DNA of 64,000 nucleotides from Sphingomonas japonica (lineage in GTDB: Bacteria > Pseudomonadota > Alphaproteobacteria > Sphingomonadales > Sphingomonadaceae), in contig NZ_VDYR01000001.1 in NCBI RefSeq assembly GCF_006346325.1, forward strand, positions 434,001-498,000, given 5' to 3'. Below the pieces are notes generated by a model, which ran no database searches, was not told the DNA's origin, and saw only the letters and a program-made list of their open reading frames with translations. Made by a program: the position numbers and the translations under genes. Shown piece by piece: positions 1 through 64,000 of the stretch (its first letter is position 1; every line of letters starts with the position of its first letter).

Positions 1-44
1 CGGCGCGCGAAGTGACCTTCGGGCGCTTTGGTCGCATCGGGTAG
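1..44 (+). CDS. atpI: C-terminal end of an upstream gene, probably ATP synthase protein I (atpI)
   Basis: The third reading frame is open from the window edge to a TAG and encodes a tail ending FGRFGRIG. Most of the gene lies outside the window. Its position directly before atpB is where alphaproteobacteria normally carry atpI, the small membrane protein that assists assembly of the c-ring. The identity is inferred from position only; the 13 visible residues are not diagnostic. Confidence 0.4.
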   Translation, partial: AREVTFGRFGRIG

Positions 45-62
45 AAGGGACGGACAACGGGC

Positions 63-842
63 GTGGCGACTTCAACCAAGATCGACCCGATGCACCAGTT
101 CGAGGTGCAGACGATTTGGGAAGGCTTTTCGCTGGGCGGCCAGCAGATCGCATTCACCAACAGCGCGCTTTGGATGTGCGTGACGGTCGTCGTGCTGTGG
201 GCGTTCATGCTGGGCGGGATGAAGCAGCAGGTCGTCCCCGGCCGCTGGCAGATGCTGGTCGAAAGCTTCACCGGCTTCGTCAATTCGATGCTGACGCAGA
301 ATATCGGCAAGGAGGGCAAGAAGTACCTTCCTTATGTGTTCTCGCTGTTCATGTTCATCCTGTTCGCCAACCTGCTGGGGCTGTTGCCGCTGGGTCTGGT
401 CGGCATCCACCCGTTCACCTTCACCAGCCATTTCACCGTCACCGGCATCCTGGCCATCCTGAGCTTCTCGATCGTGCTGATCGTCGGCTTCTGGCGGCAT
501 GGTCTGCACTTCTTCTCGCTGTTCGTGCCGCACGGAACGCCGTTGTGGCTGATCTGGCTGATCCCGGTGATCGAGTTCGTGTCGTTCATGGTGCGCCCGT
601 TCTCGCTGGGGCTGCGGCTGTTCGTCGCGATGACCGCGGGGCACGTGCTGCTCAAGGTGCTGGCCGGGTTCGTGATCAATTCGGGCAATGCCGGAATGAT
701 CTATGGCCTGGGCATCGGCATCCCCAGCTTCGTGCTGATGATCGGCATTTCCGCGCTCGAGGTGCTGGTTGCCGGCATCCAGGCATATGTCTTCGCGCTG
801 CTGACATCGCTGTACATCAACGATGCCGAGCATCTGCACTGA
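63..842 (+). CDS. atpB: F0F1 ATP synthase subunit a
   Basis: Subunit a of the membrane F0 sector, which forms the proton half-channels against the c-ring. The 259-residue protein starts at GTG, with a purine-rich AAGGGA about 15 bases upstream. It has five to six hydrophobic segments. The family-defining helix near the C-terminal third contains MVRPFSLGLRLF (about residues 177-188), including the essential arginine of SLGLRLF. The C-terminal helix ends in QAYVFALLTSLYINDA, also typical. It is the first complete gene of the F0 operon and is followed by atpE after a 49-base gap. Length and motifs match the family, so the call is secure. Confidence 0.97.
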   Translation: MATSTKIDPMHQFEVQTIWEGFSLGGQQIAFTNSALWMCVTVVVLWAFMLGGMKQQVVPGRWQMLVESFTGFVNSMLTQNIGKEGKKYLPYVFSLFMFILFANLLGLLPLGLVGIHPFTFTSHFTVTGILAILSFSIVLIVGFWRHGLHFFSLFVPHGTPLWLIWLIPVIEFVSFMVRPFSLGLRLFVAMTAGHVLLKVLAGFVINSGNAGMIYGLGIGIPSFVLMIGISALEVLVAGIQAYVFALLTSLYINDAEHLH

Positions 843-891
843 GTTTCGTTTCATCCTTTCAACGCAACATCTTATTTTCGGGAGTTAGATC

Positions 892-1119
892 ATGGACGCA
901 GAAGCAGCAAAGCTTATCGGTGCAGGCCTGGCGGCGATCGGCGCGGGCATGGCCGCGATCGGTGTGGGTTCGGTGTTCGGCCAGTTCCTCGAGGGCGCGC
1001 TGCGCAATCCGGGCGCGGCCGACGGCCAGCAGGGCCGGTTGTTCATCGGCTTCGCGGCTGCCGAATTGCTCGGCCTGCTCGCATTCGTCGTCGCGATGAT
1101 CCTGATCTTCGTCGCATAA
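892..1119 (+). CDS. atpE: F0F1 ATP synthase subunit c
   Basis: The 75-residue proteolipid that forms the rotating c-ring. It shows the usual hairpin of two membrane helices: a glycine/alanine-rich first helix ([20 protein letters not shown]), a polar loop with the RNP-like sequence ALRNPGAA, and a second helix containing the ion-binding glutamate in [12 protein letters not shown] good ribosome-binding site (GGGAG) lies just upstream of the ATG. A long stable hairpin follows the stop codon before the next gene. That fits the need for many more c subunits than other F0 subunits, although the regulatory role is an inference. Confidence 0.97.
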
Positions 1120-1123
1120 TTTC

Positions 1124-1159
1124 TGGCGTCCGCGGCGGCACGTTCCGCCGTGGACGCCA
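1124..1159 (+). promoter_or_regulatory. Strong intercistronic hairpin between atpE and the b-type subunit gene
   Basis: The arm at 1124-1138 (TGGCGTCCGCGGCGG) pairs with 1145-1159 (CCGCCGTGGACGCCA), giving 15 consecutive pairs with one G-U and a six-base loop. It starts four bases after the atpE stop codon. There is no T-run after it, so it does not look like a normal intrinsic terminator. It could stabilise the upstream atpE message or set polarity between atpE and the next gene. Confidence 0.75.
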
Positions 1160-1177
1160 TGAGTTCAAAGGGCGCCA

Positions 1178-1672
1178 ATGCCTCAGATTTCCCAGCTCGT
1201 CGCGACCTTCGCTTCCCAGTTCTTCTGGCTGGCGGTGACGTTCGGCCTCGTCTTCTTCGTCATCGGACGGGGCATGGTCCCCAAGGTCCAGGCGACGGTA
1301 GACGCGCGCGACCAATCGGTCGCCGATGATCTGAAGGCTGCCGAAGCCGCACGCGCGCAGGCCGATGCGACCGAGGAGCAATGGCGCGCGCATGAAAATG
1401 CCGCGCGCGAGGCGGCGCAGAAACGCATCGCCGAGGCACGCGCCAAAGCGACTGCGGCGACCGAGGGCAAGCTGGCGGCGGCCAACGCCGCCAACGATGC
1501 CAAACTGGCCGCGGCGGAAACGCAGATCGCGTCGGCCAGCGCGTCGGCGATGACCGAGATCGAGACGGTCGCGGCCGAGGCGGCACGCGACATCGTCGCA
1601 CGGCTGTCGGGAGTCGAGGTGCCGGTCGCGGATGCGCAGGCAAAGGTGAAGGCGGTACTCGCGCATGGCTAA
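1178..1672 (+). CDS. atpF: F0F1 ATP synthase subunit b' (first of two b-type subunits)
   Basis: Part of the peripheral stalk that holds F1 against F0. The 164-residue protein begins with one membrane helix (FFWLAVTFGLVFFVI, about residues 13-27). A very long alanine/glutamate/arginine-rich coiled coil follows, as expected for stator subunits. Alphaproteobacteria carry two diverged copies, b and b', that form a heterodimer; the first gene after atpE is usually b'. The end overlaps the start of the second b-type gene by 8 bases, which implies translational coupling. Which of the two is b and which b' is inferred from gene order. Confidence 0.9.
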   Translation: MPQISQLVATFASQFFWLAVTFGLVFFVIGRGMVPKVQATVDARDQSVADDLKAAEAARAQADATEEQWRAHENAAREAAQKRIAEARAKATAATEGKLAAANAANDAKLAAAETQIASASASAMTEIETVAAEAARDIVARLSGVEVPVADAQAKVKAVLAHG

Positions 1673-2306
1673 CGCACCAGCACTCGATCCGGGATCGGCC
1701 GAGGTCGCGCAGAATCTCGATCACGCCGCCACCGCCGAGGGCATGCCCAACACCGGCATCGAGGCGATCGAGACCGAACATGGCGGTATCGCGCCCGAAG
1801 CGCATGCCGAACCGGCATTGCTGGGCGTGCTCGACGCGACGGTGTGGGTCAGCATCGCGATGGCGGTGTTCATCGCCATCCTGCTGTGGAAGAAAGTCCC
1901 GGCGCTGATCGTCGGCGGGCTCGACAAGCAGATCGCGGCGATCCGCGAGCGGCTCGACGAGGCCAAGGCGATCCGTGCCGAAGCCGAAGCGCTACGCGAC
2001 GAATATGCGCGCAAGATCGCCTCGGTCGAGCAGCAGGCTGCGGCGATGATCGCGCATGCCGACGAGGAAGCCGCCGCGCTGCTCGCCAAGGCCGAGAGCG
2101 ACGCCGCCGACCTGATCCGCCGCCGCACGCGCATGGCCGAGGACAAGATCGGCGCCGCCGAGCGTCAGGCGGTCGCCGACGTACGCGCGAAGGCGGCAAA
2201 TGCGGCAGCGACCGCCGCGGCGGCGATCATCGCCGAGCGGCACGGGGCCGATGCCGACCGCACGCTGGTCGATCGCACGATCGCCGGGCTGGGCCGGCTG
2301 AACTAG
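1665..2306 (+). CDS. atpF: F0F1 ATP synthase subunit b (second b-type subunit)
   Basis: The second stator subunit, 213 residues. A polar, acidic N-terminal extension of about 50 residues precedes the single membrane helix (VWVSIAMAVFIAILLW, about residues 64-79). A long charged coiled coil runs almost to the C-terminus, with the typical EAEALRDEYARKI heptad region. The N-terminal extension makes it longer than the usual ~160-170 residues. It overlaps the preceding b' gene and is the last gene of the F0 operon here; the F1 genes are not in the window. Confidence 0.9.
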   Translation: MANAPALDPGSAEVAQNLDHAATAEGMPNTGIEAIETEHGGIAPEAHAEPALLGVLDATVWVSIAMAVFIAILLWKKVPALIVGGLDKQIAAIRERLDEAKAIRAEAEALRDEYARKIASVEQQAAAMIAHADEEAAALLAKAESDAADLIRRRTRMAEDKIGAAERQAVADVRAKAANAAATAAAAIIAERHGADADRTLVDRTIAGLGRLN

Positions 2307-2370
2307 CTGAGGCGCCGACCGCCGGTTGCGAGGGAAGTCTAGGCAACAAGCCCAGCGCTTCATCAAGGTT

Positions 2371-2395
2371 TCTCGACTTCGCTCGAAACGAGCGG
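2371..2395. repeat. Intergenic repeat, single-arm copy
   Basis: The sequence TCTCGACTTCGCTCGAAACG, followed by AGCGG, closely matches the right arm of the inverted repeat at 35853-35877 (TCTCGCCTTCGCTCGACACG, then AACGG). It contains its own small palindrome, CGCTCG-AAA-CGAGCG. It lies in the 190-base gap between the atp operon and the SMR transporter gene and probably belongs to a dispersed repeat family of this genome. Confidence 0.5.
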
Positions 2396-2496
2396 GGTGG
2401 GGTTTGCGCTTTTACCATCCCGCCGCCTCTTTGCCGGGTTTCCGGCGGTGTGGATGTCCTGAACGAGCCCTGCCTTTTCGCAAGAGGGAGGCTCGC

Positions 2497-2817
2497 ATGG
2501 CCTGGATCATCCTGTTCGTCGCGGTGTTCACCGAAATCTGCTGGGCGCTGAGCCTGAAATGGGCGGCGACGCAGGCGACGTGGCAAGCGTCGGTCGTTCC
2601 GATCGTGCTGAGCTTCGTCAACATGGGCCTGCTCGCGCTGGCGATGCGCGGCATTCCGGCGGGGACTGCCTATGCGGTGTGGACCGGCCTGGGCGCGGTC
2701 GGCGTTATTCTGGCGAGCACGGTGTTGTTCGGTGACAAGGTGACGCCGGTGCAGGCTGGTTTCATGGCGCTGATCGTCATTGGCGTGGTGGGGACGAAGC
2801 TAACGGCGGCGGTGTGA
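2497..2817 (+). CDS. sugE: Small multidrug resistance family transporter, Gdx/SugE type
   Basis: A 106-residue protein made of four membrane helices, the size and topology of SMR proteins, which work as antiparallel dimers exchanging cations for protons. The conserved membrane glutamate is in helix 1 (VAVFTEICWALSLKWA). The helix 1 sequence and GTAYAVWTGLGAVG in helix 3 resemble the SugE/Gdx branch, which exports guanidinium and some quaternary ammonium compounds. The ATG follows AAGAGGGAGG, a good ribosome-binding site, so I chose it over upstream in-frame starts. Substrate is inferred from family resemblance. Confidence 0.85.
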   Translation: MAWIILFVAVFTEICWALSLKWAATQATWQASVVPIVLSFVNMGLLALAMRGIPAGTAYAVWTGLGAVGVILASTVLFGDKVTPVQAGFMALIVIGVVGTKLTAAV

Positions 2818-2863
2818 GCAGAGACGGTAGCGCAGTCGCGCTGCGAGTCCTAAATCCCGTTCA

Positions 2864-4786
2864 ATGTCCTCCCCCAATGCTCCCGACCGGTTCAACGAAG
2901 ACAAGGCGACCTATTCGGTTCGCGGTTCCGACCTGCCCGATCTCGAGACCGGGGTCGCGGCGATCCGCAATGTCGTCAAAACGCTGCCCACGCGGCCCGG
3001 GGTGTACCGGATGCACGATGCGCGGGGCGACGTGCTGTATGTCGGCAAGGCGCGGGCGCTCAAGAACCGGGTGACGAACTATACGCAGGTGTCGCGGCTG
3101 ACGCGGCGGTTGCAGCGGATGGTGGCGCAGACGCGGTCGATGACGATCGTCACGACCAACAACGAGGCCGAGGCGCTGCTGCTCGAGGCGCAGCTGATCA
3201 AGCGCTATCGCCCGGCGTACAATGTGCTGCTGCGCGACGACAAGTCGTTCCCGTTCATCCTGCTGCGCGCCGACCATGACTTTCCGCGCATCCAGAAGCA
3301 TCGCGGCGCGCGGCGGGCGAAGGGCAATTATTATGGGCCGTTCGCGAGCGCAGGGTCGGTGACGCGGACGCTCAACGCGCTGCAGAAGTTGTTCCTGCTG
3401 AGGAGCTGCACCGACAGTTTCTTCAACAATCGCGACCGCCCGTGCCTGCTCTACCAGATCCAGCGTTGCTCGGCGCCGTGCGTCGATCGCATCTCGAAGG
3501 ACGACTATGCCGAGCTGGTCGGCGATGCCAAGGACTTCCTGGCGGGCAGGTCGACCAAGGTGCAGGCCAAATTGGGCGCGGCGATGCAGGATGCCGCCGA
3601 GAAGATGGATTTCGAGCTGGCCGCGGTACTGCGCGATCGGCTGAAGGCGCTGACCTTCATCCAGGGCAGCCAGGCGATCAACGCCGAAGGGGTCGGCGAC
3701 GCCGATATCTTTGCGCTGGCGTGCAAGGAGGGGACGATGGGCATCCAGGCGTTCTTCATCCGCGGCGGGCAGAATTGGGGGCATCGCAGCTTTTTCCCCG
3801 CGCATACCAGCGACGTGCCCGAGGACGAGGTGCTCGCGGCGTTCCTCATGCAATTCTATGAGGAAGTGCCGCCGCCCAGGAATGTGTTCCTCGACCGTGC
3901 ACTGGAGGAAGGCGATCTGCTGGGCGAGGCGCTGGGCGAGCGGGCGGGGTTCAAGGTCGCACTGTCGGTGCCGCAACGCGGCGCGCGCAAGCGGCTGATC
4001 GAGCAGGCCAAGCGCAATGCGGTCGAGGCGCTGGAACGGCGGCTGGCGGAATCGACGACGCAGGCCAAGCTGCTGCGCGAGGTGGCCGAGCTGTTCGGGC
4101 TGGCCGAGCCGCCCGACCGCATCGAAATCTATGACAACAGCCATATTCAGGGGACCAATGCGCTGGGCGCGATGGTCGTCGCGGGGCCGGAAGGGTTTCG
4201 CAAGGGCCAGTATCGCAAGTTCAACATCAAGCGCGCGGAGACCGCGCCGGGCGACGACTTCGGCATGATGCGCGAGGTGTTTTCGCGGCGGTTCGCCCGC
4301 GCGCTCGACGAAGACCCCGATCGCGACCGCGGCGACTGGCCCGACCTGGTGCTGGTCGATGGCGGGCGCGGCCAGTTGAACGCGGTGCGCGAGACGCTGG
4401 AGGAACTGGGCATCGAGGATGTCTGCGTGGTCGGCATCGCCAAGGGGCCGCACCACGGCCGCGACGGGCGCGAAGTGTTCCACATGCTCGACGGACGCGA
4501 GTTCCAGCTGCCGGTCAACGCGCCGGTGCTGTTCTACCTGCAGCGGCTGCGCGACGAGGTGCACCGCTTCGCGATCGGCGCGCACCGGGCGAAGCGCGCC
4601 AAGGCGATGGGGGCGAGCCCGCTCGACGACGTGCCCGGCATCGGCCCGGCGCGGAAAAAGGCACTGCTGATGCACTTCGGCACCGCCAAGGCAGTGCGAT
4701 CGGCGAGCCTGGAGGATCTGCAGAAAGCGCCGGGGGTGTCGAAGACGATGGCGCAGGGGCTGCACGATTTTTTCCACGCGCGGTGA
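2864..4786 (+). CDS. uvrC: Excinuclease ABC subunit C
   Basis: The nuclease that makes both incisions in nucleotide excision repair after UvrAB finds the lesion. The 640-residue protein has all expected parts in order. The N-terminal GIY-YIG nuclease (PGVYRMHDARGDVLYVGKAR, about residues 45-64) makes the 3' cut, and a UVR helical hairpin near 240 binds UvrB (KMDFELAAVLRDRLKAL). The RNase H-like C-terminal nuclease makes the 5' cut (EIYDNSHIQGTNALGAMVVA and LVLVDGGRGQLNA). Tandem helix-hairpin-helix motifs lie at the end (DDVPGIGPARKKALLMHFGT). Length is normal and no SOS box was seen directly upstream. Confidence 0.97.
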   Translation: MSSPNAPDRFNEDKATYSVRGSDLPDLETGVAAIRNVVKTLPTRPGVYRMHDARGDVLYVGKARALKNRVTNYTQVSRLTRRLQRMVAQTRSMTIVTTNNEAEALLLEAQLIKRYRPAYNVLLRDDKSFPFILLRADHDFPRIQKHRGARRAKGNYYGPFASAGSVTRTLNALQKLFLLRSCTDSFFNNRDRPCLLYQIQRCSAPCVDRISKDDYAELVGDAKDFLAGRSTKVQAKLGAAMQDAAEKMDFELAAVLRDRLKALTFIQGSQAINAEGVGDADIFALACKEGTMGIQAFFIRGGQNWGHRSFFPAHTSDVPEDEVLAAFLMQFYEEVPPPRNVFLDRALEEGDLLGEALGERAGFKVALSVPQRGARKRLIEQAKRNAVEALERRLAESTTQAKLLREVAELFGLAEPPDRIEIYDNSHIQGTNALGAMVVAGPEGFRKGQYRKFNIKRAETAPGDDFGMMREVFSRRFARALDEDPDRDRGDWPDLVLVDGGRGQLNAVRETLEELGIEDVCVVGIAKGPHHGRDGREVFHMLDGREFQLPVNAPVLFYLQRLRDEVHRFAIGAHRAKRAKAMGASPLDDVPGIGPARKKALLMHFGTAKAVRSASLEDLQKAPGVSKTMAQGLHDFFHAR

Positions 4787-4861
4787 TCGACACGCGATTC
4801 TGCTTTGCCGGTGGCGGGACTGCGGATAGGCTCGCTGCTTCAGGTCGCGCGGGGGCGTAGC

Positions 4862-7654
4862 ATGTTGAGAAGTTTGGTGGTTTCGCTTGCCGTCGCGGCG
4901 AGCGTCGGGACGGCTTGGGCGGACGACACGCCGAAATACGCGGCGGTGCCCGAATGGGTGAAGCCAGCCCCGCCGATCGACCTGGCGAAGCTGCCCGACG
5001 ACAAGCCGCAGTTCCTTATCTTCGACCAACAGCAACGGATCGAGGACGGGACGGTCTGGCGCTATTTAGATAGCGCGCGCGCGATCGGCACCGCGGAATT
5101 GCTGCAACAGGCGGGCACGATCACGCTACCTTGGGCGCCCGAGCATGGCGACCTGACGATCCACCGGGTGGAGATCCTGCGCGGGGCGGAAACGATCGAC
5201 CTGTTGAAGGATGGTGACGCGTTTCAGGTGATCCAGCGCGAAAAGGGCCTGGAGCAGCGAATGCTGGACGGCGAACTGACCGCGACGATGGCGGTCAAGG
5301 GACTGCGGATCGGCGACGTGCTGCGCGTCGCATTCTCGACCAGCACCAAGGACCCGGCACTGGCCGGCAATGTCCAGACATTCGTTCCGCTGCTGACTGC
5401 GCCAGCGCGCGCCGCGTTCGGCCGCAGCCGGGTGATGTGGCCCGAAGCGGTTGACCTGAAGCTGCGCGCGCATGTCGATGGGGTGGTGCTGACGCCGACC
5501 ACGGCGGACGGGTTCCGCGAGGTCGAGGTGTCCATGCCGCTGCCCAAGCCTCTCGACATGCCCGGCGATGCGCCGGTGCGGTTCCGCCCGATGCCGGTGA
5601 TCGAGGCGACGAGTTTTGCCGACTGGAACGCGGTTTCGAAAGTGATGGCGCCGCTATACGCCACGCAGGGCACGATTGCGCCCGACAGCCCGATCGCCGC
5701 GGAAGTCGCGCGGATCGCGCGGGCGACCGGTGATCCGCGCCTGCGCGCAGGAATGGCGTTGCAGACGGTGCAAAGCGAGATCCGCTATCTGTTCCGCGGA
5801 ATGGACGGTGGCAATTACGTACCGCAATCGCCCGCGACGACATGGACCGCGCGGTATGGCGACTGCAAGGCGAAGACGTTGTTGCTGCTGGCGATGCTGC
5901 GCGCGCTCGACATCGAGGCTGAAGCTGCACTGGTGAACACGTCGATCGGCGACGCCCTTCCCCGACGGTTGCCGAGTGCGGGGATGTTCGATCATGTGAT
6001 CGTTCGCGCAACGATCGGAGGGGAAGATTTTTGGCTCGACGGCACCGGCACCGGCGCACGGCCGGAGGACATCGGCGACACGCTGCCATTTGGTCACGCG
6101 CTGCCGCTGCGTACGGCCGGATCGGGGCTGATGCCGGTGGCGCAGCGCGTGCCGGAACGCGCGGTCGGGACGATCGACGTCGCCTATGATCAGAGGGCGG
6201 GTATCGATTTTCCGGCGCCCTTTAAACTCACGCTGCGCGTTCGCGGTGATTCCGCGGCGAAGCTTCAGGAGATCGGCCAGCAACTGACTGGTGAGCAGCT
6301 TTCGGAAGTCGTCGATGTGATGGCCGGCAAGATCGTCGATACCGGCACGCTGTATGACGAAACCATCCGCTATGATGACCAGAGCGGCTATGCCGCCGTC
6401 ACCGTATCCGGGCTGGCCTATCCAGATTGGGAAACGATCGGCACCAGCCGGCGCTTCACGATCGACAACGGCGCCGGCAGCTTCGAATTTTCGCCTGATC
6501 GTACGCGCACCGCGTGGAAGTCGGTGCCGGTGCTGATCGGCGCGTCCGGGTACCAAATGATGACAACCACGGTGCGATTGCCGGAGGGCGGCAAGGGATT
6601 TGGATTTGAAGGCGATCCTGCACGATCGGTAACGCTGCCCGGTATCACCTTTGCCCGCACGGCCAGGATAGAGGACGGCAGCCTGACCGTCGAGGAGGTC
6701 CAGACGGGTGCAGGCGGTGAAGTAGCTGCCGCAGCCATCGGCCGTACCCGCGATGCAGTGGCACGCGCAAAGGCGCGGCCCCTGCGCATCGTGGCCGAGG
6801 GGAAGCCGCGCTTCGGCCTGGTTGACAGGGCGCGCAAAGCCGGTGCGTTCGTGCCGATCCTGGCGGCGTACGATGCCGACATCGCGCAGACTCCCGACAA
6901 AGCGCGACCCTATTTCAACCGCGCGTGGTTCAAGGGTTCGATTTATGACCGTCAGGGCGCGATCGACGATCTCACCCGGGCGATCGCGATCGAGACCGAT
7001 GGAGATTACTATGTCGCCCGCGCGCGGCACCACATCGCGCTCAAGCAAGAGGATGCCGCATTGGCCGACCTGCACGCAGCGCAGGAGATCGATCCGGGCA
7101 GCTATGAGGTCATCTCTGCGCTCGCATTGTTGCATGCGGACCGCGGGGAGGGTGACGCCGCGCTCGACGTGGTCGGCGATCGCGCATCGGCGGACGATGT
7201 AGAGGGTCGAAACTTTCTGGCGCTCAAGGCCGATGTGCTGGGACGTGCGGGCGTAGCCGACGATGCGCTGGCCACGATCGACCAGGCGGTGGCATCGAGC
7301 CCGCGCGACGCCAATCTGTTGAACCAGCGGTGCTGGCTGAGGGGAACGCTCAACGTCGGCCTGGAAGACGCGCTGAAGGACTGTACCCGGTCGATCGAGC
7401 TTGGCGAGTCGCCCGCTTCGGCGCTCGATAGCCGGGCGATGGTCTATTTCCGGATGGATCGGCTCGACGAAGCACTGACCGACCTCAATGCTGCGCTCGA
7501 TATTGCGCCCGAACAGGCAGCGAGCCTGTACATGCGCGGCGTGATTGCGAGGTCGAAAGGAAATTCGGCGGCCGCCGAGGCCGATCTGGCGGCGGCGCGC
7601 ATGATGGCACCGCGGATCGACGAGGACTATCGGCGCTGGGGTGTCGTCCCCTAG
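4862..7654 (+). CDS. Exported DUF3857 / transglutaminase-like / TPR protein
   Basis: A 930-residue protein of unknown function. It opens with a clear signal peptide ([20 protein letters not shown]), which fixes the start, so it acts in the envelope or periplasm. A DUF3857 domain occupies roughly residues 40-230. A transglutaminase-like cysteine-protease fold follows with the triad visible: Cys in [18 protein letters not shown], His in MFDHVIVRA and Asp in FWLDGTGTG. The last ~250 residues contain tetratricopeptide-like repeats ([35 protein letters not shown]). This architecture is widespread in proteobacteria but its substrate is not known. It stands alone between uvrC and recO. Confidence 0.85.
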
Positions 7655-7662
7655 ACAGCGGC

Positions 7663-8394
7663 ATGCACCTGACCGCGCCCGCCATCCTGCTTTCCTCGCG
7701 CGCGCATGGCGAGCATGGGGCGATCGTGCGGGCGTTGACGCGGGAGGCCGGGTTGCAGGCGGGCTATGTCCGCGGCGGGCGGTCGCGGCGGGTGCGGCCG
7801 GTGCTGCAGCCGGGCAATCTGGTGCAGGGCGAATGGCGCGCGCGGACCGATGCGCAACTGGCCGCGCTGACGGTCGAGCTGCTGCACAGCCGCGCGCCGC
7901 TGTTCGCCGAGCCGCTGCCCGCCGCGGCGATCGAGTGGGCCACCGCGCTGACCGCGAGCGTGCTGCCCGAGGGACAGGCGTATCCGAGAGTGTACGACGC
8001 GCTGGAGGCGGTGATCGATGCGGTTGAGGCGGCACCGGCGGCGCGCGGCTGGGCAGTGGCGCTGGTGCGGTACGAATTGCTGTTGCTGGCCGAGATGGGG
8101 TTCGGGCTGGCGCTGGATGCGTGCGTGGTCAGCGGCTCGCGCGACGACCTGGCATTCGTCAGCCCCAGGAGCGGCGGCGCGGTGAGCCGGAGTGCGGCGG
8201 CGGGATATGAGGGGCGGCTGCTGGCGCTGCCACGGTTCCTGATCGAGGGCGGCGCGGCGGACTGGGATGCGCTGGACGCGGGGCTTCGGCTGACCGGGCA
8301 TTTCCTGGCGCGCGACCTGGCGGTCGGGCGCTCGGCGGAAGTGCTGGCGGCGCGCGAGCGGCTTGTCGAGCGGTTGCAGCGCGCGGGCGGGTGA
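7663..8394 (+). CDS. recO: DNA repair protein RecO
   Basis: RecO helps load RecA onto SSB-coated single-stranded DNA in the RecFOR pathway. The 243-residue protein begins with the OB-fold region ([20 protein letters not shown]), followed by [21 protein letters not shown] and a helical C-terminal domain. The second domain shows the alphaproteobacterial pattern around [15 protein letters not shown] without a CxxC zinc motif. Length is normal. It lies in a tight same-strand series, 8 bases after the preceding gene and 32 bases before leuB. Confidence 0.9.
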
Positions 8395-8426
8395 GGCATG
8401 GCCGCGGGGCCAATTGGGGAGCTGCC

Positions 8427-9473
8427 ATGCCGTTGATCGCCATCCTGCCCGGTGACGGGATCGGACCCGAAGTGTGCCGCGAGGCGCAGCGGGTGCTGGA
8501 AGCGGTCGCGCCGGGGCTGGCGTTCGAGGAAGCGGCGGTCGGGGGCGCGGGCTATGACGCGGCGGGGCATCCGTTGCCGCCGGCGACGCTGGACCTGGCC
8601 AAGCGGTCGGACGCGATCCTGTTCGGGGCAGTGGGCGACGCGCGCTATGACCGCCTCGACCGGGCACTGCGGCCCGAACAGGCGATCCTGGGATTGCGCA
8701 AGGAACTGGGGCTGTTCGCCAATCTGCGCCCCGCCAAGCTGTTCGCCGGCCTGGAGGATGCGTCCGCGCTGCGGCCCGAGATCGCACGGACCATCGACCT
8801 GGTGATCGTGCGCGAGCTGACCGGCGACGTCTATTTCGGCGCGAAGGGGCGGCGGACGACCGAGGACGGGCGCCGCGAGGGGCATGACGTCATGGCCTAT
8901 GCCGAGGACGAGGTGGCGCGGATCGCGCGGGTCGCCTTCGCCACGGCGCAGGGTCGCAACGGACGGCTATGCTCGATAGACAAGGCCAATGTGCTCGAGA
9001 CGTCGCAGCTGTGGCGCGACGTCGTGATCGAGGTCGCAGCAGAGTTTCCCGAGGTCGAACTGAGCCACATGTATGTCGACAACGCGGCGATGCAGTTGGT
9101 GCGCGATCCGGGGCAGTTCGACGTGATCGTCACCGGGAATCTGTTCGGCGATATCCTGTCGGACCAGGCGAGCATGTGCGCGGGATCGATAGGAATGCTG
9201 CCGTCGGCGGCGATCGGGTCGGGGACTCAAGGGCTGTACGAGCCCATCCACGGATCGGCGCCCGACATTGCCGGGCAGGGCAAGGCCAACCCGCTGGCGG
9301 CGATCCTGTCGGGGGCGATGCTGCTGCGCCACTCGCTGGGCGACGAGGCGGGCGCGGCGCGGATCGAGGCGGCGGTGGCGCGGGTGATCGCAGGCGGCGC
9401 GCGGACGCCCGATCTGGGCGGGACGATGACGACCGCGACGATGGGCGATGTCGTTCTGAAGGCGCTTGCGTGA
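8427..9473 (+). CDS. leuB: 3-isopropylmalate dehydrogenase
   Basis: NAD-dependent oxidative decarboxylation of 3-isopropylmalate, the third step of leucine synthesis in the cytoplasm. The 348-residue sequence shows the family N-terminus ([20 protein letters not shown]), the substrate-binding arginine region ([33 protein letters not shown]), the catalytic lysine region ([15 protein letters not shown]) and the Mg-binding aspartates ([20 protein letters not shown]). The chosen ATG removes a 12-residue non-homologous leader. leuC and leuD are not in this window. The stop overlaps the GTG start of the next gene. Confidence 0.95.
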
Positions 9474-10573
9474 GCGACCTGCTCGACCTGGCGATAGTGA
9501 TCCCGACGTTCAACGAACGCGGCAATGTCGCTGTACTGATTGCCAAACTGGATGCGGCACTGGCGGGGCGCAATTGGGAAGCGATCTTCGTCGACGACGA
9601 CAGTCCCGACGGGACCGCGGCGGCAGTGCGCGACCTAGCGCGGGTCGATCGGCGCGTGCGCGTGATCCAGCGCATCGGGCGGCGCGGGCTGTCGAGCGCG
9701 TGCATCGAGGGCATGTGCGCGACCGCCGCGCCCTATGTGGCGGTGATCGACGGCGACCTGCAGCATGACGAGACGCTGCTGCCGGCGATGCTCGACACGC
9801 TGGCAGGGGATCGCGGCCTCGACATCGTCATCGGCTCGCGCTTCGTCGATGGCGGGGGAACCGGCGACTGGCAAAGCGACCGCGTCGCCAAGTCGGCGCT
9901 GGCGACGCGGCTGTCGCGCCGGGTGCTGCGCGCCGAGCTGAGCGACCCGATGAGCGGGTTCTTCATGATACGCAGCGACATCCTGCGCGCGCTGGCGCCG
10001 TTGCTGTCCGGGATCGGATTCAAGATCCTGCTCGACATCATGACCGCCAGCCCGCAACCGCTCGAATTCAAGGAGTTGGGATACGTATTTCGCACGCGCA
10101 GCGAGGGGGAGAGCAAGCTCGACCATGTCGTGGCGATGGAATATCTGATCGCGCTGTACGACCGCATGTTCGGCAAGGTGGTGCCGGTGCGCTTCGCGAT
10201 GTTCTCGGCGATCGGCGGTCTGGGGGCGGGGCTGCATCTGGGGGTGCTGTCGCTGCTCTATATCGGGCTGGGCACGAGCTTCTTGGCGGGAAGCATCGTC
10301 GCGACGATCGTGGCGATGACGTTCAACTTCTTCCTCAACAACGCGCTGACCTATCGCGATCGGCGGCTAGTCGGGGCGAAGGCGCTGTTCGACGGTTGGG
10401 TATCGTTCTGCGTGGTGTGCTCGGTGGGCGCGGTCGCCAATGTCGGGGTGGCCGCGTTCCTGCACGACGCGCAGCAGGGCTATTGGGCGCTGTCGGCGAT
10501 CGCCGGGATCGTCGTGGGCGCGGTGTGGAATTTCGTGCTTTCGTCGCGGTTTACGTGGGGACGCTATAAATGA
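9470..10573 (+). CDS. Family 2 glycosyltransferase with C-terminal GtrA domain (polyprenol-phosphate mannose synthase-like)
   Basis: The GT2 domain (about residues 5-225) begins with [13 protein letters not shown] and carries the nucleotide-sugar acidic motif in [10 protein letters not shown], as in dolichol-phosphate mannose synthases. The C-terminal ~130 residues form a four-helix GtrA-type membrane domain ([20 protein letters not shown] onward). Such fusions transfer a hexose from a nucleotide sugar to a membrane polyprenyl phosphate, producing a donor for envelope glycosylation. The 367-residue protein starts at GTG overlapping the leuB stop. It converges, with a 3-base gap, on a PMT-like transferase that could use its product. 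Confidence 0.85.
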
Positions 10574-10576
10574 TCC

Positions 10577-11836
10577 TCAGCGCCAGCCGGGGAACCAGGT
10601 CCAGACGGTGAAGGCCTGGTCGCCGGGCAGCGGCGCGGCGGACAGGATCGGGTAGAAATAAGCGAACAGGCCGACCGCAAGCGTGCCGAAGATCAGGTCG
10701 GCATGCGGCCAGCGCGCGCGCCAGCGATGCGCGGCCGCAGCCAGCGCAAGCGCGACAAAGATTCCGGACAGGTGATAATAATAATAGAACCCCAGAGACT
10801 TGGGAATGATCGCGAAGATCAGCAGCGAAAAGGTCCACAACATCGCGATCAGCAGATGGGCGGGCGAATGGCGCGCCGCCGCCCAGCATGCCGCCACCGC
10901 AGCGAGGCCGGCCCACATCACGGCGGGGTTGCCGATCAGCAGCACGCCGCGCACCGCGCCCTGGTCGGGTTCGTAGAAATACCAGATCGGCCGCAGCATC
11001 AGCGGCCAGCTCCACCAGTCCGACTGGTAGCTATGCGGCGACAGGACCTGGGTCTGCGCGGCGAGCATGTCGAACTGGAACGGGACGAGTCCGGCAAGCG
11101 TGAGCGGGTCGCGCGCGTAGAAGAAGGCGGGGGCGAAGCTGGCGAGATAGGCGGCGATGGCGATCAGGCCAAAGCCGAGGAGGAGATCGGCGGTGCGGAC
11201 GCCGGGCCAGTGCGGCTGCCCCCGGCCAGTCAGCAGTCCGGCGCCGCCGTGCCAGCGCGTCCAGACGATGCCGAGGCATGCCAGCGCGACATAGGGGATC
11301 GCAGCCCATTTCACCGCCACCGCGCAGCCCGCCAGAACCGCGGCGAGGATCAGGCGCCGCCATATGTGGCCGGGCGGAGCCTGTGCCGACCAGATCAGCG
11401 CAGCGATGGTGGCGACGACGAAGGCGCCGAGAAAGCCGTCGAGCATGCCGATCCGCGCCTGGACGAATACCGTCTGGTTGACGAGCACGCACAGCGCGCC
11501 GAACGCGGCGGTGCGGACATTGCCGAGCAGCAGCATCAGCACCGCGAAGCTGCCGATGACGGTGGCGGTGCCAGCGATCGTCGACATCGCGCGCCAGCCG
11601 ATCGGACCGTCGCCGAACAGCGCGATGCCCGATGCGATCAGCAGCTTGCCGAGCAGCGGATGTTCGGTGTTCACCGGTCCCGACAGGTCGAGCAGCGCGC
11701 GCGCGGCCGGGACGTAGTGAACCTCATCGAAGGTCAGCTTCGACGGGCGGCCGAGATGCAGGGTGAACAAAGCCTGCGCGGCGATCGCGATCAGAAGGGC
11801 GGCGAGCCACGGGCGGTCGCGAAGCGAGGCGAACAT
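10577..11836 (-). CDS. PMT/ArnT-type polytopic glycosyltransferase (GT39-like)
   Basis: A 419-residue protein with about nine membrane helices that resembles dolichyl-phosphate-mannose-protein mannosyltransferases. Visible family features are the first-loop acidic pair in KLTFDEVHYVPAARALL, the NTEHPLLGKLLIA motif and the helix rich in ARIGMLDGFLG. Members move a sugar from a polyprenyl phosphate to serine/threonine of exported proteins or to lipid acceptors. The convergent GT2-GtrA gene is a plausible source of donor lipid. Acceptor and sugar cannot be read from the sequence. Confidence 0.85.
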   Translation of the reverse strand: MFASLRDRPWLAALLIAIAAQALFTLHLGRPSKLTFDEVHYVPAARALLDLSGPVNTEHPLLGKLLIASGIALFGDGPIGWRAMSTIAGTATVIGSFAVLMLLLGNVRTAAFGALCVLVNQTVFVQARIGMLDGFLGAFVVATIAALIWSAQAPPGHIWRRLILAAVLAGCAVAVKWAAIPYVALACLGIVWTRWHGGAGLLTGRGQPHWPGVRTADLLLGFGLIAIAAYLASFAPAFFYARDPLTLAGLVPFQFDMLAAQTQVLSPHSYQSDWWSWPLMLRPIWYFYEPDQGAVRGVLLIGNPAVMWAGLAAVAACWAAARHSPAHLLIAMLWTFSLLIFAIIPKSLGFYYYYHLSGIFVALALAAAAHRWRARWPHADLIFGTLAVGLFAYFYPILSAAPLPGDQAFTVWTWFPGWR

Positions 11837-11919
11837 GCCGGCGGCTTAGCCGATCCTGTGCGCCGCGGGTAGCATGCCCGTCCTTGCGTCCCCGCGCGCA
11901 TCGCGGCAAAGCGAGCGCC

Positions 11920-13128
11920 ATGAAGCGCATGACCGGCCAGGACCGCTCGATCACCCGTAACTGGCGTCCCGCGACGCAGGCCGTGCGCGGCGGTACCGCG
12001 CGCAGCGAATATGGCGAGACGTCCGAAGCGTTGTTCCTGACATCGGGCTATGCGTACGACTGCGCGGGCGATGCCGCCGCGCGCTTTTCCGGCGATCAGG
12101 CCGGGATGACCTATTCGCGCCTGCAGAATCCGACGGTCGAGATGCTTGAGCAGCGGATCGCGCTGATGGAAGGTGCCGAGGCGTGCCGCGGGACCGCCAG
12201 CGGCATGGCGGCTATGACCGCGGCGTTGCTGTGCCAGCTCGAGCAGGGCGACCATGTCGTCGCCGGACGCGCGCTGTTCGGATCGTGCCGCTGGCTGACC
12301 GACACGCTGCTGCCCAAATTCGGGATCGAGACGACGATCGTCGATGCGCGCGACCCGCAGGCGTTCGCCGACGCGACCCGGACCGGCACCAAACTCTATT
12401 TCTTCGAGACGCCCGCCAATCCGACGATGGATATCGTCGATCTGAAGGCAGTTTGCGACATTGCGCGCGCCAAGGGTGTCGTCACTGTCGTCGACAATGC
12501 CTTTGCCACCCCGGCGTTGCAGCGGCCGATGGAGTTCGGGGCCGACATCGTCGCCTATTCCGCGACCAAGATGATGGACGGGCAGGGCCGCGTGTTGGCA
12601 GGCGCGGTATGCGGGACCGAGGATTTCATCCTGAACACGCTGCTGCCGTTCACGCGCAATACCGGGCCGACTTTGTCCGCGTTCAATGCCTGGGTGGTGC
12701 TCAAGGGGCTCGAGACGCTCGACCTGCGCATTCGGCGACAGTCGGAGAATGCGCTGCTGGTCGGCCGTTTTCTCGAGGGGCGGGTGCCGCGGATCAATCA
12801 TCCGGGACTGCCGAGCCATCCGCAGCACGATCTCGCGCTCAGCCAGATGGCGATGACCGGGCCGATCTTCTCGTTCGAGCTCGATGGCGGGCGGAGCCAG
12901 GCGCACGGCCTGCTCGACGCGCTGCAGCTGATCGACATCTCGAACAATATCGGCGATTCCCGCTCGCTGATGACGCATCCCGCCTCGACCACGCACTATG
13001 GCGTCGCTGAGGACAAGCGCATCGAGATGGGCGTGACCGAAGGGCTGATCCGGCTCAACGTCGGGCTCGAAGACCCGCAGGATGTCATCGACGATCTCGA
13101 TCAGGCGCTGCGGCAGGTCGGGCTGTGA
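11920..13128 (+). CDS. metZ: O-succinylhomoserine sulfhydrylase
   Basis: A PLP enzyme that makes homocysteine directly from O-succinylhomoserine (or O-acetylhomoserine) and sulfide in methionine synthesis. The 402-residue sequence has the gamma-family signatures TSGYAYDCAGDAAARF, YSRLQNPTVEMLEQRIALME, the PLP phosphate and ring contacts near GTASGMAAM, and the Schiff-base lysine in AYSATKMMDGQGRVLAG. The C-terminal SLMTHPASTTHYGV is typical. It heads a tightly packed metZ-apaG-LysR series. I see no SAM-II-type riboswitch in the short upstream gap shared with the divergent PMT gene. Confidence 0.93.
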   Translation: MKRMTGQDRSITRNWRPATQAVRGGTARSEYGETSEALFLTSGYAYDCAGDAAARFSGDQAGMTYSRLQNPTVEMLEQRIALMEGAEACRGTASGMAAMTAALLCQLEQGDHVVAGRALFGSCRWLTDTLLPKFGIETTIVDARDPQAFADATRTGTKLYFFETPANPTMDIVDLKAVCDIARAKGVVTVVDNAFATPALQRPMEFGADIVAYSATKMMDGQGRVLAGAVCGTEDFILNTLLPFTRNTGPTLSAFNAWVVLKGLETLDLRIRRQSENALLVGRFLEGRVPRINHPGLPSHPQHDLALSQMAMTGPIFSFELDGGRSQAHGLLDALQLIDISNNIGDSRSLMTHPASTTHYGVAEDKRIEMGVTEGLIRLNVGLEDPQDVIDDLDQALRQVGL

Positions 13129-13526
13129 TGAAGGCGCTGTTCGCGCACGAGGCGGAAACGCGCGGGATCACTGTGCGGGTATCGGTGAGCTTTCTGCCCG
13201 AACAGTCCGAGCCGGCACGCGGGCGCTGGTTCTGGGCCTATCACATCCGCATCGAGAATGACGGCGCGCAGGCGGTGCAGTTGCTGATGCGGCACTGGGT
13301 GATCACCGACGGCCGCGGGCACGTCCATGCCGTCGATGGCGAGGGCGTGGTCGGCGAGCAGCCGATGCTGAGCCCCGGGGAGAGCTTCGACTACGTGTCG
13401 GGCTGTCCGCTGTCGACGCCGACCGGGTCGATGGAGGGCAGCTATGCGATGCTGGGCGAGGACGGCGCGGCATTCGACGTGGCGATCCCGAAATTCGCGC
13501 TGTTCGCGCCTGCGGTGGCGGGGTGA
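13128..13526 (+). CDS. apaG: ApaG domain protein
   Basis: A 132-residue single-domain protein of the ApaG family, with a fibronectin-III-like fold. Conserved blocks visible are WFWAYHIRIENDGAQAVQLL, RHWVITDGRGHVHAVDGEGV, VGEQPMLSPGESFDYVSGCP and STPTGSMEGSYAM. Family members have been linked to Co/Mg resistance and Ap4A-related phenotypes, but the biochemical role is unsettled. The ATG shares its A with the metZ stop codon, and the stop overlaps the GTG of the following regulator, so all three are probably co-translated. Confidence 0.93.
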   Translation: MKALFAHEAETRGITVRVSVSFLPEQSEPARGRWFWAYHIRIENDGAQAVQLLMRHWVITDGRGHVHAVDGEGVVGEQPMLSPGESFDYVSGCPLSTPTGSMEGSYAMLGEDGAAFDVAIPKFALFAPAVAG

Positions 13527-14314
13527 AGCGCACCCATCTCCCGCTCAACGGCTTGCGCGTGCTCGACGCGGCGGCGCGGCATCTGTCGTTCACGCGCGCC
13601 GCGGACGAACTGGCGGTGACGCCGGCGGCGGTGGGGCAGCAGGTGCGCGCGCTCGAGGATACGCTGGGGGTGGTGCTGTTCCGGCGGACCACCAAGGGGC
13701 TGGAGCTGACGCCGGAAGGCGAGGCCGGCCTTGCCGCGCTGCGCGACGGGTTCCTGCAGTTCGAGGAAGCGGTGCGGGCGATGCAGGCAGGGCAGACGTC
13801 GCGGTCGCTGACCATCGCGGCACCGCGCGACCTGACCCACAAATGGCTGATGCCTCGGCTGGCGGAAATCGCCGCGGCGGATGGCGCGATGCGCTTCGTA
13901 CTGGTCGCCGCTGACGAGGATGTCGATTTCACTCAGGCCAATCTCGACCTGGCGATCCGCTGGGGCGCGGGGCCGGGAGAGCATGAGGGCGAGGCGCTGG
14001 AAAGCGACGGCATGGTCACGGTCGAGCAACCGGGCGGCGGCGCCGACACGCGGATTTCGTGGCCTGGATGCCTGTCCGAGCCCGACGTCTCGCTGGTCCG
14101 TGTCGGCGACGCCGGGCTGGCGATCGACGCCGCCGCGGCGGGGCTGGGCCGCGCCACGGTTCCCGAACTGCTGGCACGCGGCGACATCGCCGACGCGAGG
14201 GTGGCGGTGGTCGGCGAGCCGAAGCCGTCTGCCAACGGATACTGGCTGGTCGCGCCGCTGCCGCAGTGGCGGCAGAAAAAGGTCAAGGTGCTGGTCGACA
14301 TGCTGGCCAGCTGA
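13523..14314 (+). CDS. LysR-family transcriptional regulator, GcvA-like
   Basis: A 263-residue protein with an N-terminal winged helix-turn-helix (LNGLRVLDAAARHLSFTRAA, then LAVTPAAVGQQVRALEDTLG) of the GcvA/AmpR subgroup. A periplasmic-binding-like effector domain follows (SLTIAAPRDLTHKWLMPRLA). The effector domain is shorter than the usual ~200 residues, making the whole protein about 40 residues shorter than typical LysR regulators. It starts at GTG overlapping the apaG stop. Target genes are unknown. The operon arrangement is unusual because most LysR genes are divergent from their target. Confidence 0.88.
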   Translation: MKRTHLPLNGLRVLDAAARHLSFTRAADELAVTPAAVGQQVRALEDTLGVVLFRRTTKGLELTPEGEAGLAALRDGFLQFEEAVRAMQAGQTSRSLTIAAPRDLTHKWLMPRLAEIAAADGAMRFVLVAADEDVDFTQANLDLAIRWGAGPGEHEGEALESDGMVTVEQPGGGADTRISWPGCLSEPDVSLVRVGDAGLAIDAAAAGLGRATVPELLARGDIADARVAVVGEPKPSANGYWLVAPLPQWRQKKVKVLVDMLAS

Positions 14315-14376
14315 GCCGGGGCAACTTGCCGAAGCAGCGGCGTTATGTTTGAATAATACACCGTATCGAGGAGGCT

Positions 14377-14727
14377 ATGATGAGTCGCGACGTCCGCTTG
14401 TTTCCGCACCCGGTCTATGCCGCCAATCGCAAGTCGATCCGGGTGGCAGCGGCGCTGTGGCTGGTGCTGGGCGGGCTCGGCGCGCATCGCTTCTACCTCG
14501 GGCGTACGCTGAGCGGCGCGCTGCAGGCGATGTTGTTCGTGCTCGGCTGGGCGACGCTGATCATCGTCATCGGCGGGGTCGCGCTGGCGGCGTGGTTCCT
14601 GTGGTGGCTGGCCGACCTGGCGATGCTGCCGGGCATGGTGCGCGCGCATAATGGTGACCTTGCCGCGGCGATCGCCGCGCCCGATCCGGCGCGCGCGTCG
14701 TTCGGGCAGCACCGGCTCGCCCGCTGA
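14377..14727 (+). CDS. TM2-domain membrane protein
   Basis: A 116-residue protein with two membrane helices. The TM2 signature is clear: GGLGAHRFYLGRTLSGALQA in the first half and the WFLWWLADLAMLPGMV segment in the second helix. The family is small, widespread and functionally undefined. The end of the gene overlaps the probable start of the acetyltransferase that follows, which suggests translational coupling. Confidence 0.8.
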   Translation: MMSRDVRLFPHPVYAANRKSIRVAAALWLVLGGLGAHRFYLGRTLSGALQAMLFVLGWATLIIVIGGVALAAWFLWWLADLAMLPGMVRAHNGDLAAAIAAPDPARASFGQHRLAR

Positions 14728-15263
14728 CCGACACGCCGGTTCTCGCCACGCGGCGACTGCGCCTGCGCGCGCTGCGCGGTGACGATGCCGATGCGCTGCA
14801 CCCGATCCTGTCGGACGCAGCGCTGATGACATGGTGGTCGAGCGCGCCGCAGGCCAGCGTCGAGACGACGCGCGACTATATCACGCCGCGCGCCAGCGAC
14901 GGGCCGTGGCGCAGCTGGGCGATCACGCTGGATGGCAGCGATACCGCGATCGGCTGGGTGTCTGCAGGGCTGCGGCGTGCGAAGGTGATCGAGCTCGGAT
15001 ATCTTCTCGGCCGGGCGCACTGGGGCGGGGGCATCGCGCGCGAGGCGGCGAGCGGGCTGCTCGACTATCTGTTCGAAGTCGAAGGCATGCGCCGCGTGTT
15101 CGCCGACATCGACCCCGACAATCGCGGTTCGGTGGCGCTGATCGAAGCGCTCGGCTTCAAGTTGGAAGGCGTGCTGCGCGAGGAATGGGAAACGCACATC
15201 GGCGTTCGCGACAGTGCGATCTATGGCCTGCTCGCGCGCGAATGGGCGCAGCGGCAGCACTAG
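14724..15263 (+). CDS. GNAT-family N-acetyltransferase, RimJ/RimL-like, probable CTG start
   Basis: An acetyl-CoA-dependent acetyltransferase. The first in-frame ATG (14826) would cut off the first beta strand and helix. The family-like N-terminus (TDTPVLATRRLRLRALRGDD) is encoded upstream and runs back exactly to a CTG whose last two bases begin the stop codon of the TM2 gene (CTGA overlap). The acetyl-CoA-binding stretch is LGYLLGRAHWGGGIAREAAS, followed by DIDPDNRGSVALIEALGFK, which matches the RimJ/RimL pattern. Read from CTG the protein has 179 residues, a normal family length. No in-frame ATG, GTG or TTG was found nearby upstream. Confidence 0.78.
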   Translation: MTDTPVLATRRLRLRALRGDDADALHPILSDAALMTWWSSAPQASVETTRDYITPRASDGPWRSWAITLDGSDTAIGWVSAGLRRAKVIELGYLLGRAHWGGGIAREAASGLLDYLFEVEGMRRVFADIDPDNRGSVALIEALGFKLEGVLREEWETHIGVRDSAIYGLLAREWAQRQH

Positions 15264-15335
15264 ATCGGCGCATCCGCGGTTGCCCTTGGCCCGCCAGCGG
15301 CTAGATAGGGCGCAACAATATTTCAGGAGAGCGAC

Positions 15336-16835
15336 ATGCGCACGATCGACCATCTGATCGTCGGCGGTGCGGGCGGCGGCGGTGGACGGACTTCACCGGT
15401 GTATGATCCGAATACCGGCAAGATCCAGGCAGAGGTCCGGCTCGGCGACCAGACCACACTCGACGCCGCGGTAGCCGCGGCACAGGCGGCGCAACCAGGC
15501 TGGGCGGCCACCAACCCGCAGCGACGCGCGCGGGTGATGTTCGAGTTCAAGCGGCTGGTCGAGGCCAATATGGACGAGCTCGCCGCGCTGCTTTCGTCCG
15601 AACATGGCAAGGTCATCGCCGATTCGAAGGGCGACGTTCAGCGCGGGCTGGAGGTGATCGAATTCTGCTGCGGCATCCCGCACGTGCTCAAGGGCGAATA
15701 TACCCAGGGCGCGGGGCCGGGGATCGACGTCTATTCGATGCGCCAGCCGCTCGGCATTGGCGCGGGCATCACGCCGTTCAACTTTCCGGCGATGATCCCT
15801 CTATGGATGTCGGGGGTGGCGATCGCGACCGGCAACGCCTTCATCCTCAAGCCGAGCGAGCGCGACCCGTCGGTGCCGGTGCGGCTGGCCGAGCTGTTCC
15901 GTGAGGCCGGGTTGCCCGAGGGTATCCTCCAGGTCGTGCATGGCGACAAGGAGATGGTCGACGCGATCCTCGACCATCCGGCGATTGCGGCGGTGAGCTT
16001 CGTGGGAAGCTCGGACATCGCGCATTATGTCTATCGGCGCGGCGTCGCGGCGGGCAAGCGCGTGCAGGCGATGGGCGGGGCCAAGAATCACGGCATCGTC
16101 ATGCCTGATGCCGATCTCGACCAGGTGGTGCACGACCTGTCGGGCGCGGCGTTCGGATCGGCGGGCGAGCGATGCATGGCGCTGCCGGTGGTGGTGCCGG
16201 TCGGCGAGGAGACCGCCGATCGCCTGCGCGAAAAGCTCATCCCGGCGATCGAGAAGCTGCGCGTCGGAGTCTCGACCGACAGCGAGGCGCATTACGGCCC
16301 GGTGGTGAACGCCGCGCACAAGCAGCGCATCGAGACCTGGATCCAGACCGGCGTCGACGAAGGCGCCGAACTGGTCGTCGACGGGCGCGGGTTCAGCTTG
16401 CAGGGGCATGAGGAAGGTTTCTTCGTCGGCCCGACGCTGTTCGACCGGGTCACGCCGGAGATGTCGGCGTACAAGGAGGAGATTTTCGGGCCGGTGCTGC
16501 AGATCGTGCGCGCGCCCGATTTCGAGACTGCGGTGCGGCTGCCGAGCGAGCATCAGTATGGCAATGGCGTCGCGATCTTCACCCGCAACGGCCACGCCGC
16601 GCGTGAATTCGCGGCGCGGGTCAATGTCGGAATGGTCGGGATCAACGTGCCGATCCCGGTGCCGGTCGCGTATCACACCTTCGGCGGATGGAAGCGCAGC
16701 GCGTTCGGCGACACCAACCAGCACGGCATGGAAGGCGTCAAGTTCTGGACCAAGGTCAAGACGGTGACGCAGCGCTGGCCGGATGGCGGGGTCGGCGACG
16801 CCGCCAACGCGTTCGTCATTCCGACGATGGGGTGA
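15336..16835 (+). CDS. mmsA: CoA-acylating methylmalonate-semialdehyde dehydrogenase
   Basis: Converts methylmalonate semialdehyde to propionyl-CoA, the last dedicated step of valine (and thymine) breakdown. The 499-residue protein starts after a good ribosome-binding site (CAGGAG). It has the aldehyde dehydrogenase core with ITPFNFPAMIPLWM, FVGSSDIAHYVY in the NAD-binding fold, and the catalytic cysteine in GSAGERCMALPVVV. The motif around GGAKNHGIVMPDAD is typical of MmsA. Four further valine-pathway genes follow downstream but are separated from it by a repeat and three unrelated genes. Confidence 0.95.
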   Translation: MRTIDHLIVGGAGGGGGRTSPVYDPNTGKIQAEVRLGDQTTLDAAVAAAQAAQPGWAATNPQRRARVMFEFKRLVEANMDELAALLSSEHGKVIADSKGDVQRGLEVIEFCCGIPHVLKGEYTQGAGPGIDVYSMRQPLGIGAGITPFNFPAMIPLWMSGVAIATGNAFILKPSERDPSVPVRLAELFREAGLPEGILQVVHGDKEMVDAILDHPAIAAVSFVGSSDIAHYVYRRGVAAGKRVQAMGGAKNHGIVMPDADLDQVVHDLSGAAFGSAGERCMALPVVVPVGEETADRLREKLIPAIEKLRVGVSTDSEAHYGPVVNAAHKQRIETWIQTGVDEGAELVVDGRGFSLQGHEEGFFVGPTLFDRVTPEMSAYKEEIFGPVLQIVRAPDFETAVRLPSEHQYGNGVAIFTRNGHAAREFAARVNVGMVGINVPIPVPVAYHTFGGWKRSAFGDTNQHGMEGVKFWTKVKTVTQRWPDGGVGDAANAFVIPTMG

Positions 16836-16860
16836 GGGCGTTGGCCGTTTCCGTCATTTC

Positions 16861-16944
16861 CGTCATCCTGACGAAGGTCAGGATCCAGAGTCGCTGGCGT
16901 GATCGCTTGCGGCTCTGGATCCCGGATCAAGTCCGGGATGACGG
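16861..16944. repeat. REP-like imperfect palindrome
   Basis: The left arm (16861-16890, CGTCATCCTGACGAAGGTCA then GGATCCAGAG) is an imperfect inverted match to the right arm (16913-16943, CTCTGGATCCCGGATCAAGT then CCGGGATGACG). This is the classical extragenic palindrome of sphingomonads. The right arm supplies the last codons and stop of the minus-strand GIY-YIG gene. Transcripts from either side could fold here. Confidence 0.8.
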
Positions 16945-17256
16945 CTGGGGCGCAATGAGCGGCTCGAAGCCGAGGGTCTCGGCAAGGTCGTACCAGCGTG
17001 GATTATCCTGCTCGATCAGCGCGAGTTTCCAATCGCGTCGCCAATTCTTGACCTGCTTTTCGCGCAGGATCGCCGATGCCATCGTCTCGTGGACTTCAAA
17101 CCAGACGAGTCGGTCGCAGCTATGTTTTGCGGTGAAGCCTTTGAAAGCCTTTGTACGATGCTGATGAATGCGCGCCATGAGGTCCGAGGTCACGCCGGTG
17201 TAGACCGTGCCGTTACGCTGGCTGGCGACGATATAGACGGTCGGGACCTTTTCCAC
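16927..17256 (-). CDS. Single-domain GIY-YIG endonuclease-like protein
   Basis: A 109-residue protein consisting almost only of a GIY-YIG nuclease fold of the YhbQ/UPF0213 kind. Key features are TVYIVASQRNGTVYTGVTSD (variant GIY and YIG strands YIV and YTG), the arginine in LMARIHQHR, and the catalytic-type glutamate region MASAILREKQVKNWRRDWK. It starts at GTG. Its C-terminus (PQPSSRT) is encoded inside the REP-like palindrome, so gene and repeat are physically joined. DNA target and role are unknown; a link to repeat movement is only a speculation. Confidence 0.8.
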   Translation of the reverse strand: MEKVPTVYIVASQRNGTVYTGVTSDLMARIHQHRTKAFKGFTAKHSCDRLVWFEVHETMASAILREKQVKNWRRDWKLALIEQDNPRWYDLAETLGFEPLIAPQPSSRT

Positions 17257-18216
17257 ATCGATAGGCTAATCAGGTTTTTCGGTTTCGTACTCCTGATTTT
17301 GGCTTTGGCAACCTTGGTGCCCGGCCCCGCCGCCGCGCAGAAGCGCATCGCGCTCACCTTCGACGACGTGCCGCGCGGGGCGGGGGCGTTCATGAGCGTC
17401 GAGGAGCGCGGCGCGCGATTGATCGCGGCGCTCGACGAGGCGGGCGTCGAACAGGCGGCGTTCTTCGTCAATCCGGGGTCGCTGGCCGATCCGGCGGTGG
17501 CCGGCGGCGAGACGCGCATCGCCGCCTATGTCCGGGCGGGGCATGTCATCGCCAATCACAGCTTCTCGCACCCCGCGCTTACCGATCTCAGCGCGGCCGA
17601 GTATCTCGCCAACATCGATCGCGCCGAGGAGTGGCTGAAGCGGCAGCCGGGACATCGGCCGTGGTTTCGCTTTCCGTTCCTGAACGAAGGCCGCGACGAC
17701 AAGGCCAAGCGCGACGCGGTGCGGGCCGGGCTGGCGCAGCGCGGGCTCGCCAACGGCTATGTCACTGCCGACGCGTCGGACTGGCATATCGAGGCGCTGA
17801 CGCTGGCGGCAAAGGCGGCGGGCAAGCCCATCGACATGGACGGCTTGCGCGACCTGTATGTCGAGAGCCATGTCGAGGCGGCCGAGTTCAACGAGGCGCT
17901 GGCGATCGAGACCGTCGGGCATCCGATCGCGCAGGTCATGCTGCTGCACGAGACGGATATTGCGGCACTGTACGTCGCCGATCTGGTCGCGGCGCTGAAG
18001 GCCAACGGCTGGACGATCATCACCGCCGACGCCGCCTATGCCGATCCGATCGCGGCGCGCGCGGCGGACGTCGATGTGCCGTCGGCGCAGGGAACGCTGA
18101 CCGAGGCGATCGCCTGGGAGAAAGGATTGCCCGCGCCGCGTTGGTACGAGCGCAACGACACGCGCGTGCTCGACGCCCTGTTCGCGCAGCGCGTGCTGAA
18201 GGAGGAAGCTCCGTGA
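17164..18216 (+). CDS. Exported polysaccharide deacetylase-family protein
   Basis: A NodB-homology deacetylase likely to act on an N- or O-acetylated envelope or extracellular glycan. After a signal-peptide-like stretch (RLIRFFGFVLLILALATLVP, then GPAAAQ) the domain begins with KRIALTFDDVPRGAG, which carries the Asp-Asp pair. The metal-binding histidines are in HVIANHSFSHPALTDL and the arginine in WFRFPFLNEGRDDK. The start is uncertain. The nearest in-frame ATG is used here, but it lies inside the divergent GIY-YIG gene, and the signal peptide suggests initiation at a rarer codon around 17257-17299 (a TTG is at 17299). The stop overlaps the next gene. Confidence 0.8.
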   Translation: MNARHEVRGHAGVDRAVTLAGDDIDGRDLFHIDRLIRFFGFVLLILALATLVPGPAAAQKRIALTFDDVPRGAGAFMSVEERGARLIAALDEAGVEQAAFFVNPGSLADPAVAGGETRIAAYVRAGHVIANHSFSHPALTDLSAAEYLANIDRAEEWLKRQPGHRPWFRFPFLNEGRDDKAKRDAVRAGLAQRGLANGYVTADASDWHIEALTLAAKAAGKPIDMDGLRDLYVESHVEAAEFNEALAIETVGHPIAQVMLLHETDIAALYVADLVAALKANGWTIITADAAYADPIAARAADVDVPSAQGTLTEAIAWEKGLPAPRWYERNDTRVLDALFAQRVLKEEAP

Positions 18217-18776
18217 TCCGCAGCCTTGCCATTCCAGCCTGCCTCGCGCTTGCGGCGTGCGGCGGAACTGCCCCCGAGGAGCCGCCAGTGCCCGAACCCA
18301 CCGCCCAGCCGGACAGCGCGCAGCCGCAGAGCACGACGCAGCAGGGCACGTCGCCGATCATCGAGAACCAGGCGGCGCTCGATTTCGTGCCGCCAATGGC
18401 GAACGACGCTGCGCCCGCGCCCGCGCCTAGCGCCGAGCCCGATCGCGTCAATGCGGACGGCAGCCTGGCGGCGATCCCGGCGGCTTGGCGCGGACGCTGG
18501 GCCGGGCAGGGCGGGTCGTGCGCGGATTCTTCGGACCGCCGCCTCGATATCGAGGCCGACCGGCTGACCTTCTACGAATCGGTCGCGGTGCCGCAACGGA
18601 TCGAGCGCGTGTCCGAGCGCGAGTTGCAGCTCGACCTGAGCTTCACCGGCGAAGGTCAGACATGGCAGCGGCGCACGATGCTGGTGATCGGCGACGACGG
18701 CCGCACGATGCGGCGCAGCGAGAAGGACACCCCGCTCATCACCTACACCAAATGTCCCGACGGAAGTGGCGCATGA
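18213..18776 (+). CDS. Proline-rich lipoprotein of unknown function
   Basis: A 187-residue protein starting at GTG, with an excellent ribosome-binding site (AAGGAGGAA) inside the end of the deacetylase gene. A lipobox (PACLALAACGG) places it as a membrane-anchored lipoprotein. A proline/glutamine/alanine-rich linker of about 80 residues follows, then a compact C-terminal domain (RGRWAGQGGSCADSSDRRLD to ITYTKCPDGSGA) with two cysteines that could form a disulfide. No known family was recognised. It overlaps both neighbours by 4 bases, so it is translated together with the deacetylase and the acyl-CoA dehydrogenase. Confidence 0.75.
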   Translation: MIRSLAIPACLALAACGGTAPEEPPVPEPTAQPDSAQPQSTTQQGTSPIIENQAALDFVPPMANDAAPAPAPSAEPDRVNADGSLAAIPAAWRGRWAGQGGSCADSSDRRLDIEADRLTFYESVAVPQRIERVSERELQLDLSFTGEGQTWQRRTMLVIGDDGRTMRRSEKDTPLITYTKCPDGSGA

Positions 18777-19921
18777 CCAATCAGTTCGACCTCACGGACG
18801 ACCAGCGCGAGATCCAGGAGCTCGCGCGGCGTTTCACCGCTGACCGCATCACTCCGTTCGCGGCGGAATGGGACGAGAAGCACCTGTTTCCGCGCGACAC
18901 GATCAAGGCGGCGGCGGAGCTTGGCTTTGCGGCGATCTACGTCTCCGAGGAGTCGGGCGGGATCGGTCTGGGGCGGCTCGAATCCGCGCTGATCATGGAA
19001 GCCATGGCCTATGGTTGCCCATCGACCAGCGCGTTCATTTCGATCCACAACATGGCGGCGTGGATGCTCGACCGGTTCGGGAGCCAAACGGTCAAGGAGA
19101 AGTATCTGCCGCGGCTCGTGGCGATGGACTGGATCGCGTCCTATTGCCTCACAGAACCGTCGTCGGGGTCCGACGCCGCCGCGCTCAAGACGCGCGCGGT
19201 GCGCGACGGCGACCATTATGTCGTGACTGGCAGCAAGCAGTTCATTTCCGGCGGCGGCGAGAACGAGCTGTATCTGGTGATGGTGCGCACCGGCGAGGAC
19301 GGTCCGAAGGGCATTTCGTGCCTGGCGATCGAGAAGGACATGCCGGGCGTCAGTTTCGGTGCGAACGAGAAGAAGCTCGGCTGGCATTCGCAGCCGACGC
19401 GCCAGGTTATCCTCGAGGAGGTCCGCGTTCCGATCGAGAATCTGGTCGGCGGCGAGGGCGAGGGCTTTCGCATCGCGATGATGGGTCTCGACGGCGGGCG
19501 GCTCAACATCGGCGCGTGCTCGCTGGGCGGGGCGCAGCGCTGCCTCGACGAAAGCATCGCCTATACCAAGGATCGCCAGCAATTCGGCCAGCCGATCGCC
19601 GAGTTCCAGAATACGCAGTTCATGCTGGCCGACATGGCGACCGATCTGGAGGCGGCGCGCGCGCTGCTCTACGTCGCTGCGGCCAAGGTGACGGCGAACG
19701 CGCCCGACAAGACGCGGTTCGCGGCGATGGCCAAGCGGCTGGCGACCGATTCGGGATCGAAGATCGTCAACGACGCGCTGCAACTGCACGGCGGCTACGG
19801 CTATCTGCAGGACTATCCGATCGAACGCTTCTGGCGCGACCTGCGGGTGCATTCGATCCTGGAAGGAACCAACCAGGTGATGCGGATGATCGTCGGACGC
19901 GATCTGGTGCGGCAGGGATGA
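18773..19921 (+). CDS. Acyl-CoA dehydrogenase, probably isobutyryl-CoA dehydrogenase
   Basis: An FAD enzyme that oxidises a short branched acyl-CoA. The 382-residue sequence shows the FAD/substrate motif YCLTEPSSGSDAAALKTRA, the GKQFISGG-like SKQFISGGGENELYLVM, RQQFGQPIAEFQNTQF and the C-terminal HGGYGYLQDYPIERFWRD. The catalytic glutamate lies in SILEGTNQVMRMIVGR. Its ATG overlaps the stop of the lipoprotein gene, and its stop overlaps the next pathway gene. The valine-degradation neighbours (3-hydroxyisobutyryl-CoA hydrolase-like, enoyl-CoA hydratase, mmsB, mmsA) make isobutyryl-CoA the likely substrate. Confidence 0.92.
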   Translation: MTNQFDLTDDQREIQELARRFTADRITPFAAEWDEKHLFPRDTIKAAAELGFAAIYVSEESGGIGLGRLESALIMEAMAYGCPSTSAFISIHNMAAWMLDRFGSQTVKEKYLPRLVAMDWIASYCLTEPSSGSDAAALKTRAVRDGDHYVVTGSKQFISGGGENELYLVMVRTGEDGPKGISCLAIEKDMPGVSFGANEKKLGWHSQPTRQVILEEVRVPIENLVGGEGEGFRIAMMGLDGGRLNIGACSLGGAQRCLDESIAYTKDRQQFGQPIAEFQNTQFMLADMATDLEAARALLYVAAAKVTANAPDKTRFAAMAKRLATDSGSKIVNDALQLHGGYGYLQDYPIERFWRDLRVHSILEGTNQVMRMIVGRDLVRQG

Positions 19922-20955
19922 CCGACGTCCTGATCGATACCGACGGCAAGGTCGGCCGCATTCGGCTCAACCGGCCCAAGGCGATCCATGCGCTGACGAC
20001 GGCGATGTGCGAGGCGGTGGTCGACGCGCTCGAGGCGTGGCGGGACGATCTGGCGATCGAGGCGGTGCTGATCGACCATGCCGAGGGCCGCGGGTTCTGC
20101 GCGGGCGGCGACATCCGCATGATCGCCGAGAGCGGGGCCGGCGACGGAGCGGCGGCGCGCGCTTTCTTTCGCGCCGAGTACCGGATGAATCACCGGCTGT
20201 TCACCTATGCCAAGCCGATCGCCGCATTCATGGACGGGATCACGATGGGCGGCGGGGTCGGCATTTCGCAACCCGCCCGCTTCCGCGTCGCGACCGAGAA
20301 CACCAAATTAGCGATGCCCGAAACCGGGATCGGGCTGTTCCCCGATGTCGGTGGCGGCTGGTATCTGTCGCGGCTGCCGGGTCGGATCGGGCAGTATCTG
20401 GCGCTGACCGGTGCAAGGCTCGATGGGGCGGAGTGTCTCGCGCTAGGCCTGGCGACGCATTATTGTCGTGCCGAAGCGCTCGATGACGCGAAGGCGCGGA
20501 TCGCGGGCGATCCTCAGGCGATCGAAGAAATATTGGCGGAAGCGTCTTCCCCCGCGCCGGACGCCCGCATCCTGACGCACCGCGACGCGATCGACCGGCT
20601 GTTCGCCAGCGATCGGCTGGAGGATATCTATGCTGCGCTGCGCGAGGATGGCGGGGAGTGGGCGACGCAAACGCTGGCCACGCTGGATACCAAGTCGCCG
20701 CAGACGATGAAGGTGTCGCTCAAGCTGCTGCTCGACGGCAGGACGATGCCGACTTTCGAAGACGAGATGCGGCAGGAATTCGCGGTGGCGAGCCATGTCG
20801 TCCAGCGGCACGACTTCATCGAAGGCGTGCGCGCGGTGATCGTCGACAAGGACAATGCGCCGCGCTGGCAGCCCGAGACGCCGGAGGACGTGACCGGACA
20901 TCTGATCGACCAGATATTTGCGCCGCTTCCGGCCGATCAGGAATGGAATCCCTGA
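19918..20955 (+). CDS. Enoyl-CoA hydratase/isomerase family, 3-hydroxyisobutyryl-CoA hydrolase-like
   Basis: A 345-residue crotonase-fold protein. Its length and sequence (FCAGGDIRMIAESGAGDGAA, MDGITMGGGVGISQPARFRV, AMPETGIGLFPDVGGGWYLS) match the long 3-hydroxyisobutyryl-CoA hydrolase branch rather than simple hydratases. The oxyanion-hole glycines and the glutamate in PETGIG are present. In valine breakdown it would release free 3-hydroxyisobutyrate for MmsB. Translation is coupled to the acyl-CoA dehydrogenase by an ATGA overlap. Confidence 0.9.
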   Translation: MTDVLIDTDGKVGRIRLNRPKAIHALTTAMCEAVVDALEAWRDDLAIEAVLIDHAEGRGFCAGGDIRMIAESGAGDGAAARAFFRAEYRMNHRLFTYAKPIAAFMDGITMGGGVGISQPARFRVATENTKLAMPETGIGLFPDVGGGWYLSRLPGRIGQYLALTGARLDGAECLALGLATHYCRAEALDDAKARIAGDPQAIEEILAEASSPAPDARILTHRDAIDRLFASDRLEDIYAALREDGGEWATQTLATLDTKSPQTMKVSLKLLLDGRTMPTFEDEMRQEFAVASHVVQRHDFIEGVRAVIVDKDNAPRWQPETPEDVTGHLIDQIFAPLPADQEWNP

Positions 20956-20978
20956 TTTGGAGCTAAGATACATCGGTA

Positions 20979-21048
20979 CTCCTGCGCAGGCAGGAGCCTT
21001 GGCCACGAATGGCGCGCACGCCACGCAACGCTCCTGCCTGCGCCGGAG
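20979..21048. repeat. Inverted repeat inside the valine operon
   Basis: Two 19-base arms (20979-20997, CTCCTGCGCAGGCAGGAGC; 21030-21048, GCTCCTGCCTGCGCCGGAG) are inverted copies with one mismatch, separated by 32 bases with a smaller internal palindrome (TGGC...GCCA). Each arm is also partly self-palindromic. It lies between the hydrolase-like gene and the enoyl-CoA hydratase gene and could fold into an mRNA hairpin that lowers downstream expression. Confidence 0.8.
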
Positions 21049-21093
21049 CACGGCTTGCCGTGACGGCGCGGCCATTTGAGACTGGAGACTGAC

Positions 21094-21870
21094 ATGTCCG
21101 CTTACGAAACCATCCACGTCGAACAGCGCGAGCGGGTTACGCTCATCACGCTCGACCGGCCCAAGGCGCTCAATGCGCTCAATGCGCAGGTGCTGGCCGA
21201 ACTGCTGGATGCGCTGGCGGCATTCGACGCCGATGAGGGGCAGGGCTGTGCCGTCATCACCGGCAGCGAAAAGGCGTTCGCGGCCGGGGCCGACATCAAG
21301 GAGATGTCGGCGATGGGGTTCGCCGAGATGTACGGCAGCAATCATTTCTCGGGCTGGGAACAGTTCGCGCGCACGCGCAAGCCGGTGATCGCGGCGGTCG
21401 CCGGCTATGCGCTGGGCGGCGGATGCGAACTGGCGATGATGTGCGACTTCATCCTCGCCGCCGATACCGCGCAATTCGGGCAGCCCGAGATCAAGCTGGC
21501 GGTGTCGCCGGGCATGGGTGGGTCGCAGCGGCTGGCGCACGCAGTCGGCAAGGCCAAGGCGATGGAGATGGTGCTGACCGGGCGGATGATGGGCGCCGAG
21601 GAAGCCGAGCGCGCCGGGCTGGTGTCGCGCATCGTGCCCGCTGCCGATCTGGTCGAGGAAGCGGTGAAGACGGCGGCGACCATCGCCGGAATGGCGCCGC
21701 TGGCGGTGCTCGCGAACAAGGAAATGGTGAACGCCGCGTTCGAGATGCCGCTGGCGCAGGGGGTGCAGTTCGAGCGGCGGCTGTTCAACGGGCTGTTCGG
21801 CAGCGACGACCAGACAGAAGGCATGGCGGCATTCGTCGAGAAACGCCCCGGCCAGTGGAAGGGCAAATGA
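21094..21870 (+). CDS. Enoyl-CoA hydratase
   Basis: A 258-residue crotonase of normal length. It has [40 protein letters not shown] (oxyanion hole and the first catalytic glutamate in GGCELAMM), and the second glutamate in [20 protein letters not shown]. In this context it would hydrate methacrylyl-CoA to 3-hydroxyisobutyryl-CoA. The internal ATG was chosen over one 18 bases upstream because [18 protein letters not shown] matches the family start. mmsB follows after one base. Confidence 0.93.
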
Positions 21871-21871
21871 C

Positions 21872-22771
21872 ATGGCACGCGTAGGGTTTATCGGGCTGGG
21901 CAATATGGGCGGCGGGATGGCCGCGAACCTGGCGAAAAATGGCCATGACGTGCGCGCGTTCGACCTGTCGGAAGACGCGCTGGCGCGGGCCAAGAAGGCG
22001 GGGTGCCTGCCGGTCGCCAGCGCGGCCGAAGCTGCCGAGGGCGCCGAGGCGGTGGTGACGATGCTGCCCGCGGGGACGCATGTCGAGCAGGTCTATCAGG
22101 ATGCGGTGTTCGGCATCGCCGATACCGCGGCGGTGCTGATCGACTGCTCGACGATCGACGTGGAGACAGCCAAGCGCGTGGCCGAAGCAGCATCCGCCAA
22201 GGGGTTGACCGCGGTCGACGCGCCGGTGTCGGGCGGGATCGCGGCGGCAGCGGCCGGGACGCTGACCTTCATGGTCGGCGGCAGCCAGGCCGGGTTCGAG
22301 CGCGCCGAGCCGTTCCTGTCGAACATGGGCAAGGCAGTGATCCACGCGGGCGCGAGCGGTGCGGGGCAAGCGGCGAAGGTATGCAACAACATGCTGCTGG
22401 GCGCGACGATGATCGCGACCTGCGAAGCGTTCCTGCTGGCGGACAAACTGGGTCTCGATCCGCAGAAATTCTTCGATATCGCCAGCGTGTCTTCCGGACA
22501 GAGCTGGTCGATGACGAGCTATGCGCCGCTGCCGGGGGTCGGGCCGGAGACGCCCGCCGACCACGACTATCAAGGCGGGTTCGCGGCGGCGCTGATGCTC
22601 AAGGATCTGCGGCTGGCGATGGAGGCGGCAACGCAGGTCGGGGCCGATACGCCGATGGGTGCGCGCGCCGCCGAACTCTACCAGCGCTTTGCCGAGGCGG
22701 GGAATGCGGGGATCGATTTCTCCGGCATCATCCGGATGCTGGGGGACGGCCAGAACCCGACCCCCGGGTGA
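21872..22771 (+). CDS. mmsB: 3-hydroxyisobutyrate dehydrogenase
   Basis: NAD-dependent oxidation of 3-hydroxyisobutyrate to methylmalonate semialdehyde, the substrate of MmsA. The 299-residue beta-hydroxyacid dehydrogenase begins with the Rossmann motif VGFIGLGNMGGGMAANLAKN. It carries the substrate-binding signature DAPVSGGIAAAAAGTLTFMV and the catalytic lysine in GAGQAAKVCNNMLLGATMIA. It is the last gene of the valine block and converges on the phosphatase gene with a 9-base gap. A second, more divergent family member is encoded at 33276-34142. Confidence 0.94.
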   Translation: MARVGFIGLGNMGGGMAANLAKNGHDVRAFDLSEDALARAKKAGCLPVASAAEAAEGAEAVVTMLPAGTHVEQVYQDAVFGIADTAAVLIDCSTIDVETAKRVAEAASAKGLTAVDAPVSGGIAAAAAGTLTFMVGGSQAGFERAEPFLSNMGKAVIHAGASGAGQAAKVCNNMLLGATMIATCEAFLLADKLGLDPQKFFDIASVSSGQSWSMTSYAPLPGVGPETPADHDYQGGFAAALMLKDLRLAMEAATQVGADTPMGARAAELYQRFAEAGNAGIDFSGIIRMLGDGQNPTPG

Positions 22772-22780
22772 TGGATTCGA

Positions 22781-24415
22781 TCAGCGGCAGCTGCTCTGCG
22801 GGCCGGCGATCAGGTCGCGGCAGGTGCCGTCGATCTCGTTGGACGGCACGGTGATACCGGCCCAGCCGGCCAGGCTGGGCAGGATGTCGGCGACCTGGAC
22901 CGGCACCGGCTGCTCGAACCCGACCAGCCCCTCGCGCCAGAACAGGATCGGTACGCGGCGGTCATAGTCCCAGAAGCTTCCGTGCGTCGCCACCGATCCG
23001 CGCGAGCCGTGGGGGATCGGCGTGACGTGGGGCTTGAGCGCCAGCATCAGGTCGCCGGAACGGTCCGGGACATAGGTGGCGCGCGCGCGCTCGGCGACGG
23101 TCCACAATTCGGGCGACGCAGTGGGGCGCGGCGTCGCCTCGATCTCGGCGCGGGTCAGGATCGCCGCGACCTGCGGCTGGGCGCGATAATGAGCGACGGT
23201 CGCCGCGGTGATCTCCGCGCGCTGATCGCTCGTCAGCTTCGGATCGATCCAGATGTCGCCGCCGGTGCCGCCGAACAGCGGATTTTCGGCGAGCCCGAGC
23301 TTTCCGGCGACGATCTTTCCGACCGCGGACGGCGCCAATGCCGGATCGACGCGCTGGGCATCGGCGATGCCGAGCTGGCGGTTGCGCTCGGGCAGGTCGT
23401 GGCCGCCATGGTCGGCGGTGAGGACGACGGCATAGTCGATCCCGGTGGCGTCGAGCACGTCGAAGAAATTGCCGAGATCGCGGTCGAGCGATGTCAGTTG
23501 AAGGCACATCTCGGCGCCGTTGGTGCCATAGCTGTGGCCGACATGGTCGGTCGCCGACAGGCTGACCGCGAGCAGGTCGGTGGTGCTGCGCTGGCCGAGC
23601 TGCAGGTCCTGGACGAAGGCAGCCGCCAGCGCGAGGGTCGCGGCATCCTTTTCGGGAGAATTGGCGAAGGCCGACGCGTTGCCCGCCGCTCGCGCGAATC
23701 GGCCCGTGCCGACGGTCCTGCCGCCGCCGACAGGGATCGCACGGTCGAGCGGCTGGCAATAGGCGGGCAAGGCGAGCGCGGGCTGCGCGGTCGCGATCCG
23801 CTTGGTCACCGCGGCATTGGTCCGGGTGACGGTGTTGGGCACCGGTGCACCGACATAGCCGACAAAGCCCTTGCCGCCCCACCACCAGGTCTGGTCTGCG
23901 CCTTTGCCACCCATCGCGACGGCGCCGCGATCCTTGCCCGAAACCGCCACGACGCGCGTGGCGGGCGCGACCGCCTTCATCCGGTCGCCCAAAGTCGGCA
24001 TGCGCAGATGCTTCGGCGAGACGGTGTAATGATCGGAGTTGCTGCCGGGAACGCTCTCGTCCTCCAGGCAATAGACCGTCTTGTCCTCGCGTGCTGTGTC
24101 GAGGTCGATCCAGTCGTTGGCGATGATGCCGGTGCGCGACGGCCAGCTGCCGGTCAGGATGGTGGCATGACCCGGACAGGTCTCGGTCGCCGAATGCGGC
24201 TGGTAGCCCGAGGGAAACACCACGCCCCGAGCCAGCCGTGCCAACCCGCCGGTAACATGGCTGCGATATTGATCGAACAGGTCGGCGGAGAATTGATCGA
24301 CCGCGATCGCGACGATCAGCCGGGGTCGTTCGGGAACGGGCGCTTCCTGCGCGGCGACAGGCGAGGCGACCGCAGCGCACAGCGAGGCGGAGAGAATCAA
24401 GGTGAGGCGGGACAT
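22781..24415 (-). CDS. Alkaline phosphatase of the PafA/phosphodiesterase superfamily
   Basis: A 544-residue exported metalloenzyme. The signal peptide is MSRLTLILSASLCAAVASPV. The core begins VAIAVDQFSADLFDQYRSHV, with the metal-binding aspartate of the alkaline phosphatase superfamily. The nucleophilic threonine lies in HSATETCPGHATILTGSWPS, and the other metal ligands are in SATDHVGHSYG and TADHGGHDLPERN. The sequence resembles PafA, a periplasmic zinc phosphatase that does not depend on phosphate starvation. A proper promoter gap of 78 bases separates it from the divergent DsbD-like gene. Confidence 0.9.
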   Translation of the reverse strand: MSRLTLILSASLCAAVASPVAAQEAPVPERPRLIVAIAVDQFSADLFDQYRSHVTGGLARLARGVVFPSGYQPHSATETCPGHATILTGSWPSRTGIIANDWIDLDTAREDKTVYCLEDESVPGSNSDHYTVSPKHLRMPTLGDRMKAVAPATRVVAVSGKDRGAVAMGGKGADQTWWWGGKGFVGYVGAPVPNTVTRTNAAVTKRIATAQPALALPAYCQPLDRAIPVGGGRTVGTGRFARAAGNASAFANSPEKDAATLALAAAFVQDLQLGQRSTTDLLAVSLSATDHVGHSYGTNGAEMCLQLTSLDRDLGNFFDVLDATGIDYAVVLTADHGGHDLPERNRQLGIADAQRVDPALAPSAVGKIVAGKLGLAENPLFGGTGGDIWIDPKLTSDQRAEITAATVAHYRAQPQVAAILTRAEIEATPRPTASPELWTVAERARATYVPDRSGDLMLALKPHVTPIPHGSRGSVATHGSFWDYDRRVPILFWREGLVGFEQPVPVQVADILPSLAGWAGITVPSNEIDGTCRDLIAGPQSSCR

Positions 24416-24493
24416 GGGTGCTCCGGGAGTGGCAAAGGAGTGCGGGGTCGCTATGGTCGAACGACGGCATCGGGTGCGAATGACGGGCGAGTG

Positions 24494-26551
24494 ATGGGTG
24501 GTATGCGTTTCAGCTTCGTGACATTTTTGTGCGCGTTCGTCACGCTGGTGCTGGCGAGCCCGGCGGCGGCGCAGGTGCCCGGGAACACGCGCCACATCGC
24601 CATCGAACTGATCGCCGAGACCGATACCCCCGCCGCCGGCAGCGAGGTGGCGCTGGCCTTCGCATCGGTACCCGAACCCGGCTGGCACGGATATTGGAAG
24701 AATCCGGGCGATGCCGGGATCGAGACGACGCTCGACTGGACGCTGCCGCAAGGCGTCACGGCGGGGCCGCTCGACTATCCGGTGCCGCAACGGCTGCTGA
24801 TCGCCGGGCTGATGAACTACGTCTATGAAGGGCCGTTCGCACAATTCGCGACGCTGAAGATCCCGGCGGGGCTGGCGCCGGGAACGCGGCTGCCGGTGCG
24901 GGTCAAGAGCGACTATCTGGTGTGCACCGACGAGATCTGCGTGCCGGAAAGCGCGCAGCTGGAGACGGTGCTGACGATCGGCGACGGCGCGATCGCGCCC
25001 GCACGGCGTGCGCGTTTCGACCGGTGGCGCGCGGCGCTGCCCAAGCCGCTGGGAAGCGAGGCCACCTATCAGGTCGCCGAGGGCGGGTTTCGTCTTGCAG
25101 TGCCGTTCCCCGCCGAAGCGGCGGCGATCGATGCGTATTTCTTTCCCGCCAGCGCCGGAACCGTCAATTTCGCGGCGCCGCAGGCCGTCACGCGAAGCGG
25201 CGACCTGTTGTTGATCGAGACTGCCGCGTCGGGGGCGGGCGGACCGCCGATCGATGGCGTGCTGTCGGTCGGTGGCGGCCGAGGGCTGTCGTTGCGCGCG
25301 GTGCCCGGCATCGTCGCCGCCGGGCCGGAGCATGCGGCAGAGATCGACTGGGCGTCTGCGCTGCTGGCGCTGGGCGGGGCGCTGCTGGGAGGGCTGATCC
25401 TCAACATCATGCCGTGCGTGTTCCCGATTCTGAGCCTGAAGGCGCTGAGCCTGGCGCGCGGCGGTATCGATGAGGATACCGCGCGCGGCGAAGCGCGAGC
25501 CTATACCGCAGGCGTGATCCTGACCTGCGTGGCACTCGGTGCGGTGCTGCTGGCGCTGCGCGCGGCCGGGGCGAGCGCCGGATGGGCCTTCCAGCTCCAG
25601 GATCCGCGCGCGATCCTGATCCTGTTGCTGCTGACGACTGCGATCGCCTTCAACCTGGCGGGACTGTTCGAGCTGTCGGCGCCGGGCGCGATCAACCGGG
25701 CGGCGGCGAGCGGCAGCAGAGGCGGCACCGGCGGGGCGTTCGCGACCGGCGCGCTCGCGGCATTCATCGCGACGCCGTGCACCGGGCCGTTCATGGGCGT
25801 GGCGCTGGGCGCGGCGCTGGTCCTGCCGTGGCCGCTCGCGCTCGGCATCTTCGCCGGGCTGGGGCTGGGGCTCGCATTGCCGTTCCTGCTGCTGGGATAT
25901 GTTCCGGCGCTACGGCGGCGATTGCCGCGGCCGGGTGCGTGGATGGACCGGTTCCGCAAGGCGCTGTCAGTGCCGATGTTCCTGACCGCGCTGGCGCTCG
26001 CCTGGGTGCTCGGGCGGCAGGCGGGAGTCGACGGCATGACGCTGGGGCTCGGCGCTGCGCTGATCGTAGCGGTCGGGCTGTGGTGGATGGGCAGGCGCCA
26101 GGCGCGCGGGGCGCAGCGCGCGTGGGTACCGAGCGCCGCCGCGGCGCTGCTCGCGCTGGGTGCGGTAATGCTGGTCGAACGCGAGCCGGCGGCGGCGGCA
26201 CCGATGCTGGCGGCCAATGCGCAGCCCTTCACCCAGGCCAAGCTGGACCAGCTGCGCGGCGAAGGGCGTCCGATCTTCGCCTATTTCACCGCCGATTGGT
26301 GCATCACCTGCAAGGTCAACGAGAAGAGCGCGATCGAGACCGCCGACGTTGCCAAGGCGTTCGCCGATGGCGAGGTGCAGGTGCTGGTCGGCGACTGGAC
26401 TGACGGCGATCCGGCGCTGGGACGTTTCATCGAGCAGCATAACCGCGCGGGGGTGCCGCTGTATCTGTGGTATGAGCCGGGCGAGCCGGGGCCGCGTATC
26501 CTGCCGCAACTGCTGACCAAGGCGATGCTGACCGACTTGCCGGGAAGATGA
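24494..26551 (+). CDS. DsbD/ScsB-like thiol:disulfide interchange protein
   Basis: A 685-residue inner-membrane electron transporter that passes reducing power from cytoplasmic thioredoxin to the periplasm. After a signal peptide (FVTFLCAFVTLVLASPAAAQ) comes a ~270-residue periplasmic DsbC-type domain with the cysteine pair in YLVCTDEICVPESA. A membrane domain of about eight helices follows, with its two reactive cysteines in LNIMPCVFPILSLKALSL and AFIATPCTGPFMGVALG. The C-terminal thioredoxin domain has the active site FTADWCITCKVNEKSA. All three redox pairs are intact. The redoxin directly downstream may be a client. Confidence 0.93.
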   Translation: MGGMRFSFVTFLCAFVTLVLASPAAAQVPGNTRHIAIELIAETDTPAAGSEVALAFASVPEPGWHGYWKNPGDAGIETTLDWTLPQGVTAGPLDYPVPQRLLIAGLMNYVYEGPFAQFATLKIPAGLAPGTRLPVRVKSDYLVCTDEICVPESAQLETVLTIGDGAIAPARRARFDRWRAALPKPLGSEATYQVAEGGFRLAVPFPAEAAAIDAYFFPASAGTVNFAAPQAVTRSGDLLLIETAASGAGGPPIDGVLSVGGGRGLSLRAVPGIVAAGPEHAAEIDWASALLALGGALLGGLILNIMPCVFPILSLKALSLARGGIDEDTARGEARAYTAGVILTCVALGAVLLALRAAGASAGWAFQLQDPRAILILLLLTTAIAFNLAGLFELSAPGAINRAAASGSRGGTGGAFATGALAAFIATPCTGPFMGVALGAALVLPWPLALGIFAGLGLGLALPFLLLGYVPALRRRLPRPGAWMDRFRKALSVPMFLTALALAWVLGRQAGVDGMTLGLGAALIVAVGLWWMGRRQARGAQRAWVPSAAAALLALGAVMLVEREPAAAAPMLAANAQPFTQAKLDQLRGEGRPIFAYFTADWCITCKVNEKSAIETADVAKAFADGEVQVLVGDWTDGDPALGRFIEQHNRAGVPLYLWYEPGEPGPRILPQLLTKAMLTDLPGR

Positions 26552-26587
26552 CGACGAGGACGTGACCGCAAGCGAGGAGATTGCGTG

Positions 26588-27193
26588 ATGACCAAGCTGA
26601 TCTGGATCGGTGCCGCCGCACTGGCACTGGCAGTGCCGGGCACCGCGCAGCAGACGACTGGGCAGAAGGCCGGCAATTTCAAGCTGACCGATGTCGATGG
26701 CCGCACCGTCGCGCTGTCGGATTTCGCCGGCAAGACCGTGGTGCTCGAATGGCACAATCCCGGCTGTCCGTTCGTGCAGAAACATTATGGCGGCGGCAAT
26801 ATGCAGAAGACGCAAGCGGCGGCGCGGGCGCAGGGCGCGGTGTGGCTGACGATCAATTCGGGTGCGCCGGGCAAGCAGGGGCATATGTCGGGCGCTGAGG
26901 CCAAGGCGCTGATGGCCGAGCAGAAGGCGGAGCCGACCCGCTATCTGCTCGATCCCCGGGGCGTGGTCGGCAAGGGCTATGCCGCCAAGACGACGCCGCA
27001 TCTGTACGTGATCGATGGCCGCGGCACGCTGGTCTATCAAGGCGGGATCGACGACAAGCCGACCGCGGACCAGGCCGATATCGCCGGCGCGCGCAACCAT
27101 GTGCTGGCGGCCCTGGGCGAGATGCGCGCGGGCAAGCCAATATCGGTAGCGGAGACGCGGCCCTATGGGTGCTCAGTCAAATATGCCGGATAG
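26588..27193 (+). CDS. Exported redoxin (AhpC/TSA-like thioredoxin-fold protein)
   Basis: A 201-residue protein with a short signal peptide (KLIWIGAAALALAVPGTAQ) and a peroxiredoxin/TlpA-like fold. The reactive cysteine is in EWHNPGCPFVQKHYGGGNM, a single-cysteine variant in which the usual CxxC is replaced by CPFV. The cis-proline region is AKTTPHLYVIDGRGTLVYQG. A C-terminal cysteine (RPYGCSVKY) could be the resolving partner. The good ribosome-binding site (GCGAGGAGA) and proximity to the DsbD-like gene suggest co-expression and a role in periplasmic thiol or peroxide chemistry. Confidence 0.85.
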   Translation: MTKLIWIGAAALALAVPGTAQQTTGQKAGNFKLTDVDGRTVALSDFAGKTVVLEWHNPGCPFVQKHYGGGNMQKTQAAARAQGAVWLTINSGAPGKQGHMSGAEAKALMAEQKAEPTRYLLDPRGVVGKGYAAKTTPHLYVIDGRGTLVYQGGIDDKPTADQADIAGARNHVLAALGEMRAGKPISVAETRPYGCSVKYAG

Positions 27194-27272
27194 CCTGACC
27201 ATTTAGCCTTGTGCGGCGCAGCAATATTGATCAGCATGGACCCCAAGCCACCTGTGTGGGTTGGGAGATCGG

Positions 27273-28766
27273 ATGGGAACACTCGGCGCGTTCGATGAGC
27301 TTTGGGGGCACGGGGAACCGGGCAACCCGCGCGATGCGCTGGCGGCGCTGGCGACGTGGGTCGCCGACACGCCGGCCGACGAACTGCATCGCCGTCGCCA
27401 GTCCGCCGAAACCGCGTTTCGCCAGTTGGGCATTACCTTCGCCGTTTACGGCGATGCCGAGGCGGCGGAGCGGATCATCCCGTTCGATATCGTGCCGCGC
27501 ATCTTCCTTGCCGACGAATGGGCGCGGCTCTCGCAAGGGTTGATCCAGCGCGTCGAGGCGATCAACGCGTTCCTCGACGATATTTATGGCGATCGCCGCA
27601 TCGTCGAGGAGGGCGTGCTGCCGCCCGACCTGATCTTCGGCAATCCGCAATTCCGCCCCGAGGTCGCGGGGATCAAGCCGTCGCACGATATCTGGGCGCA
27701 CATTTGCGGCATCGATCTGGTGCGGACGGGGCCGGACGATTTCTTCGTGCTGGAGGACAATGCCCGGACCCCGTCGGGGGTATCGTACATGCTGGAAAAT
27801 CGCGAGGCGATGATCCGGCTGTGCCCCGAACTGTTCCGCGCCTTTCGGGTGGCGGCGGTGGACAGCTATCCCGACCGGCTGCTGGAGACGATGCGATCGG
27901 TGGTGCCGCATCGGTGCGGTTCGGACCCGGTCTGCGTCGTGCTGACCCCCGGGCATTTCAATTCCGCATATTACGAGCACAGCTTCCTGGCCGACAGCAT
28001 GGGAGTCGAACTGGTCGAGCCGGCCGACTTGGTCGTCGACGACGACGTGGTGTGGATGCAGACCATCGCCGGGCGCGTGAAGGTCGATGTGATCTATCGC
28101 CGGATCGACGACGATTTCCTCGACCCGCTGGTGTTCCGTCCCGATTCGCTGCTGGGGGTGCCGGGGCTGATCGCGGCGTACCGTGCCGGCAACGTCACGG
28201 TGATGAACGCGCCGGGCAACGGCATCGCCGACGACAAGGCGATCTACAGCTACATGCCCGAGATCGTGCGCTTCTATTCGGGCGGCGAGGCCAAGCTGCC
28301 CAATGTCGAGACATGGCGCTGCCGCGAGCCGCAGGCGCTGAAATATGTGCTCGAGCATCTGGACGAGGTCGTGGTCAAGCTGGTCGACGGGTCGGGCGGA
28401 TATGGCATGTTGGTCGGTCCGACCGCGAGCAAGGCCGAGATCGAGACGTTCCGGGCGGCGCTGATCGCGCATCCCGAGCGCTATATCGCGCAGCCGACGC
28501 TGGCGCTGTCGACCGTTCCGACGATGGTGGAGGCCGGGCTCGCACCGCGGCATGTCGATTTCCGGCCGTTCCTGCTGACCGGATCGAACGGCGTGCAGGT
28601 GGTGCCGGGAGGATTGACGCGCGTGGCGCTGCGCGAAGGGTCGCTGGTGGTCAATTCCAGCCAGGGCGGCGGGACGAAGGACAGTTTCGTGCTGTTGCCC
28701 GACGATGCCGCAAGGCAGGTGCAGATGCTGGGAGCGATGGTGCAGCAACAGGAATTGCCGTCATGA
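27273..28766 (+). CDS. Circularly permuted ATP-grasp protein (DUF404/DUF407 type)
   Basis: A 497-residue protein of the circularly permuted ATP-grasp family. Recognisable blocks are FDIVPRIFLADEWARLSQGL, NAFLDDIYGDRRIVEEGVLP, the nucleotide/metal region DDFFVLEDNARTPSGVSYML and VVVKLVDGSGGYGMLVGPTA. ATP-grasp enzymes join a carboxylate to an amine through an acyl phosphate, and this family is predicted to build or attach a peptide-like product; no substrate is established. The ATG with GGGAG upstream was preferred over a TTG 12 bases earlier. It heads a three-gene module with an alpha-E protein and a transglutaminase-like protein. Confidence 0.9.
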   Translation: MGTLGAFDELWGHGEPGNPRDALAALATWVADTPADELHRRRQSAETAFRQLGITFAVYGDAEAAERIIPFDIVPRIFLADEWARLSQGLIQRVEAINAFLDDIYGDRRIVEEGVLPPDLIFGNPQFRPEVAGIKPSHDIWAHICGIDLVRTGPDDFFVLEDNARTPSGVSYMLENREAMIRLCPELFRAFRVAAVDSYPDRLLETMRSVVPHRCGSDPVCVVLTPGHFNSAYYEHSFLADSMGVELVEPADLVVDDDVVWMQTIAGRVKVDVIYRRIDDDFLDPLVFRPDSLLGVPGLIAAYRAGNVTVMNAPGNGIADDKAIYSYMPEIVRFYSGGEAKLPNVETWRCREPQALKYVLEHLDEVVVKLVDGSGGYGMLVGPTASKAEIETFRAALIAHPERYIAQPTLALSTVPTMVEAGLAPRHVDFRPFLLTGSNGVQVVPGGLTRVALREGSLVVNSSQGGGTKDSFVLLPDDAARQVQMLGAMVQQQELPS

Positions 28767-28782
28767 GGGGGGCACGCCCGGC

Positions 28783-29724
28783 ATGTTGATGCTCTCACGC
28801 GCGGCGTCGTCGCTCTACTGGCTCGGCCGGTATGTCGAGCGCGCGGATTTCGTCGCGCGACTGGTCGAGGCGACGGTGCGGCTCGACGCCTTGTCGGCGC
28901 GGCCGGCGGGGGAGGCGGCCTGGGACAGCGCGCTGGCCGTGACCTATGCCAGCGACGCGTTCAAGGCGACCGGCATGCCGATCAACCAGGCCAATGTCGC
29001 GCGCTTCCTGACGATCGATCGCGATCAGAAGGCGTCGATCGTGCGCTGTCTGGAATCCGCGCGCAACAACGCGCGCGCGGTGCGCACTGCGCTGACGCGC
29101 GAGGCGTGGACCGCGATCAACCGCGCCTGGCTGGTGTTCCACAACCGCGCCGGGCCGGGCGGGACGATGGCGACGCTGGGTCTGGTCGAGGCGATCAAGG
29201 CCGAGACGCGCGGGTTCGAAGGCGCGGTGTTCCGGATGATGCGCAACGAGGCGACGTGGTTCATCCGGCTGGGCGCGGCGGTCGAGCGCGCCGACAACAC
29301 CGCGCGGCTGGTCGATGTCAAATATCACCTGCTGCTGCCCGAAGGCGAGCCGGTTGGCGGGGTGGTCGATCGCGACCAGTGGACGACGATCCTGCAGACG
29401 GTGTCGGCGGTTACGGCATATCGCTGGCTCTACAGCGAGGGGCTGAAGCCCGGGCTGGTCATCGACCTGCTGCTGGCGCGGCCCGAACTGCCGCGTTCGC
29501 TGGCGGCGTGCGTCGAGGAGACGGTCGAGATGCTGGGATTGCTCGGCAAACGGACGGGACTGCAGGGCGAGGCCGATCGCATGGCGCGGGCGCGATCGGC
29601 GCGGTTGCAGCGGACGCGATCGCATGAAGTGATCGTCAGCGGGCTGCACCAGTATCTTCAGGCGTTCATTCGCGAGAATGCGCTGCTCGACGCGGCGATC
29701 AAACGCCAGTTCAGGTTCTTGTGA
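28783..29724 (+). CDS. Alpha-E domain protein (DUF403)
   Basis: A 313-residue all-helical protein of the alpha-E family, the constant partner of the permuted ATP-grasp proteins. The hallmark N-terminus is MLSRAASSLYWLGRYVERAD, with the repeated glutamate/arginine-rich helix LGAAVERADNTARLVDVKYH. It is 16 bases downstream of the ATP-grasp gene, and its last base is the first base of the ATG of the transglutaminase-like gene. Its biochemical role is unknown; it is predicted to act together with the ATP-grasp enzyme. Confidence 0.92.
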   Translation: MLMLSRAASSLYWLGRYVERADFVARLVEATVRLDALSARPAGEAAWDSALAVTYASDAFKATGMPINQANVARFLTIDRDQKASIVRCLESARNNARAVRTALTREAWTAINRAWLVFHNRAGPGGTMATLGLVEAIKAETRGFEGAVFRMMRNEATWFIRLGAAVERADNTARLVDVKYHLLLPEGEPVGGVVDRDQWTTILQTVSAVTAYRWLYSEGLKPGLVIDLLLARPELPRSLAACVEETVEMLGLLGKRTGLQGEADRMARARSARLQRTRSHEVIVSGLHQYLQAFIRENALLDAAIKRQFRFL

Positions 29725-30521
29725 TGCGGCTGAAAATCCATCATCGCACCCGTTACAGCTTCACCAAGGCGCAGTTGCGCCTGGTGCAGATGCTGCGCCT
29801 CACCCCCGAGGACACCGACGGGCAGACGGTGATCGACTGGCGCATCGATGTCGACCGCGACGCCCGGCTGCGGCAGGGGCGCGATGGCTTCGGCAACCGG
29901 GTGACGATGCTGTATGCCGACGGGCCGATCGATGCCATCGAGATCGAGGTGTCGGGCGAAGTGCTGACCGGGCAAGGCGACGACGGCATCGTCAGCGGCG
30001 CGACCGAGCCGTTTCCTCCGGAGCTGTATCTGCGCACGACCGACCGGACGCTGGCCGACGACCATCTCGTCGCGTTCCTGGCGCCGCTGATGCAGAGCAG
30101 CGACCCGCTCGAACGCCTGCACGGCGCCAATCGCGGGCTGTTCCGGCACATCACGCTCGACGGCGATGGTCCCGATGACGGGCGCAGCGCGCGCGAAGCG
30201 TTCGACGCCGCCACCCACGCTCCGCGCGATGCCGCGCACATCCTGATCGCCGGGCTGCGCGCGATGGGCGTACCCGCACGCTATGTCTGGGGATATCGCT
30301 CGGTCGAGGGAGACGCGCTGGCGGTGCCGCACGCCTGGACCGAGGCGCATGTCGCAGGGCGCGGCTGGATGGCGTTTGATCCCAGCTGCGGCGAATGCGC
30401 GGGCAGCGACCATGCGCGCGTCGCCATCGGCCTCGACAGCCTGACCGCGGCCCCCGTGGCAGGTTCGCGGCTGGGGCCGGGGCGCGAGCGGCTGGCGGTC
30501 GATACGGGGGCGGAGGAGTAA
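29724..30521 (+). CDS. Transglutaminase-like protein lacking the catalytic cysteine
   Basis: A 265-residue protein of the bacterial transglutaminase-like superfamily, third gene of the ATP-grasp/alpha-E module. The N-terminal beta domain begins MRLKIHHRTRYSFTKAQLRL. The core aligns well: AHILIAGLRAMGVPARYVWG, the histidine in VPHAWTEAHVAGRGW and the aspartate in MAFDPSCGE. However, the position that reads GVCQD in active relatives is HAPRD here, with codons CAC GCT CCG CGC GAT, so proline replaces the nucleophilic cysteine. The protein is therefore expected to lack protease or transferase activity and may bind rather than cut its peptide target. Confidence 0.88.
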   Translation: MRLKIHHRTRYSFTKAQLRLVQMLRLTPEDTDGQTVIDWRIDVDRDARLRQGRDGFGNRVTMLYADGPIDAIEIEVSGEVLTGQGDDGIVSGATEPFPPELYLRTTDRTLADDHLVAFLAPLMQSSDPLERLHGANRGLFRHITLDGDGPDDGRSAREAFDAATHAPRDAAHILIAGLRAMGVPARYVWGYRSVEGDALAVPHAWTEAHVAGRGWMAFDPSCGECAGSDHARVAIGLDSLTAAPVAGSRLGPGRERLAVDTGAEE

Positions 30522-30561
30522 GGGCCTTCGCCCAAGCGGCGCGCAGCGTTGTGCGGAATCG

Positions 30562-31347
30562 CTATACCAGTTCCGCGAGCACCGGCGGATGGATGCGCTG
30601 CGGAGCGGGGACATCGGGATCGAGCGGCGCCCAGCCATTGGGGCCGAGCGCCTCGAGCGGCTTGTAGCGGACCTTGTACGCCATCCGCGCCGACCCGCGC
30701 ACCCAATATCCGAGATAGACGTAGTTGAGACCGGCAGCGGTCGCGCGCAGGATATGGTCCATGATGATGAAGTTGCCGAGCCCCTGCCGGGTGGGATGAT
30801 CGGCGTCGAAGAAGCTGTAGATCATCGACAGACCATCGGCCTGCTGATCGGTGATGCAGGCGCCGACCAGCTTGCCGGGGCGGCCATTGACCGCGGGTTC
30901 GCGATATTCGACCATGAACGATTCGACCGGGCTCTGCTCGACCATGTCGGCGAAATCCTGCTCGTCCATCGTCGCCATGCCGCCACCGGGATGGCGCGAA
31001 CGCAGATAGCGCCGCAGCAGCTGGAACTGCTCGTCGGTCGCCCAGGCGCGGCACGCCGACACCTCGAGGTCGCCGTGGCGGCGCAGCAGCTTGCGCTGTG
31101 TGGCATTGGCGACGAAGCGATCGGCGACGATGCGGACCGACACGCAGGCGGTGCAGCCCGCGCAGCTCGGCCGATAGGCGACCGACTGGCTGCGGCGAAA
31201 GCCGATCCGGCCGAGCGCGTCGTTCAATTCGGTCGCGTGCAGGCCGCCCAGCTCGGTGAATACCTTGCGTTCCTGACGGCCGGGCAAATAGGGGCACGGC
31301 GACGGGCTGGTGACGAAGAATCGTGGAAAACGAAACGGTGCGCTCAC
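30562..31347 (-). CDS. bpt: Bacterial leucyl-/arginyl-type aminoacyl-tRNA-protein transferase (Bpt)
   Basis: Adds an amino acid, typically leucine, from tRNA to N-terminal Asp/Glu of proteins, marking them for ClpS/ClpAP degradation. The 261-residue protein has the ATE1-family blocks [17 protein letters not shown], the cysteine cluster [35 protein letters not shown], and [20 protein letters not shown]. Length is normal. It is transcribed toward the transglutaminase-like gene with a 40-base gap. Another N-degron transferase, Aat, is encoded at 50885-51652. Confidence 0.93.
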
Positions 31348-31599
31348 CCGGTCAGGCCCCTTCCGATCACCCGTTCCGGATGACCTCTGCCGCCACTATG
31401 CGTCGCCGATTCCATGATGAAAAGGCGCTTTACCATGATTGAAGGTTAACGGAGGCGCATTTCTGTGGACGAATGTCCGCGCGTTCGAAGCGTACGCTGG
31501 CGCACTATAGGTCGGGCTGAATCGCGGGCCAAGGCGCGGGGGACTCGGCTCGGCGCGGTGGGGATTCGGTTCGACGAAATCGCCCGGGTGCGGTGGATG

Positions 31600-32844
31600 C
31601 TATGCCAGTTCGACCAGGCTCGCCTCGAAGCCGCTCGCCTTGAGCGCGACCATCAGCCGGTCGAGATGCGCCGCGTCTCGGGTTTCGCATTCGATGTCGG
31701 TGATCAGGCCCTTGGCCGGAAGCGTCGTGAACACCCGCTGGTGGTAGACCTCGATGATGTTGACGCCCTGTTCGTGGAAGATCTTGGCGACGTTGAACAG
31801 TGCGCCGGGGCGGTCCTGCAAACGGACACGCAGGCGCGCCAGACGGCCCGAGCGGGCAAGGTCGCGCAGCAGCACGTTGGCGAGCAGCCGCGTGTCGATG
31901 TTGCCGCCGCACAGCACGGTGCCGACGGTGCGCCCCTTGAAGCGTTCGGGATGCGACAGCAGCGCGGCAAGGCCGGCGGCACCGGCGCCCTCCACCACGG
32001 TCTTTTCGATCTGGAGCAGCAGCGACACCGCTTCCTCGAGGCTGCGTTCGCCGACCAGGACGATGTCGTCGACCAACGCCTCGACCATGCGCGCGGTAAT
32101 GCCGCCGGGTTCCTTGACGGCGATGCCTTCGGCCAGCGTGTCGCCGCCGCACGGATAGTCGGTGCCGTTGATGCGGTTGTACATCGACGGGAACAGTTCG
32201 GCCTCGACCCCGACGACTTCGATCGGGTGGTCCGCCGCGCGGGCGACGGTGGCCATGCCCGAGATCAGCCCGCCGCCGCCGATCGGCACGACCAGCATGT
32301 CGATCGAGGGGATGTCGGCCAGCATCTCGACGGCGACGGTGCCTTGCCCGGCGATGATGCGCGCGTCGTCAAACGGGTGGACGAAGCTGTAGCCGTTCGA
32401 TGCCTCGAGCTTGCGCGCATGGGCATAGGCGGCGTCGAACGTCTCGCCTTCGAGGATGACGGTGGCACCATGGCCTTCGGTCTGGGTGATCTTCACCGTC
32501 GGCGTGTTGCGCGGCATCACGATGGTCGAGGGGATGCCCAATCGCGTGGCGTGGTAGGCCAGCCCCTGCGCGTGGTTGCCGGCCGACGCCGCGATCACGC
32601 CCTTGGCGCGTGCTGCGTCGTCCAGCTGCATCAGCGTGTTGAGCGCGCCGCGCTCCTTGTACGCTGCGGTGAACTGCAGGTTCTCGAACTTGAGATAGAC
32701 CTCGGCGCCGGTCAGCTGCGACAGGGTGCGGCTGTGCAGCGTCGGGGTACGCACGATCGACGGCGCGATCCGCTGGTGCGCGGCCTCGACATCGGCGAGG
32801 GTGACGGGCAGCGCAGGCGCCGATGGAGCGGGGTTGGTAGCCAT
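31600..32844 (-). CDS. ilvA: Threonine ammonia-lyase
   Basis: A PLP enzyme converting threonine to 2-oxobutyrate, feeding isoleucine synthesis or threonine catabolism. The 414-residue protein has the Schiff-base lysine in FTAAYKERGALNTLMQL, the phosphate-binding glycine loop PIGGGGLISGMATVA, ASAGNHAQGLAYHA, and one C-terminal ACT-like domain (RLRVRLQDRPGALFNVAKIF). With a single regulatory domain it is intermediate between catabolic TdcB and biosynthetic IlvA with two ACT-like domains, so the symbol is tentative. The 252 bases between this gene and the bpt start hold no gene I can support. Confidence 0.9.
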   Translation of the reverse strand: MATNPAPSAPALPVTLADVEAAHQRIAPSIVRTPTLHSRTLSQLTGAEVYLKFENLQFTAAYKERGALNTLMQLDDAARAKGVIAASAGNHAQGLAYHATRLGIPSTIVMPRNTPTVKITQTEGHGATVILEGETFDAAYAHARKLEASNGYSFVHPFDDARIIAGQGTVAVEMLADIPSIDMLVVPIGGGGLISGMATVARAADHPIEVVGVEAELFPSMYNRINGTDYPCGGDTLAEGIAVKEPGGITARMVEALVDDIVLVGERSLEEAVSLLLQIEKTVVEGAGAAGLAALLSHPERFKGRTVGTVLCGGNIDTRLLANVLLRDLARSGRLARLRVRLQDRPGALFNVAKIFHEQGVNIIEVYHQRVFTTLPAKGLITDIECETRDAAHLDRLMVALKASGFEASLVELA

Positions 32845-32921
32845 CTTGTGCGCCTAGCCGATCGCGCGGGCACGGGAAACCGTCTTGCGCGGCGGCGGCG
32901 CGATGGCGATCATGGCAGGGC

Positions 32922-33266
32922 ATGCATCGGTATTTCTTTTCGCTGAGGATCGCGGGGCTGGTCGTGCTGGCCGCGATCGCGGTGGCGTTCGTCGATCTGT
33001 GGCTTCGCGGCTTTGCGGTGGTCTATGATCCGGACAATCGCCTGGCGAGCGCGGCGCTGGTTTCGGCGGAGAGCGAGCGACCGATGCGCGAGTTCGCCGA
33101 ACATTACTGGGCCGGGCGCGCGGACGGCGACGCGCACTTCCTGCTGCGCTGTCACAATGGCGGCGAGCGGCGGGTGGGGTACGTCACGCCGGGGTTGCAG
33201 GTGACGCACGAAGTGAGCGCCGCCGACTGCGTACCGCCCGTTGCCGCGCCGCGCCTGCCTGCGTAA
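32922..33266 (+). CDS. Small membrane-anchored protein of unknown function
   Basis: A 114-residue protein with one N-terminal membrane helix (IAGLVVLAAIAVAFVDLWL) and a soluble part of about 85 residues ending CHNGGERRVGYVTPGLQVTH and PVAAPRLPA. Two cysteines in the soluble region could pair if it faces the periplasm. No family was recognised. It precedes the dehydrogenase gene by 9 bases and is probably co-transcribed with it. Coding periodicity and the tight spacing support it as a real gene. Confidence 0.6.
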   Translation: MHRYFFSLRIAGLVVLAAIAVAFVDLWLRGFAVVYDPDNRLASAALVSAESERPMREFAEHYWAGRADGDAHFLLRCHNGGERRVGYVTPGLQVTHEVSAADCVPPVAAPRLPA

Positions 33267-33275
33267 GGCACTGCC

Positions 33276-34142
33276 ATGGCAGCAGTCGCATTTATCGGAA
33301 TGGGCGTGATGGGCGCGCCGATGGCGGGACATCTGGTCGCCGCAGGGCATGACGTCACCGTCTATAATCGCACGCGTGCCAAGGCCGAGGCCTGGGCGCA
33401 GGCGCATGGCGGCGCGGTCGCGGCGAGCCCGGCACAAGCGGCGGAAGGCAAGGACGTCGTCCTTGCCTGTGTCGGAAACGATGCCGATCTCGAGCGCGTG
33501 ACGCTGGGTTCCGACGGCGCATTCGCGGCGATGCGCGAGGGTGCGGTGTTCGTCGATCACACGACGGTATCGGCGGCGATCGCGCGGCGGCTGGCGGGGG
33601 AAGGCGAGGCGCGCGGGCTGCTGGTCGTCGACGCGCCGGTTTCGGGTGGTCAGGCCGGGGCCGAGAAGGGCGCGCTGTCGATCATGTGCGGCGGCAGCGG
33701 CGCGGCAATGGCGGCGGCGGAGCCGGTGATGCAGGCCTATGCTGCGCGGATCGTCCATGTCGGCGGACCGGGCGCGGGACAGACCACCAAGATGGTCAAT
33801 CAGATCGCGATCGCAGGCGTGCTGCAAGGGCTGAGCGAGGCGCTACGCTTCGCCCAAGCGGCCGACCTCGACCTCGACAAGGTGTTCGAGGCGGTGTCGG
33901 GGGGCGCGGCGCAAAGCTGGCAGATGGTCAACCGCTGGCAGTCGATGAGCGAGGACCGCTTCGACTTCGGCTTCGCGATCGACTGGATGCGCAAGGATCT
34001 GGGGCTCGCACTTGACGAGGCGAAGCGCAACGGCGCGGTGTTGCCGGTGGTGGCGCTGGTCGATCAGTTTTACAGCGAAGTGCAGAAAATGGGCGGCGCG
34101 CGGCAGGACACGAGCGCGCTGGTAAGGAGATTGCCGAAGTGA
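33276..34142 (+). CDS. NAD(P)-dependent beta-hydroxyacid dehydrogenase
   Basis: A 288-residue member of the 3-hydroxyisobutyrate/tartronate semialdehyde dehydrogenase family. It has the N-terminal Rossmann motif VAFIGMGVMGAPMAGHLVAA, the substrate signature DAPVSGGQAGAEKGALSIMC and the catalytic lysine in GAGQTTKMVNQIAIAGVLQG. YNRTRAKAEAW after strand 2, with Arg-Thr after Asn, suggests a preference for NADP, as in GLYR-type enzymes. Substrate is unknown. It is translationally coupled to the amidohydrolase that follows. Confidence 0.88.
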   Translation: MAAVAFIGMGVMGAPMAGHLVAAGHDVTVYNRTRAKAEAWAQAHGGAVAASPAQAAEGKDVVLACVGNDADLERVTLGSDGAFAAMREGAVFVDHTTVSAAIARRLAGEGEARGLLVVDAPVSGGQAGAEKGALSIMCGGSGAAMAAAEPVMQAYAARIVHVGGPGAGQTTKMVNQIAIAGVLQGLSEALRFAQAADLDLDKVFEAVSGGAAQSWQMVNRWQSMSEDRFDFGFAIDWMRKDLGLALDEAKRNGAVLPVVALVDQFYSEVQKMGGARQDTSALVRRLPK

Positions 34143-35788
34143 AGCGTTTGATTGCAGCCACTACCGCCCTTGGTCTGATCGCGACCCCCGCGCTTGCCGA
34201 CGCACTGGTCGATAACGTCAACGGCATGACGCTCGACGAGAATGGTCGGGTGGTGCGCTTCGACGGCATCCTGATGTCGCCCGACGGCAAGGTCACGCGA
34301 TTGCTGCGGCGCGGGGACAAGCGACCGCAGAAGCTCGACTGGCGCGCCGACATGAAGGGGCGGATCGTGATCCCCGGCATGATCGACGGGCATGGCCATG
34401 TCATGGACCTGGGGTTCCGCGCGCTGTCGCTCGACCTGTCGGACACCCGATCGCTCGACGAGGCCAAGGCGAAGATCGCCGCCTATGCCGCCGCCAATCC
34501 CGACCGGCCGTGGATCACCGGCGGCGGGTGGAACCAGGAGCAATGGGGGCTGGGGCGCTTTCCGACCGCGGCCGAACTCGACCAGGTGACGGGCGGGCGC
34601 CCGGCGCTGCTCGAGCGCGTCGATGGCCATGCGTCGTGGGCCAATTCGGCCGCGATCAAGGCGGCAGGCATCACCGCAAAGACGGCCAGCCCGGGCGGCG
34701 GACGGATCGAGAAGGCGGCGGGCGGGGCGCCGGCTGGCGTCTTCGTCGACGCGGCGATGGACCTGGTGAAGCGCGCGCTGCCCGCACCCAGCGCGCGCGA
34801 CCGCAACGCCGCGTTCCTCAAGGCGCAGGCGATCCTCCTGGGAATGGGCGTCACTGCCACGGCCGACATGGGCACGACGATCGACGACTGGATGACCTAT
34901 CGGCGGATGGCCGACATCGGCAATCTGCGGATGCGGGTGATGAGCTATTCGATGGGGATCGAGCCGGCGCAGGTGATCGGCGGCAGCGGCCCCACGCCGT
35001 GGCTGTATGACGACAAGCTGCGCATGGGCGGGATCAAGCTCTATCTGGACGGCGCGCTCGGATCGCGCGGGGCATGGCTCAAGGCGCCCTATGCCGACGC
35101 GCCGGGCAATACCGGACTGCCATTCCTCAAGGACGACCAGCTGCTCAACCTGATGAGCCGGGGGTCGATGGACGGGTTCCAGATCGCGGTCCATGCGATC
35201 GGCGACCGCGCCAACCAGCAGGTGCTCGACGCGATCGACGAGATGGCGCCGACCTATACCGGCGATCGGCGCTGGCGGATCGAGCATGCCCAGATCATCG
35301 CGCCCGAGGACCTGTCCCGGTTCGGCAGGAACGGCGTGATCGCGTCGGTGCAGCCGGTCCACCAGACGTCGGACCGGGTCATGGCGGAAGCGCGGCTGGG
35401 GCAGGAGCGGCTGGGCGGCGCCTATGCCTGGCGCACGCTGATGGCGAACGGCGCGCGGCTGGCGCTGGGGTCGGACTTTCCGGTGGAGAACCCCAATCCG
35501 TTCGTCGGCTGGGCAGTCGCGTTCACGCGGACCGATGCGCAGGGGCAGCCGGTCGGCGGCTGGCGACCGCAGGAAGCGCTGACCCGCGAGCAGGCGTGGA
35601 AGGGGTTCACCGTCGATGCGGCCTATGCCGGGTTTGCGGAAGGGAAGTTCGGGCGGCTGGCGCCGGGGCTGCGCGCGGATTTCATCGTGGTCGATCGCGA
35701 CGTGACGCAGGTGTCGCCGCAGGAGTTGCGGGCGACGCGGGTGCTTGAGACGTGGGTGGGCGGTGAGAAGGTGTTCGAGGCGAAGTAG
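34139..35788 (+). CDS. Exported amidohydrolase of the YtcJ-like family
   Basis: A 549-residue metal-dependent hydrolase with a signal peptide (KRLIAATTALGLIATPALAD). The amidohydrolase core shows the metal-binding HxH in VIPGMIDGHGHVMDLGF, the histidines in QIAVHAIGDRANQQVLDAID and WRIEHAQIIAPEDLSRFG, and the aspartate in RLALGSDFPVENPNPFVGW. The C-terminal composite beta domain ends LRADFIVVDRDVTQVSPQEL. The family cleaves amide bonds of diverse compounds; substrate unknown. It starts at GTG overlapping the dehydrogenase stop, with AAGGAG about 10 bases upstream. Confidence 0.88.
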   Translation: MKRLIAATTALGLIATPALADALVDNVNGMTLDENGRVVRFDGILMSPDGKVTRLLRRGDKRPQKLDWRADMKGRIVIPGMIDGHGHVMDLGFRALSLDLSDTRSLDEAKAKIAAYAAANPDRPWITGGGWNQEQWGLGRFPTAAELDQVTGGRPALLERVDGHASWANSAAIKAAGITAKTASPGGGRIEKAAGGAPAGVFVDAAMDLVKRALPAPSARDRNAAFLKAQAILLGMGVTATADMGTTIDDWMTYRRMADIGNLRMRVMSYSMGIEPAQVIGGSGPTPWLYDDKLRMGGIKLYLDGALGSRGAWLKAPYADAPGNTGLPFLKDDQLLNLMSRGSMDGFQIAVHAIGDRANQQVLDAIDEMAPTYTGDRRWRIEHAQIIAPEDLSRFGRNGVIASVQPVHQTSDRVMAEARLGQERLGGAYAWRTLMANGARLALGSDFPVENPNPFVGWAVAFTRTDAQGQPVGGWRPQEALTREQAWKGFTVDAAYAGFAEGKFGRLAPGLRADFIVVDRDVTQVSPQELRATRVLETWVGGEKVFEAK

Positions 35789-35804
35789 GGCGCCTCGCCC
35801 CCTG

Positions 35805-35877
35805 CCGTTCGTCCCGAGCGACGTCGAGGTTCGCGGTACGCTCGAGCATGCGTCTCGCCTTCGCTCGACACGAACGG
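35805..35877. repeat. Imperfect inverted repeat between convergent genes
   Basis: The left arm (35805-35829, starting CCGTTCGTCCCGAGCGA) and right arm (35853-35877, ending TCGCTCGACACGAACGG) are imperfect inverted copies about 25 bases long. The right arm is nearly the same as the single-arm copy at 2371-2395. Lying between convergent stop codons, it could also act as a bidirectional transcription barrier. Confidence 0.7.
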
Positions 35878-35885
35878 AAACCCGG

Positions 35886-36743
35886 TTACTTGCGCGCGCC
35901 GGTCATCCGCTTGACCTTGTCGATCGCGCGATAGGCGGTCGATTTCACCACATTCTGGTCCGGAAAGCGCTTCGGCGCGGCCGGATTCATCCCGGCATCG
36001 CGCAGGATCGCGTTGAGATTGTGGGCATATTGCTCGCGATAGCTCCATTCCGACCGCCAGGTGATCGAGAACGACACCGAGGTCGTCGGCCCGTTCTGGA
36101 CCCAGTGCGGCGCCTTGACCGGAACGTAGATCGCCTCGCCCGGCTCGAGCGACACCGGGGTGCCGCGGTCGCGCACGGCTTCGTCGAAGGGCAGGTTGCG
36201 GTGCGCGCCGCGGTGGAATGCCTCGTGCGCTTCGGTCCTGACGACGTCGGTGTCGGTGGGATCGAACACCGTCATCACCTTCGATCCGCGGATCTGCAGC
36301 AGGATATTATGTTCGGGATCGAAGTGGAACGGCGTGACCGCGTTCGGCGACGACACGAAGATGAAGCCCTCGCGCTTGAGCATCTTGCCGGTACGGCGCG
36401 CGACCAGCGGCTCGATCTCGTCGAGAACCCGGTCGAGCAGCGCCTTGTAGATCGGATCCTGCTCGACGAACTTGAGCACCATCCAGGAGCCATTCTCCTC
36501 GATCGAGCGGATCGAATCCGCGATCGACAGCCCGTTATGCTCGAGCTGGTCGGGATCGATCCCGACCGGGATGTTCGCCAGATTCTGTTCGACATCGACC
36601 GGCCGCATCCGCCCGGCCAGCGCGATCAGCGCTTCGAGCTCGAACAGCTCGTGCCCCGACAGCCGGTGCGTGATCCGGCCCGCAATCTCGGGATAGAGGG
36701 TGAGAAACGTGGCGCGGCTGCCCGCATCGAAGACATCAGTCAT
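35886..36743 (-). CDS. Cupin-8/JmjC-like Fe(II)/2-oxoglutarate oxygenase
   Basis: A 285-residue protein with a double-stranded beta-helix. The metal motif is visible as His-x-Asp in VTPFHFDPEHNILLQIRGSK and the distal histidine in IYVPVKAPHWVQNG. LLQIRGSKVMTVFDP is the usual 2-oxoglutarate side. Cupin-8 proteins hydroxylate proteins or small molecules; target unknown. The second of two adjacent ATGs was chosen because it overlaps the preceding GNAT-like gene by 8 bases (ATGACTGA). The pair is therefore translationally coupled and may act on the same pathway. Confidence 0.85.
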   Translation of the reverse strand: MTDVFDAGSRATFLTLYPEIAGRITHRLSGHELFELEALIALAGRMRPVDVEQNLANIPVGIDPDQLEHNGLSIADSIRSIEENGSWMVLKFVEQDPIYKALLDRVLDEIEPLVARRTGKMLKREGFIFVSSPNAVTPFHFDPEHNILLQIRGSKVMTVFDPTDTDVVRTEAHEAFHRGAHRNLPFDEAVRDRGTPVSLEPGEAIYVPVKAPHWVQNGPTTSVSFSITWRSEWSYREQYAHNLNAILRDAGMNPAAPKRFPDQNVVKSTAYRAIDKVKRMTGARK

Positions 36744-37875
36744 CATCGTCGACCTGCTTGGGAGGGGAAGGGGAGGCGCGCCGCGCCTTGAGCGACGCAT
36801 AGCCGGTTTCGAGCGCGCGCGCGGCGGCGAAGCGGATGCGGCGGTGCCAGCCCGCCAGCGGGATCGACACGCGCACGATACCGCGTCGCTCTGCCCACAG
36901 GCTGTTGATCATCGGATGGTTCTCGGCCGCGCAGCTGTCCATCCAGGCGATGTCGGGGCGGTCGAGGATCGCGTAATTGTCGAGCTGGACGAGGACGCCG
37001 GGGGAAAAGCGGGCAAATTCCTCGTCGAACGCGATCTTGAACGATGCGCTGCCGGGCGGGCTGAGGAAATTGACCAGCATCGCCAGCGGGCGGCCGTCTA
37101 GTTCGAGCCTGAGGATCTCCAGCCTCCCCATCGCATGCGCCTGTGTTAGCGCGGCGCGAAAGAAGCCGTCCTTAGCCGGATCGCTGCCAAGCGCGGAGCC
37201 GGCGCGGCCTTTCCAGCCCGAGCGTTCGAGCGCGAGAAAGGCGTCGCACCATTCGTCGATATCGTCGTGCGCGGCGATGCGGCGCGTGGTGACGGTGCCG
37301 AGTTCGCCGAGGCGGTTGGCGAGCCGCTTGAGCTCCTTGCGCTTCTTCTTGCGCACGGTGGTTTCGTAATAGCGCGCTGCATCGAGATCGCTGGCGAGCA
37401 GCGCACGTTCGACGCGCTGGACGACGTCGCAGCGGCGGCCGCGTGCGGCGGCGACGGTGCACATCGCGCGATGTACGGGACCGTCCTCGACGATTGCGGT
37501 ACAATGGAGCAATGCCGCCGGTCCAGCGGATGCGTCGAGCGCCGACAGCATCGCGTCCCACGCGGCCTGTTCCTGCCCCGCACGCAGCAGCGGCCCTCCG
37601 AGGAATGCGTTGGCATGGACCCAGTTTTGGAGATTGGCGACGGGTAGGCGGTAGTAGCTGCGATGCCGCTCGATCGGCATCAGTCCGGCGATGCGCGGGC
37701 CGTCGAACGCAACTACGGCCTGGATCGTGGCCGCACCGGGCAGATGGTTGACGCCGGCCATCGTGAACCAGCGTTCGGTGAAGGGATTGGGCTCGGCGGC
37801 ATTCGCGGCGCAGTCGTCCCATGCCGCGGCGTGTTCGCGGCCGAGCTCGGCCAGCGACACGATCGCGCCGCGCAT
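36736..37875 (-). CDS. GNAT-fold acyltransferase of the FemAB/CelD-like family
   Basis: A 379-residue protein with two tandem GNAT-type folds as in CelD/BcsL-like and FemAB proteins. Characteristic pieces are EPNPFTERWFTMAGVNHLPG, VRKKKRKELKRLANRLGELG, ALERSGWKGRAGSALGSD and ALLVNF-like PLAMLVNFLSPPGSASFKIA, ending in MDSCAAENHPMINSLWAERR. Relatives are implicated in polysaccharide or envelope acylation. The ATG chosen is the first plausible one; the frame stays open upstream for ~100 codons, but that part runs through a repeat and lacks similarity. Coupled to the downstream cupin gene. Confidence 0.8.
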   Translation of the reverse strand: MRGAIVSLAELGREHAAAWDDCAANAAEPNPFTERWFTMAGVNHLPGAATIQAVVAFDGPRIAGLMPIERHRSYYRLPVANLQNWVHANAFLGGPLLRAGQEQAAWDAMLSALDASAGPAALLHCTAIVEDGPVHRAMCTVAAARGRRCDVVQRVERALLASDLDAARYYETTVRKKKRKELKRLANRLGELGTVTTRRIAAHDDIDEWCDAFLALERSGWKGRAGSALGSDPAKDGFFRAALTQAHAMGRLEILRLELDGRPLAMLVNFLSPPGSASFKIAFDEEFARFSPGVLVQLDNYAILDRPDIAWMDSCAAENHPMINSLWAERRGIVRVSIPLAGWHRRIRFAAARALETGYASLKARRASPSPPKQVDDDD

Positions 37876-38026
37876 CGCGGGCGCGGCAATGCACGGCGCG
37901 GGGATCGCATCGCGCGGCTCGGCAATGGCACGGGTCGAGATGGCGTGCTGGTAGATCGTGGCCTCCGGCGGTGGGTTTAGGCCGGGAGCGGTTAAGAAAG
38001 CGCGACTTGTCCTGCTCGGAGAGAAA

Positions 38027-38057
38027 GCTGGATTCCCGCTTTCGTGGCAATGACGGG
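38027..38057. repeat. Single-arm REP-like repeat
   Basis: The sequence around AAGCTGGATTCCCGCTTTCG then TGGCAATGACG is the usual half-palindrome seen near genes in sphingomonads (complement reads CGTCATTGCCACGAAAGCGG). It lies in the 250-base gap upstream of the GNAT-like gene and next to the ctrA terminator. A second arm was not seen. Confidence 0.5.
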
Positions 38058-38067
38058 GGCCACAACG

Positions 38068-38099
38068 AAAACGGCGCCGGTTTCTTCCAACCGGCGCCG
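38068..38099 (-). terminator. Rho-independent terminator of ctrA
   Basis: Perfect 11-base stem (38072-38082 CGGCGCCGGTT paired with 38089-38099 AACCGGCGCCG) with a six-base loop. On the minus strand it is followed by TTTT. It lies 26 bases beyond the ctrA stop codon, so ctrA ends here. Confidence 0.9.
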
Positions 38100-38125
38100 C
38101 TTCATTTCCCGCTCGGGTGATCGGT

Positions 38126-38845
38126 TCAGGCGACAGCCGCCAGCGGCGTTGCCATGGCCAGCGGCACTTCCTCGGCATCGCGCAGCACATAGCCGCGTCC
38201 CCAGACGGTCTCGATATAGTTCTCGCCGTCGGTCGCCATGCTCAGTTTCTTGCGCAGCTTGCAGATGAACACGTCGATGATCTTGAGCTCTGGCTCGTCC
38301 ATGCCGCCGTAAAGGTGGTTGAGGAACATTTCCTTGGTCAGCGTCGTGCCCTTGCGCAAGCTGAGCAGCTCGAGCATCGCATATTCCTTGCCCGTCAGGT
38401 GCACGCGGGCACCGTCGACCTCGACCGTCTTGGCATCGAGATTGACCGCGAGCTTGCCGGTCTTGATGACCGACTGGCTGTGGCCCTTGGAGCGGCGCAC
38501 GACCGCGTGGATGCGCGCGACCAGTTCCTCGCGGTGGAACGGCTTGACCACGTAATCGTCGGCGCCGAACCCGAACGAGCGCACCTTGCTGTCCATTTCG
38601 GCGTTGCCCGACAGGATCAGCACCGGCGTCGTCACGCGGGCGACGCGCAGCTTCTTGAGCACGTCATATCCGTGCATGTCGGGCAGCTGGAGGTCGAGCA
38701 GGATGATGTCGTAATCATACAGCTTGCCGAGATCGAGGCCTTCTTCGCCCAGGTCGGTCGTGTAGCAGTTGAAGCCTTCGGACGAGAGCATCAGCTCGAT
38801 CGCCTTGGCCACCGTGGGTTCGTCTTCGATCAGCAATACGCGCAT
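38126..38845 (-). CDS. ctrA: Cell-cycle response regulator CtrA
   Basis: The OmpR-type master regulator of the alphaproteobacterial cell cycle, motility and, in many groups, gene-transfer-agent control. The 239-residue protein begins [20 protein letters not shown]. The phosphoacceptor aspartate is in [19 protein letters not shown], the conserved lysine in [20 protein letters not shown], and the winged-helix DNA-binding domain in [20 protein letters not shown] and [18 protein letters not shown]. These are close to the Caulobacter protein. Normal length, single gene with its own terminator. Confidence 0.97.
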
Positions 38846-38904
38846 CGGCTTGTTCCCCCTCATGCCGAGCCGCCCCCCTGTTGGACGCGCTCAATGGCAT
38901 TTCA

Positions 38905-38937
38905 TTAACCTAAGCACATCTGAAGGCAAAAGGTTAA
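38905..38937 (-). promoter_or_regulatory. TTAA half-sites upstream of ctrA, possible CtrA autoregulation
   Basis: Within the 99 bases between the LysR stop and the ctrA start there are two TTAA-containing elements reading, on the minus strand, TTAACC and GGTTAATG. CtrA binds TTAA-N7-TTAA or TTAACC-type half-sites and controls its own gene in Caulobacter. The spacing here does not form a full consensus site, so this is a weak prediction. Confidence 0.35.
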
Positions 38938-38944
38938 TTTCTTC

Positions 38945-39877
38945 TTATCCCGCCTGACTCCACGAGTCGCGGGCCAAGCACAGCGATTTGAAGCGGCCGG
39001 CGAGGAAATCGAGCAGCAGTTCGACCCGCGCCGGGCGGAGCGTTCCGGGCGGCGTGACGAGATGCAGCGCGCCGCTGCTGAGCGACCAGTCGGGCAGGAT
39101 TTCCTCGAGCGTGCCTGCCGCCAGATCGGCGTCGACGATGAAGTCGGGGAGCCGGGCAATGCCGAGCCCGGCGCGCAGCGACGGCAGCATCGCCTCGCCA
39201 TTGTCGGTGCTGAGCGGACCGGTAGCGCGCACCGCCGCTTCCTCGCCCCCGGGGCCGCGAAAATGCCATAGCGCCGGATTGGCGACGTTGGTGTATCCGA
39301 AACAGGCATGCTCGCCGAGTTCGGCCGGGTGCCGTGGACGCCCGTGCCGGTCGAGATAGTCGGGGCTGGCGACGATGTGGATGCGGACCGGGGCAAGGCG
39401 GCGGGCGCGCAGTGAACTGTCGGGCAGGTCGGCGATGCGCAGCGCAATGTCGATTCCTTCCGCGACGATGTCGATGCGGGCGTCGGACAGCGTCAGGTCG
39501 ATCTCGATCCCGGAATGCGCGGTGAGGAACTCCGCGATCGCCGGCGCGACGTGATGGATGCCGAACGTCATCGGAGCCGCGACGCGAATGCGCCCCGTCG
39601 GCAGCGTCGCGGTATCGCGCGCAACTTCCTCCGCCGCCTGTCCGCTCAGCAACAGCTCGCGGGCGCGCTCGGCGAGTTGCTGGCCGCTGTCGGTGAGGGT
39701 GAGGTTACGTGACGTGCGGTGGAACAGGCTGGTGCCCAACCTCGCCTCCAGGCGAGTGATCGCCTTCGACACCGTCGCTTTGGAAATGCCGAGGGCCGCG
39801 GCGGCGCCGCTGAACGAGCGATGCTCGACGACGCAGGCGAAGATCGCCCATGCTTCGAAATCGGGAAGTTTGATCAT
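38945..39877 (-). CDS. LysR-family transcriptional regulator
   Basis: A 310-residue regulator of normal length. The N-terminal HTH reads DFEAWAIFACVVEHRSFSGA followed by ALGISKATVSKAITRLEARL. The effector-binding domain begins GRIRVAAPMTFGIHHVAPAI. It is divergent from the pirin-wrbA pair, and a perfect GAAAC-N5-GTTTC dyad lies just upstream of its start. Control of the quinone/oxidative-stress genes across the gap is the natural guess. The start is the ATG giving MIKLPDFEAW; longer in-frame starts would run into the shared promoter. Confidence 0.9.
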   Translation of the reverse strand: MIKLPDFEAWAIFACVVEHRSFSGAAAALGISKATVSKAITRLEARLGTSLFHRTSRNLTLTDSGQQLAERARELLLSGQAAEEVARDTATLPTGRIRVAAPMTFGIHHVAPAIAEFLTAHSGIEIDLTLSDARIDIVAEGIDIALRIADLPDSSLRARRLAPVRIHIVASPDYLDRHGRPRHPAELGEHACFGYTNVANPALWHFRGPGGEEAAVRATGPLSTDNGEAMLPSLRAGLGIARLPDFIVDADLAAGTLEEILPDWSLSSGALHLVTPPGTLRPARVELLLDFLAGRFKSLCLARDSWSQAG

Positions 39878-39879
39878 TC

Positions 39880-39894
39880 GAAACGATCTGTTTC
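39880..39894. promoter_or_regulatory. Dyad GAAAC-N5-GTTTC, possible LysR operator
   Basis: The perfect palindrome GAAACGATCTGTTTC sits 2 bases upstream of the LysR start codon, in the divergent promoter region shared with the pirin gene. LysR proteins bind short interrupted dyads in such places. The assignment is from position only. Confidence 0.4.
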
Positions 39895-39971
39895 TGGCGT
39901 TTCCATTTACGTTCCGATCGTGCCGCCTATCTTTGCGACAATCAACCGCAGTCTTTGTCCGGAGAAGTCCG

Positions 39972-40694
39972 ATGCCAGATACCATGACCGCCGCGCGGAT
40001 CGACCGCCGCCCGTTCGCCAGTTTGGGCCATGCCGACCATGGCTGGCTGAACGCGCGCCATCATTTCAGCTTTGCCAATTATTACGATCCTGCCCGGATG
40101 GGCTGGGGATCGATACGGGTGTGGAACGACGACGAGATCGCCGGCAATAACGGCTTTCCGCCGCATCCGCACAAGGACATGGAGATCGTCACCTATGTCC
40201 GCAGCGGCGCGATCACCCATCAGGACTCGCTGGGCAACAAGGGGCGCACCGGTGCGGGCGACGTCCAGGTGATGTCGGCCGGGACCGGCGTGCGCCATGC
40301 CGAATATAATCTCGAGCCCGAGACGACGACGCTGTTCCAGATCTGGATCGAGCCGAAGCGGACGGGCGGCGCGCCGTCCTGGGGTGCCAAGCCGTTCCCA
40401 AGGGACGACCGCAGCGGCCGGTTCGTCGTGCTGGCGAGCGGCTTTGCCGAGGACGCCGACGCGCTGCCGATCCGCGCCGATGCGCGGGTGATGGGAGTGG
40501 CGCTCAAGGCCGGCGAAAGCGTCGAGCATCGCGTGGGGGAGGGGCGGCACGCTTATCTCGTCCCCGCGGTCGGCGCGATCGACATCGACGGTGTCCGGTT
40601 CGAGGCGCGCGATGGCGCCGCGCTGTCGGGCGGACAGTCCGTCACCATCACCGCAATCGACGATGCCGAGATCGTCCTGGTCGACGCCGAATAA
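39972..40694 (+). CDS. Pirin-family protein
   Basis: A 240-residue bicupin protein of the pirin/YhhW group, Fe- or other metal-binding, with quercetin 2,3-dioxygenase activity described for some members. The N-terminal cupin has the metal ligands in NNGFPPHPHKDMEIVTYVRS and SAGTGVRHAEYN. WIEPKRTGGAPSWGAKPFPR is typical of the YhhW type. The start is supported by GGAG seven bases upstream of the ATG. It is followed, after a hairpin, by wrbA, and it is divergent from a LysR regulator. Confidence 0.9.
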   Translation: MPDTMTAARIDRRPFASLGHADHGWLNARHHFSFANYYDPARMGWGSIRVWNDDEIAGNNGFPPHPHKDMEIVTYVRSGAITHQDSLGNKGRTGAGDVQVMSAGTGVRHAEYNLEPETTTLFQIWIEPKRTGGAPSWGAKPFPRDDRSGRFVVLASGFAEDADALPIRADARVMGVALKAGESVEHRVGEGRHAYLVPAVGAIDIDGVRFEARDGAALSGGQSVTITAIDDAEIVLVDAE

Positions 40695-40700
40695 CGCTCG

Positions 40701-40731
40701 GCCGTCACCCCGGCTTTCGCCGGGTGACGGC
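40701..40731. repeat. Hairpin between pirin and wrbA genes
   Basis: GCCGTCACCCCGGC (40701-40714) pairs with GCCGGGTGACGGC (40719-40731), with one bulged C and a TTTC loop. No T-run follows, so it resembles a short REP palindrome rather than a terminator. It may reduce read-through into wrbA. Confidence 0.7.
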
Positions 40732-40751
40732 TATCTGAAGGGAATTGCAAA

Positions 40752-41354
40752 ATGCCGAAAGTCCTCGTTCTCTATTATTCTTCCTATGGCCATATGAGCA
40801 TCATGGCCGATGCCATTGCCGAAGGAGCACGCGCCGCCGGTGCGCAGGTCGATGTGTTGCGCGTGCCGGAAACCGCTCCGCAGGCGGTGGTCGAAGCGGC
40901 GTATTTCAAGCAGGATCACACGCATCCGGTCATCGAAGGCATCGACAAGCTCGCCGAGTATGACGCGATCGTGATCGGATCGCCGACCCGGTTCGGACGG
41001 ATGGCCAGCCAGATGGCAAGCTTTCTCGACCAGGCCGGGGGCCTGTGGATGCGCGGCGCCCTGCACGGCAAGGTCGGCGCGGCGTTCAGTTCGACCGCGA
41101 GCCAGCATGGCGGGCAGGAGACGACGTTGTTCTCGATCATCACCAACATGCTGCACTTCGGCATGACGATCGTCGGGCTCGACTATGGCTTTCAGGGCCA
41201 GATGGGCGTCGATGAGGTCAAGGGCGGTTCGCCCTATGGCGCGACGACGATCGCCGACGGCGACGGCAGCCGCATGCCGAGCGCGGTCGAACTCGACGGC
41301 GCGCGCTATCAGGGACGCCGGGTGGCAGAGACGGCTGCGAAGCTGGCCGCCTGA
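40752..41354 (+). CDS. wrbA: NAD(P)H:quinone oxidoreductase WrbA
   Basis: A flavodoxin-like FMN enzyme that reduces quinones by two electrons, protecting against redox cycling. The 200-residue sequence has the FMN phosphate loop [60 protein letters not shown] and [20 protein letters not shown], all diagnostic of WrbA. Length is normal. It is co-directional with the pirin gene, an arrangement that fits response to quinones or electrophiles under the nearby LysR regulator. Confidence 0.96.
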
Positions 41355-41424
41355 CCCGGCAGCATCGCCGCTCGCCCGTTCCCTCCGCGGGCGGGCGGCC
41401 GAAGGGTGGCCCTGCCGCGAACGC

Positions 41425-41459
41425 AAAAAAAAGGGCCGGGGATCGCTCCCCGGCCCTTT
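41425..41459 (-). terminator. Strong intrinsic terminator of the secE-nusG-rplK-rplA operon
   Basis: Perfect 13-base stem AAAGGGCCGGGGA / TCCCCGGCCCTTT with a TCGC loop, followed on the minus strand by a run of eight U (genomic A-run at 41425-41432). It ends the ribosomal protein operon and, with a shorter TTT on the other side, may also stop wrbA transcription. Confidence 0.95.
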
Positions 41460-41483
41460 CGTGTCTTGAAACCGCTTGGATAC

Positions 41484-42179
41484 TCAGGCGGCGACTTCGC
41501 TGGTGTCGACCTTGATCCCCGGGCCCATTGACGAGCTGACCGCGATCTTGCGGACATATTTGCCCTTGGCGCCGGTCGGCTTGGCCTTGACCACCGCGTC
41601 GACCAGCGCGTCGAAATTCGCGCGCAGGTCCTCGGCCGGGAACGATGCCTTGCCGATACCCGAATGGATGATCCCGGCCTTTTCGACGCGGTATTCGACC
41701 TGGCCGCCCTTGGCCGCCTTGACCGCTTCGGCGACGTTCATCGTCACGGTGCCGAGCTTGGGGTTGGGCATCAGGCCCTTGGGACCCAGCACCTTGCCCA
41801 GACGACCGACGATGCCCATCATGTCGGGCGTCGCGATGCAGCGGTCGAACTCGATCTTGCCGCCCTGGATGGTTTCCATCAGGTCTTCGGCCCCGACGAC
41901 ATCGGCGCCCGCTTCGCGCGCCTCGTCGGCCTTGGCACCCTTGGCGAACACGCCGACGCGCACCGTCTTGCCGGTACCCTTGGGCAAAGTCACCACGCCG
42001 CGGACCATCTGGTCGGCATGACGCGGATCGACGCCCAGGTTCATGGCGATCTCGATCGTCTCGTCGAACTTCGACGTCGCGTTGGTCTTGGCCAGCGCGA
42101 TCGCCTCGTCGATGTTGTACAGCTTGGCGGTATCGACCGAGGTCGCCAGCGCCTTTGCCTTCTTGCTCAGCTTAGCCAT
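41484..42179 (-). CDS. rplA: 50S ribosomal protein L1
   Basis: The 231-residue L1-stalk protein, which also represses its own operon by binding mRNA in many bacteria. Visible signatures are the N-terminal [40 protein letters not shown] and the RNA-binding signature [19 protein letters not shown]. It follows rplK by four bases. A terminator directly after it separates it from rplJL, which are usually next in line but are absent here. Confidence 0.98.
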
Positions 42180-42183
42180 CGGA

Positions 42184-42615
42184 TCAGCCCTCCACCACTT
42201 CGAGGCCCATCGCGCGGGCGGAGCCTTCGATGATGCGGGTCGCCGCATCGATGTCGTTGGCGTTCAGGTCCTTCATCTTGGCGTTCGCGATCTCGCTCAG
42301 CGCCGAACGCTTGATCTTTCCGGCCGATACCTTGCCCGGCTCCTTCGAACCCGACTTGAGGTTCGCGGCCTTCTTGATCAGATAGCTCGCCGGCGGGGTC
42401 TTGGTCTCGAACGAGAACGACCGGTCGGCATAGACGGTGATGACGGTCGGCAGCGGCGTGCCCTTGTCCTGGTCGCCGGTCTGCGCGTTGAACGCCTTGC
42501 AGAATTCCATGATGTTGACGCCGCGCTGACCCAGCGCCGGGCCGATCGGCGGCGACGGATTTGCAGAGCCCGCGGGCACCTGCAGCTTGATATAGCCTGT
42601 AATCTTCTTTGCCAT
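42184..42615 (-). CDS. rplK: 50S ribosomal protein L11
   Basis: The 143-residue protein of the GTPase-associated centre. The N-terminal [20 protein letters not shown] with [20 protein letters not shown] and the C-terminal RNA-binding domain ([36 protein letters not shown]) are typical. An ATG nine bases upstream is possible, but MAKK is the conserved start. It lies downstream of a palindromic repeat that separates it from nusG. Confidence 0.98.
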
Positions 42616-42719
42616 CTCACTCACTCTGTAATGGACGGCGGGCCGAGACCCGCGATCCGGTTCAAGTTTAGCGGTTCATGCGGCAGCGAACTGCCTCCCG
42701 CACTTTCTGCTCGCTTCGT

Positions 42720-42793
42720 GCCCCGACGAAGGCCGGGGCTCAGGCGCCGCGAGCGCAGCGCCTGAAACCAGGACCCCGGCCTACGCCGGGGCC
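42720..42793. repeat. REP-like palindrome between nusG and rplK
   Basis: The left arm GCCCCGACGAAGGCCGGGGC then TCAGGCGC and the right arm GCGCCTG...ACCCCGGCCTACGCCGGGGCC form an imperfect long palindrome containing smaller stems. It fills about half of the 182-base gap between nusG and rplK in a highly expressed operon, so it must be transcribed. It could act as an attenuator or RNase barrier. Confidence 0.8.
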
Positions 42794-42797
42794 CCCG

Positions 42798-43334
42798 TTA
42801 TTTCGATCGCTCGACCTGCTCGAAGTCGAGTTCGACCGGAGTAGCGCGCCCGAAGATCGAGACCGAAACCTTGACCTTGGACTTGTCGAAATCGAGCTCC
42901 TCGACCATGCCGTTGAAGCTGGCGAACGGACCGTCGAGCACCTTGACGTTGTCGCCGATCTCGTAATCGACCTTGATCTGCTGCTTGGGGGCGGCGGCGG
43001 CTTCCTCCTTGGTATTGAGGATGCGCGCGGCTTCTGCCTCGCTGATCGGCTGGGGCTTGCCCATCGATCCCAGGAAGCCGGTCACCTTGGGCGTATTCTT
43101 GACGAGGTGATAGACGTCGTCGTTCATGTCGAGCTTGGCCAGCACGTAGCCGGGGAAGAACTTGCGCTCGGACTGGATCTTCTTGCCGCGGCGCACCTCG
43201 GTGACGGTCTCGGTCGGGACCTCCACCGACTCTACCAGCGTGTCGAGCCCCATGCGGGTAGCGTCGGCGAGGATCGATTCGCGGACCTTGTTCTCGAAGC
43301 CCGAATAGGCGTGAATGATGTACCAGCGCGACAT
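42798..43334 (-). CDS. nusG: Transcription termination/antitermination protein NusG
   Basis: The 178-residue RNA polymerase-associated factor coupling transcription, Rho and ribosomes. The N-terminal NGN domain begins MSRWYIIHAYSGFENKVRES and contains SERKFFPGYVLAKLDMNDDV and the VTGFLGS motif. The C-terminal KOW domain reads DYEIGDNVKVLDGPFASFNG. The three-residue MSR start and overall length agree with alphaproteobacterial NusG. secE lies 21 bases upstream. Confidence 0.98.
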   Translation of the reverse strand: MSRWYIIHAYSGFENKVRESILADATRMGLDTLVESVEVPTETVTEVRRGKKIQSERKFFPGYVLAKLDMNDDVYHLVKNTPKVTGFLGSMGKPQPISEAEAARILNTKEEAAAAPKQQIKVDYEIGDNVKVLDGPFASFNGMVEELDFDKSKVKVSVSIFGRATPVELDFEQVERSK

Positions 43335-43355
43335 GGGCGTAAAATTCCGTTTCTG

Positions 43356-43553
43356 TTATTCGGCGAGGCTGAGCAGCGCCTTGACCAGCGCGTCGAACAC
43401 CGAATCGACGCCGAAGAAGAACAGCGCGAGCAGCGTCGTCATGACGACGACCATGACCCCGGTCATCACCGTCTCACGCCGCGTCGGCCACACGACCTTG
43501 GCCGTCTCTGCGCGGACCTGCCGCATGAATTCGAGAGGGGACGTCTTGGCCAC
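43356..43553 (-). CDS. secE: Preprotein translocase subunit SecE
   Basis: The small SecE that clamps SecY. From the GTG chosen here the protein has 65 residues. It has the amphipathic segment AKTSPLEFMRQVRAETAKVV, the conserved WPTRRETVMTGVMVVVMTTL and one membrane helix (VMVVVMTTLLALFFFGVDSV). An ATG 39 bases upstream would add a 13-residue leader (MSGGGQIEQQVKP) and remains possible. The order tRNA-Trp, secE, nusG, rplK, rplA is the standard one. Confidence 0.92.
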   Translation of the reverse strand: MAKTSPLEFMRQVRAETAKVVWPTRRETVMTGVMVVVMTTLLALFFFGVDSVFDALVKALLSLAE

Positions 43554-43739
43554 CGGCTTCACCTGCTGTTCGATCTGCCCACCGCCGGACATGAGGCCGC
43601 TGCCCGATCCGGGGACCGGGGCCGCTTCATCCAGGCTGTAGGATAGAAGCGCGCTATCTAGCGGCTGTGGCACCCTTGCGCAAGTCGCGAGTGCACGCGT
43701 GCGAAGCGGCGGGCAGCGGAAAATCCGGCGATGCGGCAA

Positions 43740-43815
43740 TGGCAGGAGTGCACGGACTCGAACCGTGGGCCCTCGGTTTTGGAGACCGATGCTCTACCAA
43801 CTGAGCTACACTCCT
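43740..43815 (-). tRNA. tRNA-Trp (anticodon CCA)
   Basis: Read on the minus strand the 76 bases form a full cloverleaf: acceptor AGGAGTG pairing with CACTCCT, D-loop GCTCAGTTGGTAGAGC, anticodon stem TCGGT-CTCCAAA-ACCGA with anticodon CCA, and T-arm with GGTTCGAGTCC. The 3' CCA is encoded. Position upstream of secE-nusG is conserved in bacteria. Confidence 0.98.
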
Positions 43816-43870
43816 GTGCGCAGCAGCGCTTAGCGCCGCGCGTGTCGGGGCGCAAGCGCCAGCGAACCGC

Positions 43871-46228
43871 TCAGGCGGCGGCGTGGTCGCGCCGTTCGTG
43901 GCTGGCGAGTGCGCGTGCTTCCTCGACCGGGAGCGGGCGGCCGAAATAATAGCCCTGGACCTTGCTGCACCCCAGCCCCTCGACCATGCGGTGTTCTTCC
44001 TCGGTCTCGACGCCTTCGGCGGTGGTAGCCATGCCCAGGCTCTGCGCCAGCGCGACGACGGCGCGGATGATCGCGATCGCCTCGCGCACGCCTTTCGACG
44101 CGGACTGGACGAAGCTGCGGTCGATCTTGATCGACGAGAAGCGAGTGCGCGACAGATAGCCGAGCGACGAATAGCCGGTGCCGAAATCGTCGAGGCTAAG
44201 GCGGCAGCCGAGATCGATCACGCGGTCGAGCACCTGTACCGCGCCGGTGCCCTCGCGCATGAACACGCTTTCGGTGACTTCGAGCTCGAGCCGGTCGGCG
44301 GGCAGTCCGCTCTGCGACAATGCCTGTGCCACGACGGTGACGAAATTGGGGTTATGCAGCTGTTCGGGGGATACGTTGACGGCGATCCGCACGGGCTCGT
44401 CCCAGCTTGCGGCTTCCTCGCACGCCGTGCGCAATACCCATTCGCCGATCGGCGCGATCAGCCGCGCATCCTCTGCCAGCGGCACGAATTTGGCCGGCGA
44501 GATGACGCCGAGTTCGGGATGCGTCCAGCGTACCAGCGCCTCGAACCCGGTCAGCCGCCCCGACACCGCATCGACCACGGGCTGGTAGTTGAGGTGAAGC
44601 TCGTCATTGGCGAGCGCATTGCGCAGTGCGATTTCGAGCACGCGGCGTTCCTCGGCAACCATGTGCAATTGCGGTTCATAGGCGTGGTAGACGCCGCCGC
44701 CCGCGTCCTTCGAGCGATAAAGCGCGAGATCGGCCGAGCGGATCAGCATCTCTGCGGTGCGGCCGTCGCGCGGACCGACCGCGACGCCGACGCTGGCGCC
44801 GATATAAAGGGTGTGCTGATCGACTTCATACGGAACCGACAGCCGCTCGATGATGGCGTTGGCGAGGCGTTCGACGCGCGCGCTGTCGGTCGCATCGCGC
44901 ATCACCACTGCGAACTCGTCGCCGCCGAGCCTGCCGATGACCTCGTTTTCGCTGACCAGCTGCTGCAGCCGTTCCGACACGCGGCCGAGGAGGCGGTCAC
45001 CGATCGGGTGACCGAGCGAATCGTTGACCGCCTTGAAGCGATCGAGATCGATCATCATGAACGCGCAGCGCGAGCCCCATTTGTCGGCCTCCGCCATCGC
45101 CCGGCCAAGTGCCTCGTTGATCAGCAGTCGGTTGGGAAGTCCGGTCAGCGTATCGTAGCGGGCCATGCGGTTGATCTTGTCGGCCGAGCGACGCGCTTCG
45201 GTCTGGTCCGATCCGACGCCGCGAAAGCCGATGAAGCTGCCGTGATCGTCGAAGCGCGGCGATGCCGCCATTTCCCACCAGCGTTCCTCACCATCGACAT
45301 AGACCGGCACCAGCAGGTCGCGAAACGCTTCGCGATTCTTGAGCCGGTCGGCGAGCGTGCGCAGCCCGGCGGCGAAATTGCCCGATTCCCAAGTCGGTCC
45401 GGCAATGACCTGCAGGAACGGCATGCCGTTGATCGCGCCAGGGTCGATCCCGACCGAATAGGCGAAGCGCGGGCTGGCGCGAACCACACGGCGCTGGACG
45501 TCGATTTCCCACAGCCAGTCGCCGCTATCCTCTTCCGATTCGCGCAGCAGCAAGCTGACGGTTTCGTCGCGTTCGAGCAGCGCGATCTCGTTGGCGCGAA
45601 TCACCACCAGCGATTTCGCACGCATGAAACAGACCAGCATCAACAGCGCGCTGTAGACCAGCACTGCGGCCGCGAGCGCCGCCGATGCGTTGATCGCCAT
45701 CGCCGCCGCGCTTGATGCGCCCACGATCAGCAGGAACGCCATCGTCGCCAGCGGCAGCGCCGCCATCGACACCGCGGAGGCAACCATCAGGATCGACAGC
45801 GCGATCCACAGTCCGAGCGCCGCCATCGGCCCGGCGCCGGACGCGAACAGCAGCGAGGGAACCGACCAGATTACGCCGAGCGCGACCCCCTCCAGCACCG
45901 TGTCGCGCACTTCACCGACATCGGCGCGGCCCGCATCGCGGCGGCGATGCGTCAGTCGGCGGAACGTCACCGTAAGGCTGACCGCCGCTACGAAACCGCC
46001 CCAACAGGCCAGCTGCCACAGCGGCGTAACCGAGGCGAACAGGAACGCTACCGCAAGCGCAGCGACCAGATTGGCGGCGAACAGGAACAGCGCGAGCGCC
46101 CCCCCGGCCTGAAGCTGCGCGGCACGGATCGGACCCCAATCTACCGAGTCCGCAGGATCGTAGAGACCGAGCAGCGCACGCGCGTCGATCTGGGGCCGGG
46201 CGAATTGGGTGTCGGACGGGGTGCTCAC
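43871..46228 (-). CDS. Membrane GGDEF-EAL cyclic-di-GMP enzyme with PAS domain
   Basis: A 785-residue protein. About six N-terminal membrane helices (residues ~40-205) precede a PAS-type sensor (DWLWEIDVQRRVVRASPRFA). The GGDEF domain has an intact active site (IGRLGGDEFAVVMRD) but no obvious inhibitory RxxD motif before it. The EAL domain keeps the catalytic set: EALVRW, NVSPEQL, LEVTESVF, LDDFGTGYSS, KIDRSFV and AEGVETEEE. Both synthesis and breakdown of c-di-GMP are therefore possible; phosphodiesterase activity is best supported. No neighbours suggest its target process. Confidence 0.93.
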   Translation of the reverse strand: MSTPSDTQFARPQIDARALLGLYDPADSVDWGPIRAAQLQAGGALALFLFAANLVAALAVAFLFASVTPLWQLACWGGFVAAVSLTVTFRRLTHRRRDAGRADVGEVRDTVLEGVALGVIWSVPSLLFASGAGPMAALGLWIALSILMVASAVSMAALPLATMAFLLIVGASSAAAMAINASAALAAAVLVYSALLMLVCFMRAKSLVVIRANEIALLERDETVSLLLRESEEDSGDWLWEIDVQRRVVRASPRFAYSVGIDPGAINGMPFLQVIAGPTWESGNFAAGLRTLADRLKNREAFRDLLVPVYVDGEERWWEMAASPRFDDHGSFIGFRGVGSDQTEARRSADKINRMARYDTLTGLPNRLLINEALGRAMAEADKWGSRCAFMMIDLDRFKAVNDSLGHPIGDRLLGRVSERLQQLVSENEVIGRLGGDEFAVVMRDATDSARVERLANAIIERLSVPYEVDQHTLYIGASVGVAVGPRDGRTAEMLIRSADLALYRSKDAGGGVYHAYEPQLHMVAEERRVLEIALRNALANDELHLNYQPVVDAVSGRLTGFEALVRWTHPELGVISPAKFVPLAEDARLIAPIGEWVLRTACEEAASWDEPVRIAVNVSPEQLHNPNFVTVVAQALSQSGLPADRLELEVTESVFMREGTGAVQVLDRVIDLGCRLSLDDFGTGYSSLGYLSRTRFSSIKIDRSFVQSASKGVREAIAIIRAVVALAQSLGMATTAEGVETEEEHRMVEGLGCSKVQGYYFGRPLPVEEARALASHERRDHAAA

Positions 46229-46307
46229 CCGGTCGGCATAGCGCGGCGGTGGTTAGCGATCGGTTGCCGCCGCCACCGGTCCGGACGATTTTTCTTGGGC
46301 GCCGCGT

Positions 46308-48059
46308 TCAGGCCGCGATGTCGTAGGGCTTGATCTCTCCGGCGAGATAGAGATTGCGCGCCTTGGCCCGGCTCAGCTTGCCAGAGCTGGTGCGGGGCAG
46401 GGTGCGCGGCGGGACCAGTTCGATCACGCAGTTCATGCCGGTGACCGATCGCACGCGTTCACGAATCTCCTCGCGGAGCCGCGTGCGCTCGTCCTCGTCG
46501 GAGGCGCGGCACTGGACCAGCACTGCCGGTGTCTCCTCACCGCCCGGCGTGGTGATCGCGAACGCGGCAATGTCGCCGGCCTTGAACCCGGGGAGTTGCT
46601 CGACCGCCCATTCAATGTCCTGGGGCCAGTGGTTGCGGCCGTTGACGATGATCATGTCCTTGGCGCGGCCGACGATGTAGACATAGCCGTCGGACAGATA
46701 TCCCATGTCACCGGTGTCGAGCCAGCCGTCGGCCATGCATGCGGCGGTGGCCGCGTCGTCGCGGAAATAGCCGGTCATCAGCGACGGGCCCTTGCACCAC
46801 ATCTTGCCGATCGCGCGCTCGGGCAGCGGGGTGCCATCCTCCTCGCGCACTTCGACCAGCATGTCGCGCACCGGCTTGCCGCAATTGACGATCGCGCGGA
46901 ACCGCTGCGGCCGGTTTGCTCCCTGCGGCACACCCGACAGCTGGGTCTCCTCGACCAGTTCGACGACGATGCCTTCGCCCGGCGGCATGATCGATACCGC
47001 CAGCGTCGCTTCGGCAAGGCCATAGCTCGGCAGAAACGCCGATGCCTTGAACCCGCAATCGGCGAACGCATCGACGAACGCCTGCATCACGTCGGGGCGG
47101 ATCATGTCGGCGCCGTTGCCCGCCACGCGCCAGCGCGACAGGTCGAAGCGATCGGTCGCCCGCGTCTGGCTGGAGATGCGCCGCGCGCAGATGTCATAGC
47201 CGAAGGTCGGCGAATAGGAGAGGGTCGTACCCTCGTTGCGGCTGATCATGTCGAGCCATGCCAGCGGCCGCCGCGCAAAATCCTCGGTCTTGATGTAATC
47301 GACCGAGACCTGGTTGGCGACGGGCGACAGGAAACAGCCGACCAGCCCCATGTCGTGATACCAGGGCAGCCAAGATACGCAGCGGTCGCTGTCGATCAGC
47401 TCCATGCCATGCGCGTGCGCCGCCAGATTGTTGAGCAGCGCGAGGTGGGTGATCGCGACGCCATGCGGGAATCGCGTCGAGCCGCTGGAATATTGTAGAT
47501 AGGCGATGTCGTCCGGCCGTGCCTGCGCGAGCGGCGCATCGGGCGCGGCACGCGCGGCGAAGCTTTCCCAATCGATGCCCTCGATGCCCTTTAACCGCGC
47601 AGCTTCGCCCGCCATCGCGGCCAGCTCGGCAGGGTAGAGCAGCATCTTTGGATCGCAACTTTCGAGCTGGACGCTCAACTGGTCGATATAGTGCTGCGCG
47701 CCGCCGAACGAGGTGGGCAGCGGCAACGGCACCGGCCATGCGCCGGCATAGACGACACCGAAGAACAGGCTGGCGAATTCGGCCCCGGTCTCGGCGACGA
47801 GCGCGATGCGGTCGTGCGGCTTGACGCCGGCAGCGATCAGGCGGCGGGCCTGATCCTGCGCGTCGCGGCGCAGTTCCGCATAGGGATAGGCGCGCACCAG
47901 CGTGCCACGCGGATCATGGAAATTGAGCCCGCGCGTGCCGCCGGCGGCATAATCCAGCGCCTCGCCCAACGTGGCGAAGTCGGAAAAGCGGCGCGCAAGC
48001 CCGTCCTGCGTCGCGGTCGGCAAGGGCTGCTCAGCCGGGTCGATGGCGGCATTCTTCAA
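46308..48059 (-). CDS. Fatty acyl-AMP ligase (FAAL-like)
   Basis: A 583-residue adenylate-forming enzyme. Motifs visible are YLQYSSGSTRFPHGVAITHL (ATP loop), FLPSYGLAEATLAVSI, DGWLDTGDMGYLSDGYVYIV and the C-terminal PRTSSGKLSRAKARNLYLAG with the catalytic lysine. The sequence resembles FAAL proteins, which activate fatty acids to acyl-adenylates and hand them to an acyl carrier protein instead of CoA. No carrier protein, PKS or NRPS is adjacent, so the acceptor must be encoded elsewhere. Possible uses include lipid or lipopeptide synthesis. Confidence 0.88.
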   Translation of the reverse strand: MKNAAIDPAEQPLPTATQDGLARRFSDFATLGEALDYAAGGTRGLNFHDPRGTLVRAYPYAELRRDAQDQARRLIAAGVKPHDRIALVAETGAEFASLFFGVVYAGAWPVPLPLPTSFGGAQHYIDQLSVQLESCDPKMLLYPAELAAMAGEAARLKGIEGIDWESFAARAAPDAPLAQARPDDIAYLQYSSGSTRFPHGVAITHLALLNNLAAHAHGMELIDSDRCVSWLPWYHDMGLVGCFLSPVANQVSVDYIKTEDFARRPLAWLDMISRNEGTTLSYSPTFGYDICARRISSQTRATDRFDLSRWRVAGNGADMIRPDVMQAFVDAFADCGFKASAFLPSYGLAEATLAVSIMPPGEGIVVELVEETQLSGVPQGANRPQRFRAIVNCGKPVRDMLVEVREEDGTPLPERAIGKMWCKGPSLMTGYFRDDAATAACMADGWLDTGDMGYLSDGYVYIVGRAKDMIIVNGRNHWPQDIEWAVEQLPGFKAGDIAAFAITTPGGEETPAVLVQCRASDEDERTRLREEIRERVRSVTGMNCVIELVPPRTLPRTSSGKLSRAKARNLYLAGEIKPYDIAA

Positions 48060-48195
48060 GGTGCGATCCCGAATTTCATGTGATCAACAACGCATAAGCT
48101 CCCCGGATGCGGGCAATCTCCGCCGCGGGCAAGCCCCAACCGACAACAGGTGCAGCGCACTATCGTTCAAAATTGGGTTCGACTGTGGCACAAAC

Positions 48196-48744
48196 ATGAC
48201 GATGGCTCGCGCCGACCGCCACGACCGCCCTCGAACGCCGCCGCCTCCGCTCGACCGCGAGCGGCTGGATCGCCTCGCCCTGCGCTATGTCGAACGCTAT
48301 GCGACGACGCGCGGGCGGCTGGTCCAGTATCTGACGCGCAAGCTGCGCGAGCGGGGCTGGGAAGGCGATACCGGGCCGGACCTGCAGGCACTGGCCGACA
48401 GGTTCGCGCAGCTCGGCTATATCGACGACCGGCTGTACGGCGAGGCGAAGGCGACGGCGATGGCGCGCCGTGGCCTGGGCAAGCGCCGTATCGCCGACAC
48501 GCTGCGCCATGCGGGGCTGGACGTCGAGGATCGCGACGCATTGGCCCCCGATATCGCGCAACGCGAAGAGGAGTCGGCGATGACGTTCGCGCGGCGCAAG
48601 CGCATCGGACCGTTCGCCATGACCGCTCCCGACCGGGCGCAGGCGCAAAAGCAGATTGCGGCGATGTTGCGCGCGGGGCATTCGTTCGACACCGCGCGCA
48701 GGATCGTCGCGATGGTCCCGGGACAGGACAGCATCGAAGGTTAA
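48196..48744 (+). CDS. recX: RecX-like regulatory protein
   Basis: A 182-residue basic, helical protein of the RecX/OraA family, which modulates RecA filaments. Repeated three-helix units are visible: LDRLALRYVERYATTRGRLV, LTRKLRERGWEG, LADRFAQLGYIDDRLYGEAK and GLGKRRIADTLRHAGLD. recA is not adjacent. A GTTC-N8-GTTC element lies upstream, but the spacer is one base too long for the alphaproteobacterial SOS box. An alternative ATG lies two codons downstream. Confidence 0.82.
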   Translation: MTMARADRHDRPRTPPPPLDRERLDRLALRYVERYATTRGRLVQYLTRKLRERGWEGDTGPDLQALADRFAQLGYIDDRLYGEAKATAMARRGLGKRRIADTLRHAGLDVEDRDALAPDIAQREEESAMTFARRKRIGPFAMTAPDRAQAQKQIAAMLRAGHSFDTARRIVAMVPGQDSIEG

Positions 48745-48816
48745 CGGTAGCGTTGCGAAAACATGTTTTCATTCCGCAACCGCGCTGTGGTACGAAAATG
48801 CGGGGGAAGGAGCTCT

Positions 48817-49407
48817 ATGCGTATCGATCCGCAACGTAGGCCGGATGAGTTCGACGTGGCAAACGTCGATGCGGCACCAACCGCCGACACTGTCGGCGAC
48901 GGGGAAGTGCGGCTGTCGGGGACGGTCAAATGGTTCGACGTTACGCGTGGGTTCGGCTTTCTGGTCACCGAGGACGCCGAGATAGGCGATATCCTGATCC
49001 ATTTTTCGGTGCTCGAGGAACATGGTCGCCGCAGCCTGCCGGAAGGCGCGCGGGTGGAATGCATCGCCATGCGCCGCCAAAGGGGGCTGCAGGCGCGGAT
49101 CATCACCGACATCGACCTGTCGACCGCGGTCGAACCGGTGCGCCCGCGCGCCGCGCCCGAACGCACCGATCGAACCCGGCTGGTCGATGCCGCCGGCCCG
49201 TTCGAGGCGGTCAGCGTCAAATGGTTCAATCGCTTGAAAGGCTATGGCTTCCTGGTGCGCGGCCAGGATGCAAAGGACGTGTTCGTGCATATGGAGACGC
49301 TGCGCCGCGCCGGGATCGAGGAAGTCGAACCCGAACAGCCGCTGCGGGCGCGCATCGTCGATGGCGAGAAGGGGCCGCTGGCAGTGGCGGTCGAGAAGGA
49401 CGGTTGA
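48817..49407 (+). CDS. Double cold-shock-domain protein
   Basis: A 196-residue RNA/DNA-binding protein with two cold-shock domains, an architecture common in alphaproteobacteria. The first CSD (residues ~32-100) reads LSGTVKWFDVTRGFGFLVTE, with RNP2 as ILIHFS. The second (~130-195) reads AVSVKWFNRLKGYGFLVRGQ, with RNP2 as VFVHME. The linker is basic and proline-rich. The ribosome-binding site AAGGAG is seven bases before the ATG, which decides the start over an in-frame upstream ATG. Confidence 0.93.
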   Translation: MRIDPQRRPDEFDVANVDAAPTADTVGDGEVRLSGTVKWFDVTRGFGFLVTEDAEIGDILIHFSVLEEHGRRSLPEGARVECIAMRRQRGLQARIITDIDLSTAVEPVRPRAAPERTDRTRLVDAAGPFEAVSVKWFNRLKGYGFLVRGQDAKDVFVHMETLRRAGIEEVEPEQPLRARIVDGEKGPLAVAVEKDG

Positions 49408-49411
49408 TTTG

Positions 49412-49915
49412 ATGCGAGCTTCGAGAAGGGTCGGCGCGGCGCTGGCGGCGGCGTTCGCCATTGCCGGGTGCTCGGCCGATGGCACGTCGAACAGCGCGGC
49501 GACGGCGGCGGCGGCCGACGAACTGGTCGAGGTGACCATCACTACAGCCGATGGCGACAAGCGTTTCCGCGTCGAGACGGCGCGGACAGCGGCGGAGCAG
49601 GCGCAAGGACTGATGTACCGCACCGACATCCCCGACGACGGCGGAATGTTGTTCCATCCCTATCCCCCCGACGGCACCGGCCCGCGCGAGGCCAGCTTCT
49701 GGATGAAGAACACGCCGACCCCGCTCGACCTCCTCTTCATCCGCGCCGACGGTTCGATCGCACGCATTGCCGAGAATGCCGCGCCGTTTTCCGAAGCGCA
49801 GATCCGTTCCGGCGAGCCGATCGCAGCCGTCCTCGAGCTCAAGGGCGGCAAGGCGGCGGAGAACCTGATCTCGCCGGGCGACAAGGTGCGATTCGCCGGC
49901 GGACCGGGCACCTGA
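49412..49915 (+). CDS. DUF192 lipoprotein
   Basis: A 167-residue lipoprotein (lipobox FAIAGCS) with one DUF192 domain. The domain shows QAQGLMYRTDIPDDGGMLFH and the core ASFWMKNTPTPLDLLFIRAD followed by SIARIAENAAPFSEAQI. DUF192 proteins are small envelope proteins of unknown function. It starts four bases after the cold-shock gene stop and is probably on the same transcript. Confidence 0.88.
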   Translation: MRASRRVGAALAAAFAIAGCSADGTSNSAATAAAADELVEVTITTADGDKRFRVETARTAAEQAQGLMYRTDIPDDGGMLFHPYPPDGTGPREASFWMKNTPTPLDLLFIRADGSIARIAENAAPFSEAQIRSGEPIAAVLELKGGKAAENLISPGDKVRFAGGPGT

Positions 49916-49975
49916 TCCCGGCGAGCAGGCGGTTGGCGATTGTCACGCAGGGCCGGGGACGCTAGTCGCAGCCGC

Positions 49976-50368
49976 ATGGGCATTCTCGGTTCGATCTTCA
50001 CCTGGTGGAACGGCGCCACCATCGGCACGTCGCTCGCATTGCGGGGGAAAAAGGCGATGGGCGAGGATGCGCTGGGCAACCGCTATTTTATGGGCGGCAA
50101 GGACACGGCCGGGAATCCGCGTCGCTGGGTGATCTACAACGGATCGAACGATTCGAGCCGGGTCCCGCCCGAATGGTTCAGCTGGCTGCATGGCCAGGTC
50201 GACGACGTGCCCGATCGCGCGCTGCCGCCGCCGCGCGTCTGGGAAAAGCCGGCGCTGGCCAACGCCACCGGCACCGCGCTTGCCTATCGTCCGCCCGGTG
50301 CGCTCGAACAGGGCGGCGCTCGGGTGCGCGCTACCGGCGATTACGAGGCGTGGACGCCCGACGCATGA
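49976..50368 (+). CDS. NADH:ubiquinone oxidoreductase accessory subunit, NDUFA12 family
   Basis: A 130-residue homologue of the mitochondrial complex I 17.2 kDa subunit, present in alphaproteobacteria at the junction of the two arms of complex I. Conserved stretches are MGILGSIFTWWNGATIGTSL, DALGNRYFMGGKD, RRWVIYNGSNDSSRVPPEWF and SWLHGQVDDVPD. In other alphaproteobacteria the gene also sits by the DUF2155 gene and aat rather than in the nuo operon, as it does here. Confidence 0.93.
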   Translation: MGILGSIFTWWNGATIGTSLALRGKKAMGEDALGNRYFMGGKDTAGNPRRWVIYNGSNDSSRVPPEWFSWLHGQVDDVPDRALPPPRVWEKPALANATGTALAYRPPGALEQGGARVRATGDYEAWTPDA

Positions 50369-50390
50369 CGCTTCGGCACTGGGCCACCGC

Positions 50391-51089
50391 ATGACCATGC
50401 GGCACTGGATCGCCGGCGGCGTGGGCATCGCCGCGCTTGCAGCGGTCGGCATCTGGCAGGGGTCGGCATGGTTCGATCACGACCGCGCCGAAGCGTCGGC
50501 GACCGCAGCGGCTCCGATCCAGTCCACGCCGAGCCCGCGGCAGGGCGGGGAAGCGACGGCGGTACAGACAGTATCCGATGGCAATGAGACGATCGTGTCG
50601 GCTGGTGCGACGCCGATGGGCGAGCGAGTCGCGGTGATCGGCCTGCTCAACAAGCGCAACGGCGAGAGCCGCGACTTGAAGCTCAGGCCGGGGCAGGCGG
50701 TGCGCGTCGGCGACGCGATCGTGCGGCTGCGCGCATGCGAACGCACCGCGCCATGGGAAACCGAGCAATATACCGGGGCGTTCGTCCAGCTCGATGTCGA
50801 AGGATCGGATCGCCGCTGGCGCCGGGCATTTTCGGGCTGGCTCTACGCCGAGCGGCCGTCGCTCAACGTGGTCGAGCACCCGATCTACGATGTCTGGCCC
50901 AAGAGCTGCACGATGTCGCGGCCCGAGACCGGACCCGATACGGTCGTGCTGGGCAAGGACGGCGCCGCGCCGAAGGCGGGTGCCGCGCCCAAACGATCGA
51001 GCGCCCCCCAATCGGCGTCTACCGACGCTGCTCCGGTGGCCAGCCCCGCCGAGGATGCGCCGAGCGCCGAGGACAGTAACGCCGAATAG
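50391..51089 (+). CDS. DUF2155 domain protein, 3' end overlapping aat
   Basis: A 232-residue exported or membrane-anchored protein: one N-terminal hydrophobic segment (WIAGGVGIAALAAVGIWQ), a low-complexity linker, and the DUF2155 domain (VAVIGLLNKRNGESRDLKLR to HPIYDVWPKSCTM) with two cysteines (RACER and KSCTM). A proline/alanine/serine tail follows. Function is unknown. The last ~205 bases are also read on the other strand as the C-terminus of Aat. Both readings contain conserved-looking sequence in the overlap. Confidence 0.85.
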   Translation: MTMRHWIAGGVGIAALAAVGIWQGSAWFDHDRAEASATAAAPIQSTPSPRQGGEATAVQTVSDGNETIVSAGATPMGERVAVIGLLNKRNGESRDLKLRPGQAVRVGDAIVRLRACERTAPWETEQYTGAFVQLDVEGSDRRWRRAFSGWLYAERPSLNVVEHPIYDVWPKSCTMSRPETGPDTVVLGKDGAAPKAGAAPKRSSAPQSASTDAAPVASPAEDAPSAEDSNAE

Positions 51090-51652
51090 TCGTCGCGGGG
51101 CACTTCGACGGTGCCCATCGTCTGAAGATGTTCGGTCTGGAACTGGCAGTCGAGCAACCCAAAGCCGCCCACCCGCAAGCGCGCCACCAGCCAGGCGAGC
51201 GCGACCTTCGATGCGTCCCGCCCGCGGCTGACCATGCTTTCGCCGAAAAAGGCGCGGCCCAGAGCCAACCCGTACAAGCCGCCCGCCAGCCGATCGCCGT
51301 CCCAGACTTCGACCGAATGCGCGAAGCCGATCCGGTGGAGGTGCGAGAACACATGCGCGATCGCGGGGTTGATCCAGGTTTCCGGGCGATCGTCGGCGGC
51401 CTGCGCGCACAAAGCGAGGATCGCGTCGAACGCGGTGTCGGTGGTGACGCGATAGCGGTCGGCGCGGATCGTCTTGCGCAGCGAGCGGCTGAGGTGGAAG
51501 CGGTCGAGCGGCAGCACGCCGCGCAGCTTGGGCTCGACCCAATAGACGCCGGTGGCATCGCGATTGTCGGCCATCGGAAACACGCCCATCGCATAGGCGC
51601 GCAGCACCAGATTGGGATCGAGCTCCTCATGCTGGGGGCGCGGATGGCTCAT
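50885..51652 (-). CDS. aat: Leucyl/phenylalanyl-tRNA-protein transferase
   Basis: Transfers Leu/Phe from tRNA to proteins with N-terminal Arg or Lys, making them ClpS/ClpAP substrates. The 255-residue protein has VLRAYAMGVFPMADNRD, YWVEPKLRGVLPLDRFHLSR, WINPAIAHVFSHLHRIGFAH, SVEVWDGDRLAGGLYGLALG, FFGESMVSRGRDASKVALA and LLDCQFQTEHLQTMG. The tail ends SGPVSGRDIVQLLGQTS. That tail is read through the 3' end of the DUF2155 gene on the opposite strand. The ATG overlaps the stop of the upstream parA-like gene. Confidence 0.94.
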   Translation of the reverse strand: MSHPRPQHEELDPNLVLRAYAMGVFPMADNRDATGVYWVEPKLRGVLPLDRFHLSRSLRKTIRADRYRVTTDTAFDAILALCAQAADDRPETWINPAIAHVFSHLHRIGFAHSVEVWDGDRLAGGLYGLALGRAFFGESMVSRGRDASKVALAWLVARLRVGGFGLLDCQFQTEHLQTMGTVEVPRDDYSALLSSALGASSAGLATGAASVDADWGALDRLGAAPAFGAAPSLPSTTVSGPVSGRDIVQLLGQTS

Positions 51653-52374
51653 CGGGCGAGCTGCCGCTCGATGGCGCTCCACAGGCCGTCGAACGCCTTG
51701 GCAGGTGCGGTACTTGCGGCGAACTGGCCCACCGGCGCGCGGCGCACCGACATGGCTTCGACGATGCTCGCCATCGGGATCACCGGCCAGCCCGGGTTCT
51801 CGGCGATGGCTTGGGCATGCAGCTTGCGGCGGCGATCGACCATGACATGCACCGGCAGCAATGGCACTGCCGGTCCCTTGCGATCGAGATGTGCGGCAAG
51901 ATCGGCAAAGGCGCGCGCCGAGAGCGGCGACGGCACTACCGGCACCACGATCAGGTCCGCGGCGCGGATCACCTGCTCGGCGGTCTCGGTAAGGCCGGGT
52001 GGGCAATCGAGGATGACGCGGTCATAGCCGTCGGCGACGGTGCCGAGCAATTTGGCCAACCGCTTCTTCTTGGCGAGGTCGTGGAACAGCTGGTCGAGAC
52101 CGCGCAGCGACGCGTCGGCGGCAATCAGGTCGAGCCGGGCAATGCCGGTCGGGCGGATCGCCTTGGCGGCATCGATGTCCTTGGCAAAGATCGCCTGCGC
52201 GCCATCCTTCACGCCCTTGCCGGTCGGCAGCAGATAGGTCGAGGCGGCTTGCGGGTCGAGGTCCCAAAGCAAGGTGCGGCGCGACGAGCGCATCGCCGAG
52301 CACCAGGCGAGGTTGACCGCCATCGTCGTTTTTCCGACGCCGCCCTTCAGGCTGTAGATCGCGATCGCCGCCAT
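51649..52374 (-). CDS. ParA-family ATPase
   Basis: A 241-residue P-loop ATPase with the deviant Walker A motif AIYSLKGGVGKTTMAVNLAW, Walker A' DLDPQAASTYLL and Walker B RVILDCPPGLTETAEQVIRA. It has no DNA-binding extension and no parB partner beside it, so it is not the main chromosome ParA. Orphan ParA-like proteins position division or polar components. The stop codon overlaps the aat start (ATGA), indicating a two-gene operon. Confidence 0.85.
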   Translation of the reverse strand: MAAIAIYSLKGGVGKTTMAVNLAWCSAMRSSRRTLLWDLDPQAASTYLLPTGKGVKDGAQAIFAKDIDAAKAIRPTGIARLDLIAADASLRGLDQLFHDLAKKKRLAKLLGTVADGYDRVILDCPPGLTETAEQVIRAADLIVVPVVPSPLSARAFADLAAHLDRKGPAVPLLPVHVMVDRRRKLHAQAIAENPGWPVIPMASIVEAMSVRRAPVGQFAASTAPAKAFDGLWSAIERQLAR

Positions 52375-52434
52375 GCTTGCTCCCGATCGCCAAGGTGGCT
52401 GGCTGCGGCGCGGAGCGCAAGCCGCCGGGCGACG

Positions 52435-52463
52435 AAAAAGGGGCCGGTGTTGCCACCGGCCCC
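52435..52463 (-). terminator. Intrinsic terminator downstream of the 52494-52877 lipoprotein gene
   Basis: Perfect ten-base stem GGGGCCGGTG-TTGC-CACCGGCCCC. On the minus strand it is followed by five U (genomic A-run 52435-52439). It ends transcription of the small lipoprotein gene just upstream of parA. Confidence 0.92.
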
Positions 52464-52493
52464 CTGGTTAAGCGGGATATGGATCGGGACCGA

Positions 52494-52877
52494 TCAGGCC
52501 GAGCAGCTGAGCTCGCCCTGTCCGGTTTCTGCGATCGTCGCCTTGTTCGGACCGCCGGTGACGGTGATGCCCTCGGCAGTGAATGGCTCGCCGGCCGCGG
52601 GTGCCTTGAGGCGGATCGGCGTATCGCCCTGTTCAGCGCGGTAATTGGCCTGGGTGTCGCCCTGGAAGAAATCGACGTAGCGGAGCACGTTGCCAGGCTG
52701 GCACCGGAACGTCACCGACGCCTTGACCGGCGGTGGCAGTTCGACCGGCGCGGCCTTGGCCTTTTCGTCGGCGAGCGGATCGGGTGCGCGCGTGGTGACC
52801 GTTTCGGTCTCGGGCTTACAAGCGGCGAGCGACGTGGATAGCGCTACCGCGGCGAGCAGGATTGGGAGGTTTCGCAT
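52494..52877 (-). CDS. Small lipoprotein, possible MliC-like lysozyme inhibitor fold
   Basis: A 127-residue protein with a lipoprotein signal (LLAAVALSTSLAACKPE), a short linker and a ~75-residue beta-rich domain (VTFRCQPGNVLRYVDFFQGD to QGELSCSA) whose first and last cysteines could form a disulfide. The pattern of a cysteine after an initial beta strand and a closing TxxC-like end is reminiscent of MliC/C-type lysozyme inhibitors, but the characteristic motif is not clear, so this is a guess. It has its own terminator. Confidence 0.7.
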   Translation of the reverse strand: MRNLPILLAAVALSTSLAACKPETETVTTRAPDPLADEKAKAAPVELPPPVKASVTFRCQPGNVLRYVDFFQGDTQANYRAEQGDTPIRLKAPAAGEPFTAEGITVTGGPNKATIAETGQGELSCSA

Positions 52878-52971
52878 ACAGGCGGCTGCTTCGCGCACGC
52901 GGGAGACAAGGTCAAGCGATACGTTGTAACCTATTGTTTCCCATGTTGCACCGCCGCGATTCAGGTTTGGT

Positions 52972-53502
52972 TCAGCGGCCGAGGATGACCTCCACCCGGC
53001 GATTCTTCTGCCTCCCCTCGGCATCGTCGCCGCCGGTCGGACCGGCATTGGGTGCGATCGGTCGCAACTCGCCAAGTCCGATAGACTTGAGCCTGGCGCG
53101 ATCGACGCCGCGCTGAGCCGCGAGATAGTCGAGCACCGCTTCGGCGCGCGCTTCGGACAAGCGCTGATTGTAGGCGTCATCGCCCTTGGCGTCGGTATGG
53201 CCTTCGACCGACACACTCGGAGGATTCTGTGCCGCGATCAGCGCTGCGAGCTTGTCGAGCGTCCCCCGTGCGTCCGGCTGGATCGTCGCCTTGTCGAAGT
53301 CGAAGGTCACGTCGCCCGGCAGCGACACCAACGTGCCGCGATCGGTCTGCGTGGCACCAAGGTCGGACTGGAGCGACTGAACCTGGCTCAACTGGGTCTG
53401 CCCCGAGCCATTGCCCGCCGCAAGGCCGCTCTGCACCCCGCCGGCGCTGCGCAACTGCGAATTGCCGGCGGCGAATGCCCTTAGGCTACTGACTTTTTTT
53501 TT
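52972..53502 (-). CDS. OmpA-type peptidoglycan-binding domain, probable -1 frameshift continuation of the upstream lipoprotein
   Basis: From the A-run onward this frame encodes 176 residues: a serine/glutamine-rich linker (AFAAGNSQLRSAGGVQSGLA) and a complete OmpA C-terminal domain. The domain has VTFDFDKATIQPDARGTLDK, VEGHTDAKGDDAYNQRLSEA with the peptidoglycan-contacting Asp and Arg, and EGRQKNRRVEVILGR. It has no signal peptide, no ATG and no visible ribosome-binding site; the only candidate start is a TTG at 53454. Alone it could not reach the periplasm. A -1 shift in the A-run joins it to the preceding lipoprotein frame. Confidence 0.85.
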   Translation of the reverse strand, partial: KKKVSSLRAFAAGNSQLRSAGGVQSGLAAGNGSGQTQLSQVQSLQSDLGATQTDRGTLVSLPGDVTFDFDKATIQPDARGTLDKLAALIAAQNPPSVSVEGHTDAKGDDAYNQRLSEARAEAVLDYLAAQRGVDRARLKSIGLGELRPIAPNAGPTGGDDAEGRQKNRRVEVILGR

Positions 53503-54086
53503 GAGCCGTCGTCGGAATAGGCCGCAGTCGTCACCGGGATGTCGACGACGAATTTGGGATTGTAGGAGCCTTCGCTCGTGCCGCCATTCTCGTTGATGAC
53601 CAGTTGCACCTGCGGGCCTTCGGGCACCGCGCCGATGAAGACGAGATCACCGGTGACGGTGGCGCCGCTGGCGATCTTGACGTCTTCGTCGGTGATCGGC
53701 GGCGACAGGAAGAATTTGCGGTTATTGGCAAGCAGATAGGTGTGCTTGCTGTAATTGGCCCAGTTCAGCTGAACCTCGCGGCGGTGGCCGTTGACATAGG
53801 TCATGTTGACCACGGTCTCGGTCGGCTTGACCTGGATCGAGTTGAGCCGGAGCACGCCACCATTGGGGTGAATCTGCTCCACCGACAGCTTCATCGGCGT
53901 GCCGTTGTTGAGCAGCTTGTCGAAGATGCCCGCTTCTTCCGGCGTCAGGTCCGCCGCGTTGTCGCCGCTGGCGGCTGCGGTCTCGCCGTCCAAAGCGGCC
54001 GCCTCTTCGTCCGAACGGACGTTGCACGCCGACAGCGCGAACGCCGCGGCAAGGACCATCGTCATCGGTATCAACGCTGGCTTCAT
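53481..54086 (-). CDS. Lipoprotein whose frame ends just after an A9 run; N-terminal half of a probable OmpA-family fusion
   Basis: A 201-residue lipoprotein (lipobox ALSACNV). An acidic linker and a ~120-residue beta-rich domain follow (MKLSVEQIHPNGGVLRLNSI, VNMTYVNGHRREVQLNWANY, KFFLSPPITDEDVKIASGAT) resembling immunoglobulin-like DUF4352 domains. The frame reads TCA AAA AAA AAG TCA and stops three codons after the A-run. Everything after the run that looks conserved is in the -1 frame. The full-length shifted product would have about 371 residues: outer-membrane-anchored lipid, Ig-like domain, then peptidoglycan-binding domain. Confidence 0.82.
   Translation of the reverse strand: MKPALIPMTMVLAAAFALSACNVRSDEEAAALDGETAAASGDNAADLTPEEAGIFDKLLNNGTPMKLSVEQIHPNGGVLRLNSIQVKPTETVVNMTYVNGHRREVQLNWANYSKHTYLLANNRKFFLSPPITDEDVKIASGATVTGDLVFIGAVPEGPQVQLVINENGGTSEGSYNPKFVVDIPVTTAAYSDDGSKKKSVA
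53494..53502 (-). other. A9 slippery run at the junction of two frames
   Basis: On the coding strand there are nine consecutive A's followed by G, containing the heptamer A AAA AAG in the correct phase for tandem -1 slippage (the heptamer used by E. coli dnaX). An eight-base-pair stem (CCGCCGGC / GCCGGCGG) begins about 21 bases downstream. That is farther than usual for a frameshift stimulator. Transcriptional slippage, a fixed mutation or an assembly error are alternatives. Confidence 0.6.
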
Positions 54087-54144
54087 CGCTCGCTTCTCCG
54101 GATCGTTGCGTTGCAGCAATAACTCGCTGGCAGGACGCAGGTTC

Positions 54145-55548
54145 CTATTCGTGGAACTCGTCGAGGTCGGGGATGCGCCCGAACGCGATCTTGGTGCCGA
54201 CGCGGTCGAGGCGGCCGCCGCCCAGCGGGCCGACCGTGACGGCGTTGCGCCCGAAGCGTTCGTTCATGCGGTCCATCGCGCGGCTGAGCGCCAGCGTGCG
54301 CGTCTCGCGCGCAAGCGGATCGTCGGGGTCGAGCGCGGCGAACAGCGAACCCTGCTCGCCTACCACCGGCTCGATCTCGCACAGCGTGACGCCGACCATG
54401 CGCAGCCGAAACCCTCCGGGACGCTGCCGCCCCGCGCCTGCAAGGCGCGGAAACAGGGCGTCGAGCGCCGACAGGATGACAAAGCTGTCCTGCGTGCTCG
54501 GCAATTTGACCGATGCGTGCCAGTTGCTCTTGTCGTCCTCGAACTTGCCGTGAAGCACCAGCAGCCGGCAGCGATAACCCTTTCGCCGAAGCCGCGATGC
54601 CGCCTTGAGAGCGAGGCGGCGGGCGGTCAGCCGGGTCGGTTCCAGCCCGCGCTTCTGCGGGCTGAGCACATGGCTGTGGCCGATCGATCGGCTCTGCGTC
54701 GGCTTTTCCGGCAGGTCGACGCCGTGGAGCAGATACCACAGGCGATCGCCATTGGTTCCGCCCCACGCCGTGCCCGCATCCCGCGGACGGCGGCGGCAAA
54801 GCTCCTCGATCTCGTTGATCCCGTCCTGCGCCAGCCGCCGCTCCATCTTCGCGCCGATCCCGGCAATGTCGCGCAGCTTGAGGTCGAACAGGCGGTGGGG
54901 CAGGTCGAGTGCCTCGAACACGGTCAGTCCATCGGGCTTTTGCAGATCCGACGCGAGCTTGGCGAGCAGGCGGTTGGGGGCGATGCCGACCGAGCTTTGC
55001 AGGCATTCGCCGACCCGCGCACGGATCCCCGCCTTGATCCGCCGCGCGAGCGCCATTGCCGTGTCGCGGTCATTCTCGTTGTCGAGCAGGCGGCAGGCGA
55101 CCTCGTCGATCGAGCAGACCTTCGTGACCGGAATATGGGTCCAGATCTCGGCAACGATGGCGTCGTGGAACTCGACATATTTTTCGTGCCGCGCGGGCGT
55201 GACGATCAGGTCGCGGCACAGGCGGCGCGCTTCCCAAACCGGCGTGCCGGTCGAGATGCCGTAGCGCTTCGCCTCGATCGATGCGGCGATCGCCACGGTG
55301 GTGTCGCTGTCGACCGGCGCGACGATGACCGGACGACCGCGCAGGTCGGGGTTCAGCTGCTGCTCGACGCTGGCGAAATAGCTGTTGAGATCGAGGAACA
55401 GCCAGCGCAGCGGACGCGGTGGAAATGCCAGGGTGGCGGAGTGAAGTTGAGAAAGTTCACACCTACGTTCGGGGTTGCCGAGGGCGGGCGCGAGGGTGCT
55501 GGCCGCAGGGGCGGAGACGAGTCCGGCAGAGCGAGTCGCAACGGGCAT
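54145..55548 (-). CDS. Y-family DNA polymerase (UmuC/DinB-like), SOS-regulated
   Basis: A 467-residue translesion polymerase. The palm begins RWLFLDLNSYFASVEQQLNP, and the second catalytic pair is in KVCSIDEVACRLLDN, so the active site is intact, unlike ImuB. The steric-gate region (NSYFASVE), the thumb helix-hairpin-helix (LRDIAGIGAKMERRLAQDGI) and a little-finger domain are present. An ~50-residue N-terminal leader is not conserved, and the start may lie further in. An alphaproteobacterial LexA box directly precedes the gene. No umuD, imuA or dnaE2 is adjacent. Confidence 0.88.
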   Translation of the reverse strand: MPVATRSAGLVSAPAASTLAPALGNPERRCELSQLHSATLAFPPRPLRWLFLDLNSYFASVEQQLNPDLRGRPVIVAPVDSDTTVAIAASIEAKRYGISTGTPVWEARRLCRDLIVTPARHEKYVEFHDAIVAEIWTHIPVTKVCSIDEVACRLLDNENDRDTAMALARRIKAGIRARVGECLQSSVGIAPNRLLAKLASDLQKPDGLTVFEALDLPHRLFDLKLRDIAGIGAKMERRLAQDGINEIEELCRRRPRDAGTAWGGTNGDRLWYLLHGVDLPEKPTQSRSIGHSHVLSPQKRGLEPTRLTARRLALKAASRLRRKGYRCRLLVLHGKFEDDKSNWHASVKLPSTQDSFVILSALDALFPRLAGAGRQRPGGFRLRMVGVTLCEIEPVVGEQGSLFAALDPDDPLARETRTLALSRAMDRMNERFGRNAVTVGPLGGGRLDRVGTKIAFGRIPDLDEFHE

Positions 55549-55555
55549 AGCCGGG

Positions 55556-55570
55556 GAACAATAGCAGAAC
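55556..55570 (-). promoter_or_regulatory. LexA (SOS) box, GTTC-N7-GTTC
   Basis: On the minus strand the sequence is GTTCTGCTATTGTTC, an exact match to the alphaproteobacterial LexA site of two GTTC direct repeats with seven bases between. It is seven bases upstream of the chosen ATG of the Y-family polymerase, where LexA binding would block expression. Confidence 0.8.
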
Positions 55571-55814
55571 ATCTGCGCGTAGGACAGCGATGCATACACC
55601 CTCTTGCTGGCGCAGGCTGGTATCTCGTGCTGGAGGGGCTAAGGCTGACGACATGGCGGGCGTGGAAAGGTTCGTTGATCGAAAAGGGGTAGCCGGTGTT
55701 CCGGGACCTAATTCGATACCTTCGAGCGAGGTTTGAGACCCCAGCGTTCGCCGAGGTGACGGTTCGGGAGCTTGGCGGTACAAATGATTGATCGATACAA
55801 GGCGGCCGCCTGAC

Positions 55815-56585
55815 ATGGTCAAGACGTCCGAAGAATTGGCGCTGATGCGGGTATCGGGCAAGCTGCTGGCGGCAGTGTTCGAAATGCTCGACCGGCTGGA
55901 ATTGGCGGGGATGTCGACGCTGCAAATCGATACGTTGGTCGAGCGCTTCATCACCGACGAACTCGCCGCGCGGCCAGCAAGCAAGGGGCAATATGGATTT
56001 GGCCATGTGCTAAATTGCTCGATCAATCACGTCGTCTGCCACGGAGTACCTGATCCGCACGCGACCCTGCGCGACGGCGACATCGTCAATTTCGACATCA
56101 CGCTGGAAAAGAACGGCTTCATCGCGGATTCGAGCAAAACCTATCTGGTCGGTAGCGCCTCGCCTGTGGCCCGGCGGCTGGTACGCGTCGCGCAGGAGGC
56201 GATGTGGAAGGGCATCGGCCAGGTGCGGCCCGGCGCGCATTTGGGCGATATCGGCTTCGCGATCGAGCGCCATGCCAAGCGGCACGGCTATTCGGTGGTA
56301 CGCGAATATTGCGGGCACGGCATCGGGCGCGAGATGCACGAGGAGCCGCAGGTACTGAACTTCGGAAAGCGCGGGACGGGGATGCGGTTGCGCGAGGGAA
56401 TGGTGTTCACCGTCGAGCCAATGATCAACCAGGGCACCCGCCGCACCGCGACCGAGGAGGACGGATGGACGGTGGTGACCGGCGACGGCAAATTGTCAGC
56501 GCAGTTCGAGCATACCGTGGCGGTAACGCGCGGGGGTGTGGAAGTGCTAACGCTGCGGAGCGACGAGGCAGCGCGCCTGGCGTGA
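55815..56585 (+). CDS. map: Methionine aminopeptidase, type I
   Basis: Removes the initiator methionine from new proteins. The 256-residue protein has the five metal ligands of the family: Asp in DGDIVNFDITLEKNGFIADS (two), His in YCGHGIGREMHEEPQVLNFG, Glu in MVFTVEPMINQG and the last Glu in SAQFEHTVAVTRGG. The substrate histidine is in CSINHVVCHGVPDPHATL. The ATG chosen matches the usual MVKT-type start; a TTG nine codons earlier is possible. The ~260 bases before it hold the SOS box of the divergent polymerase gene and no other gene that I can see. Confidence 0.94.
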   Translation: MVKTSEELALMRVSGKLLAAVFEMLDRLELAGMSTLQIDTLVERFITDELAARPASKGQYGFGHVLNCSINHVVCHGVPDPHATLRDGDIVNFDITLEKNGFIADSSKTYLVGSASPVARRLVRVAQEAMWKGIGQVRPGAHLGDIGFAIERHAKRHGYSVVREYCGHGIGREMHEEPQVLNFGKRGTGMRLREGMVFTVEPMINQGTRRTATEEDGWTVVTGDGKLSAQFEHTVAVTRGGVEVLTLRSDEAARLA

Positions 56586-56595
56586 CGCCTCTTTA

Positions 56596-56656
56596 CCCGT
56601 CCATTTCAGACGTAATCGACCCACGTCACGAAGCGTCTGAAACGAACGGGGACGGG
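56596..56656. repeat. Inverted repeat between convergent map and DUF2189 genes
   Basis: The left arm CCCGTCCATTTCAGACG (56596-56612) pairs with CGTCTGAAA...GGACGGG (56634-56656), with a CGAACGG bulge on the right side. The CGAACGG motif is shared with the repeats at 2371 and 35853. Its place between converging stop codons suggests a bidirectional terminator function. Confidence 0.75.
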
Positions 56657-56666
56657 CGTCCTTAGC

Positions 56667-57464
56667 TCACCGAACCACCAGCCGCGTGTAGAGATGCCAC
56701 GTCGCATAGCCGAGCCACGGCAGCACGATCGCCAGCCCGATCGCGAAGGGCAGCGTGCCGGCGACGAGCAGCAGTCCCACGCGGATGCCCCACCCGATCG
56801 CTTCTTTGGGGTTCCTGCGCGCGGCGGCGATCGAGGTGCGCACCGCGGTGGCGGCATCGACCGGCTGGTCGACGACCATCGGGAACGACACCCACGCTAA
56901 TACCAGCGCGATCGCTGCGAAGACCAGGCCGACGAGATGGCCGAGCACGATCATCGTCCAGCCCGAAGCGGTGGTGAACAGCCGGCCGATCTCGCTGAGC
57001 CGCATCGGCGCTTCGGCGCCCAGCGTCAGCGTGTAGAGGACATAGGCGGCGATCAGCCAGCCGATGAACAATCCGGCGAGGCCGAGCGTGAGGATCGCGA
57101 TCGGGGTGCGGCTGCGCCCTTTCAACGGATCGAGGAAATGCCACCAGCTCGATTCGAGTCCTTCCTCGCGGCGGCGGGCGAGTTCGTAGAAGCCCGAGGC
57201 GGCGGCGGGCCCGGCGATCGAGAGGCCCGCGACCAGCGGGAAGAACAGCGGCAGCAGCGGATCGTTGAAGGTGACGAAAGCCGCGACCAGGCAGACGATC
57301 GGGTAGAGCAGGCCGATGACGATCAGGTCGCCGCGCTTCTCCCGAAAATCCTTCCACCCTTCCGCCAGCGCCCAGTCGATATCGGCCTTGCCGATGCGCC
57401 GGACTTCGGGGTCGGCGGCGGACGGAGATGCGGGGGCGGAATGCGGAGACGTCGTGACGGCCAT
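56667..57464 (-). CDS. DUF2189 multi-pass membrane protein
   Basis: A 265-residue integral membrane protein with about six helices. The DUF2189 signature is seen in RRIGKADIDWALAEGWKDFR, DLIVIGLLYPIVCLVAAFVT, LVAGLSIAGPAAASGFYELA, RRREEGLESSWWHFLD and VSFPMVVDQPVDAATAVRTS. The family is common in alphaproteobacteria and has no defined function; one proposal is an association with cytochrome oxidase or haem loci. It lies upstream of tspO on the same strand side, separated by 86 bases. Confidence 0.88.
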   Translation of the reverse strand: MAVTTSPHSAPASPSAADPEVRRIGKADIDWALAEGWKDFREKRGDLIVIGLLYPIVCLVAAFVTFNDPLLPLFFPLVAGLSIAGPAAASGFYELARRREEGLESSWWHFLDPLKGRSRTPIAILTLGLAGLFIGWLIAAYVLYTLTLGAEAPMRLSEIGRLFTTASGWTMIVLGHLVGLVFAAIALVLAWVSFPMVVDQPVDAATAVRTSIAAARRNPKEAIGWGIRVGLLLVAGTLPFAIGLAIVLPWLGYATWHLYTRLVVR

Positions 57465-57550
57465 GACACTTCCTTCAGCGGTTCGAGAGCGGCGGACTTC
57501 CTTTCGTGACTTGCACCGATGCTACACCCGTTCGGCGCAGACGCGAAGAC

Positions 57551-58033
57551 TCAACGCGCAAAGGGCGCGTTGAGCCGCACGATGGCGTGGTTGAGCACTG
57601 CCGCGAAGCTGACCCAGGCGAGATACGGAGCGACCAGCCACGACGCCGTCGGCGAGATCGGCCGCAGCCCGATCGCCAGCGCGAGCACTGATCCCCACAG
57701 GAAAACTACCTCGATCCGTGCCCAGTCGGGACGCTTCGCCACGAAGAACAGCGGGCTCCACAGCAGGAAGAACAGGGCGTTGACGGCGTAGAGGATCAGG
57801 ATGTCGGCGCGCTCGGCCGGAGTGTCGGCAGCGTTCCACGCGACCACCGCGGCGCTGGCGGCGCAGGTCAGGATCACGCTCCACGCCGGGCCGAACGCCC
57901 AGTTGGGCGGCTGGAAACTCGGCTTGCGCAGATCGGCATACCATTGCCCGATCGGGGTGGTGGCGCCGCCGATCCCGCCCAGCGCCAGCGCCGCGCCGCC
58001 CGCCGTCACGATCGGGGTCCAGTCGATTGCCAT
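57551..58033 (-). CDS. tspO: TspO/MBR family tryptophan-rich sensory protein
   Basis: A 160-residue, five-helix membrane protein of the TspO family, which binds tetrapyrroles. Family motifs are RKPSFQPPNWAFGPAWSVIL, ALFFLLWSPLFFVAKRPDWA and LVAPYLAWVSFAAVLNHAIV. In Rhodobacter sphaeroides TspO dampens photosynthesis gene expression in response to oxygen. Here it is divergent from bchI across a 52-base gap with PpsR-like sites, placing it at the edge of the photosynthesis cluster. Confidence 0.94.
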   Translation of the reverse strand: MAIDWTPIVTAGGAALALGGIGGATTPIGQWYADLRKPSFQPPNWAFGPAWSVILTCAASAAVVAWNAADTPAERADILILYAVNALFFLLWSPLFFVAKRPDWARIEVVFLWGSVLALAIGLRPISPTASWLVAPYLAWVSFAAVLNHAIVRLNAPFAR

Positions 58034-58042
58034 GATCTTCCC

Positions 58043-58076
58043 TGTCTAGCTTGTCGAACGTCCAACGCATGATACA
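58043..58076. promoter_or_regulatory. Overlapping PpsR/CrtJ-like palindromes between tspO and bchI
   Basis: TGT-N12-ACG (58043-58060) and CGT-N12-ACA (58059-58076) overlap by two bases. Each differs by one base from the PpsR/CrtJ consensus TGT-N12-ACA, and PpsR typically binds two neighbouring sites cooperatively. They fill the gap between the divergent tspO and bchI starts, so one regulator could control both. Confidence 0.5.
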
Positions 58077-58085
58077 CGTTCGGGG

Positions 58086-59060
58086 ATGCGTTCCCCATTT
58101 CCTTTCAGCGCGATCGTCGGCCAGGACGAGATGAAGCTGGCGCTGCTGATCGCCGCAGTCGATGCGCGGGTCGGGGGAGTGATGGTGTTCGGCGACCGCG
58201 GGACGGGTAAGTCGACCGCGGTGCGCGCGCTTGCCGCGCTGCTGCCGCCGGTGCCTGCGGGACAGGTAGGCTATCATGCCGAGGGGGCCGCCCCGGCCAA
58301 GGGCAAGGCGGCGGTGCCGTTCGTCGACCTGCCGCTGGGCGCGACCGAGGACCGGGTAGTGGGTGCGCTCGACCTCGAACGCGCGCTGGGGGCAGGGGTC
58401 AAGGCGTTCGAACCGGGGCTGCTGGCGCGGGCCAATGGCGGGTTCCTGTATATCGACGAGATCAACCTGCTCGAGGATCATATCGTCGACCTGCTGCTCG
58501 ACGTCGCGGCGTCGGGCGAGAATCTGGTCGAGCGCGAGGGACTGAGCGTGCGGCATCCGGCGCGGTTCGTGCTGATCGGCAGCGGTAATCCCGAGGAGGG
58601 CGAACTTCGCCCGCAGTTGCTCGACCGCTTCGGATTGTCGGTCGAAGTGCGCACGCCGCAGGCCATCGCCGACCGGGTCGAGATATTGAAGCGCTGCGAC
58701 GCGTTCGAGCGCGATCCGGCGGGGTTCGCGCAAGGCTGGGCGGCGCAGGAGAAGAAGACGCTCAAGCGGATCGCGCGCGGCCGCGATCTGGTCGGCAAGG
58801 TCGAGATGCCCGACAGCATTCTGTCGCGCGCGGCGCGGCTGTGCAGCGCGGTCGGCGCGGATGGCCTGCGCGGGGAATTGACCCTGATGCGTGCGGCGCG
58901 CGCGCTGGCGGCGCTGGAGGGGGCGAAGGTCGTGGCGGACGCGCATCTCGACCGGGTCGCGGCGCTGGCGCTGCGCCACCGGCTGCGGCGCAATCCGCTC
59001 GACGACACCGGATCGACCGCACGGATCGAACGCGCGATGGGCGAGCTGGCGGCGGCATGA
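58086..59060 (+). CDS. bchI: Magnesium chelatase subunit I
   Basis: The AAA+ ATPase of Mg-chelatase, which with BchD and BchH inserts Mg into protoporphyrin IX, the first committed step of bacteriochlorophyll synthesis. The 324-residue protein has FPFSAIVGQDEMKLALLIAA, Walker A VFGDRGTGKSTAVRALAALL, Walker B GGFLYIDEINLLEDHIVDLL, the sensor region FVLIGSGNPEEGELRPQLLD and the arginine-finger region RFGLSVEVRTP. It is the first gene of a tightly overlapping bchI-bchD-bchO operon. Confidence 0.97.
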   Translation: MRSPFPFSAIVGQDEMKLALLIAAVDARVGGVMVFGDRGTGKSTAVRALAALLPPVPAGQVGYHAEGAAPAKGKAAVPFVDLPLGATEDRVVGALDLERALGAGVKAFEPGLLARANGGFLYIDEINLLEDHIVDLLLDVAASGENLVEREGLSVRHPARFVLIGSGNPEEGELRPQLLDRFGLSVEVRTPQAIADRVEILKRCDAFERDPAGFAQGWAAQEKKTLKRIARGRDLVGKVEMPDSILSRAARLCSAVGADGLRGELTLMRAARALAALEGAKVVADAHLDRVAALALRHRLRRNPLDDTGSTARIERAMGELAAA

Positions 59061-60739
59061 GCGGGGCGGGCGATCCGGCGCCCGATGTGCTTGGCGATGC
59101 GCTGCTGGCGATGGCGCTGCTGCGGATCGATCCGCTGCTGGGAGGAGTGGTGTTGCGCGGCGACGGACCTGCGCGCGATCGGGTCGTCGAGACGATCGGG
59201 GCGGCGCGCACGCTGCCGCGCAACGTCGACGTCGATCGTCTGGTCGGCGGGCTCGACCTGGGCGCGACGCTGGCGCTGGGGCGGCCGGTCGCGCAATCGG
59301 GGCTGCTGGCACAGGCCGATGGCGGCGCAGTGCTGCTGCCGGGCGCCGAGCGGACCGACGACGTGGTAGTGAGCGCGCTGTGCGCCGCGCTCGACAGCGG
59401 CATGGTTGTAGCGGAGCGTGACGGCCTGAGCCGGCGCGATGCGGCGCGGTTCGTGGTGGTGGCGCTCGACGACGGGATCGAGGACGAGGCCGTGGCGGCA
59501 CCGCTTGCCGAACGGCTGGCGTTTCGCTTCGATCTGGAGGGGGCCGGGGACGGCCTGCCGCCTGCTTGCGATATGAGTGCCGCGGCGACGCAGGCCATTA
59601 TCGACGAGGTGCAGATCGAGGCGATCGCGTCGGTCGCGAGCGCGCTCGGGATCGACTCGATGCGGGCGCAGCTGTTCGCGGTGCGGGCGGCGCTGGCGCT
59701 GGCGCGGCTGGAAGGGCGTGATGCGGTGTCGGACGGCGATGTCACGGTGGCGGCGCGGCTGGTGCTGGCGCCGCGCGCGACCCGGTTGCCGCAACCCGAT
59801 GCGGCGGAAGAGGACGAGGCGCCGGAACCGTCGCCGCCGAGCGACGCGCCGGGGGACGAACCGCAGGGCGAGCCGCGCCAGCTCGACGACGTCGTGCTCG
59901 AGGCGGTGCTGGCGGCGCTGCCCCCCGACATGCTCGCGGCGATCGCGCAGGGCAGCGCGCGCGCGGCCGCGACTCGGGCGCGCGGCAAGGGAGAGAAGCG
60001 CCGCTCGCCGACGCGGGGACGTCCGGTGGGCACGCGCTCGGGCGTGCCACGCGGTGGATTGCGACTGAGCCTGATCGACACGCTGCGCGCGGCGGCGCCG
60101 TGGCAGCGATTGCGCGGGCGCGAGGACGCAAGAATCCGCATCCGCAAGGACGACCTGCGGATTCGCCGCTTCGAAAGCCGGGCCGAGGCGACGACCATCT
60201 TTGCGGTCGATGCGTCGGGATCATCGGCGCTGGCGCGGCTGGCCGAGGCCAAAGGTGCGGTCGAGCTGATGCTGGCCGAAGCCTATGTAAAGCGGGCGCA
60301 GGTCGCCCTCGTGGCGTTTCGGGGTGAGGGTGCCGAGTTGTTGCTGCCGCCGACGCGCAGCCTGGCGCGGGCGCGGCGGGCGCTGGCGGAACTGCCGGGC
60401 GGAGGGGGAACCCCGATCGCGGCAGGGCTAACACTGGCGCGCGAACTGGCCGAAGCTGCCGTAGCGCGCGGGCGCACGGCATTTGTGGTGGTGCTGAGCG
60501 ACGGGCGTGCCAACGTCGCGCTGGCAGGCGGGCCGCGCGGCGCGGCGCAGGGCGATGCGCAGGCCGCGGCGCAGGCGATCGGCGCGGCCGGGATCGACGG
60601 GGCATTTGTCGACATCTCGGCGCGACCGCGCGCGGAAGGGGCGGCGCTGGCGGGGGCGATGCGCGCGCGCTATCTGCCGCTGCCGCGCGCCGATGCGCGT
60701 GCGATGCACGCGGCGGTCAGGGAGGCCATGCCGAAATGA
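59057..60739 (+). CDS. bchD: Magnesium chelatase subunit D
   Basis: The second AAA+ partner of Mg-chelatase, 560 residues. The N-terminal domain resembles BchI but lacks a working Walker A, as is normal for BchD. A proline/acidic linker (DAAEEDEAPEPSPPSDAPGD) follows. The C-terminal integrin I (VWA) domain contains the MIDAS motif FAVDASGSSALARLAEAKGA and the TPIAAGLTLA loop. It overlaps bchI by four bases (ATGA) and is likewise coupled to bchO. Confidence 0.96.
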   Translation: MSGAGDPAPDVLGDALLAMALLRIDPLLGGVVLRGDGPARDRVVETIGAARTLPRNVDVDRLVGGLDLGATLALGRPVAQSGLLAQADGGAVLLPGAERTDDVVVSALCAALDSGMVVAERDGLSRRDAARFVVVALDDGIEDEAVAAPLAERLAFRFDLEGAGDGLPPACDMSAAATQAIIDEVQIEAIASVASALGIDSMRAQLFAVRAALALARLEGRDAVSDGDVTVAARLVLAPRATRLPQPDAAEEDEAPEPSPPSDAPGDEPQGEPRQLDDVVLEAVLAALPPDMLAAIAQGSARAAATRARGKGEKRRSPTRGRPVGTRSGVPRGGLRLSLIDTLRAAAPWQRLRGREDARIRIRKDDLRIRRFESRAEATTIFAVDASGSSALARLAEAKGAVELMLAEAYVKRAQVALVAFRGEGAELLLPPTRSLARARRALAELPGGGGTPIAAGLTLARELAEAAVARGRTAFVVVLSDGRANVALAGGPRGAAQGDAQAAAQAIGAAGIDGAFVDISARPRAEGAALAGAMRARYLPLPRADARAMHAAVREAMPK

Positions 60740-61635
60740 CGCTCCGCTTCGATCGCGAAGGCGCCGATTGGCCCAACCGCTCCGCCAGCCGGTTTGTCAG
60801 CGTCGGCCGCATTCGCTGGCACGTGCAGGTGATGGGCAGCGGCCCGGTGCTGCTGTTGCTGCACGGCACGGGCGCGGCGACGCATAGCTGGCGCGACGTG
60901 ATGCCGCTGCTCGCCGCGCGGTTCACGGTGATCGCACCCGACCTGCCGGGACATGGCTTTACCACGGGGCGTCCGGCAGGCGGGCTGTCGATGGCGGCGA
61001 TGGCGGGCGCGCTCGCCGAGCTGCTCGCTGCGCTGGAGGTCGGCCCCGGCATGGTGGTCGGACATTCGGCAGGCGCGGCGATCGCCATTCGCATGACACT
61101 CGACCGCGACATCGCGCCGCGGGCGATGATCGGTCTCAACCCCGCGCTGCTGCCGTTTCCGGGGATCGCCGCGAAGCTGTTCCCGACGCTGGCCAAGCTG
61201 TTGTTCGTCAACCCGTTCGCGCCGCACATCTTCGCGCAGATCGCGCGCGGGCCGGGCGAGGTCGGGCGGTTTCTGGCGCGCAGCACCGGTTCGGCGATCG
61301 ATGCCGCCGGGGCTGATCTCTACGGCCGCGTGTTCCGCGACGCCGGGCATTGCGGCGGCGCGATCGCGATGATGGCGGAATGGGACCTCGATTCGTTCGC
61401 GGCGCGGCTCGGCGAGGTGCAGGTGCCGGTGCTGCTGGTCCACGGCGATCGCGACGCGGCGATCCCGGCCAGCGCAGTCGATGCCGCCGCGGCCCGGATC
61501 GACGGTGCGCAGGTCCGGCACCTTTCCGGGCTGGGGCATCTGATGCACGAAGAGCGGCCGGTCGATATCGCCGACATCGTGATCGCATTTGCCGAGGCTA
61601 GCGGCGCGCTGGCGCATGCGGAGCAACCGGCATGA
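60736..61635 (+). CDS. bchO: Photosynthesis-cluster alpha/beta hydrolase BchO
   Basis: A 299-residue alpha/beta hydrolase always found beside bchID; a role linked to Mg-chelatase or porphyrin handling is proposed but unproven. The nucleophile elbow is VVGHSAGAAIAIRM. The oxyanion region is LLLLHGTGAATHSWRDVMPL, the acid is in LLVHGDRDAAIPAS and the histidine in HLSGLGHLMHEERP. The start overlaps the bchD stop, and the stop overlaps the start of a short membrane-protein gene. Confidence 0.95.
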   Translation: MTLRFDREGADWPNRSASRFVSVGRIRWHVQVMGSGPVLLLLHGTGAATHSWRDVMPLLAARFTVIAPDLPGHGFTTGRPAGGLSMAAMAGALAELLAALEVGPGMVVGHSAGAAIAIRMTLDRDIAPRAMIGLNPALLPFPGIAAKLFPTLAKLLFVNPFAPHIFAQIARGPGEVGRFLARSTGSAIDAAGADLYGRVFRDAGHCGGAIAMMAEWDLDSFAARLGEVQVPVLLVHGDRDAAIPASAVDAAAARIDGAQVRHLSGLGHLMHEERPVDIADIVIAFAEASGALAHAEQPA

Positions 61636-61820
61636 TCGATCCGAACTATTACGGCCTGGTCGACCTGGGCATCGTCGTCGTCGCGGTGGTCGGCTTCGCG
61701 ATATGGCAGCTGGTGTCGATCAACCGCGAGATCGCGAGGGACAAGTCGGCCAGGGACGCGTCCGGGTCAGAAGAGCGCGCGCGGCATGCGGTAGGGGAGC
61801 ATCGAGAGGACGACAGGTGA
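61632..61820 (+). CDS. 62-residue single-helix membrane protein in the photosynthesis cluster
   Basis: A short protein with one membrane helix (LGIVVVAVVGFAIWQLVSIN) and a charged C-terminal tail (REIARDKSARDASGSEERAR). The ATG overlaps the bchO stop (ATGA), which supports real translation. Its last 54 bases are antisense to the 3' end of crtC. No family was recognised. Position suggests a small assembly or accessory protein for bacteriochlorophyll synthesis, but nothing in the sequence proves it. Confidence 0.65.
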   Translation: MIDPNYYGLVDLGIVVVAVVGFAIWQLVSINREIARDKSARDASGSEERARHAVGEHREDDR

Positions 61821-62696
61821 CGCGAACCGCGTCAGCGACAGGCTTTCGTGGACCGCGAACGCATCCTCGCCGAACAGCCGCGTCGCCAGCCCCGAACGGG
61901 CGTAGAAGGGGGCGTCGATCCAGGTCTTGACCACTTTCGCCGCGCCGTGGTCGCTGCGGGTGCGGCGATCGATCGCCCAGCCGGTGCGCGGCAGCCGCTG
62001 GGATGCGGGCGGCTCGACATCGCGCCAGCGGCCCTGGCGGTCACAGCGCAGTGCGAGATCGAACGGGCGGCCGTCGTCGCACACACCTTCGTACAGCACG
62101 GCGACGTCGTTGCGCAGATGCGCGCGCGACCAGTGCCAGCTGCGAAACCCCGTCTCGAGCGGTTCGTCGCCGAAATTGGAATCGAGATAGGCGCTGCCGG
62201 TCCACGCCACCCCGGGGCGGCCCATTTCGACTTCAATTCGGGCGCGCGGCGCGATCGGATGCCAGCGGTGCGTCGCCTGCGGGTCGAGCGCGAAGGCGGT
62301 GGTGGCGAGCATGTCGGGGTAGAGCTTGACCCGGCCGCGCACCCGATAGGGGATCGGCGCGGAAATCTCGTCGATCTCGATCGTCAGGCAGTCGCCGTCC
62401 CACGCCATCGAACTTGGCCCGACGCGGAAATGATCCGCGTCGCGGGTGACGTGCCTGCGTCCCCGCTCGGTCATCGCCCAGGCGCTGCTGCGCGGGCCGT
62501 TGAGCGCGATGTTGATCGCGCAGTGATTGTCGGGACGCCTGCGACCGGACAGCTTGTAATAAGGGGAGAACACGCTGCCGACGAAGGCGATGAGGGTCAG
62601 GCCGTGCTGGCCGTCCGCGCTGGTCGCGTCGATGTACCACCAGGCATAGCCATTCGCATCGACGCGGACGTCGAAGCGCGGTCCGCTTCCAGGCAA
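61767..62696 (-). CDS. crtC: Carotenoid 1,2-hydratase CrtC
   Basis: Adds water across the 1,2 double bond of acyclic carotenoids (neurosporene, lycopene) on the way to spheroidene- or spirilloxanthin-type pigments. Recognised blocks are ANGYAWWYIDATSADGQHGL, TLIAFVGSVFSPYYKLSG, HCAINIALNGPRSSAWAMTE, AYLDSNFGDEPLETGFRSWH and WSRAHLRNDVAVLYEGVCDD. The frame is open far upstream, but similarity begins near the TTG chosen (309 residues). That start lies inside the 3' end of crtD, so the two genes overlap by about 100 bases. Confidence 0.9.
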   Translation of the reverse strand: MPGSGPRFDVRVDANGYAWWYIDATSADGQHGLTLIAFVGSVFSPYYKLSGRRRPDNHCAINIALNGPRSSAWAMTERGRRHVTRDADHFRVGPSSMAWDGDCLTIEIDEISAPIPYRVRGRVKLYPDMLATTAFALDPQATHRWHPIAPRARIEVEMGRPGVAWTGSAYLDSNFGDEPLETGFRSWHWSRAHLRNDVAVLYEGVCDDGRPFDLALRCDRQGRWRDVEPPASQRLPRTGWAIDRRTRSDHGAAKVVKTWIDAPFYARSGLATRLFGEDAFAVHESLSLTRFASPVVLSMLPYRMPRALF

Positions 62697-64000
62697 TCGA
62701 CGGCAAGGCTGGCGGACAGTGCGGCCATCGGCAGGCCCGCGCCCGGATGGCAGCTCCCGCCCGCGCAGTAGAGCCCAGGGATCCGCGTCCGGCTGCCCTG
62801 GCGCAGGAAGGACGCCGCCCATCCGTGCGAGGCCCGTCCATACAGGGCTCCACCCGTCGACGGACAAAGGCTCTCGAAATCGCTCGGCGTCAGCAGCCGG
62901 GTTGCCGGCGGCGGCAAATCGAGCGAAAGCCCGGCCTGCGACAGCCGATTGCGCATCGCCTGGGTGCATGTCTCGATCTCCTGCTGGGAAAAGCCGCCGC
63001 GGTCGCCGCGCGGCGGGGCGTTGACGATGATCTGGAAGCGTTCTTCGCCACTGCGGGCGTCGGCGGCGGTGTCGTCGCGGTCCTGCGCGCAGACATAGAC
63101 GCTGGCGTCGGCGGCGAGGCGTCCGGCGGCGAGTGCGGCAAACTCGGCACGATAGTCCGGCGAGAAGAACACGTTATGGCGCAGCAGCGGGAAGCCGGCG
63201 GCGCGGCCGCGCGTAACCCACACCATCGCCGACAGCGAGCGGTTGCGGGGCCGGATGCGGCGCACGGCGCGCGCGGCGTCAGGGCCGAACCGGCCATCGC
63301 CGAGGGCAGCCGGATCGGCGTTGCAGACCACGGCATCGGCGGTTAGGTGCTCGCCCGACGCGAGCGTGACCCCGGCCGCGCGCCCACGCACGATGTCGAT
63401 CGTCGCCACCGGCGCGGCATAGCGGAACTGCGCCCCGTTCGCCTTTGCCAGCGCCTCCAGCGCCGCGGCGAGGCGGTGCACGCCGCCGTCGATCAGCCAC
63501 ACGCCGCGCGCCTCGACATGCGCGATCAGCATCAGCGTGGCGGGGCAGGCGAAGGGCGACGATCCGCAATAGGTGGCATAGCGGCCGAACAGCTGGCGCA
63601 GCCGCGGATCGGCGAAATGCCTGCCGAGCCCGCTCCACAGCGAGCGATAGGGATTGAGCCGGAACGCGCGCGCCGGCGCGGTGGCGAGGATGCGCGCGGT
63701 GAGGCCGAGCGGATTGGTCGCCTGCGCGCGCAGGAAGGTCGTATCGAGCGCGTCGAAGATGCCCTGTGCCTCCTCGCGAAAGGCACGATAGCCGGTGACG
63801 GCACCGGGGCCGGCGAACCGGCCGATGGCGTCTTCGCTGGCGGCAGGATCGGCGAACAGGTCGAGGCGGTCATCGCCCCACGCATGGCGGGCGAGCACTG
63901 CCGCAGGCCGTGCGCTGACGTGATCGGCGAGGCGCGCGCCGCAGCGCTCGAAAATCTCCTCGAACACATCGAGCATCGTGAACACGGTCGGACCCGCGTC
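62597..64000 (-). CDS. crtD: Carotenoid 3,4-desaturase CrtD (N-terminus beyond the window)
   Basis: An FAD-dependent phytoene-desaturase-type enzyme that introduces the C-3,4 double bond after CrtC. The visible 467 residues start at DAGPTVFTMLDVFEEIFERC. They include FRLNPYRSLWSGLGRHFADP, GRYATYCGSSPFACPATLML, GGVHRLAAALEALAKANGAQ, and the C-terminal FAD motif LYCAGGSCHPGAGLPMAALS. The dinucleotide-binding N-terminus is outside the window. The reading frame continues about 40 residues beyond the usual end, through the crtC start region. Confidence 0.93.
   Translation of the reverse strand, partial: DAGPTVFTMLDVFEEIFERCGARLADHVSARPAAVLARHAWGDDRLDLFADPAASEDAIGRFAGPGAVTGYRAFREEAQGIFDALDTTFLRAQATNPLGLTARILATAPARAFRLNPYRSLWSGLGRHFADPRLRQLFGRYATYCGSSPFACPATLMLIAHVEARGVWLIDGGVHRLAAALEALAKANGAQFRYAAPVATIDIVRGRAAGVTLASGEHLTADAVVCNADPAALGDGRFGPDAARAVRRIRPRNRSLSAMVWVTRGRAAGFPLLRHNVFFSPDYRAEFAALAAGRLAADASVYVCAQDRDDTAADARSGEERFQIIVNAPPRGDRGGFSQQEIETCTQAMRNRLSQAGLSLDLPPPATRLLTPSDFESLCPSTGGALYGRASHGWAASFLRQGSRTRIPGLYCAGGSCHPGAGLPMAALSASLAVDCLEADRASTSASMRMAMPGGTSTRPARTASTA

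What the first reader, a model, noticed from the sequence alone, without database searches (positions are those of the whole stretch)
52972..54086. Envelope lipoprotein and OmpA domain split by an A9 run: candidate programmed -1 frameshift
The minus-strand gene encodes a signal peptide with lipobox and an Ig-like domain, then reads TCA AAA AAA AAG and stops after three more codons. The -1 frame continues directly with a linker and a complete OmpA peptidoglycan-binding domain that has no signal peptide, no ATG and no ribosome-binding site. The A AAA AAG heptamer is in the right phase for tandem slippage, and nine A's are also enough for RNA polymerase slippage. The result would be two products from one gene: a plain lipoprotein (201 aa) and a wall-tethered version (~371 aa). 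A simple frameshift mutation, phase-variable tract or sequencing error are real alternatives.
Basis: partly seen in the sequence, partly recalled or inferred. Interest (0 to 1): 0.75.

Follow-up and report, generated by a model that had tools for sequence, protein, structure and literature searches.

The report
Conserved slippery A9 makes two lipoproteins
A run of nine A's in a sphingomonad envelope gene, kept across several genera, probably lets one gene make both a free outer-membrane lipoprotein and a longer form that grips the cell wall; the comparative sequence evidence is strong, but no expression has been measured.

Summary
In detail: a lipoprotein ORF (53481-54086, minus strand) ends just after an A9 run (53494-53502), and the -1 frame continues into a linker and an OmpA domain. 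It is not a private mutation. All 10 loci found with this layout, in four genus groups and down to 30% N-part identity, carry GGC-TCA-A9, end soon after it in frame 0 and encode OmpA in frame -1. Of 120 listed homologues of the short product, 114 hold GSKK. Both halves are under purifying selection (dN/dS 0.09-0.29). Two relatives encode the long form in one frame but keep A10. Other lineages use two overlapping genes: short plus long (14 loci, one with OmpA lost), or short plus a separate OmpA lipoprotein (10).

Best reading: programmed poly-A slippage gives a short free lipoprotein and a long, probably peptidoglycan-binding one. RNA polymerase slippage looks more likely than ribosomal -1 frameshifting, since all nine A's are kept and no shared hairpin or Shine-Dalgarno stimulator was found; the mechanism and both products remain unmeasured. 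The kind of recoding is known; this gene family is new to it in the papers I could search.

The parts
54096..54099 (-). GGAG, likely Shine-Dalgarno of the gene
   Evidence: sequence; by eye
53481..54086 (-). short ORF, frame 0: lipoprotein of 201 aa ending ...SDDGSKKKSVA
   Evidence: 120 homologues listed
54024..54086 (-). signal peptide and lipobox LSAC, Cys 21 being the lipid anchor
   Evidence: and pattern (a lipobox-like match in 12 of 12 loci)
53535..53894 (-). Ig-like beta-sandwich domain (YcdA/YjhA-like fold)
   Evidence: AlphaFold2 model, mean pLDDT 77.8; Foldseek to 4r4g and 3cfu, E 1e-4 and 2.7e-4, TM by query about 0.43
53494..53502 (-). A9 slippery run (holds A_AAA_AAA and A_AAA_AAG in phase)
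   Evidence: A9 in 10 of 10 loci of this layout, A10 in 2 further loci
53481..53483 (-). TAA stop of frame 0
52972..53502 (-). -1 frame extension: KKKVSSLR..., linker and OmpA domain, 176 codons
   Evidence: dN/dS 0.09-0.28 in four species pairs
53035..53307 (-). OmpA domain (PF00691)
   Evidence: E 4.4e-22; OprF, YiaD, YfiB and OmpA structures by sequence

Best explanation
This is a programmed two-product gene. Shown by comparison: the A run, the end of frame 0 soon after it and the OmpA frame beyond it are kept together over long divergence, and both halves are under purifying selection. Inferred: RNA polymerase slips on the A9 run. mRNAs with nine A's give the short lipoprotein; mRNAs with ten (or seven) give the long form with the OmpA domain. 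Ribosomal -1 slippage on the same A's may contribute. Inferred function: both forms are lipid-anchored in the outer membrane and only the long one binds peptidoglycan, so the run sets a ratio of free to wall-bound lipoprotein. The confidence is for programmed slippage mainly by RNA polymerase; programmed slippage by either route together is about 0.88.
For: A9 with GGC TCA before it in 10 of 10 loci of this layout, four genus groups. In the nine-locus codon alignment, 34 invariant N-part residues have a synonymous choice and 7 use one codon throughout: 4 are GGC TCA AAA AAA at the run, 3 of 30 lie elsewhere; TCA is 4.8% of Ser and AAA 20.6% of Lys codons. GSKK in 114 of 120 listed homologues. 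dN/dS 0.10-0.29 before the run and 0.09-0.28 in the OmpA part. Two loci with A10 code the long form directly and keep the run; in 12 of 12 loci it is the ten-A transcript that codes the long form. The base after the run is G in five and C in five. No compensatory pair in the consensus fold; anti-SD pairing weak (-2.1 to -3.8 kcal/mol) in 7 of 9. tRNA-Lys CUU as well as UUU in the genome. Two-gene relatives encode a short product and an OmpA partner. Precedents: Thermus dnaX A9 (passages of PMC1088944), tssM1 A11 (PMC4256274, abstract and section 8), a nine-A cassette at 40% in E. coli (PMC3711429 section 24).
Against: No RNA or protein data. Two overlapping heptamers used together would also fix all nine A's, so the conservation does not decide between polymerase and ribosome. 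In A9 loci the direction is always -1, which PMC3711429 section 10 takes as a sign of ribosomal frameshifting. Anti-SD pairing is -7.9 in G021 and -5.3 in G608, and a hairpin spans the run in G382 and G767. In G831 one of the two other frames stays open 48 codons. Distribution is patchy (22 of 295 genus genomes), so the gene is dispensable in most species.
Confidence: 0.6

Rival explanations
1. Programmed, but the ribosome slips -1 on A_AAA_AAA or A_AAA_AAG/C and transcription is faithful.
For: Two in-phase heptamers; -1 in all ten A9 loci; tRNA-Lys UUU present. A -1 slip in the A10 loci would also give a shorter product (early stop in G802, 48 codons in G831).
Against: No conserved downstream hairpin and weak upstream anti-SD pairing in 7 of 9; AAC as last codon in five of ten; A9 kept beyond either heptamer alone.
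Confidence: 0.28
2. Phase variation: replication slippage at the run switches the OmpA form on and off between cells or strains.
For: Homopolymer in a surface gene; species differ as A9 or A10; four of 114 GSKK proteins (P0034, P0037, P0063, P0071) imply A8 if the preceding codon is TCA.
Against: A9 exactly in 10 of 10 loci over large divergence; the two A10 loci are relatives of each other (75% identity); the read-through search over 204-649 aa found no in-frame long homologue of this type (close relatives only). One genome per species, so variation within a species was not tested.
Confidence: 0.05
3. The OmpA part is translated on its own, by coupling or internal initiation, giving two separate proteins.
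For: In 10 relatives a separate OmpA lipoprotein follows the short gene, with a possible start overlapping or next to the stop.
Against: The -1 frame has no start codon common to all nine loci compared and no signal peptide; the A10 loci fuse the two parts.
Confidence: 0.03
4. Frameshift mutation, decaying gene or assembly error.
For: A homopolymer is where such errors fall.
Against: Same A9 in ten independent genomes and purifying selection on both halves.
Confidence: 0.02

Closest known systems
Thermus thermophilus dnaX (tau/gamma), A9 transcriptional slippage
   Same: Nine A's in a coding strand, two lengths of one protein (passages of PMC1088944)
   Different: There the long form is templated and the short one comes from slippage, as in our A10 loci; in the A9 loci the short form is templated. 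Unrelated gene.
Citrobacter rodentium tssM1, A11 transcriptional slippage
   Same: Templated product stops after a poly-A run; slippage gives the full-length envelope protein; both forms needed (PMC4256274 abstract and section 8)
   Different: T6SS inner-membrane protein; here an outer-membrane lipoprotein that gains a wall-binding domain, with the run shared by four genus groups
Bacterial -1 ribosomal frameshifting on A_AAA_AAG (E. coli dnaX, IS3-type elements; recalled)
   Same: Same heptamer in phase
   Different: No conserved SD or hairpin stimulator; all nine A's kept
YiaD/YfiB/Pal-type OmpA-domain lipoproteins (NF053611, NF053585, TIGR02802)
   Same: OmpA domain on a lipid-anchored protein; matches below the families' cut-offs
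   Different: Here the domain is optional and joined to an Ig-like domain across a frame change
B. subtilis YcdA and YjhA lipoproteins (4r4g, 3cfu)
   Same: Fold of the N-terminal domain
   Different: Sequence identity 14-16%; Pfam gives no confident match

Membership tests
Programmed transcriptional slippage genes | Coding-strand homopolymer of about nine A's kept in orthologues | tested here: met
   A9 in 10 of 10 and A10 in 2 of 2 loci
Programmed transcriptional slippage genes | Selected coding sequence in the frame reached by slippage | tested here: met
   dN/dS 0.089-0.278 in four pairs
Programmed transcriptional slippage genes | Orthologues with a different templated frame at the same run (criterion of PMC3711429 section 10 is different direction) | tested here: inconclusive
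   Template switches from short (A9, 10 loci) to long (A10, 2 loci); all A9 loci share -1
Programmed transcriptional slippage genes | mRNAs of mixed A number | not testable with these tools
   needs native cDNA
Ribosomal -1 frameshift genes | In-phase slippery heptamer | tested here: met
   A_AAA_AAA, and A_AAA_AAG or A_AAA_AAC
Ribosomal -1 frameshift genes | Upstream SD-like and/or downstream structural stimulator | tested here: not met
   Not conserved: consensus fold -1.26 kcal/mol with 0 compensatory pairs; anti-SD weak in 7 of 9. Exceptions: anti-SD in G021 and G608, run-spanning hairpin in G382 and G767
OmpA-domain peptidoglycan-binding proteins | PF00691 domain over its gathering score | tested here: met
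   78.7 bits against 27.2
OmpA-domain peptidoglycan-binding proteins | Asp and Arg of the peptidoglycan-binding site (recalled) | tested here: met
   Motif EGHxDxxGxDxYNxxLSxxRAxAV in 12 of 12 long frames; binding itself not tested
DUF4352 | Pfam match over cut-off | tested here: not met
   2 of 36 members match weakly, best E 0.012; similarity is of fold only
Phase-variable homopolymer genes | Run length varies within a species | not testable with these tools
   One genome per species in the search

The most novel reading that the evidence does not exclude
The A run is a ratio-setting device that splits one outer-membrane lipoprotein into free and wall-anchored forms, and the Sphingomonadaceae have built that ratio in several ways: slippage from a short template (A9), slippage from a long template (A10), a short gene coupled to an in-frame long gene, and a short gene coupled to a separate OmpA lipoprotein. 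The two-gene form would be a slippage gene resolved by duplication: a natural record of how recoding is gained or replaced.
Probability: 0.45. Interest if true: 0.82.

Novelty: new member of a known kind. Interest (0 to 1): 0.7.

Why it matters
Well-supported programmed frameshifts in ordinary bacterial genes, outside mobile elements, dnaX and prfB, are few (general knowledge). This one would give a clear choice, with or without a wall-binding domain, from one gene, and it comes with natural variants (A9, A10, duplicated, split). That makes two questions testable: how recoding sites arise and are replaced, and whether cells need a set ratio of free to wall-bound outer-membrane lipoprotein. It also suggests that annotation misses the OmpA half of this family, since its named short forms are listed as hypothetical or DUF4352 proteins.

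Tried and rejected
Error or private mutation: rejected by the same run in ten genomes. Separate initiation of OmpA: no start codon common to the nine loci. Stimulatory hairpin or SD: not conserved; a strong hairpin spanning the run in G382 and G767 only (z -5.06 and -4.25). Order of events: trees place the duplicated type inside the A9 type weakly (branch 91/56 on the OmpA tree, 92/69 on the N tree; midpoint root), and the AU test does not reject the A9 type as one clade (p 0.267 and 0.278), so it is left open. Families for the N domain: no confident name.

Papers: searches returned 0 papers; others listed 39, 21 and 18 (20, 10 and 15 shown). Seen: PMC3711429 (sections 10 and 24, passages), PMC5009743 (term search without hits; 300,000 of 475,107 characters held), PMC1088944 (passages), PMC4256274 (abstract, outline, section 8). 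The others were seen as listings only. Sharma et al. 2011 (recalled) was not held, and the supplements of PMC3711429 were not seen, so this family could be in either.

Left out of counts: weak or partial genome hits G084, G328, G409, G420, G669, G491 and G427 were not classified; G379 shows the N domain without OmpA in its locus; G240's second gene has lost its OmpA part. The codon and RNA tests used 9 loci and the selection test 5, because G818, G802 and G831 were found later; these three are not in the trees either.

I had written that G818 shares both flanks with the A10 loci; only the upstream flank was seen. I had written 8 of 9 for missing SD; it is 7 of 9 weak.

Full report
What is there. 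The minus strand at 54086-53481 encodes a 201-aa lipoprotein (signal peptide, lipobox LSAC) ending ...SDDGS KKK SVA stop. The A run at 53494-53502 has nine A's. The -1 frame runs on for 176 codons from the run, through a linker and an OmpA domain (PF00691, E 4.4e-22), to 52972. Solved relatives of that domain include OprF, YiaD, YfiB and OmpA. The N-terminal domain is an Ig-like beta sandwich in an AlphaFold2 model (mean pLDDT 77.8), closest in fold to the Bacillus lipoproteins YcdA and YjhA (E 1e-4 and 2.7e-4, TM by query about 0.43). Pfam gives it no confident name.

Is the run unusual? In 464 kb of the same genome (window plus 20 stretches, 66% GC) there is one A/T run of nine, two of eight and three of seven; the nine is this one. 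TCA is 4.8% of serine codons and AAA 20.6% of lysine codons.

Relatives. Six-frame genome searches do not depend on annotation. They covered 61 relatives (8 with a hit), 295 of the genus (22), 397 of the family (18 and 15), 196 of the order (7), 247 relatives of G382 (6), the one genome of G382's genus (1), 11 of the genus of G608 (1), 60 of the genus of G767 (4) and 326 relatives of G802 (11). The samples overlap, the own genome is among them, and the first look is limited, so misses are likely. Most genomes have no match. Thirty-seven genomes gave a clear N-domain match. By layout: one gene with A9 and OmpA in the -1 frame, 10 (G000, G027, G010, G152, G075, G021, G382, G608, G767, G818); one in-frame gene with A10, 2 (G802, G831); a short gene followed by an in-frame N-plus-OmpA gene, 14 (in G240 the second gene has lost OmpA); a short gene followed by a separate OmpA lipoprotein, 10; N domain only, 1 (G379). 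Named records for two A9 loci are S. spermidinifaciens and S. baiyangensis; sources name S. qomolangmaensis, S. radiodurans, Qipengyuania sp. JC766 and Altererythrobacter aerius among short homologues.

The A9 loci. In 10 of 10 the sequence is GGC TCA AAA AAA AA and then G (5) or C (5). Frame 0 ends 4 to 28 codons on, counted from TCA. Frame -1 always gives KKK, V or L, S, then linker and OmpA. N-part identity between loci falls to 30% (nine loci). In that codon alignment 34 invariant N-part residues had a synonymous choice and 7 used one codon throughout; four of the seven are GGC TCA AAA AAA, leaving 3 of 30 elsewhere. GGC is the commonest glycine codon, so the telling ones are TCA and the two AAA. 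At protein level 114 of 120 listed short homologues hold GSKK, followed by N (90), K (20), T (3) or I (1); 94 of the 114 end 1 to 4 residues after GSKK and 20 end 8 to 25 after it. That search admitted proteins up to 352 aa only, so it was blind to long in-frame forms. A second search with the 371-aa read-through, scored on its N part, admitted 204-649 aa and found one short homologue and no long one; as a single-sequence search it reaches only close relatives.

Selection. In four species pairs dN/dS is 0.102, 0.160, 0.291 and 0.289 before the run and 0.089, 0.264, 0.211 and 0.278 in the OmpA part. An untranslated remnant would not look like this. The OmpA frame holds ATG/GTG/TTG codons, but none is present in all nine loci; those that recur in most lie 171-192 bases on, at the start of the OmpA domain itself, and no shared one lies next to the frame-0 stop.

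The A10 loci. G802 and G831 read GCA AAA AAA AAA TCT or TCG in one frame into the OmpA domain (open frames of 367 and 369 aa). They look orthologous: the upstream flank matches that of G818, and the downstream flank matches those of G382 and G608. In G802 the other two frames end 5 and 9 codons on; in G831 9 and 48. So the template has switched from short to long while the run remained. In 12 of 12 loci it is the ten-A transcript that codes the long form. This resembles Thermus dnaX, where the long form is templated and slippage gives the short (passages of PMC1088944).

The two-gene lineages. In 23 of 24 two-gene loci the nearest possible start of gene 2 overlaps the TGA of gene 1 (ATGA, GTGA or TTGA); in the other it follows as TGATG. 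The script picked the start nearest the stop, so these are candidate starts. The pattern suggests translational coupling. In 14 loci gene 2 is a second N-domain lipoprotein, 13 of them with OmpA in frame, such as P0121 of S. mucosissima. None of the 28 proteins found with that one holds SKK or KKK. These lineages make a comparable pair of products without a run. On the OmpA tree each two-gene type is one group at 100/100; the duplicated type sits inside the A9 type, but weakly, and the AU test does not reject the A9 type as a clade. Which came first is open.

Mechanism. Either polymerase or ribosome can slip on A9. For transcription: all nine A's are fixed, including the third base of TCA, which the 3' heptamer does not need, and the last two, which the 5' heptamer does not need; the last codon is AAG in five and AAC in five; the genome has tRNA-Lys CUU beside UUU; the consensus fold has no compensatory pair; anti-SD pairing upstream is weak in 7 of 9, -5.3 in G608 and -7.9 kcal/mol in G021; and the template switches to A10. 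For the ribosome: two in-phase heptamers and a constant -1 direction in the A9 loci, which PMC3711429 section 10 takes as a sign of ribosomal frameshifting. Two heptamers used together would also fix nine A's. The evidence leans and does not decide. PMC4256274 used the same lack of SD and hairpin as a pointer in tssM1 and then showed mixed A numbers by mass spectrometry of cDNA (section 8). In E. coli a nine-A cassette of another gene gave 40% (PMC3711429 section 24).

Function, inferred. Both products should reach the outer membrane by the lipobox; only the long one carries the OmpA domain, whose binding motif is kept in 12 of 12 (role of the residues recalled). The run would set how much of this lipoprotein is wall-bound. 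What the Ig-like domain does is unknown.

Known or new. Poly-A slippage giving two products is a known kind. In the searches listed under Tried and rejected I found no report of an OmpA or sphingomonad case; supplements and Sharma et al. 2011 were not seen, so a row there cannot be excluded.

Noticed in passing
window 41425-41432: The other A/T run of 8 or more in the window, A8, lies between a WrbA-like gene (40752-41354, +) and a ribosomal protein L1-like gene (41484-42248, -), beside what looks like an inverted repeat; probably a terminator (gene names by eye).
   Followed up: partly
L041 (G382) and L086 (G767): The A run lies in the loop of a 9-bp hairpin GACGGCTCA...TGAGCCGTC (span z -5.06 and -4.25); not conserved in the other seven loci.
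   Followed up: partly
P0034, P0037, P0063, P0071: SKKT or SKKI instead of SKKN/K, which implies A8 if the serine codon is TCA; contig errors or real A8 loci whose OmpA frame would need the other direction.
   Followed up: no
L029 (G240) 2019-2768: The second gene's N domain runs into an EAL-domain-like sequence instead of OmpA; P0139 is a similar protein named EAL domain-containing.
   Followed up: no
P0121 (S. mucosissima): UniRef names this OmpA lipoprotein a Photosystem I P700 apoprotein; PDB 7f4v chain aB, so titled, carries an OmpA domain. Probably a name carried over by that domain.
   Followed up: no
genus-wide: The N-domain family is patchy: 22 of 295 genus genomes match, so loss or transfer must be common.
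   Followed up: no
window 52494-52877: A small lipoprotein ORF follows the gene; similar ones follow it in L002, L003 and L040.
   Followed up: no
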